The position numbers and the translations under genes were made by a program. Shown here one piece after another: positions 1 to 27,463 of a DNA stretch of 27,463 nt. Below the pieces are notes generated by a model. It had not been told where the DNA came from and did not search any database. It saw nothing but the letters and a program-made list of their open reading frames with translations. Position 1 is the stretch's first letter. Each line of letters opens with the position of its first letter. Source of the DNA: a virus; IMG/VR virus record IMGVR_UViG_3300021057_000031, positions 1 through 27,463 of that record. One strand, given 5' to 3'.

Positions 1-34
1 TGATCGTGTTGGTGAGCTTATAAACGAGAAACAT
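1..34 (-). CDS. Intron-encoded GIY-YIG homing endonuclease, N-terminal fragment
   Basis: Only 11 codons fit in the window: MFLVYKLTNTI from ATG at 34. A start of the form xxVYKLTN is typical of GIY-YIG nucleases, where the first beta strand carries the YK[IV]TN segment before the YIG motif. The ORF begins just after the P6 strand of the intron core, the same general position as I-TevI in the T4 td intron (P6 loop). The identification rests on few residues plus the intron context, so it is probable but not certain. A complete gene would be expected to run left for roughly 150-250 codons. Confidence 0.6.
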   Translation of the reverse strand, partial: MFLVYKLTNTI

Positions 35-150
35 GACTTCCGAACTTGGTTGCTGATTGTCCCGCGAATTTTATCCTTTCGCCTCGGGAGTTCCCAGCAA
101 TTAGATGGGTTTTACACGCAAAATCTCTTTTGCGCGGCCCTATGGAATTA
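1..150 (-). ncRNA. Group I intron, 5' portion (runs off the left edge)
   Basis: Read on the minus strand. The exon end GGCCT (155-151) plus U150 pairs with AGGGCC (141-136), giving a P1 helix with the U-G wobble (151/140) that defines a group I 5' splice site. P2 is CGCAAAA-GAGA-TTTTGCG (134-117) with a GNRA tetraloop. The conserved core follows: AATTGCTGGGAA (102-91) and AATCAGCAACCAAG (58-45) form P4 (TGCTG/CAGCA) and lead into P6, and CCCG/CGGG forms P5. This closely resembles the J3/4-P4 and P4'-P6 signatures of phage introns such as td and Twort. P7, P9 and the 3' splice site must lie beyond the window. Structure is seen directly; splicing is inferred. Confidence 0.88.
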
Positions 151-187
151 AGGCCTTGGGGTGGGCGCCAGAAGTGATAACTGTCAT
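151..187 (-). CDS. Major capsid protein, exon 1 (interrupted by a group I intron)
   Basis: ATG at 187 follows a strong SD (GGGAGGG, 201-195), directly after the stop of the upstream head gene. Exon 1 encodes MTVITSGAHPKA plus the first base of the next codon, which ends at the predicted splice site. Many phage major capsid proteins begin with a short segment ending HPKALWPG (recollection of the family); a split Leu codon T|TG or T|TA would restore that here. Read straight through, the frame stops after three more codons (TAG at 142-140), so unspliced RNA cannot make the protein. Position after scaffold and a head-associated gene also fits the capsid gene. Exon 2 is outside the window. Confidence 0.6.
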
Positions 188-201
188 TTGTGTACCCTCC
201 C

Positions 202-846
202 TTAGATGCCGAGCGAGCCAGAATCGGTAAGCGCGTTACCGGTGTTCTGGGTGTGCAGGTTGATCAGCACTTCGACCTTGGCGTGGGCAAGCGTCGTATC
301 GTTGTCTTCACGATTGACCGCGCGCAGGATGAGGAGCTGGTTGGACGCGTCCGCCGCCGGCACGTCGCTCGTCGTATCGAGTTCGGCGCCGGAGAGACCC
401 GTGGTGGTCGAGCCGGTGTGCGTGTAGATGAGCACCGCGTTGAGGCCCATGGAGGCGGCAGGAACGGCGCCGTCGGCCTGGATCTCGAAGACGATGTCGG
501 GATCGTCGCACACGTAGGCGACGCGCTCGGTGGACGCCGGGTTGTGCTTCACCTCTAGGTTCGTCGCCAGCGGCGAAAACCCGACGATGACGCCAGTGAT
601 GAGATCTCCGTCGCCTTCGGCCGCCTTTTCGACCGACGGCAGGGTGCCGACGCCGAACGTGCCACCGCCGGGGACTGAGATCGCCGACGCGTTAGAGCCG
701 CCGGCCACCTTGAGCACCGGATCGCCGATGAACAGCGCCGTCGCATAAGTGGAGGCAATGTAGTAGGGTCGAGCTGCCCCGTTATAGGGCGCACCCGACT
801 TGTGCCGAATGGGGCGAAGCCCAAACGGCGAGTCGATGTTTGGCAT
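202..846 (-). CDS. Phage head-associated structural protein (probable decoration protein)
   Basis: 214 aa. It begins MPNIDSPFGLRPIRH, a start I associate with small structural proteins encoded just upstream of the major capsid gene in many tailed phages. The protein is Gly/Ala/Thr-rich with alternating hydrophobic residues suggesting beta structure, has no signal peptide or membrane segment, and holds repeated turns such as PGGGTFGVG. It lies between the 183-aa head protein and capsid exon 1, with only 14 bases between its TAA and the capsid ATG. I considered it as the capsid protein itself, but the better capsid candidate starts downstream. A role as decoration or cement protein is inferred from position. 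Confidence 0.55.
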   Translation of the reverse strand: MPNIDSPFGLRPIRHKSGAPYNGAARPYYIASTYATALFIGDPVLKVAGGSNASAISVPGGGTFGVGTLPSVEKAAEGDGDLITGVIVGFSPLATNLEVKHNPASTERVAYVCDDPDIVFEIQADGAVPAASMGLNAVLIYTHTGSTTTGLSGAELDTTSDVPAADASNQLLILRAVNREDNDTTLAHAKVEVLINLHTQNTGNALTDSGSLGI

Positions 847-881
847 TTATGAAAGTTCCCGTTGAAGATTGAAGGGTGCGA

Positions 882-1433
882 TTAGCGTCCCTGTTCGATC
901 TTCATCCCCCCTGCGGGGATGTAAGCTCCGGGGCCGGACAGCCCCTGAGGATCCTTGACGTTGCCCTGCCGCAACGATTCCTCGTCTGCCTTGATCTTTG
1001 CCTGCTCGCGGGCCTTGTCTTCCGCGTAGAACTCTTTTGGCTTACGCATCAGGATGTGCTTGTCGGGCTTCTGCACCGTCTTGGTGTTGGCGAAGCGCTC
1101 GACCGTCGTCCCCATCCCCACGTTGCGGGGGTCGGCCGCCGCCTCGCGGGCGGGAGCGACCTCCCAGTCCTTTGACCGCAACTGGTGAATGCGGGTGCCG
1201 GTGCCGGCCGTGTCGACCGCCCAGCGGTACTCGAAGCGCGGGTCTTTCTCTTCCTCAGGTATCGATAGCTTCAGGTTCATTTCCGCCGCGTTCGTCGATC
1301 GGCGCGTGCGGCGCTGCTCACGCAGCTCGGCGATGCGCTTGGAGCCTTCGTCTTCGTGGTGCGCCGGGGCATCTACGGCTGTCGGTTCGCTAGCTGTGGC
1401 GGCGCGGGTGCGCTTGCTTGTCGCTTGGCTCAT
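882..1433 (-). CDS. Conserved phage head-region protein, unknown function
   Basis: 183 aa. ATG 1433 was chosen because it lies 2 bases after the scaffold stop and is preceded by GGAG at the right distance; a longer frame would run deep into the scaffold gene. The protein is highly charged, with an N-terminal Lys/Arg/Ala-rich tail, a helical Glu/Arg segment near residues 28-50, and a C-terminal part containing NTKTVQKPDKHILMRKP. There is no signal peptide or membrane segment. Its place between scaffold and the head-associated protein suggests a head assembly or connector role, but I cannot assign a family. Confidence 0.6.
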   Translation of the reverse strand: MSQATSKRTRAATASEPTAVDAPAHHEDEGSKRIAELREQRRTRRSTNAAEMNLKLSIPEEEKDPRFEYRWAVDTAGTGTRIHQLRSKDWEVAPAREAAADPRNVGMGTTVERFANTKTVQKPDKHILMRKPKEFYAEDKAREQAKIKADEESLRQGNVKDPQGLSGPGAYIPAGGMKIEQGR

Positions 1434-1435
1434 GG

Positions 1436-2479
1436 TTAGGCGAGGCTCCAATAATCTTTGGCGTAGGCGTCGCGCGCCTTTTTGATGTCGGACTCGGATG
1501 CCGCTTCGGCGTCGACGCCCTTGGGCAGGAACAGCCCGTCGTCGCGGATGTATTTCTCCGCCGCGCTCTTGGCCTCGGGGGGCAGATCGTTCCACACTCT
1601 GGCCCTAGACTGCGAGGCCTGCGCCTGGCGGCCACCCCCTTCCACGGCGGGGGCGTGCTGCGAGGCAGTAGGCTTCTGCTGCGGGCTCAAACCGAAGCGC
1701 TCGGGGAACTTGTCCATGGTCGCTTCGCGGGTGCGCTTCAGGTTCTCCTCGACGGAGAGACCCGGCATTTCGCGCATCAGGCGGCCGTGCTCTTCGGTGG
1801 CGAAGGCGGTCATCACCGGGTCGCGATTGAACCAGGCGTTGTCGCCGATCCACTGCTGCACGGCGGGCGGCGTTTGCACGGCCGGTGCCACGTCCTTGCC
1901 GTTCGGCTTGGCGGGCTCGGCCTCTTCCTCGCCCTCGGGTTCCCCTTGGAACTCGGCCAAGGCCCGATGCTGGTCCTGCACGTGCTTTTCGTAGGCCTGC
2001 ACGTTGCCATCGGCGACGGCGGCGCGCTTCTTTTCTTCGAACTGGCTCCAGATGCTCTCGCGCTGGCGCTCGAGGGCGATGCGGTTCATGCCCTCCATGC
2101 GCTTCAAGCGCTCATTAAAGGACTGCTCGACCTCGGCGCGGATCTTGTTCGGAAGCTCTTTGACGGTCGTCTCGAGCTCGGCGACCTTGCGCTCGGCGCG
2201 GTCGGCGCGCGACTTGACGATGGGCAGAACTTCTTCGCCGCGCTTTACGAACTGGTCGGCAGGCCGCCAGGCGTCGGGGGAGCCGCGCCATTCCGACTGC
2301 GGCACCCAGCCCATGTCGCGGGCCTTGGTTTCCATCTCGCGGGACACCGCCGGGGCTTGTGCTGCGGGCGGTGCCTCGTCTTCATGCGCTTCACCGCCTG
2401 CTTCGGCAGGGGTAGATGCGGGGGCTTCAGTTGCGACCTCCTGGGTCAGAACCTCGGCGTTTTCGGCTTCTGTGCTCAT
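1436..2479 (-). CDS. Capsid scaffolding protein
   Basis: 347 aa, very acidic and Ala/Glu-rich, with no membrane segments. The first ~55 residues are low-complexity Glu/Ala/Pro. A long coiled coil follows (about residues 80-170, rich in Arg, Glu and Lys heptads such as RAERKVAELETTVKELP). The C-terminal half contains a short globular segment (DNAWFNRDPVMTAFA) and ends with a basic, helical tail. This layout and the position between portal/GroES and the head genes match scaffolding proteins of tailed phages, which direct procapsid assembly and are then removed. The call is by composition and position; there is no catalytic motif to test. Confidence 0.7.
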   Translation of the reverse strand: MSTEAENAEVLTQEVATEAPASTPAEAGGEAHEDEAPPAAQAPAVSREMETKARDMGWVPQSEWRGSPDAWRPADQFVKRGEEVLPIVKSRADRAERKVAELETTVKELPNKIRAEVEQSFNERLKRMEGMNRIALERQRESIWSQFEEKKRAAVADGNVQAYEKHVQDQHRALAEFQGEPEGEEEAEPAKPNGKDVAPAVQTPPAVQQWIGDNAWFNRDPVMTAFATEEHGRLMREMPGLSVEENLKRTREATMDKFPERFGLSPQQKPTASQHAPAVEGGGRQAQASQSRARVWNDLPPEAKSAAEKYIRDDGLFLPKGVDAEAASESDIKKARDAYAKDYWSLA

Positions 2480-2497
2480 GGCCTCTTTGTGCTTTGC

Positions 2498-2525
2498 TCA
2501 AAAGAAAACCCGCTCAAAGGCGGGT
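2498..2525 (-). terminator. Intrinsic terminator between GroES-like gene and scaffold
   Basis: On the minus strand ACCCGC-CTTTGA-GCGGGT (2525-2508) is followed immediately by TTTTCTTTTG. A 6-bp GC stem with a T tract is a classical rho-independent terminator. It lies after the co-chaperonin stop (2556) and before the scaffold start (2479), so it could reduce or separate expression of the downstream capsid genes. Confidence 0.75.
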
Positions 2526-2555
2526 GTGGGTTGGCTCGGATTGTCGGCGCGGGTT

Positions 2556-2966
2556 CTAGGCCAGCACCGCACAAACGTCCTTGTCGTTCATGATGATGTA
2601 CTCGACGCGGTCCTTGCCCTTCAGCTTCATCCCCGAATACTTCGAATAGACGATGCGATCGCCGACCTTGGGCGGGGCAAAGCCTGCCGGCCATTTCTCG
2701 TAGGAAAAGGCCAGCGGCGAGACGGCGACGATGGTGCCCTCGGTGGCGGCGTTCTGCAGCTTCTCGGCTTCCGAAATGGGGATGATGATGCCGCCCTTGG
2801 TGACCGTCTCGATCTCCTCGGGGCGGACGACGACCTTGAACTCGGTCGGGTAGATGCCGGAGGTGTTGGCTGGTGTCACCTTCTTGGCCTTCTTGCTGCG
2901 CTTGGCTTTAGGCTTGACGGCGGCGAGCGACGCGCTCGACCCGTTGCTCAGATGGGATTCCTGCAT
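2556..2966 (-). CDS. GroES-like co-chaperonin (Cpn10)
   Basis: 136 aa. A basic, Lys/Ala-rich extension (residues 1-35) precedes a Cpn10-like domain. Recognisable Cpn10 elements are VVVRPEEIETVTKGGIIIP (about residues 45-63), VGDRIVYSKYSG with the glycine-bearing strand, and a C-terminal YIIMNDKDVCAVL strand. It would cap the host GroEL to fold the capsid protein, as gp31 does in T4. The N-terminal extension is unusual, since standard GroES is about 95 aa. The start overlaps the upstream gene by 59 bases. Family assignment is confident; the substrate is inferred from its place among head genes. Confidence 0.85.
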   Translation of the reverse strand: MQESHLSNGSSASLAAVKPKAKRSKKAKKVTPANTSGIYPTEFKVVVRPEEIETVTKGGIIIPISEAEKLQNAATEGTIVAVSPLAFSYEKWPAGFAPPKVGDRIVYSKYSGMKLKGKDRVEYIIMNDKDVCAVLA

Positions 2967-3225
2967 TCTCTGCCTCGGTCTCTTCCTGGATGTCTGATAG
3001 CTCGATGGTGAGCATGTCGGTGATGAACTCCAACTTGGCTTTCAACTCGGCTTGCATGAGTTGCATGGGGCGGGGGTCGGCGGGGATTTCCCCGTGCAAC
3101 AGTTCGACCCAGCGGGATTCGATGACCTTCTGCATGTCGGTGAGATGCGCGAACACGCATTGGGTGATGGTGTTGTCGCGCCAGGCGGCGAAGTCTTCCT
3201 CGGATATGGGCTTGGGTTTGCTCAT
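2908..3225 (-). CDS. Small phage protein, unknown function
   Basis: 105 aa, MSKPKPISEEDFAAWRDN start, predicted mostly helical with a Glu-rich middle and a basic C-terminus (VERVARRRQA). It is cytoplasmic by sequence, with no Cys pairs or nucleotide-binding motif. It sits directly upstream of the GroES-like gene and overlaps it by 59 bases, so the two are probably translated together. The start is 11 bases beyond the inner end of a TTGACG element (3240). Head-region hypothetical. Confidence 0.6.
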   Translation of the reverse strand: MSKPKPISEEDFAAWRDNTITQCVFAHLTDMQKVIESRWVELLHGEIPADPRPMQLMQAELKAKLEFITDMLTIELSDIQEETEAENAGIPSEQRVERVARRRQA

Positions 3226-3239
3226 GGGCTTTCAAAGTG

Positions 3240-3287
3240 TTGACGCCCGCTCTCTATCGAGTTCGCGGGCTATGCTGCGCATGCGCG
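3240..3287 (+). repeat. TTGACG double-hairpin element 1a
   Basis: TTGACG (3240-3245), then hairpin 1 CCCGC...TATCGA...GCGGG (24 nt), then CTATGCTGCGCATGCGCG. It faces element 1b at 3301-3350, making an inward-facing pair with no gene between. Confidence 0.75.
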
Positions 3288-3300
3288 TCCCACACTCTAC

Positions 3301-3350
3301 GCATCGCGTGCCTACGCGATAGGCGAAGCAACCGTGTTGCGAGCCGTCAA
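3301..3350 (-). repeat. TTGACG double-hairpin element 1b
   Basis: Minus strand: TTGACG (3350-3345), hairpin GGC..GCAAC-ACG-GTTGC..GCC (23 nt), then TATCGCG...CGCGATGC as the second stem. It supplies the last codons and TAG stop of the 3312-4265 reading frame. Confidence 0.8.
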
Positions 3351-4265
3351 CGCACTTGGCGCAGATAGTTCTCGACCGGTGATCCAGCCGCTTCCCCGAG
3401 CCACCCATAGCGGCGGAGAATATCGATATCGGACTTTGTACCATGCGAACTTCGTTCCGCGCTCACCCGCGGTCCAGCCTTCTGCGTTCTGTACGGCGTG
3501 CTGCAATTCATGCGCGGCCACAGAGCGCTGCGCCGCATTGGTTGGACCGAGCGCGTCTACATACGACAACCCGTCTTCGTCGGGCCATCCGTAGACGCCA
3601 GACTTCTCCGGCCAAAAGCCCACCTTCGTGTCCATGTTGGCGGCGGCTTCGGGGTAGGCCGCAGCAAACTCAGGATGCGAAATCGGCCCTGCGGCGGACA
3701 CGCCCTCACCTTCGCCGCGTCTGACGGCTAGGTTCTTGTCATCGATTTCAAAGCGCCACTTGCCGTCTTTGCCCTGAAACCACCCCGTCTCATTCCAAAT
3801 TTGCTCACGCGGCGCGCCTTTGGCGGCGAGGTCTTCGGCTTTAGCGAGTGCGGCGTGATCTGCCGTCTTGGCGAGTCTTCCTCCAAACATCCCGACCGAT
3901 CCGGCTGGACGCGGCACAGCAATACCGCCTGACATCACCAGCCCCGCCAACACAGCATCTTGCGGCTGTGGGGCTTCTCCCCGGCGGAAGCGGGCAAAGG
4001 CTTCTCTTGCGTCGATGAGCGTTTGCGGCACCGCCAGTCCAGGTCCATCCGGCCAGTTGGCGATGGGCATTTGCGAGCCGCGGTCGCGGGCTTCAGTACC
4101 GGAAAGCTCGTTGCGGACGCCCCGCGCCACCTCGTGACCGAGGAACGAAACCGGCGACGCGACAGCGCGGGCGCCGGCAAGCAAATTCTTGGGGGTGATC
4201 CCGAGCGCCTCCGCCTCGCGGGCGAGTTGGGCCGTGAAGGCCTCAAACGAGAGCGGTTCGGCCAT
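3312..4265 (-). CDS. Truncated HELQH metallopeptidase-like protein (polyvalent-protein domain)
   Basis: 317 aa. Residues 1-120 are helical and rich in Ala/Gly. The second half contains WNETGWFQGKDGKWRFEIDD and then HELQHAVQNAEGW near residue 250, an HExxH-type zinc-binding helix seen in domains of large phage and plasmid polyvalent proteins. The expected sequence after this motif is missing: the last 13 residues are encoded by a TTGACG element that also provides the stop. A frame change is suspected near 3450: the alternative frame after AWYK reads SDIDILRRYGWLGEAAG with better codon use and stops at the TGA of TTGACG. It overlaps the portal start by 23 bases. It may be a decaying or frameshifted gene. 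Confidence 0.6.
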   Translation of the reverse strand: MAEPLSFEAFTAQLAREAEALGITPKNLLAGARAVASPVSFLGHEVARGVRNELSGTEARDRGSQMPIANWPDGPGLAVPQTLIDAREAFARFRRGEAPQPQDAVLAGLVMSGGIAVPRPAGSVGMFGGRLAKTADHAALAKAEDLAAKGAPREQIWNETGWFQGKDGKWRFEIDDKNLAVRRGEGEGVSAAGPISHPEFAAAYPEAAANMDTKVGFWPEKSGVYGWPDEDGLSYVDALGPTNAAQRSVAAHELQHAVQNAEGWTAGERGTKFAWYKVRYRYSPPLWVARGSGWITGRELSAPSALTARNTVASPIA

Positions 4266-6288
4266 TGCCGTTCACCGCGTTGGGGCGAGGTTGCTTGGCT
4301 GGCGGCTGCTCCGCCGCCGCCCCGCCCATGATCGATTGCAACTGCCCCCGCAGGCCCTTGGCGAACTCCTCCGCGTCGCGGGCGCGCACTTGTCTGTCCG
4401 CCGCATCCTTGGCCAGCACCCCTTCGGCGGTGGCCTTCATCGCCTTGCCTTCCTGCTCCTCCACCTTGGCCATGGCGTCGGCCATCTGCAGTTTTTCCGG
4501 GGGTGAGGGCTGCGTGGGCTTGGGCGGCATCAGCTTGTCGATGTCCTCCGCCCCCAGGGCCTCGAAAAAGCGCTGGAAGCATTCACGGGGATCGACGCCG
4601 GCCTGCACGGCCACAGGATTGGTGCCCACCTCCATGTACACCTGCGCCCGCTGCATCTTCTGCATGTCGGTGACGGTGTTGGGGTCGGCGGCCGGGCTGA
4701 CATCCATCGCCGTCGTGTCGTAGTCCTCGCGGGCAATGGCCATCTCGTTGTCGAGGATGGTCAAGTACTGCTGCTCGGGGAGGTGCTTGGCGTTCAAGGC
4801 GAAGAGGAGCTGATACTCTTTTTTGAGGGCCCGGTAGAGGCGCTTGTAGATGGAGGTGTAGACCTTCATCCCCTGCTCGATCATCGCCAAGGTCGTGGTG
4901 GCCGGCTGGTTGCGCGACTGCTCGCCGGTCAGAATGTCCTTGATGTTGGCGATCTCTTTCGACCACTCGACCATCATGCCGAGCAACTGGAAGAGCACCG
5001 TCGAGGGGCCGGGGTGCTCCATGTTGACGATGGCTTCGCGCACCTTGGCCCCGGCCGCATCAACCACGTGGTACTGGCCGGGGGCAAAGCGCATCTGGTT
5101 CTTCTTAAGCCGTAACCCGGAGCCGATGAAGCCGCCGCCGGCGTTCTGCAAATGTCCGGCGTCGAGCATCTGGTTGACGGTGGAATCGATCACCTCGGAC
5201 AAGGGCTCGAGCAATTCGCCGAACCCCAGATCGTAGAACCCGCCCTCTGGGTCGCGGAAAAACGGATACTTGACGAACATGTTGTAGCGGGGGATGCGGG
5301 CGAGCTTGCCGTCGTCCTTCAATCGCAGTTCATTGGGATCGAAGTTGGCGACGATGCAGACGACCTTGGCGGTGTCCTTGTGGACGGTGACGATCCACGG
5401 CTCGCGATGGCCGTCCTCGTCGAGGTCCAAATAGCGGTGCTGCTCGAGGAACTCGTGCGGGGCGTCCTCGTCCCCGTCCGAACCCCCAACAATCCCCAGA
5501 TCGCAGTCGAGGTAGACGCCCTCCGCCTGACGGTCTTCGATCTCGTGCGGGTAGAGGTCGAACACCTGCGTCATGCGCGGCACGGTTTCCAGCGACCGCG
5601 TCTTCTGGTTGACGACAAAGTCGAGGGCCGGGACCATCTCGCAGCGGTTGCGCTGCAGGATCGGGTCGTAGAACGTCTTGCGGAAGGCGCAGCCGACGAT
5701 GGGGATCTGGCCCAAGAGGACGTCGGTGTCCTCCTCCCACTCGGGCATTTCCGTGGTCAGCTGGTAGGACATGTGCTTGGAGATGCGCTCGGCCTTGGAG
5801 CGCTTGACGCCGGGCTTCACCTGCCACTGCGGCTCGCCGGTCGCCTCATCGAGCACGGGTTGTCCGTCTGGGCCTTTGACCGGGACGCCTCGATCGTCGC
5901 CGACCACCTGCCCCTTGACGATGCGCTGCCCGTCGACGATGGCCGGATAGGCGCGGGAGGCGAACTGCAGGGCGGCGGTGGCAAGGATCGGGTTCTTGAC
6001 GTTGGCAGACCCATCAAACGGATAGGTCTTGCGGGCGGCCTTGAGGCGGGCGCGGTCGAGGGACTTCTTGGCCTTCTTTTCCCAATCAGAGCGTGAATTA
6101 TTGTCGAGATTGAACTCGGCAACGACCTTAGAGCCGATGACGCCCAAACGGTCCTCGTCGATCTCCTCGGCGACGTTGGGCAGTTCGGCCCAGTCCATGA
6201 GCTTGCGCAAGGCTTGCGTGCCGGAGACGCGGGTCTCCCCGTCCCCCTTCTTGCCGCGCTTGGATTTGGCTTTGCCGTAAGCGGCCAT
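4243..6288 (-). CDS. Portal protein
   Basis: 681 aa, the size of the large portal proteins found in podovirus-like phages. It forms the dodecameric ring through which DNA enters the head. The N-terminus is basic (KSKRGKKG), followed by a conserved-looking segment YPFDGSANVKNPILATAAL near residue 88, where aromatic and small residues match the 'YPWxGASNVxxPLxxxAxxQ' pattern I know from such portals. The central part is alpha/beta with many charged loops. The C-terminus is a helical coiled region with repeated Ala/Glu/Lys, fitting the portal crown or barrel. It lies downstream of the terminase genes. A one-base overlap (TGATG) couples it to the small membrane gene upstream. Confidence 0.8.
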   Translation of the reverse strand: MAAYGKAKSKRGKKGDGETRVSGTQALRKLMDWAELPNVAEEIDEDRLGVIGSKVVAEFNLDNNSRSDWEKKAKKSLDRARLKAARKTYPFDGSANVKNPILATAALQFASRAYPAIVDGQRIVKGQVVGDDRGVPVKGPDGQPVLDEATGEPQWQVKPGVKRSKAERISKHMSYQLTTEMPEWEEDTDVLLGQIPIVGCAFRKTFYDPILQRNRCEMVPALDFVVNQKTRSLETVPRMTQVFDLYPHEIEDRQAEGVYLDCDLGIVGGSDGDEDAPHEFLEQHRYLDLDEDGHREPWIVTVHKDTAKVVCIVANFDPNELRLKDDGKLARIPRYNMFVKYPFFRDPEGGFYDLGFGELLEPLSEVIDSTVNQMLDAGHLQNAGGGFIGSGLRLKKNQMRFAPGQYHVVDAAGAKVREAIVNMEHPGPSTVLFQLLGMMVEWSKEIANIKDILTGEQSRNQPATTTLAMIEQGMKVYTSIYKRLYRALKKEYQLLFALNAKHLPEQQYLTILDNEMAIAREDYDTTAMDVSPAADPNTVTDMQKMQRAQVYMEVGTNPVAVQAGVDPRECFQRFFEALGAEDIDKLMPPKPTQPSPPEKLQMADAMAKVEEQEGKAMKATAEGVLAKDAADRQVRARDAEEFAKGLRGQLQSIMGGAAAEQPPAKQPRPNAVNGNGRTALV

Positions 6289-6425
6289 CAGAACATCCCT
6301 AAGGCGTGTGTGCTCAAGGCCAGGGCCAGAAGACTGATCGCGATGGAAAACCCGCAGATCAGCTTGGCGCGGCGAATTTGGGTGAGGGTCTGGCGGTTGA
6401 CACGGGCGATTTCGGTGGGGGTCAT
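6288..6425 (-). CDS. Small membrane protein, 45 aa, coupled to portal
   Basis: MTPTEIARVNRQTLTQIRRA, then one transmembrane helix (about residues 22-40, GFSIAISLLALAL) and a short tail ending GMF. ATG 6425 has a good SD (AAGGGG). Its TGA overlaps the portal ATG by one base, so translation is probably coupled. Positive residues before the helix suggest the N-terminus stays in the cytoplasm. No family recognised; a membrane role in assembly or exclusion would be speculation. Confidence 0.6.
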   Translation of the reverse strand: MTPTEIARVNRQTLTQIRRAKLICGFSIAISLLALALSTHALGMF

Positions 6426-6444
6426 GCCGTCCCCTTGTTGAGTG

Positions 6445-6495
6445 TTGACAGGGCTCGGCTACCGAGCCTCGCCCTTACGCTGCGCGCGTATGTCG
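6445..6495 (+). repeat. TTGACR double-hairpin element 2
   Basis: TTGACA (6445-6450), hairpin GGGC-tCGGCT-ACCG-AGCC-tcGCCC (24 nt), then TTACGC-tgcgc-GCGTA. It overlaps the 3' end of the LamG-like fragment and supplies its last codons and stop. It is the one copy for which I found no inward-facing partner. Confidence 0.7.
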
Positions 6496-6674
6496 AAGGT
6501 GATTTCGAAGTCGCCGCCCAAGATAAACCCGACACCGCCGGGCACGTTCACGTAGTCGCCCTTGCCGTCTAGGACGAGGTGTGCCGAGCCGAACTTTGCC
6601 GGCGTCGTGTCGACAACCGTAGTTGGGGCGTCTGGGTCGTTACACAGGAGCAGCTTCGTGAATTCCTCGGCCAT
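6459..6674 (-). CDS. LamG-like domain fragment, 71 aa
   Basis: After MAEEFTKLLLCND comes AHLVLDGKGDYVNVPGG and a strand ending GGDFEITFDIRA, the opening strands of a LamG/concanavalin-like jelly roll (typical pattern: LDGxGDYVxVP...FTIEFWVR). Such domains are normally ~150-200 aa and occur on phage tail or surface proteins. This one stops after about 70 residues because a TTGACG-type element supplies QRKGEAR and the TAG. It is therefore probably a truncated gene. It follows the terminase stop by one base. Confidence 0.55.
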   Translation of the reverse strand: MAEEFTKLLLCNDPDAPTTVVDTTPAKFGSAHLVLDGKGDYVNVPGGVGFILGGDFEITFDIRAQRKGEAR

Positions 6675-6675
6675 T

Positions 6676-8214
6676 CTAATACCCCGTCACGGATGACCGC
6701 GTATGCCGGGAGATGGCGTCCTCGCCGTCCTCCTCGTCTTCCAGCGGCTTTTGCGGGAACGGCAGGCCGGCAGGGTAGAGGTCAAACATCCGCGATAGGC
6801 TGTCCATCATGTCGTCGTGCAGCCCGACCGGGAACGCCTTGAACTCTTCCTCGGTAAAGGCACGCACCAGATCGACGACATTGCCCTCGTAGTCGGTACG
6901 GTGCAGGTGGTTCGGCAGGTAGACGCGCCCCTGCTCATAGTAGGGCACCAGCCGCTTGATGCGATCCAGCTTCGGCATCTGGCCGCCGAGCTCGGTGATG
7001 TGGAACCGGTAGTTCACGCGTTCCATCTCGTGGCGCATGAACTCCACGTCGGCCATCATGCCGTACTTCTCATAGCCCACCGCCAGCGGCATCCACTTGC
7101 GGTGGAGTGCGAACAGCGTCTGCGCCCGCTGGCTTAAGTTGAGCCGGTCGCGGACCATGTCGAGGGCGTAGATGTTCTGGTCTTCGTTGAACCCCAACAC
7201 CCACATGGACGTGTAGTCGGAAGTCTTCTTCTTCTCGCTCGCCGAGTCGACGAGGATGCAGACGTTGACGCCCTCACGCCGCGTATGCCCGTAGTGCCGC
7301 AACCACTCGGTCTTGAAGCCTTGCGTCTCATCCGCTTTTGGGTTGAGCAACATCTGGGCGCCGAACGTGTAAGGACCCATCTCCCGGCGCTTGTCGGCAA
7401 GGCGCTGCGCATCGAGGAACACGGGCGGGCCAGTCGGCGTGCCGTCCGACGTGGCTGGGTAGATGCGCGGGCGGGCGGCACCGCGATCCAACAGGGTGCG
7501 GTAGGTGTCGTTGAAGTGGTAGCGGGTGCCGATGTAGCGCGTCGCGCCGCCGGCCGATGTCAGGTTGCGGGACAGCTCCCAGGCTTCCGTCACCTTACCG
7601 ATCATGTCGGGGGTGGTGACGCTCTCACGGGTCACGACGTCGTCGTAGACGCACAGCTTGAAATGCTTCGAGGTCGGCTGGCCGTCAACGAGACCCCAGG
7701 CCTCGATGGTCGACTCTTTCGGGTTGCCTTGCCGCTTGACGACAATGCCTTCGTCTTCCGACCACTTGGGGGCCTCCTTGCGCGGGTCGGCCCACAGCAC
7801 GTCCGGAAACCACTCTTTCAGCAGGTCGTTGCGCTCGAACTCGGACTTGATCTGCCGCAAGAACCCTTTGGCGATGGGGCGGGTGTGCGAAAAGATGCCG
7901 ACCGTCAAATCCGGGTTGTTGAGGATGTCCTGGATCGTCAGTGCGAAGGTGATGATCGTCGACTTGTAGTGCTCACGTGCCCACAGATCGAGATGCCCGT
8001 TGGGGCTTCCCTGCACCTCGCGGCAGCGCTCGAACACCCAATCATTGTCGGCGTCGGCGCGCTTCAGCCCGTAGACGAGCAGGAAGAAGAGATCAGTGCG
8101 GCAGAGATTTCGCACCCGGGCGAGCCGGTCCGGCTCCGAGCAGCTCTGCAAGCCACTCAGCACTCGCTGATACTGGCTCCGCTGAGTGATGATGCTGATG
8201 ATTGATTGTGCCAT
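6676..8214 (-). CDS. Terminase large subunit (TerL)
   Basis: 512 aa, normal length. It packages DNA as an ATPase-nuclease docked on the portal. The ATPase domain has a Walker A-like WAREHYKST (residues 78-86) and Walker B KLCVYDDVV (about 186-194). The nuclease domain has the acidic residues in CILVDSASEKKK (about 320) and GLHDDMMDSL near the C-terminus, which fit an RNase H-fold metal site. GTRYHFNDTY is a further typical TerL segment between the two. The start overlaps TerS by 122 bases, which is long; a later start was not favoured because the first segment is needed to reach the usual N-terminal length. Confidence 0.9.
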   Translation of the reverse strand: MAQSIISIITQRSQYQRVLSGLQSCSEPDRLARVRNLCRTDLFFLLVYGLKRADADNDWVFERCREVQGSPNGHLDLWAREHYKSTIITFALTIQDILNNPDLTVGIFSHTRPIAKGFLRQIKSEFERNDLLKEWFPDVLWADPRKEAPKWSEDEGIVVKRQGNPKESTIEAWGLVDGQPTSKHFKLCVYDDVVTRESVTTPDMIGKVTEAWELSRNLTSAGGATRYIGTRYHFNDTYRTLLDRGAARPRIYPATSDGTPTGPPVFLDAQRLADKRREMGPYTFGAQMLLNPKADETQGFKTEWLRHYGHTRREGVNVCILVDSASEKKKTSDYTSMWVLGFNEDQNIYALDMVRDRLNLSQRAQTLFALHRKWMPLAVGYEKYGMMADVEFMRHEMERVNYRFHITELGGQMPKLDRIKRLVPYYEQGRVYLPNHLHRTDYEGNVVDLVRAFTEEEFKAFPVGLHDDMMDSLSRMFDLYPAGLPFPQKPLEDEEDGEDAISRHTRSSVTGY

Positions 8215-8728
8215 CGATCTTCTGTGGGAACATGCCTAGGTGTCTGCCGAGATCGACGAGGGCGCTGCGCTTGTCGGAGAGCTTGAACTTGGTGCGCTTC
8301 ACCGTCTTGGCGTCGTCGCCCTTGCCTTCGAGATAGGTCTCGGACGTCACCTCACCGATGGCGGCCGCTTGGTCGCGCGTGAGCTTCGAGAGATCAACGA
8401 AGGCGTCCCCCTCCTGCACGCTGATGTAGTCCAGCATGTTGGAAAAGCCGATCAGCGCTAGCTCGCGGACGATCTTGTCGATGGTGATTTCGTGCCGTTT
8501 GGCAATGGCATCGCGCAGAGCATCGACCCTTACCTGCACCTTACCGTTGGCCAGCATGGTGCTGGCCTTGACGTGGACAGCTTCTGGCTTCCACTTCTCC
8601 GAGCCTGGGTAGGCCCTGCGGTAGGCTTCACTGGCGTTGCTGGTTTCGATGTACGCCCGGACGAATGCTTCCTGCTTGGGGGTCAGTTTTGCCTCGTCGG
8701 ATGGCTTGGCGTTTCTTGCCCGTGCCAT
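8093..8728 (-). CDS. Terminase small subunit (TerS)
   Basis: 211 aa, Terminase_2-like. It recognises phage DNA and loads TerL. The N-terminus LTPKQEAFVRAYIETSNASE followed by AYRRAYPGS is the classic opening of this family, with a helix-turn-helix at residues 15-60 and VHVKASTMLANGKVQVRV continuing it. A central helical oligomerisation region follows, then a His-rich, flexible C-terminus (HQHHHS). The last 122 bases are shared with the start of TerL in another frame. Confidence 0.88.
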   Translation of the reverse strand: MARARNAKPSDEAKLTPKQEAFVRAYIETSNASEAYRRAYPGSEKWKPEAVHVKASTMLANGKVQVRVDALRDAIAKRHEITIDKIVRELALIGFSNMLDYISVQEGDAFVDLSKLTRDQAAAIGEVTSETYLEGKGDDAKTVKRTKFKLSDKRSALVDLGRHLGMFPQKIDGTINHQHHHSAEPVSASAEWLAELLGAGPARPGAKSLPH

Positions 8729-8761
8729 TGTGGTGGTGTCCTTCTTGGCTTGTTTCCTCGT

Positions 8762-8986
8762 TTACTCGGCGGCTTCGGCGACAGGCTTCGTGTCGTTGGC
8801 CGCGGCCTCGTTCCGTTTCGCTTCGTCCGCCGCCTGCTGCTTGATCGCCTGCTGCTGCTGGAGCACCTGGACGTTGATCGACTGGATGATCGGGGCGGCT
8901 TCCTTGAAGGGGCGCTCGGCCAGCAGGTTGGTGATGTAGTTCAAATGCTGGTGCGAGTGCTTGATCGAATAGATCTGATTGCTCAT
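8762..8986 (-). CDS. Small Gln/Ala-rich helical protein, 74 aa
   Basis: MSNQIYSIKHSHQHLNYI start, then a helical middle and a QVLQQQQAIKQQAADEAKRN coiled segment, ending in Ala/Glu. No membrane segment. It lies directly upstream of TerS, a common place for small packaging-region proteins of unknown role. SD present (AAGGAACGAGCC before ATG). Function unknown. Confidence 0.55.
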   Translation of the reverse strand: MSNQIYSIKHSHQHLNYITNLLAERPFKEAAPIIQSINVQVLQQQQAIKQQAADEAKRNEAAANDTKPVAEAAE

Positions 8987-9019
8987 GGCTCGTTCCTTGT
9001 TTGGCTCGGGTGGTATGAC

Positions 9020-9084
9020 TTGACGGCTCGGGCTATCGAGCCCTTCGCCTATCTCGCTGTTCGCTCGATAGCCGCTACGCGGCT
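9020..9084 (+). repeat. TTGACG double-hairpin element 3
   Basis: TTGACG (9020-9025), hairpin GGC-tc-GGGCT-ATCG-AGCCC-ttc-GCC (24 nt), CTATC...GATAG stem (9049-9070), then a third hairpin GCCGC-TAC-GCGGC. Faces element 4. It encodes the last residues and TAG of the 40-aa gene at 9049-9171. Confidence 0.85.
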
Positions 9085-9171
9085 GAGTGCTTCGGTGATT
9101 TGCTCGCGTGTATGGGTTGTGAGGCAGCGCTCGGTGAGGAGGCGCCGCAGAATGCTGGCGTGGTCGTCCAT
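9049..9171 (-). CDS. 40-aa protein in a hairpin-flanked cassette
   Basis: MDDHASILRRLLTERCLTTH followed by TREQITEALSRVAAIERTAR. It is wholly helical and charged. The start overlaps the stop of the upstream 57-aa gene (TGATG), implying coupled translation. The last 11 residues and the stop are encoded inside repeat element 3. No family recognised. It belongs to the two-gene unit bracketed by elements 3 and 4. Confidence 0.45.
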   Translation of the reverse strand: MDDHASILRRLLTERCLTTHTREQITEALSRVAAIERTAR

Positions 9172-9344
9172 CAGTAGCCGAGGACAGGGGCTGACAATCG
9201 TCCGGCGATCAGCGCCAGGGTCATGCAGGCGACGGTGAGCCGACCAATGGTGTGTTCGAGTTCCAGGTTGAGCCGCTGCCACCCCGAAGGGCGGCGCAGG
9301 ACTCCCGGGTTGTCGATGAGTTCGCCGTTCCAGCGCAGGGCCAT
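9171..9344 (-). CDS. 57-aa single-pass membrane protein in a hairpin-flanked cassette
   Basis: MALRWNGELIDNPGVLRRPS then a predicted transmembrane helix (about residues 34-52, RLTVACMTLALIAGRL). ATG 9344 follows a very strong SD (AAGGGGAGG), which itself lies 10-20 bases after the second stem of element 4. The next gene starts in its stop codon (TGATG). Function unknown; the helix suggests an inner-membrane location. Confidence 0.5.
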   Translation of the reverse strand: MALRWNGELIDNPGVLRRPSGWQRLNLELEHTIGRLTVACMTLALIAGRLSAPVLGY

Positions 9345-9365
9345 GGGACACCTCCCCTTCACTGC

Positions 9366-9413
9366 ATCGCCGCAAGGCGATAGCCACGCGGCTCGATAGC
9401 CGAGTGGCGTCAA
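9366..9413 (-). repeat. TTGACG double-hairpin element 4
   Basis: Minus strand: TTGACG (9413-9408), hairpin CCAC-t-CGGCT-ATCG-AGCCG-c-GTGG (24 nt), then CTATCGCC-TTGC-GGCGAT. It sits in the leader of the 57-aa gene, just upstream of its SD. Confidence 0.85.
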
Positions 9414-9685
9414 CATTTCGATTTTACCGAAAAGTTCCAACCCAGCGGGCACGCGTGCAGCATCAAAGCCCTTGGCGTTTAAGCACTGAGGCGTTTGCGG
9501 GGCTGTGCTGACTTGCGATGTTCGGGAGGGTCAGAAACAAGAATGCCGCTGTCCTTTGGGAGGAAGCGGCTACGCCTAGTCGCAAATTGGCTAGGGTAGA
9601 AATCTTTTACCCTAGTTCCGCGAGCTTGCGGATGCGACACAACGCCGCACCCATATTGACTGGTCGGTCCGTTTATTGCAGCCCC
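9414..9685. other. Non-coding gap (272 bp) upstream of the packaging genes
   Basis: I see no convincing gene here. It contains an 8-bp perfect inverted repeat CTAGGGTA...TACCCTAG (9591-9615), a short palindrome GCACGCGTGC near 9450-9459, and a second CCTAG at 9575. It is the largest gap upstream of the terminase-portal-head block, so a late promoter or operator here is plausible, but I cannot identify a sigma70 -35/-10 pair with confidence. Confidence 0.4.
9591..9615. promoter_or_regulatory. Operator-like inverted repeat CTAGGGTA-N9-TACCCTAG
   Basis: Perfect 8-bp arms around a 9-base spacer, in a non-coding gap ahead of the structural genes. It looks like a dimeric protein-binding site; the 9686-9988 HTH protein encoded next to it is one possible binder (inference). 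Confidence 0.4.
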
Positions 9686-9988
9686 TCATTTCACCCACCG
9701 CGACATTCTCTGCACCCGGTCCGACTTGTGAGCACAGGGGCGGCGCAATGTTTCCTCCGCAAGCAGTCGATTGAGCGCCTTCTCTCGTTTGGCTTGGGGC
9801 ACGAACGCCGCCTTTATCGCCATGGCCTCTTTCTTCGCACAGATCTGGCGCACCCGCTGCCCACTGATTCCGTGCATACGCCCGACCTCTGCCATTGAAA
9901 GTCCTTCCAAGACGGCCTCAACGATTTCGCGATTTCGCTTGACGAGGCTCGATGGTGGCGGCGCTAAGCGCCCAGTGTATCGTGTCAT
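9686..9988 (-). CDS. Small helix-turn-helix DNA-binding protein
   Basis: 100 aa. Residues 18-55 contain REIVEAVLEGLSMAEVGRMH then GISGQRVRQICAKK, a helix-turn-helix like sigma region 4 or a transposase N-terminal HTH. The C-terminal half is basic. It overlaps the upstream gene by 71 bases in another frame and is the last gene before the 272-bp gap leading to the packaging genes, a position expected of a late regulator. That role is inference; the HTH is visible. Confidence 0.6.
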   Translation of the reverse strand: MTRYTGRLAPPPSSLVKRNREIVEAVLEGLSMAEVGRMHGISGQRVRQICAKKEAMAIKAAFVPQAKREKALNRLLAEETLRRPCAHKSDRVQRMSRWVK

Positions 9989-10481
9989 TCGCGTTTGCCT
10001 TCTCTGATTTTCGCCGCTTCGCTTCGTTGACCGCGAGTGTCAGTTGCTGTCGCAAATGTCTGACCCAGTCGTCTGTCTTGCTCCAGTTGCAGAGGTCTGG
10101 CTGCCAGTAGCAATGGCCGTCGGTGACTGCGGCGCAGAATTGGTCGCAGTCCCATGCCTCAACGACACCATCGGGCGTGAACGGCGTAGCTCCTGACCCG
10201 CCTATTCCCCAAGCAATTATCCTCTCCCGCTCTAGATGAGCGTCAATCGGATAATTTTCAGCGTCAACGGACTCAAGTTCATCAGGGTACCAAAACCGTT
10301 CGACCCAAAAATCAGTCGCGCACGGAACAATGGATTCCTTGACCCAATAGGGAAACTGCCCGGCGACCTGCGCGGTTGTACCGTCAATAAGCTCAAGCGT
10401 AGCTCCGTTCGCTTCCCACTCTCGACGGACGCGCACGACATGGTCCAAATTCACGCAGCCGTCTTTGGTCGATACAAACAT
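9918..10481 (-). CDS. Phage protein of unknown function, 187 aa
   Basis: ATG 10481 has a good SD (AAGGGGG). The N-terminal ~45 residues (STKDGCVNLDHVVRVRREWE, then LELIDGTTAQV) look like small beta strands of the kind seen in 'inline DNA-binding' or regulatory folds. The middle is rich in Trp and aromatic residues (YWVKES, FWVERFWYPDEL, WDCDQFC), and the C-terminus is a basic helix. There is no signal peptide. I do not recognise the family. Confidence 0.55.
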   Translation of the reverse strand: MFVSTKDGCVNLDHVVRVRREWEANGATLELIDGTTAQVAGQFPYWVKESIVPCATDFWVERFWYPDELESVDAENYPIDAHLERERIIAWGIGGSGATPFTPDGVVEAWDCDQFCAAVTDGHCYWQPDLCNWSKTDDWVRHLRQQLTLAVNEAKRRKSEKANANDTIHWALSAATIEPRQAKSRNR

Positions 10482-10498
10482 CGTGCGCCCCCTTAAAG

Positions 10499-10514
10499 AT
10501 CACCGTTTGTGATG
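10499..10514. promoter_or_regulatory. Short inverted repeat ATCAC-N6-(T)GTGAT
   Basis: ATCACCGTTTGTGAT lies in the 43-bp gap upstream of the 187-aa gene. It could be an operator or a small hairpin in the leader. Only the symmetry supports it. Confidence 0.25.
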
Positions 10515-10524
10515 TTTCCAACTT

Positions 10525-10743
10525 TCACCGCGGGTCGCATCCCCACTTTACCCTAAACGCCGCCACGTCTTGATCTATTTCTTCCTGCAAGGCTGGAAGA
10601 TGGGAAGAGAATAGCACGTCATGGGCGATGCGTTTCAAGGCGATGATCCGTGCCTCGGCGAGTTTCAATTCCAGGCGTAGTGCTGTTGCCTCGTCTTCGG
10701 CTTGTTCGGCTCTGATATGGGCGTCGAGGGCGAGGGAGGTCAT
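10525..10743 (-). CDS. Small coiled-coil protein, 72 aa
   Basis: MTSLALDAHIRAEQAEDEAT followed by LRLELKLAEARIIALKRIAH, a clear heptad coiled coil over residues 10-45, ending VKWGCDPR. Similar in style to the 55-aa coil protein at 11435-11602. Cytoplasmic. No specific family; many phages carry such small coiled-coil accessory proteins. Confidence 0.5.
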   Translation of the reverse strand: MTSLALDAHIRAEQAEDEATALRLELKLAEARIIALKRIAHDVLFSSHLPALQEEIDQDVAAFRVKWGCDPR

Positions 10744-10763
10744 GACCTTGAGGCCTTTAGATG

Positions 10764-10827
10764 GTGACGGCTCGGCTCACGTCGCCTCGCCTATCTCAGC
10801 CTGCAGCTTCGATAGCGCCTGCGGCGC
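10764..10827 (+). repeat. TTGACG-type double-hairpin element 5 (degenerate head)
   Basis: GTGACG replaces TTGACG (10764-10769). Then GGC..GCC hairpin, CTATC-tcAGCctgcaGCTtc-GATAG, and GCGCC-TGC-GGCGC as the third hairpin. It covers the 3' end of the 63-aa gene and its stop. Confidence 0.7.
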
Positions 10828-10968
10828 TGACAAGCCCTCGACACTAAACGGACGGAATGCATCGTCGGCGCACTCCTTGTGCCACCACTCGCGGCCATCC
10901 TTGCGCTCCAAGTAGACAGCCTCAAGTCCGATCGCCATCGGCGCGCCGCAACCTTTGCAGTAATCCAT
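10777..10968 (-). CDS. 63-aa zinc-finger-like protein ending in a hairpin element
   Basis: MDYCKGCGAPMAIG gives a CxxC knuckle and WWHKEC near residue 28 gives His/Cys ligands, so a single zinc site (CxxC...HxxC) is likely. ATG 10968 has a good SD (GGAGG). Residues from about 46 onward (LSAPQALSKLQAEIGEAT) and the stop are encoded by element 5, and this tail resembles that of the 13068-13277 product (SEPQAEIAE) because both read through related elements. Function unknown. Confidence 0.5.
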   Translation of the reverse strand: MDYCKGCGAPMAIGLEAVYLERKDGREWWHKECADDAFRPFSVEGLSAPQALSKLQAEIGEAT

Positions 10969-10982
10969 GCGATTTCCTCCAC

Positions 10983-11165
10983 TCAGCGCGAGTCGATCAA
11001 CAGCGCGTACATGCGCTCGCCGATCCTGAAATACGTTCCGCCCTCGATGGCGGGCGTTACCCTCTCGTCTGCGAAGACGACGATTTCGTGCCCTCCGAGG
11101 GGCAGTTCGGCAAGAAGCTTCAGAAGGCCCTCGCCGTTCATTTCTCTGTCTGGCCACGCCGGCAT
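10983..11165 (-). CDS. 60-aa small protein, paralogous in outline to the next gene
   Basis: Start ATG 11165 was chosen over 11183 because AAGGAAAAGC lies directly before it. It contains LLKLLAELPLGGHEIVVFAD, matching in outline the LLKELEEYPADALVYAY of the 63-aa gene upstream: a helix 'LLxxLxxxPxxxxV' followed by a strand. Such short proteins are frequent in phages and probably form a small alpha/beta fold; role unknown. Its leader contains element 6. Confidence 0.5.
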   Translation of the reverse strand: MPAWPDREMNGEGLLKLLAELPLGGHEIVVFADERVTPAIEGGTYFRIGERMYALLIDSR

Positions 11166-11183
11166 GCTTTTCCTTCCATTCAC

Positions 11184-11230
11184 TCAGCGCGTAGCGCTAT
11201 CGAGCCCTTCGCCTACGCTTCGCGTGCTCT
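11184..11230. repeat. Hairpin element 6 (composite, without TTGACG head)
   Basis: GCGC-GTA-GCGC, then GCTATCGAGCCCTTCGCCTA as in element 3, then CGC-TT-CGCG. It looks like two abutting partial copies. On the minus strand it ends the 63-aa gene (11197-11388) and leads into the SD of the 60-aa gene. Confidence 0.55.
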
Positions 11231-11388
11231 GTGTACGCCTCTTCCTTCGCCGGGATAAACCCCAGCTGCTTAAGTCCGCGGTCGGCACTCACAATGACGA
11301 TGCCAGTGCGCTCGCCCTCATACGCGTAGACCAAAGCGTCCGCTGGGTACTCTTCTAGCTCTTTAAGAAGTTCGGCAACGGTGATCAT
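11197..11388 (-). CDS. 63-aa small protein
   Basis: MITVAELLKELEEYPADALV then a strand-rich part YAYEGERTGIVIVSADRG. The SD is AAGGAAAAG, directly after element 7. The arrangement 'xxLLKELxxxPxDAxVxxY' is a common small phage-protein pattern. The final residues EAYTEHAKRRRRAR are basic and encoded by element 6, so the C-terminus may be a by-product of the repeat rather than part of the fold. Confidence 0.5.
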   Translation of the reverse strand: MITVAELLKELEEYPADALVYAYEGERTGIVIVSADRGLKQLGFIPAKEEAYTEHAKRRRRAR

Positions 11389-11400
11389 TTTTCTTTTCCT

Positions 11401-11452
11401 TCATCGAGCCCTTGCGAGATAGCCGCCAAGCTCTTTAGCGCGGCGGCGTCAA
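11401..11452 (-). repeat. TTGACG double-hairpin element 7
   Basis: Minus strand: TTGACG (11452-11447), hairpin CCGCC-GCGCT-AA-AGAGC-GGCGG (24 nt), then CTATC...GCTCGAT. The stop TAA of the 55-aa gene is the loop of hairpin 1; the tail leads into the SD of the 63-aa gene. Confidence 0.8.
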
Positions 11453-11602
11453 ATCCAAAGCCGCTTTCGCGTACTCACGAATGAAGTGCAGCGCCAAATC
11501 TGGGTCATGAAACGTCGGCTCATCCAGAATTGCCCGCAACGCCCGCTCCAGTAGCTGAATGCGCAATCGGGCGTCTTCAAGCTTGGTCTCAAGATCCGTC
11601 AT
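11435..11602 (-). CDS. 55-aa coiled-coil protein
   Basis: MTDLETKLEDARLRIQLLER then ALRAILDEPTFHDPDLALHF. Residues 1-27 are an amphipathic coiled coil. ATG 11602 overlaps the TGA of the upstream gene (ATGA) and has CAGGAGA as SD. The last five residues LTPPR and TAA come from element 7 (TTG ACG CCG CCG CGC TAA). Unknown function. Confidence 0.5.
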   Translation of the reverse strand: MTDLETKLEDARLRIQLLERALRAILDEPTFHDPDLALHFIREYAKAALDLTPPR

Positions 11603-11856
11603 GCCGCCGTCTCCTGCGTAGTCACCAATCGCCATTCATTGGGCACGAGGTCGCGGGCGCGAATGAAGAGCAGGTCATTGGTGTTGTCTTCGACGAGGTG
11701 ATCTGGACCGTCCATCTCTTCCGCGACGATGCAGATGCGCTTGAGCACCGCGGACCCCTTCAGCAGATAGTGGGCCGCCTGCACCGCCTCGGTGAGCGTG
11801 TCGTAGGTGAAGCTATGCTTCTCGCAGGCTGCGAAAAAGTCATCAAGCGTGGTCAT
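11599..11856 (-). CDS. 85-aa phage protein, unknown function
   Basis: MTTLDDFFAACEKHSFTYDT start at 11856, chosen because it forms an ATGA overlap with the upstream stop and has AAAGGATCG before it. The C-terminal part CIVAEEMDGPDHLVEDN then DLLFIRARDLVPNEW suggests a small alpha/beta protein. Acidic, cytoplasmic; no motif recognised. One of five consecutive genes between 11435 and 13049 that are closely spaced or overlapping. Confidence 0.5.
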   Translation of the reverse strand: MTTLDDFFAACEKHSFTYDTLTEAVQAAHYLLKGSAVLKRICIVAEEMDGPDHLVEDNTNDLLFIRARDLVPNEWRLVTTQETAA

Positions 11857-12038
11857 GCGATCCTTTCCAGCTTCTCTTTCGCAACCTCGACTTCCCGTTC
11901 CACCAGTTTCCATTCTTCATGGCGGAGTGCATCGAGGGCCCGTTCTAACGCTTCCAAGGCGATCTCCACCGCACAGCGCTGGTTGCGGCTGCGGTGCTGG
12001 TTCTGACGGCGGAGGCGGTCGATGGCGGTGGCGGTCAT
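11853..12038 (-). CDS. 61-aa helical protein
   Basis: MTATAIDRLRRQNQHRSRNQ, then a long helix VEIALEALERALDALRHEEW continuing to EVEVAKEKLERIA. It overlaps neighbours by 4 bases on both sides. The basic N-terminus plus coiled coil could suit nucleic-acid or partner binding, but nothing more specific can be said. Confidence 0.45.
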   Translation of the reverse strand: MTATAIDRLRRQNQHRSRNQRCAVEIALEALERALDALRHEEWKLVEREVEVAKEKLERIA

Positions 12039-12520
12039 TCGGCGGCGTCCCGGATGCAGACGGCGTAGTCGACCGGTTGTAGCGTGGTGAGGTCATAGGC
12101 GATGATCGGGCCGCCAGTGTAGATGTCGCGCTTGGCGGCGCCGGCCACAGCTTCAATCGCCGAGAACCCCGCATCGAGCAGAGCCTGCGCGTAAGAACTC
12201 CCGCTGCCGAAGGTCGAGGGCAAGTCGACCCATTCCGGATACGGGCAGTCCGTTGAGAAAGACATCGGATGCTCGGCTTTAGGGTCGACGACGATCAGCG
12301 TGGTGCGCTGATCCTTGTTGCCCTTGTCGGGCATGGTGTTGGGGTCGGCGCCGGTATTGTGCCAGTCGATCAGCAACGGCAGCAGCGCTGCACACCCAGA
12401 GATCGCGTAGAGGCGCTCGTGTGCCGGACGAATTTTGGTTTCATGGGCGCGCAACTCGTTGCCACGTGTGGCCCGCGAGTCCGCGGCAATCATCGTCGTG
12501 GAGATTGCTATCGTGGTCAT
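12035..12520 (-). CDS. HslV/proteasome-like Ntn-hydrolase
   Basis: 161 aa. It starts MTTIAISTTMIAADSRATRG: Thr2 would be the nucleophile after Met removal, and AADSRATRG aligns with the 'IAGDGQATLG' strand of HslV. KIRPAHERLYAISGCAA matches the 'KV..L...VIAGFAG' region, and FGSGSSYAQALLDAGFSAIE matches 'IGSGGPYAQAAARAL' of HslV. Length is close to HslV (~175 aa). No ATPase partner (HslU) is in the window, so it would need a host unfoldase or act alone. Related genes occur in other phages, so phage carriage itself is not new. Role may be head maturation or host remodelling (inference). Confidence 0.72.
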   Translation of the reverse strand: MTTIAISTTMIAADSRATRGNELRAHETKIRPAHERLYAISGCAALLPLLIDWHNTGADPNTMPDKGNKDQRTTLIVVDPKAEHPMSFSTDCPYPEWVDLPSTFGSGSSYAQALLDAGFSAIEAVAGAAKRDIYTGGPIIAYDLTTLQPVDYAVCIRDAAE

Positions 12521-12521
12521 C

Positions 12522-13049
12522 TCACCGCCCCCGTCTCACCTTCTCAGAAATCCGCCGCTGCTTTTCTTCGGCATCGAACACGTCGAACTTGCGGGCTTGC
12601 TTTTTGACTTCCCGCAAAGCGGAATCGAGCACGATCCCCCACCAGATGGACCGGGTGTACTCGTCGTCGAAGCAGCCGCGCACGTCGCGGAACCGGTGCC
12701 GCGGCTGATCGTTGTCGAGCTCGGTCTGTGCACCGAGAAGCTGCTCGTCGAGCGCCGCCTTCAAGCGGTCCCCGTGCACCCGCGATTCCACGTGCACGCA
12801 TTCCAGCACGATGAATTTGTGGTAGGGCTGGGCGAGGTCGTCGTCCTTCGCCGCGGTTCTGTCCTTGGCCGTCACCACGACACGCACCGGCAAGCCGCCC
12901 AAGTTGTCGCCGGCCTTGCGGGGGATGGGATGCTCCGGCCCGATCAGACACACGGCCACATAGCCCGCTTGTTTCTCGTGCGCACGAAATGCGCGTGAGC
13001 GGGTGAGCTTGCCTCGTTCCTTGGCGGTTTGCTTGGGGGATAATTTCAT
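12522..13049 (-). CDS. 175-aa protein, unknown (possible divergent GIY-YIG-like)
   Basis: A basic N-terminus (MKLSPKQTAKERGKLTRSRA) precedes YVAVCLIGPEHPIPRKAG and PVRVVVTAKD, then YHKFIVLECVHVESRVHGDR with LKAALDEQLLG. The order strand - Lys/Gly turn - strand - helix with Glu and His resembles T5orf172-like GIY-YIG domains, but no clear GIY or YIG motif is visible, so this is weak. The C-terminus is basic and helical. It may bind nucleic acid. Its stop is one base before the HslV-like start. Confidence 0.45.
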   Translation of the reverse strand: MKLSPKQTAKERGKLTRSRAFRAHEKQAGYVAVCLIGPEHPIPRKAGDNLGGLPVRVVVTAKDRTAAKDDDLAQPYHKFIVLECVHVESRVHGDRLKAALDEQLLGAQTELDNDQPRHRFRDVRGCFDDEYTRSIWWGIVLDSALREVKKQARKFDVFDAEEKQRRISEKVRRGR

Positions 13050-13067
13050 GCATCCTGGGGAACGGGG

Positions 13068-13277
13068 TTAGGGGTTGACGCCTTCGCAACACGGTTGCTC
13101 GGCTATCTCCGCCTGCGGCTCCGATAGAGGCTGCGCCTCTGTAGAAGGTAGCGAGTGTGCGATGGCTCGGATGATTTTCGCTGAGCGCCCGCCATCGCAC
13201 TGAGCGGCCGATTCCAACCGCTCAAGTTCATTGGCAAGCGCCAGGAGTCGATGAAATGGGCTGATCTCGTCTTCCAT
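13068..13277 (-). CDS. 69-aa protein filling a hairpin-flanked cassette
   Basis: MEDEISPFHRLLALANELER then AKIIRAIAHS, a helical small protein. ATG 13277 has SD GAGGGGAG right after element 9. From about residue 44 (STEAQPLSEPQAEIAEQPCC then EGVNP) the codons are those of element 8, with the TAA 5 bases beyond the TTGACG head. It is the only gene between inward-facing elements 8 and 9, which makes it a minimal cassette. Function unknown. Confidence 0.5.
   Translation of the reverse strand: MEDEISPFHRLLALANELERLESAAQCDGGRSAKIIRAIAHSLPSTEAQPLSEPQAEIAEQPCCEGVNP
13075..13140 (+). repeat. TTGACG double-hairpin element 8
   Basis: TTGACG (13075-13080), hairpin CC-ttc-GCAAC-ACG-GTTGC-tc-GG (22 nt), CTATC-t-CCGCC-TGC-GGC-tcc-GATAG, then AGGC-TGC-GCCT. 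Preceded by TTAGGGG, as is element 10b. Faces element 9. Confidence 0.88.
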
Positions 13278-13290
13278 TCTCCCCTCTTTT

Positions 13291-13358
13291 CAGCGCCGTA
13301 GGCGCTATCGAGCCCTCTTGCGAGATAGCCGCTCTGGCCCGTGGCCAGGCGGCGTCAA
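13291..13358 (-). repeat. TTGACG double-hairpin element 9
   Basis: Minus strand: TTGACG (13358-13353), hairpin CCGC-CTGGCC-ACG-GGCCAG-a-GCGG (24 nt), CTATC...GATAG, then GCGCC-TAC-GGCGC. Its TTGA supplies the TGA stop of the Fis-like gene. Confidence 0.88.
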
Positions 13359-13558
13359 CCCTCAATCCTGATCCACGGAAACAACCCCAACTCTCTAAGT
13401 TTCCTCCGGCAACTGACGACGTCATACCCGGCATGCTGGGCAACTTTCGAAACTCTGCCCTCGTACTTGAGCATCAGTTCGAGGAGGTAGGCCCGATCAA
13501 ACGCATCGCGGGCCTTGTGCAGGTCGAGGTTCAAGACGTTGGCGGAGATGCTGGTCAC
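13355..13558 (-). CDS. Fis-type helix-turn-helix protein
   Basis: 67 aa from GTG 13558 (ATG starts at 13573/13579 are possible; GTG was preferred because it forms a GTGA overlap with the upstream stop). The C-terminal half RDAFDRAYLLELMLKYEGRV then SKVAQHAGYDVVSCRRKLRE matches the Fis/NtrC C-terminal HTH ('AxExAYLxxALxxxxGNVxxAAxxxGIxRxTLxRKLxELG'). No sigma54 AAA domain, so it is a free-standing DNA-bending or regulatory domain. The stop TGA lies in the TTGACG head of element 9. Confidence 0.65.
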   Translation of the reverse strand: MTSISANVLNLDLHKARDAFDRAYLLELMLKYEGRVSKVAQHAGYDVVSCRRKLRELGLFPWIRIEG

Positions 13559-13740
13559 GGGACATCTCGCCATAGCCAAAGACCGGCCAAGGCCGAGAGG
13601 CCAATGACGATTAGGCCGATGAGCACGACAAAAAACCTGCGCCTATAGCGCGCATTCGCCGCGTTGAACGCATCGATGCTCGCATTGTGGGCGTCTACGG
13701 CTTGCTTGAGTTGCCGCAACTGGTCGAGTTCTTTCGTCAT
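13555..13740 (-). CDS. 61-aa C-terminally anchored membrane protein
   Basis: MTKELDQLRQLKQAVDAHNA is a helical heptad N-terminus, followed by RYRRRF and one transmembrane helix FVVLIGLIVIGLSALAGLWL (residues 36-56). The basic patch before the helix predicts a cytoplasmic coiled coil anchored in the inner membrane. ATG 13740 overlaps the upstream stop (ATGA). Holin-like size, but one helix with a long soluble N-terminus is not diagnostic. Confidence 0.5.
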   Translation of the reverse strand: MTKELDQLRQLKQAVDAHNASIDAFNAANARYRRRFFVVLIGLIVIGLSALAGLWLWRDVP

Positions 13741-14738
13741 GCCCGCGCCTCCCGCTTGGCTCTCCGGTTTCGCTCCCGCAGTTCCACCATCGCATTCCCC
13801 CGCGTGGCGGCCGCGTCCCGGCGCGGCAGACCCATGGCGATGCGCCACACTGCGTCGATGGTGTTGGTGAACAGCTGGCGGACGCGCGTCCCGGAAATCT
13901 CGAACTCCACCCCGATCTCGTCATAGGAGGGGGGAATGTTCTTCGCTCGGCGGAGGACGATCTTCTGCGCCCGGCTTAAGCGGTAACCGCGGGCGGTGCG
14001 CGCCGGGGAGAACGGGTCGGCGGGCGGGTTCAAGGCGGCAAACCAGCCCATGGCGGTCAAGAAATCCCCTTCGTCCGTCGGGGTCGAGTCCATCCGGGGG
14101 ACGAAGTCCGGAACGGCGACCGCTTCCCGCTCGGCCATTTCCCGCGCAGCGGCTTCGCCTAAATCTCTGAGCACCGAGGAGGTCAGGACCTTGGCGTGAT
14201 TGCCCGCCCCGCAGTGATAGACCGCGCGCATCAGCCGGCCTTCGACGGAGCGCAGCGTCAGGTTGGGTGGGACCTCGCGGTAGTTGATTTGCGTCTGGTC
14301 GCGCCAAAATTGGAGCGGCTCCCGAGTTGCTGCTTCACGTGAAACATTCCGTGAAACACCGTTCGCGTTCGTCCTGTCGGCGTGCATCTCGGCGGCGAGT
14401 TCGGCGGCGGTGGCCTCTTCCACAAGCGCAAAACGCACCCGTTCCGCCGTCATGAGGCCGGCGCGGCTCTCCAGCGGGTCGGGCAGCGTCCAGTCCCACT
14501 TCTTGGGATCGATCGGCCGGAAGGCGTCGGGCTCAGAGCCCCAATCCTCTTCCTTGCCAGGGGGTGGCAGATACTGGGGAACACCGTCCTTCAAGGTTGC
14601 CCAGACTAATGTCCGCGGCTTGTTCTTGCGCTCATCGACAATGCGGGCGGCGCGGAACTGGCGCCCATGCCAGTGCACCCAGCAGTGGACGCGCCCGTGC
14701 TGGGGGATGCCGGACAGGGGGTACCAGGTTTCGCTCAT
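13737..14738 (-). CDS. DUF6362-like regulatory/HTH phage protein with N-terminal extra domain
   Basis: 333 aa. Residues 1-90 form a Trp-rich domain (WYPLSGIPQHGRVHCWVHWH), ending in a segment typical of phage DUF551-like pieces. Next comes MTAERVRFALVEEATAAELA, then MDSTPTDEGDFLTAMGWFAA and RLSRAQKIVLRRAKNIPP, then an HTH (SYDEIGVEFEISGTRVRQLF). The order ERVxxxLVEEA ... MD...MGW ... HTH resembles DUF6362 proteins, which are small phage DNA-binding proteins of unknown role. It heads a run of coupled genes at 13355-14738. Family call moderate. Confidence 0.5.
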   Translation of the reverse strand: MSETWYPLSGIPQHGRVHCWVHWHGRQFRAARIVDERKNKPRTLVWATLKDGVPQYLPPPGKEEDWGSEPDAFRPIDPKKWDWTLPDPLESRAGLMTAERVRFALVEEATAAELAAEMHADRTNANGVSRNVSREAATREPLQFWRDQTQINYREVPPNLTLRSVEGRLMRAVYHCGAGNHAKVLTSSVLRDLGEAAAREMAEREAVAVPDFVPRMDSTPTDEGDFLTAMGWFAALNPPADPFSPARTARGYRLSRAQKIVLRRAKNIPPSYDEIGVEFEISGTRVRQLFTNTIDAVWRIAMGLPRRDAAATRGNAMVELRERNRRAKREARA

Positions 14739-14980
14739 CAGCCGCGAATGCCCCTGAGCCCGCTGCTGCCGATGCTCTGGGCCGCGACACCCCCTTCCCC
14801 GTCATAGCGAATGCGCTGCGGATCCCCTTTCTGGCGGGCGCCGGATTCGGTGAGCCAGCGGGTGATCAGCGCGGTTTTGCGGCCAAGCCTTTCGCCGATG
14901 GCCGAAGGAGCCAGCCCCTGGCCATAGAGCTTGACGGCTTTCTCCATGTCGCGGGCTTTGGCGTCTTGCTGGGGTGTCAT
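14738..14980 (-). CDS. Small HTH protein, 80 aa
   Basis: MTPQQDAKARDMEKAVKLYG then QGLAPSAIGERLGRKTALIT, a helix-turn-helix of the transposase/terminase-small type (residues 15-45), followed by a flexible Gly/Arg tail. SD CAGGAG before ATG 14980. It shares one base with the DUF6362-like gene. Probably a DNA-binding accessory protein. Confidence 0.55.
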   Translation of the reverse strand: MTPQQDAKARDMEKAVKLYGQGLAPSAIGERLGRKTALITRWLTESGARQKGDPQRIRYDGEGGVAAQSIGSSGLRGIRG

Positions 14981-15240
14981 GGGGTTAGCTCCTGGTTGTA
15001 TTGACGGCTTAGGCCACGGGCCTTGCGCCTATCGCGCAGGCGCGCGATGCGGAGTGCCGTGGGCTGTCGTTCGTCGGACTTGCCAGCCCCTGGCTCCCAT
15101 CGGGCGGCACCCTGCACTCGTGCCGTCCCGATAGCCCGTCTGTCCCGTGGACAGCGGGCGTCAACCCCTAAATCCCCTGCTGCCAGCCCCTGTCCGTAAG
15201 GGTCAGTCAGTGTCGATGTGTGGGTACAAGCTAGGGTCAT
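14977..15240 (-). CDS. 87-aa frame spanning a hairpin pair; possibly a small gene disrupted in-frame
   Basis: ATG 15240 overlaps the stop of the upstream gene (ATGA) and has SD GGAGG; its TGA overlaps the ATG of the next gene (ATGA). Those two couplings suggest real translation. However, residues ~25-80 are encoded by elements 10a and 10b and are Arg/Ala-rich without a fold-like pattern. The unique parts are MTLACTHTSTLTDPYGQGLA and YNQELTP. Best read as a tiny gene into which the repeat pair was inserted without breaking the frame. Uncertain. Confidence 0.35.
   Translation of the reverse strand: MTLACTHTSTLTDPYGQGLAAGDLGVDARCPRDRRAIGTARVQGAARWEPGAGKSDERQPTALRIARLRDRRKARGLSRQYNQELTP
15001..15051 (+). 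repeat. TTGACG double-hairpin element 10a
   Basis: TTGACG (15001-15006), hairpin GGC-tta-GGCC-ACG-GGCC-ttgc-GCC (23 nt), then TATCGCGC-aggc-GCGCGAT. Faces 10b, 164 bp from end to end, with no complete gene between. Confidence 0.88.
15094..15164 (-). repeat. TTGACG double-hairpin element 10b
   Basis: Minus strand: TTGACG (15164-15159), hairpin CCCG-cTGTCC-ACG-GGACAg-aCGGG (24 nt), then CTATCGGG-a-CGGCAC...GTGCCG-CCCGATGGGAG. It has one of the strongest second stems of the family. Confidence 0.9.
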
Positions 15241-15539
15241 GGGGTGTCCTCCACCGGCACCCACCGCACCCGAAACGCCTTATGGCTTTGCTTGCAGGGG
15301 ATCATGGCCCGCGTCACCAGGCCTTTGCCCTCCAGCCGGCGCATCACGTCATAGGCACAGAAGGTCGACGACCAGCCGAAGTGCGCGGTGAGCTCCTTGG
15401 CGGTCGGGAATTTCCCCTGCGCTGCGGCCAGCTTGAGGAAGGCGAGCACCGCCGCCTGCGTCGGGGCCGTGAGCATTGAGCGACGCGAGGGGATCGGCCG
15501 CTCGGAGCCGGGGATATGGACGAAGGTGCGGGCCGGCAT
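15237..15539 (-). CDS. Winged-helix DNA-binding protein (LexA-N/MarR-like)
   Basis: 100 aa. LTAPTQAAVLAFLKLAAAQG then FPTAKELTAHFGWSSTFCAY and DVMRRLEGKGLVTRA form helix - helix-turn-helix - wing, as in LexA DNA-binding domains and phage wHTH regulators. The second half is short and basic, with no LexA peptidase domain. Start 15539 overlaps the upstream stop (TAATG). Likely a small transcription regulator; target unknown. A second LexA-N-like protein is at 24128-24445. Confidence 0.6.
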   Translation of the reverse strand: MPARTFVHIPGSERPIPSRRSMLTAPTQAAVLAFLKLAAAQGKFPTAKELTAHFGWSSTFCAYDVMRRLEGKGLVTRAMIPCKQSHKAFRVRWVPVEDTP

Positions 15540-16030
15540 TATTCGACCCTCGCAAATTCGCCGTGATACTCACGGGCCGCAGCGACATAGGCCGCTTGCG
15601 CTTCTTCAATCGTGTCGTATTGGCCGACGTTGATCCGCTTCCCGTGGACCCCGACGTAGGCTCTGAATTTTCCGTTCTCGCGGCGATTGACGCCCCTTAC
15701 CCCTGTCTTGCTGTTCTTCTGGACAGGCTTGTTGCTGGTGTTCTGACTGCGCGTCGCGGGACGCAAGTTGTCGAAGCGGTTGTTCAGCTTGTTGAGGTCG
15801 CGGTGGTCGAGTTCATGCTCCGGCCAGTTGCCTGTAACGTACAGCCAAGCGAGCCGATGCTCTCGGTGCGCCTTGCTATCGATCTCTATGACTCGGTAAC
15901 CCCTCGAATTGACCGTCCCGGCCCGCTTGCCTTTCATTCTGTTATTGCCGCGATCGTCGATCCAATGGAACTCGCCCGTCGTCGCGTCGTATGCGAGCAG
16001 TTCTTTCAGGCGCTCTACCGTCAGAGTCAT
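15539..16030 (-). CDS. HNH endonuclease with AP2-like DNA-binding domain
   Basis: 163 aa. ELLAYDATTGEFHWIDDRGN then GTVNSRGYRVIEIDSKAHRE and HRLAWLYVTGNWPEHELDHR followed by DLNKLNNRFDNLRPAT: the HNH_3 motif, with catalytic His in ELDHRD and the N-R-DNL helix. The C-terminal KTGVRGVNRRENGKFRAYVG part is an AP2-like DNA-binding domain. This is the classic free-standing phage homing endonuclease. ATG 16030 overlaps the upstream stop (ATGA). It is one of four homing-type nuclease genes or fragments in the window. Confidence 0.88.
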   Translation of the reverse strand: MTLTVERLKELLAYDATTGEFHWIDDRGNNRMKGKRAGTVNSRGYRVIEIDSKAHREHRLAWLYVTGNWPEHELDHRDLNKLNNRFDNLRPATRSQNTSNKPVQKNSKTGVRGVNRRENGKFRAYVGVHGKRINVGQYDTIEEAQAAYVAAAREYHGEFARVE

Positions 16031-16527
16031 TTCTTCGCGACTCCTTCGCTGAACTCGGCCTTGCAGGGTCGCGCCCACACCTCGCAGCGATAGAAAACCT
16101 GGCCTGCCACTTCGCCAATGGACGTGCGCCCGCAGCGCTTGCGGAAGTCGAGGGCGTGCGTCATGTCGACGAAGATTTCGCCGTGGTCGTAGCGTGTCCG
16201 CTCACGCCAATCCTTTACGGCGGCATCGAGTGCCCCCTCTTCGTTCAGCCACTGCGTGCCAACGCCGCGCACCGGACCTCGACAACCGTCGTACTCATCG
16301 TCCATCGACCGGTAGAGCCGCACGGTTTCGCGGTCGTAGCGCGGCTCGCGGCGTACATGGCGACGGACGCGGCGGGCCCGACGTGGCTGCTGATAGCCAC
16401 CGTGCTCATAGATCGGATGCACGTACTCGCCGGCGCGCGCTGGCGCGGCGCTCACAGAGATGGCAACAAACCCCAACGCCAGCGAGGCGGCGATGAGAGC
16501 CCAAAGGGCGATTTCACGCTTGGTCAT
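16027..16527 (-). CDS. Exported protein with signal peptide, unknown function
   Basis: 166 aa. MTKREIALWALIAASLALGF then SVSAAPARAGEY: a Sec-type signal with probable cleavage after ARA. The mature part has a basic RRARRVRRHVRREP stretch, then two Cys (CRGPVRG and KRCGRTS) and VFYRCEVWARPC near the end, so disulfides in the periplasm are likely. It overlaps the neighbouring genes by 4 bases each. No lysis or spanin motif seen. An envelope-directed phage protein of unknown role. Confidence 0.6.
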   Translation of the reverse strand: MTKREIALWALIAASLALGFVAISVSAAPARAGEYVHPIYEHGGYQQPRRARRVRRHVRREPRYDRETVRLYRSMDDEYDGCRGPVRGVGTQWLNEEGALDAAVKDWRERTRYDHGEIFVDMTHALDFRKRCGRTSIGEVAGQVFYRCEVWARPCKAEFSEGVAKK

Positions 16528-16868
16528 TGGGTGACCTCCTGTCCATCGGCGGTGAAGGTGACGCACTGGCACTCGACTTGCGTGACGGGGGAGCCGTCGA
16601 TGCTGATCCCCGTGGATTCCTGCTGGGCGACGAGGTCCTCGCATTCGCCTTCCGTCTTCAGCCAGCGGACCTCGGCCTTGGCCCCCGCATGGAGGACGGC
16701 GAGGGTGTAGGTGTAGGTTTCCTCCTGCGCCCACAGCGGGGCGGTGAGGCCCATGATGAGGGCGAGGCAGAGCATCAGGAGCATGAGCAAGCCGAGGAAC
16801 CAGCGCTCGTGGCGGGCGATGAAGCTCTGCTTGTGGGGACGGAAGGTCGTGTCGATGGCGAGGGTCAT
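16524..16868 (-). CDS. Membrane-anchored or exported protein, 114 aa
   Basis: A cytoplasmic segment TTFRPHKQSFIARHERW is followed by a strong hydrophobic helix FLGLLMLLMLCLALIMGLTA (residues 24-44) and then a soluble domain with four Cys (GECEDL, VECQCVTF). Depending on cleavage at LWA-QE it is a signal peptide or an anchor. The soluble part is predicted beta-rich. It is coupled to the exported protein downstream (ATGA), suggesting the two act together in the periplasm. Confidence 0.6.
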   Translation of the reverse strand: MTLAIDTTFRPHKQSFIARHERWFLGLLMLLMLCLALIMGLTAPLWAQEETYTYTLAVLHAGAKAEVRWLKTEGECEDLVAQQESTGISIDGSPVTQVECQCVTFTADGQEVTQ

Positions 16869-17224
16869 GACGCCCTCCGAAAGACCCGAGGCAGGGCCTC
16901 GGCGCGGGTGAGCTCGGTGGCGATGCGCGCATAGGCGTCGGCCTTGTCGACCGGCGGGGCAATCGCTGTGGGCGCCGGGTCGGCGGTCAATTCGATGGGC
17001 ACCGACGTCTTCAGCACCCCGAGGGCGTATTGCTCCCAAGCCTGCATGCAGGTCTTGGCCTGCTCGATGCGCTTCAATTCATCGATGTAGGTGGCGGCGG
17101 CGCGGTTGACGTCGCGCAACACCTCGGTCTTCTCCTCGATGAAATTGCGCGTCTTGTCGGCGGCCTGCTGGAGGAGATCGTGCAGGCCTTCGTTGCCGTC
17201 GTAGGCGTCGAGTTGTTCGGTCAT
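16865..17224 (-). CDS. 119-aa helical protein, unknown
   Basis: MTEQLDAYDGNEGLHDLLQQ then KTRNFIEEKTEVLRDVNRAA: long amphipathic helices over residues 10-70, a Pro/Ala linker (PAPTAIAPPVDKAD), and a short basic end. Soluble. It leads the three-gene set with the two exported proteins. No family recognised. Confidence 0.5.
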   Translation of the reverse strand: MTEQLDAYDGNEGLHDLLQQAADKTRNFIEEKTEVLRDVNRAAATYIDELKRIEQAKTCMQAWEQYALGVLKTSVPIELTADPAPTAIAPPVDKADAYARIATELTRAEALPRVFRRAS

Positions 17225-17244
17225 GTGTTGCCCCCGCTTTGGTG

Positions 17245-17284
17245 TTGACGCGACCTTGCTAAAGAGCGCGGTCGCTGCGCTCAG
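17245..17284 (+). repeat. TTGACG double-hairpin element 11
   Basis: TTGACG (17245-17250), hairpin CGACC-tt-GCT-AA-AGaGC-gc-GGTCG (24 nt), then CTGCGCTC. Its loop TAAAGA matches element 7. Faces element 12, enclosing a single gene. Confidence 0.82.
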
Positions 17285-17469
17285 ACGCCGCGCGGCTCTT
17301 CTTTCATTGCGCCGAGGAGTTTGACTAACCGCGCGAAGTCGTCGTCCGTCATGACCTTCCCCTCCATCTGCGCTCGCAACCGCTCGTTTTCTCTGTCGCG
17401 CTCAACCGCGAGCTCGGCGTAGAATTTCACCGTCGGCCATAGCGGATTATCCGCGTCGATCTCGCCCAT
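17281..17469 (-). CDS. 62-aa protein filling a hairpin-flanked cassette
   Basis: MGEIDADNPLWPTVKFYAEL then AVERDRENERLRAQMEGKVM: an N-terminal aromatic patch, a coiled coil, and a C-terminal helix. ATG 17469 was chosen because GGGAG from element 12 lies upstream of it, while the earlier ATG at 17517 is inside hairpin 1 without an SD. It is the only gene between elements 11 and 12. Function unknown. Confidence 0.5.
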   Translation of the reverse strand: MGEIDADNPLWPTVKFYAELAVERDRENERLRAQMEGKVMTDDDFARLVKLLGAMKEEPRGV

Positions 17470-17479
17470 CTCAGTCTCG

Positions 17480-17530
17480 CTCCCATCGCCGTAGGCGATA
17501 GCCGACTGATCCGTCATCAGTCGGCGTCAA
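17480..17530 (-). repeat. TTGACG double-hairpin element 12
   Basis: Minus strand: TTGACG (17530-17525), hairpin CCGAC-TGAT-gacgg-ATCA-GTCGG (23 nt), then CTATCGCC-TAC-GGCGATGGGAG. The GGGAG at its end is the probable SD of the cassette gene. Confidence 0.9.
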
Positions 17531-17540
17531 CCCCAAGTCC

Positions 17541-17678
17541 CTATCGGGCAATCCAGTCCTTGAACGACTTCGCCCCTTCCTCTTCCCAGCCACGAAACGG
17601 CATGCGTATTATCGGTTGCTCATTTTCAGGAATTGGATAGAGCGGCTTCCAGCCGTCTTGGGTCATGATCATCAACAT
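17541..17678 (-). CDS. 45-aa small protein
   Basis: MLMIMTQDGWKPLYPIPENE then PIIRMPFRGWEEEGAKSFKD. Compact, Trp/Pro-rich, no membrane segment. ATG 17678 follows the stop of the HNH gene by two bases and AGGATC is a possible SD. Unknown function. It lies immediately right of element 12, outside the cassette. Confidence 0.4.
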   Translation of the reverse strand: MLMIMTQDGWKPLYPIPENEQPIIRMPFRGWEEEGAKSFKDWIAR

Positions 17679-17680
17679 GG

Positions 17681-18619
17681 CTAGATCCTGTGGCCCTTGG
17701 TGATGTAGCGGTTTGATTTGCGTCGGTTCTCGTCTGCGGGCATGAGCTGGAGGTTCCACGGCACGTTCAGCCCCCACGCCGATGCGCCGCGCAGCGGGAC
17801 AATGTGATCGACTGTCATCCCCGCGCGCTTGGCTTCATTCCTAATCAGGTCCATCTCAAATACCTGATAGTCAGCAAGCCACGCTGGGGTTGCCCGCTCT
17901 TCCGCGGATCGTCTGCGTCTTGCGTACTCGGTCGATGATTTGCGGACTCTGTCGTGCAGTTTGACCGGGACGGTCACCGCGTCTTCTTCACTCCACCCGT
18001 ATCCCAGTCGACTGCGGATCGTCTTGGCGCTAATGCCAACTTCACCCTCCCACTGCGAGGGCGTAAGCGTGCGCCCCATCGCCGTGATGAGGCGGCTTCG
18101 GCTCGTGTTGTTAGCCTGCTCTTCCCACGTGGCCCAGCGGCAGTTGTCCGGCTCATAATTCGCGTTGCGATCTCGGCGCTCAACAGTGTGTCTGGGCGTC
18201 GGTCGCGGGCCCATGTCCGCGTAGAAGTTCTCGAATGCGGCCCACCGCTCGCAAAGCTTGATGCCGCGCCCACCGTAGTGATCAAAGTCCTTGCGCTTCG
18301 GGTTCGTGCAACGCGTCTTTATTGTTGACCAAATCCTGTACTCTGCGGTGCGAGCCGCGCCCGCGCGCCCGTGCCCGTGCCGAAGATTGCAGGTCTTCCG
18401 AGTGTCTCTGTGCAAGCAGCCACAACTCTTGGTCCACCCGCCCGTGAGCTTGGATTTCTCTAGGCGTGTCTGAAGTCCGCAATCGCACTGGCACAGCCAA
18501 AAGAGCCGCAGGTGTCCTTTTCTCCCCACTGGCCGCCGCTCGACGGGCCCGACCACGACGAGGCGGCTGAAGCGCCGCCCCGTCAGGTTTTCTGCACTCT
18601 TGTGTAGAGTGAGAAACAT
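17681..18619 (-). CDS. HNH-type homing endonuclease, two-domain
   Basis: 312 aa. N-terminal: TGRRFSRLVVVGP then FWLCQCDCGLQT and LTGGWTKSCGCLHRDT, a zinc-binding-like CxCxC/CGC module. Middle: YRIWSTIKTRCTNP...YGGRGIKLCERW...FENFYADMGPRP...NYEPDNCRWAT, a domain common in phage HNH-associated proteins. An HTH-like GISAKTIRSRLGYGWSEEDA follows. C-terminal: MTVDHIVPLRGASAWGLNVP then WNLQLMPADENRRKSN, a true HNH motif (DHIVPL, N-L, N-R-R). The protein at 20593-21327 is its paralog without this last domain. Confidence 0.82.
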   Translation of the reverse strand: MFLTLHKSAENLTGRRFSRLVVVGPVERRPVGRKGHLRLFWLCQCDCGLQTRLEKSKLTGGWTKSCGCLHRDTRKTCNLRHGHGRAGAARTAEYRIWSTIKTRCTNPKRKDFDHYGGRGIKLCERWAAFENFYADMGPRPTPRHTVERRDRNANYEPDNCRWATWEEQANNTSRSRLITAMGRTLTPSQWEGEVGISAKTIRSRLGYGWSEEDAVTVPVKLHDRVRKSSTEYARRRRSAEERATPAWLADYQVFEMDLIRNEAKRAGMTVDHIVPLRGASAWGLNVPWNLQLMPADENRRKSNRYITKGHRI

Positions 18620-19827
18620 CAGAACCTCACCCGCGCGCCGCCCATGAAGGCGTCGAGTTCGTCGTCGGAGCCGCTGTCGAACGTGTAACGCCGCCAGTCC
18701 ACATACACGTCAAGCGCGGCGCTCTCGAAGTTCTGCACCACGCCGAGACCGATGACGCGCGGCGTCCCGGAGAAGCCGTCGATCTTGAGTTCGCCGAACT
18801 CACCGAAGACCGTCGTCTTGCCGACCGGCAGCCACTTCTCCTCGACACCGGCTTGGAACTGCCAGCCGTCGATCTGCGGCAGGAAGGTCAACACACCGTC
18901 GCCCTCAAAGCGGCCCGCGGCGCCTGTCAGGAAGACGCCGGTGGGCATGTGCATGACCGAGGCCGAGCCGGCGTAGACGATGACGTCTTCAGTGGCGCCA
19001 ATCGTCGGCACGACAAGGCCCTGCCGGTAGGCGGCACCGGCGACGACGCGGAACTGCCCCCACTCCTTGGCGTAGCGCAGGGCGACATCCCAGACGCTGC
19101 CGTTGGAGGTGAGGTCGGCGTTGCTCCACGAGGCCGACAGCACGAAGCCTTCGAGCACCGGACTGTCATAGCGCACCAAGTCCGTGCGGGTGCCGTCGAA
19201 AATGTCGAGCGCATCGCCGAGCGACGGCCCGATGAACGGACGCAGCGACAACATGCGGACGGCGGAATCGGTGTTCGCTGTCGACATCTCGACGATGCCG
19301 TCGCTCGCTTGCGAGGCGAGACCGACGCTCAGCTTACCGACCTTGGCGTTCTCGATGTAGAGGTAGGAGCGGCGCGTGTAGATGCCGTTCGTGTCCCCAC
19401 CAAACAGCGGGCCGTAGCCGATGCCGTTGAAGAGACTGTCGTCGTATCCGCCTACGCCGATCTCGAGAACGTAGCCGGCTTTGGTGTCGGGTGTGATGCG
19501 CGCCTCGCCCTTGAAGCCAATGCCGCTTTCGGCGGCCGAGTTCTCGGTGACGACCGTATTGCTCTCGCCGTCGGCGCGCCAATGCAACAGCGTCTTGTTG
19601 ATCTGACCGTAGACGGTGAGAGACAGTTTGCGGTTTCCCTTGCGGGCCACCGTCGCTTCCAACTCAGCGACTCGCTCTTCCAAGTCGGCGCAACAATCGC
19701 CGCCGATGGTTTTGACGCCGGTATCGGCCGCGTAGGCCTTACCGACGAACGCCAACGCAACGATCACCAGCAGGACGGCAACGAGTGTGCCGACCTTAGT
19801 TCGCAAGAAAGCTTTGAGTGCGGACAT
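18619..19827 (-). CDS. Outer-membrane porin (16-strand-type, phage-encoded)
   Basis: 402 aa. Signal peptide MSALKAFLRTKVGTLVAVLL ... GKAYA-AD, a short coiled segment with CCADLEERVAELEATVARK (periplasmic trimerisation-like), then beta strands of alternating hydrophobicity starting SLTVYGQINKTLLHW. The typical porin line SGIGFKGEARITPDTKAGYV is present, and the chain ends in Phe (MGGARVRF), the signal read by the BAM complex. It resembles alphaproteobacterial porins. SD AGGGGG before ATG 19827. It is an intact host-type gene among phage genes; such genes in other phages can alter the host receptor surface (known for lambdoid phage PA-2). Confidence 0.85.
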   Translation of the reverse strand: MSALKAFLRTKVGTLVAVLLVIVALAFVGKAYAADTGVKTIGGDCCADLEERVAELEATVARKGNRKLSLTVYGQINKTLLHWRADGESNTVVTENSAAESGIGFKGEARITPDTKAGYVLEIGVGGYDDSLFNGIGYGPLFGGDTNGIYTRRSYLYIENAKVGKLSVGLASQASDGIVEMSTANTDSAVRMLSLRPFIGPSLGDALDIFDGTRTDLVRYDSPVLEGFVLSASWSNADLTSNGSVWDVALRYAKEWGQFRVVAGAAYRQGLVVPTIGATEDVIVYAGSASVMHMPTGVFLTGAAGRFEGDGVLTFLPQIDGWQFQAGVEEKWLPVGKTTVFGEFGELKIDGFSGTPRVIGLGVVQNFESAALDVYVDWRRYTFDSGSDDELDAFMGGARVRF

Positions 19828-19959
19828 TTGAGTCCCCCTTTTGTGTTTTCAAAAGCGCGTACGCACTTGATGAGGCGCTCGTGCACAAAGGACGCGGGAC
19901 TTCCCCAAGCCCCAGACGAGTGAGCGCACGCAACGGGACGCAACTGACGCAACGGAATT
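19828..19959. other. Porin leader/upstream gap with three ACGCAAC repeats
   Basis: 132 bp without a gene. Three direct ACGCAAC repeats lie at 19928-19934, 19938-19944 and 19947-19953 (GTTGCGT on the minus strand). The same 7-mer also occurs at 25345-25351 and 25504-25510. A binding-site function is possible. No clear -35/-10 was found for the porin. Confidence 0.4.
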
Positions 19960-20238
19960 TCAGACGGCGGCGGCGATGGCGACCTCGGCCTCCGCCTCGA
20001 ACTCCACCGGCAGATTGAGCGGCTTCCAGTGGCTGGGCTCGAGCGCCTCGGCGCCGGGGAGGTCGAGGTAGTGGAAGTCGCCATCCCAGCGGTTCGTCTC
20101 TGCGTCCCACCAGGCGAGGCCGTGGATGTAGTCGGGCTCGCCGTCGTCGTCGGTGGAGGGCACGCAGGCGAGGATCATCTCGTCCTTCGGGGCCTCCTCC
20201 AAACCTTTGATCCAGCCGTTGGTGTCGGGTGCGTTCAT
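19960..20238 (-). CDS. DUF551-like phage protein, 92 aa
   Basis: MNAPDTNGWIKGLEEAPKDE then ILACVPSTDDDGEPDYIHGL and AWWDAETNRWDGDFHYLDLP, ending EPSHWKPLNLPVE. 'Ixx.EAPKDxxILA....', a central AxWD pattern and a final HW(K/M)PLxxP are typical of DUF551-like phage proteins of unknown role. ATG 20238 has SD GGAGG and overlaps the upstream stop (ATGA). Confidence 0.6.
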   Translation of the reverse strand: MNAPDTNGWIKGLEEAPKDEMILACVPSTDDDGEPDYIHGLAWWDAETNRWDGDFHYLDLPGAEALEPSHWKPLNLPVEFEAEAEVAIAAAV

Positions 20239-20600
20239 GCTCTTGCCTCCTTCAGTTGAAGCTTGCTCGTGCAGCGGCGGGGCCGTTTTCGCGTCACCTT
20301 CGCGGGCGCCGGATACATGGCGTTGCGGTAGGCTTCTCTCGCGCACTTTCGCGCCTCGGCTAGGCTCTCACCCCGCGCAATCGCGGCCTTCCGTGCGCCA
20401 AGGCATGCGAGTTGCGCCTTGGCGTGCCGCGATCCGGGAATGGCCAGCGTGCGGCGGCGGCGCGTTTCTTCATCCGGCGCGGACGCGCGAGAGAGCACCG
20501 AGCGCAGGTAGTGCGGCTTGCAGCCGGTGTGGCGCATGATTTCCTCGCGCGAGAATTTCTGCGCGTGCAGGTCGAGAATGCGGGCGGCGAGGCTAGGCAT
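20235..20600 (-). CDS. Basic HTH-like protein, 121 aa
   Basis: MPSLAARILDLHAQKFSREE then IMRHTGCKPHYLRSVLSRAS, an N-terminal helix-turn-helix, then RRRTLAIPGSRHAKAQLACL and a very basic C-terminal half. It overlaps the 3' end of the HNH-paralog gene by 8 bases. Probably nucleic-acid binding; possibly an accessory of the adjacent HNH-like gene. Exact family unknown. Confidence 0.5.
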   Translation of the reverse strand: MPSLAARILDLHAQKFSREEIMRHTGCKPHYLRSVLSRASAPDEETRRRRTLAIPGSRHAKAQLACLGARKAAIARGESLAEARKCAREAYRNAMYPAPAKVTRKRPRRCTSKLQLKEARA

Positions 20601-21327
20601 CGACCACCTCCCGCTTGGTAGCCCCTGACAGGGTGCGCCGACGGAATGCCATGGACTGACGTGGGGCGGTGTCGTGGAGTATTTCTCGCCCTTTCTTCAG
20701 CACTGGCGTGGACAGCGCCTCCTCAACGCTCCACCCGCGGCAAAGCCTCTCGCGCACCGTTGAGCGGCCGATCGCATACTCGCGGCACCACTCGTCGATG
20801 TGCTTGGTTTTCCCGAACGCAGTGAACGTCGCTGTGATGATCTTGTTGGAACTCTGCTCAGCATGCGTCGCCCACCGACAGTTTGTCGGCTCGTAGTCGC
20901 CGGCTGGGTCTGGATACCGATCAAGCGTATGGCGGCGCGACGGTCGCTCGCCCATGTCGGCGAGGAAGTTTTCGAAACTGTCGCGCCAGCGCTCGCAAAC
21001 TGTGATGCCAGCGCCGCCATAGCGGTGCCAGTCCTTGTTTTTGCGTCTGCGGCAGCGACTCCTCATCGCTGTCCACGACGCGTAAGTCAGGCTCCCTGAG
21101 TGCCCGTGCTTGGTGATTTTGTTGTCGCGGCGGCAGCGGTTCTCTTGGTTGAGGCACCCACAAGACTTGGTCAGCCCCAACCGCAAGTTGGTTCCATTGA
21201 TTTCCGTGCGCTTACCGCATTGACATTCGCACAGCCAATACAAGGCGGCGCAGTTGCGCTTCGGGGCGGGGCCGACGACAGTCAGGCGCCCATAGACGCG
21301 GCCGCGCATATCGATGGCTTTACCCAT
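20593..21327 (-). CDS. HNH-associated protein, paralog of 17681-18619, lacking the terminal HNH
   Basis: 244 aa. The same modules as 17681-18619 appear in the same order: GRVYGRLTVVGP, YWLCECQCGKRT, LGLTKSCGCLNQEN, YGGAGITVCERW, FENFLADMGERP and YEPTNCRWATHAEQ, then an HTH-like YAIGRSTVRERLCRGWSVEE. It ends without the DHIVPL...N-R motif. The Cys pairs are kept, so DNA binding may persist. Either a nuclease using the middle domain or a catalytically dead relic or binding protein. The two copies show duplication within the genome. Confidence 0.7.
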   Translation of the reverse strand: MGKAIDMRGRVYGRLTVVGPAPKRNCAALYWLCECQCGKRTEINGTNLRLGLTKSCGCLNQENRCRRDNKITKHGHSGSLTYASWTAMRSRCRRRKNKDWHRYGGAGITVCERWRDSFENFLADMGERPSRRHTLDRYPDPAGDYEPTNCRWATHAEQSSNKIITATFTAFGKTKHIDEWCREYAIGRSTVRERLCRGWSVEEALSTPVLKKGREILHDTAPRQSMAFRRRTLSGATKREVVDA

Positions 21328-21832
21328 TGACGAGCTCCTTCTTCGCCCGCGCCCTCTTACTGATCCTCGCCTCGGGGGGCTGAAATGCTCGCCGACAGTG
21401 GTGTTCGCAGTAACTCAGTCCCGGCACCTTCTCGCGCCCGCAGAAATAGAACTCCGGGAAGGCGTGCTGCGGGTCACCAATGGGCCAGCGGCAGTGGTGC
21501 GGGTCCAAATCGATGAGGCTCTTGCGCTCGGCCACCGGGATATCGATCTCGACCGCCAGCACCAGCGGCGCGGCGTCGGCGCATAGAGCGCGGAAAATGG
21601 GGTTGCCGGTGGGAAAGCGGTTCTCCTGCGTCTTCGGCAGGCGCTTGGGCTTGCGGCGCTTGGCGATCTTGCGCGGCCCCGACAACCGCGGCTGCAGGCC
21701 AAGGCGCGAAACCTTGCCGATCACGGCGTTGCGCGACACACCCATGCGCACGCCGATGAGGGTGCAGCTGTACCCTTCGCCCCATAGCTTCTTGAGGAGT
21801 TCGACCCGCTCAGCTGACCACCCCAAAGCCAT
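21320..21832 (-). CDS. gcrA: GcrA-type cell-cycle regulator
   Basis: 170 aa, close to the Caulobacter protein (about 173). MALGWSAERVELLKKLWGEG then SRNAVIGKVSRLGL is the GcrA N-terminal HTH ('RxAVIGKxxRLGL'). The C-terminal HHCRWPIGDP...FYFCGREKVPGLSYCEHHC matches the sigma70-interacting domain ('CxWPxGDPxxxxFxFCG...YCxxH'). GcrA binds promoters with methylated GANTC and sigma70, and is known in alphaproteobacteria and some of their phages. ATG 21832 forms an ATGA overlap with the DnaA-C-like gene. Confidence 0.9.
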   Translation of the reverse strand: MALGWSAERVELLKKLWGEGYSCTLIGVRMGVSRNAVIGKVSRLGLQPRLSGPRKIAKRRKPKRLPKTQENRFPTGNPIFRALCADAAPLVLAVEIDIPVAERKSLIDLDPHHCRWPIGDPQHAFPEFYFCGREKVPGLSYCEHHCRRAFQPPEARISKRARAKKELVNG

Positions 21833-22176
21833 CAGTGCGCCTCCAGGGACAGGGGCTGGCGCAGGCACTGCGGCAGGGGCTGGCGCTTGGCGGCGAGGAT
21901 GGATTCGACCTCGTCCTCGACCTTGTCGACGAGATCAGGATCGATGCGGGTGGCGGACTTCAAGTGGGCGAGGGCGCGAGAGACGGTGCGGCAGTTGAGG
22001 GTCAACCCGTTGGCGATGTCTGCCGCCCCGATGTTGAAGCACTGGGAGGCAACGAAGATCGCCAGCATGCGGGCTTCGCGAATGGGCAGGGCAATGGCGG
22101 CGGAGCGGATCTCGCGGGAACCCACGTGGGTCACCCGCTCCACGGCGATGAGGATGTCGGGGATGGTCGGGGTCAT
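21832..22176 (-). CDS. DnaA domain IV-like DNA-binding protein
   Basis: 114 aa. IREARMLAIFVASQCFNIGA then ADIANGLTLNCRTVSRALAH resembles the DnaA C-terminal domain: 'RxxxVxxRxIAMYLxxxxTxxSxxxIGxxFGxRDHxTVxxAxxKI'. The exact DHT/S signature is not kept ('LNCRTVSRAL'), so binding to standard DnaA boxes is uncertain. No AAA+ domain. It is encoded between the helicase-loader-like gene and GcrA, in a replication/control block. It may compete with host DnaA for origin sites (inference). Confidence 0.6.
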   Translation of the reverse strand: MTPTIPDILIAVERVTHVGSREIRSAAIALPIREARMLAIFVASQCFNIGAADIANGLTLNCRTVSRALAHLKSATRIDPDLVDKVEDEVESILAAKRQPLPQCLRQPLSLEAH

Positions 22177-22757
22177 GCGGATACCCCAAGAAGGCGCTCG
22201 GCGAGTTCCTTGCGGCGCGCGATCATCTTGTCGCCAAGGGTCTTGAGGGCGCTGTTCGCGAAACCTGCCCCGCCCCGGAGGCAGACCGCGTAGGCCTCAT
22301 CGAATCCGGCTGGCACAGCTTTGCAGCGGGCGATTTCTGATCCCGTTGGAAGCTTGCCGTTCTCGCGGGCAAAATCGTGCAGGGCGAGGATCCAACCCTC
22401 TTGCGCCGCCTGGCGCCCGAGCGAGCAATTGATCAGGTCATCCGCGAGCCTTACCCGCCACTGAGAAAACTGGGGAGGCAACTTGGCATCGGGCGACAGC
22501 CTGCTTGCCTGTTGCTCTTGGTGATCACGGGCCGCGATTTCGTCGCAGACCTTTTTGCATTCGGACGGAAGCGGAAAGCGCCGGTCGGTGCGCGTGTCGA
22601 TTATTTTCTGGGCGGCGCTCTCAAGAACCGGTGCTGAGTAGGTGCGCAAATTGCGCACCATCGAGCCCATCCACTCCTGCTCGGCGAACTGGCTTTCGTG
22701 CTTCACTGGAAAATGCGTGATGAGCTTCGTCACGAAGCTGGCGACGGCCTGGCTCAT
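22173..22757 (-). CDS. Putative helicase-loader-like replication protein
   Basis: 194 aa. The N-terminal half is helical; RTDRRFPLPSECKKVCDEI resembles the 'FPxxxELxKxC' segment common in phage helicase loaders and replisome organisers. The C-terminal half is alpha-helical with Gly/Arg loops. No Walker A motif, so it is not a DnaC-like ATPase. It follows the initiator gene and overlaps it by 4 bases (ATGA), the usual order initiator then loader. Assignment rests mainly on context. Confidence 0.4.
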   Translation of the reverse strand: MSQAVASFVTKLITHFPVKHESQFAEQEWMGSMVRNLRTYSAPVLESAAQKIIDTRTDRRFPLPSECKKVCDEIAARDHQEQQASRLSPDAKLPPQFSQWRVRLADDLINCSLGRQAAQEGWILALHDFARENGKLPTGSEIARCKAVPAGFDEAYAVCLRGGAGFANSALKTLGDKMIARRKELAERLLGVSA

Positions 22758-23776
22758 TTGCGGAACTCCTGCGCTGTGATCTGCTGCTCGGCTTCCATGG
22801 CGATGCGTGCCAAGCGCTGCGCCTTGGTCTCTACGTCGCCGTTTTCGTTGAAGGTGACCGCGCCCTTTTCCCGGGCGCGCTTGGCGTCAGCGATGGCGCC
22901 AGAGAAAAAGTTCCAACTCCGAACCCGCTTGCCGTGGTAGCGACGCCCCATGTCGCGTAGGGTCGGGAGGATGTCCTTCTCGAGGTCGCAGCCCTGCTCA
23001 AGCCACATCCGCGGCTCGGCCATCATGAGAAGGCCTTGGCAGTTCACCGGGTTGTCGAGAGCGCCGTTGCAGGCGGCAAGCAACTGCTCGCTCAGGTCAC
23101 GGTCGGAAACCCCGGCCCGGGGCTGCGCAGTTTTATTGTTCCTCGGTTCCCTTGTTCCTTGGTTCCCTTGTTCTTCCTTATATTGTTGCCCCTCGCTTGC
23201 CCCCTGCGTGCCCTCTGCTTGCCCCGTGCTCGCCCTTTGCTCGCCCGGTGCTTGTCGTTTTGCTTGCCCTTCCATATGCGAGACAAGCTGATAAATGTCC
23301 CAATTACAAAGGGTTATGATCTGGCTTTGCTTGCCCTTTTGCTTGCCCCGTTTCGAACCTTCACGGTTTTCGTTTGAAGGCTGAGTAACGCCCGGCGTAA
23401 GCCGTTCGATCATGCCCTCGTCTTGCAGGCGGTCGAGGAACCCCCGCACGGTCTTCGGCGTCCAGTTCCAGCGGTGGCCGAGAAACGATACGGCGCCGAT
23501 GAGCTGACCCGGCTTGATCTCCATGCGCTGGCCACCGTTGTTCACGGTGCCAGCGACGTAGCGACACTCCATGATGAGGTCGAGCCACGCTTCGGCGCGC
23601 GAGTAGCAGAAGCCCCGTTCTGGATCGCACGGATCGACGTGGCGGCCGAAGCCCACAAGCCAATGGTCACGCACCGAGCGCGTGACTGCGACCCAGCCGC
23701 TGCGATCACCGGCTTGCCGTGACCCGTCGTCAAGAGGAGGTCCACCGTTGTGGCGCGCTGTGATTTCTCGGGCCAT
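22754..23776 (-). CDS. Phage replication initiator (winged-helix, O-protein-like)
   Basis: 340 aa. ATG 23776 overlaps the stop of a small upstream frame (TGATG). Residues 25-130 form a winged helix: FCYSRAEAWLDLIMECRYVA then IKPGQLIGAVSFLGHRWNWT and KTVRGFLDRLQDEGMIERLT. A low-complexity Gln/Gly/Lys linker (about residues 145-215) is encoded over the iteron array. The C-terminal part CDLEKDILPTLRDMGRRYHG then SWNFFSGAIADAKR is the typical end domain of such initiators ('ILPTIxxxxxRxxxxxIxSWxYF'). Layout is like lambda O, where the origin lies inside the gene. Confidence 0.75.
   Translation of the reverse strand: MAREITARHNGGPPLDDGSRQAGDRSGWVAVTRSVRDHWLVGFGRHVDPCDPERGFCYSRAEAWLDLIMECRYVAGTVNNGGQRMEIKPGQLIGAVSFLGHRWNWTPKTVRGFLDRLQDEGMIERLTPGVTQPSNENREGSKRGKQKGKQSQIITLCNWDIYQLVSHMEGQAKRQAPGEQRASTGQAEGTQGASEGQQYKEEQGNQGTREPRNNKTAQPRAGVSDRDLSEQLLAACNGALDNPVNCQGLLMMAEPRMWLEQGCDLEKDILPTLRDMGRRYHGKRVRSWNFFSGAIADAKRAREKGAVTFNENGDVETKAQRLARIAMEAEQQITAQEFRK
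23136..23177 (+). repeat. 16-bp direct repeats TTGTTCCTYGGTTCCC
   Basis: Two full copies at 23136-23151 and 23152-23167 and a partial copy TTGTTCTTCC to 23177, then AT-rich TTATATTG. It lies next to the GCTTGCCC array. Period 16 is not a multiple of 3, so it is not a peptide repeat. Confidence 0.8.
23195..23348. repeat. Iteron array GCTTGCCC, 11-bp period (probable replication origin)
   Basis: Nine octamers GCTTGCCC or one to three changes: starts at 23195, 23206, 23217, 23228, 23239, 23250, 23262, and 23329, 23341. The first six start-to-start steps are 11,11,11,11,11,12. An AT-richer stretch (23283-23325) separates the two groups. It lies inside the initiator gene. Since 11 is not a multiple of 3, the repeat is constrained at DNA level, as expected for initiator-binding iterons. 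Confidence 0.8.
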
Positions 23777-23907
23777 CACTGCTGCCCCCTTCGCGAAGAG
23801 GCGGCAAAGCTAGGCGACGCGCGTCTGGCGGGGAAAACCTGTGTGTCTGCTGTGCAAAGGGCCGTCCCGGTGCCCTTGCAATTCGGCGCGAAGTTGGTAT
23901 TCTGCAT
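23776..23907 (-). CDS. Possible 43-aa leader gene of the initiator
   Basis: MQNTNFAPNCKGTGTALCTA then FPARRASPSFAASSRRGQQ. ATG 23907 has GAGGGA 8 bases before it, and its TGA overlaps the initiator ATG (TGATG), so it could couple initiator translation. Ser/Arg-rich, no domain recognised. It may be only a leader peptide. Confidence 0.35.
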   Translation of the reverse strand: MQNTNFAPNCKGTGTALCTADTQVFPARRASPSFAASSRRGQQ

Positions 23908-23928
23908 CTGTTCATTCCCTCGGAACTT

Positions 23929-23945
23929 GGCCACTGGTACTGGCC
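23929..23945. promoter_or_regulatory. Palindrome GGCCA-CTGGTAC-TGGCC upstream of the initiator genes
   Basis: Symmetric 17-mer located between the terminator of the early operon and the first replication gene, about 20 bases ahead of the small leader frame. It suggests a regulator site for the replication block. No promoter hexamers could be placed with confidence. Confidence 0.35.
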
Positions 23946-23950
23946 GGTTC

Positions 23951-23989
23951 AAAACTTTTCAGAGCCCTCGCATTAGCCGTGCGGGGGCT
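23951..23989 (-). terminator. Intrinsic terminator-like hairpin after the early operon
   Basis: Minus strand: AGCCCCCGCA-(cggctaa)-TGCGAGGGCT, a 10-bp stem with one G-T pair (23989-23980 with 23972-23963), followed by CTGAAAAGTTTT. The T tract is short and offset, so efficiency is uncertain. It follows the 44-aa gene stop by 7 bases. Confidence 0.5.
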
Positions 23990-23996
23990 TCTGCTT

Positions 23997-24131
23997 TCAC
24001 GACTCCGGTGACGGCAGCAGCGCGTAGAGCGCTTCACTCGGGGACACGCGCAGTTCATCTGCCAAGGCCTTTGCCTCGGCGATGACGGCAGTAATCGATT
24101 GCTCGAGGACGAGCTTGCGGAGGGGGGTCAT
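23997..24131 (-). CDS. 44-aa helical protein
   Basis: MTPLRKLVLEQSITAVIAEA then KALADELRVSPSEALYALLP. A single amphipathic helix and a SAP-like second helix. ATG 24131 overlaps the upstream stop (ATGA); GAGGG from element 13 can serve as SD. The frame ends just before the terminator-like hairpin. Function unknown. Confidence 0.45.
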   Translation of the reverse strand: MTPLRKLVLEQSITAVIAEAKALADELRVSPSEALYALLPSPES

Positions 24132-24445
24132 GGGTTGACGCCCTCGCTTACGGCGCTCGGGCTGCGCTGCGCGCGCGGGTCGAATGGCCTGAGAGCCTTG
24201 GCCCGATCATCGAAGGTGAACCACACCGCACGCGTTGGGAGGACGACCTCGACGGCGCGCTGCTTGTACGGCATCAGCCGCAAGGCCCCGCGATCGACGC
24301 AGGCGTGCAACAGCTTGGTGACGCCCGATTGGGATTTGTAGCCGAGGGCCTTGGCCATCTGTCGTTGCGTCGGAGCGACGCCGCGGGTGCGCGCCGTCTC
24401 TGCGGCAATGAAATCGACGAGCTGCTTCTGGCGGGCGGTGAGCAT
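24128..24445 (-). CDS. LexA-N-like winged-helix protein, 105 aa
   Basis: MLTARQKQLVDFIAAETART then GVAPTQRQMAKALGYKSQSG and VTKLLHACVDRGALRLMP follow LexA's DNA-binding domain ('LTxRQxxxLxFIxxxxxxxGxxPTxxEIAxxLGxxSxxxVxxxLxxLxxKGxIxR'). No S24 peptidase follows, so it is not a self-cleaving repressor. The last ~20 residues (from RAQRSPSAVSEGVNP) are encoded by element 13. Overlaps the membrane gene by TGATG. Probably a regulator in the early operon. Confidence 0.65.
   Translation of the reverse strand: MLTARQKQLVDFIAAETARTRGVAPTQRQMAKALGYKSQSGVTKLLHACVDRGALRLMPYKQRAVEVVLPTRAVWFTFDDRAKALRPFDPRAQRSPSAVSEGVNP
24135..24182 (+). repeat. TTGACG double-hairpin element 13
   Basis: TTGACG (24135-24140), hairpin CCC-tcGC-TTACG-GCgct-cGGG (21 nt, the weakest copy), then CTGCGC-tgcgc-GCGCG. 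Faces element 14, which lies 1.1 kb away across three early genes. Confidence 0.65.
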
Positions 24446-24621
24446 CAGGTGGCCCTCCGCGTCAGCAGGAGGTGCGCTGCGCACCAGGACAGAGCGAAGG
24501 TGGCGAGCAGCGGCAGGTCAAGAAGGCTGTGCGTGCCGTCGGGCAAGGCCATGAAGACGCTGGCGCTCGCTAGGGCGAGGACACCAAGGGCGACAGCCCC
24601 AAGGATGCGCAGGATGTTCAC
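24445..24621 (-). CDS. 58-aa two-helix membrane protein
   Basis: GTG start 24621 overlaps the upstream stop (GTGA). VNILRILGAVALGVLALASA is helix 1 and LLDLPLLATFALSWCAAHLL helix 2, with a short loop, then LTRRAT. The topology is like small inner-membrane exclusion or holin proteins, but a holin would be expected near lysis genes, none of which are seen. Early-operon position favours a host-modifying or exclusion role (inference). Confidence 0.55.
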   Translation of the reverse strand: MNILRILGAVALGVLALASASVFMALPDGTHSLLDLPLLATFALSWCAAHLLLTRRAT

Positions 24622-25265
24622 GACGCCCTCCGCTTGGCCGAAGGCGCCAATTCGATCTTCCACACCACGGGGCGCTTGCGGCCTTCCCCCTTCACCCGAT
24701 GATCAACCTGTACGCGGCGTGCGCCGAGCGTGTGCAGCTTGGCCAGCTCCCCGCGCAGGACGTTTTCCGCAATAGGGGTGTGTGAGTTTTCGGCACAGAA
24801 CCGCGCGTAGAACTTGCTCATGTCCTCGCTCGACCAGTCGCCGATCAGGGCGTGGTCCTGTAGCCAGGCGAGAAATGCCTTGGCCGCCTCGACGGCGGAG
24901 ATCGCCCTGCCCGTCCCGCTCACCTCGGCGAGCTTTGGGAGACAGGGGCTGGCGAAAGGGCCGAGGGGAAGCGTCGGGAAGGGCACGACCTCGGCGAGGG
25001 GGCGCGGGGCTTCCGGTTCGCGTCCCGTCAGTTCGCAGAGGTTCTCGTATTCGTCGCGCAGATCCTCGTCCGAAGTCGGCGGTAGGCCGCGCTGATCGCG
25101 CCAGGCGAGGAAGTCGCCATAGCCGCCGCCGATCGGCGCCAGTTGCGGCAGACGCGCGAGAACCCGTCGGAAACTCGGAAACCTCTCTACATCGCGCACC
25201 AGCGCGATAGCCGGCGGACTCGATAGTCCGTCGGCGTCAACCCTCTTAACGGCAAGTGCCCGCAT
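24618..25265 (-). CDS. 215-aa early phage protein, unknown
   Basis: MRALAVKRVDADGLSSPPAI start at 25265 with SD GTGGGGG; residues ~9-25 are encoded by element 14, read in frame. The middle is Pro/Glu-rich, and the C-terminal part WLQDHALIGDWSSEDMSKFY then CAENSHTPIAENVLRGELAK looks like a winged-helix or primase-like C-terminal domain found in plasmid and phage proteins. First gene of the early operon after a terminator. Function not recognised. Confidence 0.55.
   Translation of the reverse strand: MRALAVKRVDADGLSSPPAIALVRDVERFPSFRRVLARLPQLAPIGGGYGDFLAWRDQRGLPPTSDEDLRDEYENLCELTGREPEAPRPLAEVVPFPTLPLGPFASPCLPKLAEVSGTGRAISAVEAAKAFLAWLQDHALIGDWSSEDMSKFYARFCAENSHTPIAENVLRGELAKLHTLGARRVQVDHRVKGEGRKRPVVWKIELAPSAKRRAS
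25190..25240 (-). repeat. TTGACG double-hairpin element 14
   Basis: Minus strand: TTGACG (25240-25235), hairpin CCG-a-CGGACT-ATCG-AGTCCG-c-CGG (24 nt), then CTATCGCGC-TGGT-GCGCGATG. It lies entirely inside the coding start of 24618-25265 and keeps the frame. Confidence 0.88.
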
Positions 25266-25283
25266 CGTGCCCCCACGAAGCTT

Positions 25284-25319
25284 GAGAAAAAAGCGGGCAA
25301 CTCACAACGAAAGGCCCGC
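25284..25319 (-). terminator. Intrinsic terminator in the leader of the early operon
   Basis: Minus strand: GCGGGC (25319-25314), 15-base loop, GCCCGC (25298-25293), then TTTTTTCTC. A typical rho-independent terminator placed 22 bases upstream of the start at 25265. Leftward transcripts from the Cro promoter must pass it, so it is a candidate attenuator or antitermination site. Confidence 0.8.
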
Positions 25320-25533
25320 ACCGGCTGACCGTCCTCCGGCCAGAACGCAACGCCTAAGAACCGACCGTGGGGCGAAGGGGTGCCGCGGGACCCGGACCAT
25401 GCAGATCAGAGGACCGTTGCTGCCGACGAAGACGGGAAAATCTCGCGCAAGCAACTAGGCTCCCTTCGCGCCGCGAACGGCTCGAAACGCGGGAACGCGA
25501 CGGACGCAACAGGGAACGCAGGCGCCGGCGGAG
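25320..25533. other. Non-coding leader between Cro and the early terminator
   Basis: 214 bp with no supported gene. Contains ACGCAAC at 25345-25351 and 25504-25510 plus further GCGT-rich repeats around 25490-25520 (GTTGCGTCC on the minus strand). In lambdoid phages this position holds nut-like antitermination sites; I see no boxA-type match that I would call. Confidence 0.4.
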
Positions 25534-25806
25534 CTAAGAAACAGCCGCTCGTCGCTCCGGATCGGAGCGGGCCTTTTTGGAAGTCTTTCGGGCCCGCGGT
25601 GCGGGCGCGGCCGGCCGTTTGCGGTCGAGGAAATCGTCGGCGGTCACCGCGCCCCCGGTGACGTCCGCCAGCTTGACGAGCACGTCCCATTCCGGACGGC
25701 GTCGGCCGGTGACGTACCGGCTGACCGAGAAGTGATCGACCTCAAGCCGCTTCGCGAGCCAAGCCTGGGTCTTGCCCTTTAGTTTTAGCCATTGTGCAAG
25801 GTCCAT
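25534..25806 (-). CDS. Cro-like XRE-family regulator
   Basis: 90 aa. MDLAQWLKLKGKTQAWLAKR then LEVDHFSVSRYVTGRRRPEW: a clear XRE helix-turn-helix (residues 10-45), then a short acidic strand and a basic Ala/Pro/Lys tail. Divergent from the CI-like gene across a 146-bp region with operators, the standard Cro arrangement. ATG 25806 was preferred to GTG 25815, which lies inside the -10. The promoter predicts a transcript start 1-2 bases upstream of ATG, so the mRNA is probably leaderless. Confidence 0.78.
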   Translation of the reverse strand: MDLAQWLKLKGKTQAWLAKRLEVDHFSVSRYVTGRRRPEWDVLVKLADVTGGAVTADDFLDRKRPAAPAPRARKTSKKARSDPERRAAVS

Positions 25807-25813
25807 GTTCGGC

Positions 25814-25843
25814 ACTATACCGGTATGGCCTACCGAAAGTCAA
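25814..25843 (-). promoter_or_regulatory. Cro promoter with operator between -35 and -10
   Basis: TTGACT (25843-25838), 18-base spacer, TATAGT (25819-25814). The perfect palindrome ATACCGGTAT (25817-25826) lies across the spacer and -10, so a bound repressor would block it. Confidence 0.72.
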
Positions 25844-25876
25844 TTGCGCGGTTACCACAACCACGTTGGTATAATG
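25844..25876 (+). promoter_or_regulatory. CI promoter (extended -10) with overlapping operator
   Basis: TGG-TATAAT (25867-25875) forms an extended -10. TTGCGC at 25844 is 20 bases upstream, a poor -35 distance. TACCACAAC-CAC-GTTGGTA (25853-25871) is an imperfect inverted repeat covering the -10, suggesting autoregulation. Confidence 0.6.
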
Positions 25877-25931
25877 AGGTTTCCCATGCAATTAACAGCA
25901 ATAGTGCGCGCGAACTGCTTTAAGACTAGAA

Positions 25932-25951
25932 GCCCGCTAGGGATGGCGGGC
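25932..25951 (+). promoter_or_regulatory. Hairpin enclosing the SD of the CI-like gene
   Basis: GCCCGC-(TAGGGATG)-GCGGGC, one base before ATG 25953. The loop holds the SD-like AGGGATG, so pairing may limit ribosome access and repressor synthesis. Confidence 0.5.
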
Positions 25952-25952
25952 C

Positions 25953-26516
25953 ATGAAATTCAAGATCAAACAGCGGCGCGAAGAGGCGGGGCTCACGCAG
26001 CAACAGCTTGCGGAAATGCTCTCCATCGACAAAAATTCGCTCGCCCGCTGGGAGCGCTTCGACACCGAGATCGACGACAAGCACTCCCGCGAGCCGAGCT
26101 GGGTGACGCTGGTGAAAATCGCCGAGGCTCTGGGGATTACGCCGGGGATGCTCGTGTCGGACGCCGCTGAAGCCAAGATCGCCAATGAGGTCGCGCTCGA
26201 CGAGGCCCCGGCCGGTCTCGCTAATCGCAATATTTTTGCTTACCGTGTTCTGTCGACCACACTGGCCGAGGTGCCGGCGATTCGCCCCGGCGAAATCATC
26301 TACGTCGAGCAAACCCCGGAAGCGATCGCCGCCAAGAAATCGGGCGACGTGCTGTTGCTGGAGTTCCGCGTCGATCACATCGGCGAGCCGGTGCTGATGC
26401 TCTTGGAATTCCACGCCCCCGCGATGGTGGTCACCAACCGGCCCGGCGCCAACTGGGCGCTGCGCCTCGATGACCCCAACTATGTCATCACGGTGCGGGG
26501 CGTGGTGCTGACCTAG
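25953..26516 (+). CDS. CI-like repressor (XRE HTH plus degenerate S24-like domain)
   Basis: 187 aa. MKFKIKQRREEAGLTQQQLA then EMLSIDKNSLARWERFDTEI is the N-terminal helix-turn-helix. A linker with conserved-looking LVKIAEALGITPGMLVSD follows. The C-terminal half has the beta-rich S24/LexA-like pattern (IRPGEIIYVEQTP, KKSGDVLLLEF, MVVTNRPG, YVITVRGVV), but I see no clear Ser/Lys dyad or Ala-Gly cleavage site. It may be a non-cleavable oligomerisation domain. As the only rightward gene here, divergent from Cro, it is the likely lysogeny repressor. Confidence 0.78.
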   Translation: MKFKIKQRREEAGLTQQQLAEMLSIDKNSLARWERFDTEIDDKHSREPSWVTLVKIAEALGITPGMLVSDAAEAKIANEVALDEAPAGLANRNIFAYRVLSTTLAEVPAIRPGEIIYVEQTPEAIAAKKSGDVLLLEFRVDHIGEPVLMLLEFHAPAMVVTNRPGANWALRLDDPNYVITVRGVVLT

Positions 26517-26883
26517 CGCTGATGTGCGCTGAAATCCCTTGAAAAAACCCGACTTCCACCCCTGAGAACCGCCCCTTGGCGATCATGTCGCGGGCGATCC
26601 AGCCGAGCATGGCGGGGCGCGGCTGCATCTGCATGCGCAGCACGTACTCGCTCGCCAGACGTTCACCCTCGGCGCAGTCGCGCTCATAGTTTCCGGTCGC
26701 GGCAGCGTTCCAGAAGTCATACCCCGCCCGCCCCCGCTTTGGCAGCCAGCGCGTCAGCATCTCGTGGATATAGGGCGTGGCGAATCGTTTCGCCAATGGC
26801 GCGGTGACGTACACACTTCCCTCCCCGTCCAGTGATTCAGTCGCAGGTTCCACACTATCCGATGCGATGCCGTTTCGGCACAT
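26488..26883 (-). CDS. Conserved hypothetical protein convergent with CI
   Basis: 131 aa from ATG 26883 (start uncertain; 26973 lies in operator DNA and is unlikely). SVYVTAPLAKRFATPYIHEM then LTRWLPKRGRAGYDFWNAAA, and RLASEYVLRMQMQPRPAMLG then WIARDMIAKGRFSGVEVGFF. The ending 'xxLGWIxRDMxxxGxFSGVEVGFFxxI' looks like a conserved protein of phage and bacterial origin with unknown role. Its 3' end overlaps the CI 3' end by 29 bases in convergent orientation. Confidence 0.5.
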   Translation of the reverse strand: MCRNGIASDSVEPATESLDGEGSVYVTAPLAKRFATPYIHEMLTRWLPKRGRAGYDFWNAAATGNYERDCAEGERLASEYVLRMQMQPRPAMLGWIARDMIAKGRFSGVEVGFFQGISAHISARSAPRPAP

Positions 26884-26926
26884 CGCTGCGGCTCTTTTTC
26901 CACTTGATTCAGCCGATGTGGTTTTT

Positions 26927-26973
26927 TTGACTTGCGTGGTATACCGGGATGGTATACACCAAAGGCATACCAC
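26927..26973 (+). promoter_or_regulatory. Rightward promoter/operator with three GGTATA-type half sites
   Basis: TTGACT (26927-26932), 20-base spacer ending in TGG, and TATACA (26953-26958; extended -10). Half sites: GTGGTATACC (26936-26945), GGTATACAC (26951-26959) and GGCATACCAC (26964-26973). The first and third are a 9/10 inverted match. Related to the CI/Cro operators, suggesting control by the same repressor. Confidence 0.6.
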
Positions 26974-27063
26974 TACGGCGCGCCCAAACGGACGCGCTCA
27001 GGTTGCCCGAAGCGAAGTCCTCGAGTGCGGCGTGCTCTGAGCTTCGTGAAGGGAAGGCGGGGG

Positions 27064-27110
27064 CCGGGACCTCGGCGCAGACTTAGAGGGTCGAAGCGTC
27101 GAGGCCCCGG
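27064..27110 (+). other. Long inverted repeat in the rightward leader
   Basis: CCGGGACCTCG (27064-27074) pairs with CGAGGCCCCGG (27100-27110), one G-T, with a 25-base loop. It lies in the 5' leader of the 34-aa gene. No T tract follows, so it is not an obvious terminator. Confidence 0.5.
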
Positions 27111-27155
27111 CGACGGGGGGAAACCTCCAAACACCAAAGGGGACGGGGAAGTTCC

Positions 27156-27260
27156 ATGACCGATGAGCAAAAAATCAGATGGGCGATCATCGCCGGTCAG
27201 ACGCTGATGCTGACCATGCTGATCCCCGCCGCCATCATTCTCGGGGTGTGGCTGCCATGA
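27156..27260 (+). CDS. 34-aa membrane peptide
   Basis: MTDEQKIRWAIIAGQTLMLT then MLIPAAIILGVWLP: one hydrophobic helix over residues 10-33. GGGGAAG before ATG is a strong SD. The TGA overlaps the next ATG (ATGA), so translation is coupled. It is the first gene of a rightward operon under GGTATA-type operators. Function unknown. Confidence 0.5.
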   Translation: MTDEQKIRWAIIAGQTLMLTMLIPAAIILGVWLP

Positions 27261-27463
27261 CGACCTACTCCCGCGAAGACCTCATCGCCATCCAGCGGTG
27301 CAACGTCACCACCGTTCTCTGCGAAGCGCTGCGCCAAACCCGGCATCTGACGAATGCGCAGGATCAAGCCAGAGCGATGGTCACCCATTTCGAGAAGTTG
27401 GCACGCGGCGACAAGCTCGACGTCATCGCCCTGCTGACGCTCCCCAAAGTCCCACAACCTGCG
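27257..27463 (+). CDS. Rightward gene, N-terminal 69 codons (open at the right edge)
   Basis: MTTYSREDLIAIQRCNVTTV then LCEALRQTRHLTNAQDQARA and EKLARGDKLDVIALLTLPKV. It is helical and cytoplasmic and continues past the window. Coupled to the membrane peptide by ATGA. No family recognised from the fragment. Confidence 0.5.
   Translation, partial: MTTYSREDLIAIQRCNVTTVLCEALRQTRHLTNAQDQARAMVTHFEKLARGDKLDVIALLTLPKVPQPA

Follow-up and report, generated by a model that had tools for sequence, protein, structure and literature searches.

The left end of the viral record analysed here raises a question: how could a phage make its major capsid protein from a gene that runs, three codons past its first 12 codons, into an in-frame stop? 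The window, by which we mean the whole stretch of DNA that was analysed, is the entire record (27,463 bases); it is a fragment, carries no end repeats and ends inside the element described below, with no sequence left of position 1. From sequence comparisons, we consider it very probable that this end holds the 5' half of a group I intron, mobile and self-splicing, which resembles that of the T4 td gene and interrupts codon 13, in phase 1, of a capsid gene of the HK97 fold. The half that the record would continue into is completed by analogy with one relative, L014 (IMGVR_UViG_3300038550_000002).

Exon 1 and the 5' half of the intron

The neighbour gene at 202-846 (minus strand, phrog_37556) immediately precedes the capsid gene in relatives as well. 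After its end, the minus strand reads AGGGAGGGTACACAA, and an ATG then opens at 187, with a Shine-Dalgarno-like GGGAGG just 5' of it. Exon 1 of the major capsid gene (187-151, minus strand, 37 nt) comprises 12 codons, MTVITSGAHPKA, plus T, the first base of a Leu codon; these codons specify the same peptide as residues 1-12 of the uninterrupted capsid protein of the relative L002. The codons that follow exon 1 are TTA-ATT-CCA-TAG.

The putative td-like intron occupies positions 1-150 (minus strand), where its 5' half is cut by the record end; it was recognized by a partial match to Rfam family RF00028, by two covariance models (R1 and R2) and by alignment to the L014 intron. P1 (136-155, minus strand) pairs GGCCUUA at 155-149, made up of exon GGCCU and intron UA, with UAGGGCC at 142-136. 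It contains the in-frame TAG (142-140, minus strand) and places a U·G pair, U151·G140, at the 5' splice site; exon 1 ends in U, and the same arrangement is seen in L014. The P1 loop, CCAUA, may form a P10 pairing with exon 2, and with an exon 2 that starts with Leu-Trp, the IGS of the window could form 5 to 7 such pairs. On the strength of this possible pairing, exon 2 of the window, which lies beyond the record end, is predicted to begin TRTGG. P2 (116-135, minus strand; strands 135-128/123-116) is a hairpin of 8 pairs with a GAGA tetraloop of the GNRA type. The 5' strand of P3, CCCAUC (104-109, minus strand), was assigned from the L014 alignment, as CCAUC forms a helix with GGUGG there; its partner in the window falls left of the record. 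The P4-P5 core with its conserved joining segments spans 50-100 (minus strand; P4 100-95/55-50, P5 89-85/64-60), and P6 is visible at its start only. In the P6 region, a homing endonuclease frame beginning MFLVYKLTNTI (1-34, minus strand) is open at the record end and is homologous to the GIY-YIG endonuclease of L014.

A preliminary description of this DNA had listed P1 with its U-G pair, the GNRA loop of P2, the P4-P6 core, the TAG and the MFLVYKLTN start as elements of a group I intron, and all of them are found on the minus strand, P6 in part. Its claim that the intron interrupts a presumed major capsid gene after 12 codons is likewise supported, the insertion being in phase 1, within the Leu codon that follows HPKA.

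The minimum-energy fold of positions 165-42 consists of P1, P2, P4 and P5 (z -2.6), and 3 of 200 shuffled sequences folded as well. A search with RF00028, which had been suggested in the preliminary description, returned for the window a weak partial match over 160-1 (24 bits, E 0.027), the low score being explained by the truncation of the intron. Models R1 and R2, built from ten and eight other phage introns, matched the window with E-values of 5.7e-11 and 1.6e-11 (785 kb searched), values that are somewhat flattering and not fully independent because a 19-nt core motif that the window shares had served to select the training introns. Within these 785 kb, only the window and L014 gave good scores.

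A complete intron in a relative

The strongest support for the candidate intron of the window is the comparison with L014, whose capsid gene is interrupted at the same codon and in the same phase. Its intron of 876 nt (1282-2157) runs from TAATCTG to CACG and gives a complete RF00028 match at 1272-2104 (44 bits, E 7.2e-9), a score just under the curated threshold of 50, probably owing to the large insert. An endonuclease frame of 233 aa (1396-2097) belongs to the GIY-YIG family (Pfam PF01541, E 1.1e-9) and matches the sequence of I-TevI (PDB 1mk0, E 2.4e-5). The domain with its catalytic Arg and Glu is seen in L014 only, as the window shows just the first 11 residues; the earlier assignment of a GIY-YIG ORF is supported by the homology of the two starts. 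The L014 endonuclease also gave a weak hit to a PDB chain that bears the name major capsid protein (8phq, E 0.001), which we take to be incidental.

In L014, the helices from P1 to P9.2 pair, including P3, P7, P7.1, P7.2, P8, P9, P9.1 and P9.2. Its P7, GAUCA/UGAUC, differs from the GACUA/UAGUC of other phage introns by two compensatory pairs. The Rfam alignment had placed P7 beside the endonuclease start, and we rejected this placement since the strands do not pair there, whereas GAUCAU (2005) pairs with AUGAUC (2077). The P3/P7/P8 catalytic domain and the terminal G before exon 2 are present in L014, where the intron ends in CACG and exon 2 starts with TG; in the window, they would lie beyond the record. 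The L014 junction joins T to TG TGG GAA GGC, which reads L-W-E-G, and the predicted spliced product of 300 aa (MAVITSGNHPKALWEGIREWWGREYKK...) shares 72% identity with the intact capsid of the relative L003 over 291 aa. This product aligns over its full length to intact capsids, so that removal of the intron restores the reading frame. P7 and P9, a 3' splice site and an exon 2 completing T+NN as Leu before Trp, which the preliminary description had proposed to look for to the left of the window, are found in L014; the window record itself ends inside the intron.

Is the intron of the window genuine and probably functional?

The exon junction, P1, P3-P5 and the start of the endonuclease can be aligned between the window and L014. 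Misjoins are most frequent at the ends of metagenomic contigs, and the feature lies right at such an end, so unrelated intron sequence might have been joined to a capsid start during assembly. We regard such an artefact as extremely improbable, because L014, an independent contig, has the same exon/intron junction in a homologous but clearly different sequence, so that an identical misjoin would be needed in both contigs. Moreover, P1 pairs across the junction in both of them.

The pairing of P2 is kept between the two phages with five of the eight pairs changed on both sides. The endonuclease starts are 83% identical over 12 aa; over the ten codons compared, nine residues are identical and six of the seven codon differences are synonymous. 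Together, the covariation of P2 and the synonymous codon change look like the trace of a functional RNA plus a functional protein. These observations bear on the possibility of a decayed or splicing-defective remnant, in which case the capsid gene would be broken here or the capsid would come from a second copy outside the record. The 3' half is out of sight in this fragmentary record, which has no end repeats, as such a remnant would allow. However, every visible helix pairs, including the rapidly diverging P2, the endonuclease has changed mostly at synonymous positions, and exon 1, the ribosome-binding site and the spacing are intact. An intact capsid gene elsewhere, named at the outset as one of the cases that would speak against an intron, was not encountered either, as no second capsid gene was found in the 27 kb window. 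A remnant is thus very unlikely, and we retain a functional intron as the preferred reading.

The interrupted gene and its genomic context

Exon 2 of L014 matches the Pfam families Phage_capsid_4 and Mu-like gpT and a PHROG of major head proteins, and several homologues of the interrupted gene are annotated as major capsid protein. The predicted structure of the intact L002 homologue has an HK97 fold (mean pLDDT 82), and Foldseek relates this model to the capsids of phiXacJX1 (E 1.1e-12) and HK97 (E 5.8e-12). Annotation, the Pfam and PHROGs matches and the structural model thus identify the product of the interrupted gene as a major capsid protein with a predicted HK97 fold. Capsid relatives in named isolates (L116-L181) come mostly from Alphaproteobacteria (Gluconacetobacter, Bradyrhizobium, Sphingobium, Leisingera and Phenylobacterium), which hints at what the host of the window phage may be. 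A second capsid copy in Phenylobacterium sp. J367 (L140, about 3870-4000) is out of frame over roughly its first 20 codons, perhaps through an error of assembly.

The podovirus MW202785 has the genes for terminase, portal and GroES, two intervening genes, a homologue of the 202-846 gene and the major capsid protein in the same order. The window phage belongs to a podovirus-like group, different from the crAss-like phages. A GroES-like co-chaperonin gene in the head module (2556-2966, minus strand; Cpn10, E 1.5e-16), also present in most related contigs and in MW202785, may help with capsid folding. The window also contains a gene resembling Gram-negative porins (18619-19827, minus strand; Porin_4, E 4e-14), to be compared with the outer membrane channel gene annotated near the terminase of MW202785. 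Three HNH-type endonuclease genes (15539-16078, 17681-18619 and 20593-21327, minus strand), one with an AP2 domain, give the genome several possible mobile elements besides the intron. The annotation of MW202785 splits the large terminase gene (L296, 2639-4271) into two pieces with 133 bases between them, for which a frameshift or a small inserted segment might be the cause.

Relatives of the terminase large subunit (window 6676-8728; L262-L295) had neither this capsid family nor the intron on the stretches fetched, and they gave no help for extending the window leftward. That module is therefore mosaic, and the terminase and capsid modules seem to have separate histories.

Distribution of the intron

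Among the 80 IMG/VR relatives of the upstream gene 202-846, the capsid gene is uninterrupted in 79, L014 being the exception. Intact genes start with MxVITxGxHPKALWPG or a variant and have about 302 codons where the contig allows. A scan for the exon 1/intron junction pattern retrieved only L014 from the viral contigs and nothing from 84,980 species genomes, and model R2 run over 66 genome capsid loci and 80 viral-contig loci found no case beyond L014. The phages found with this intron are thus two, the window phage and L014. An insertion site that is nearly always empty is as expected for a sporadic mobile element. Clustered group I introns were seen in other phage contigs, five in L104 (969-3800) and two in L112 (6577-7298).

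Proposed mechanism

In the unspliced message, ribosomes would stop at the in-frame stop in P1, three codons past exon 1, so that translation would not disrupt the folded core. The intron would be excised by two guanosine-initiated transesterifications, the standard group I pathway, and the joining of GCC-U to UG-UGG would restore the capsid frame. In co-infected cells, the GIY-YIG endonuclease, produced from the P6 loop, would cut capsid genes that lack the intron close to the conserved HPKALW site, and repair would copy the intron in. In T4, I-TevI drives homing in this way, and its frame likewise overlaps the 3' core (PMC2988022). The phage most likely carries the intron as a passenger that is neutral or has a mild cost.

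The intron interrupts a late gene of high expression after just 12 codons, and in both phages a stop codon follows shortly past the splice site. Both facts would suit an intron co-opted for capsid control, in which capsid synthesis would be delayed or tuned by the efficiency of splicing or by the short peptide that ends at the stop. However, phage introns ordinarily have in-frame stops early on, and the absence of this intron from nearly all relatives indicates that it is not needed; we find such a control function distinctly improbable. It is also unlikely that the intron serves as a regulatory switch, slow splicing delaying or limiting the capsid, and in addition cuts the capsid gene of co-infecting intron-less relatives. 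If it did, the carrier would gain a competitive advantage.

Comparison with known introns

The T4 td intron with I-TevI (PMC2988022) has a similar core, but it resides in the thymidylate synthase gene and not in a capsid gene. An intron in a capsid gene is less rare than the preliminary description had implied, such introns having been published (PMC3706429, PMC7886860) or annotated (NC_002703) in other phages. In Lactococcus phage Tuc2009 (NC_002703, orf37/orf38/orf39), a group I intron likewise interrupts the major head protein gene, and its endonuclease frame separates the 5' half of the core from the 3' half. The 3' core matches the same model and shares 73% identity with the L014 3' core over 89 nt. 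However, the Tuc2009 endonuclease is of the HNH and not the GIY-YIG type, exon 1 has about 56 codons instead of 12, and this Lactococcus phage has its own head protein gene. Mycobacteriophage LittleE carries a probable group I intron in its major capsid gene, whose splicing during infection was shown by RT-PCR and N-terminal sequencing (PMC3706429); it differs from the present intron in its length of about 819 bp, a LAGLIDADG-like frame on the opposite strand, and an unrelated host and site. In metagenomic genomes of Delta and Zeta crAss-like phages, MCP genes are split by group I introns (PMC7886860), but there are up to several per gene, the phages are gut phages, and there is no indication of the site between HPKA and L. 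What is new here is the insertion site, the capsid family and the GIY-YIG partner, capsid-gene introns in phages being already known.

Automatic annotation and marker-gene surveys miss or truncate capsid genes split in this way. The intron of the window and L014 extends the short list of phage capsid genes with group I introns to a capsid family that is widespread in environmental phages and alphaproteobacterial prophages.
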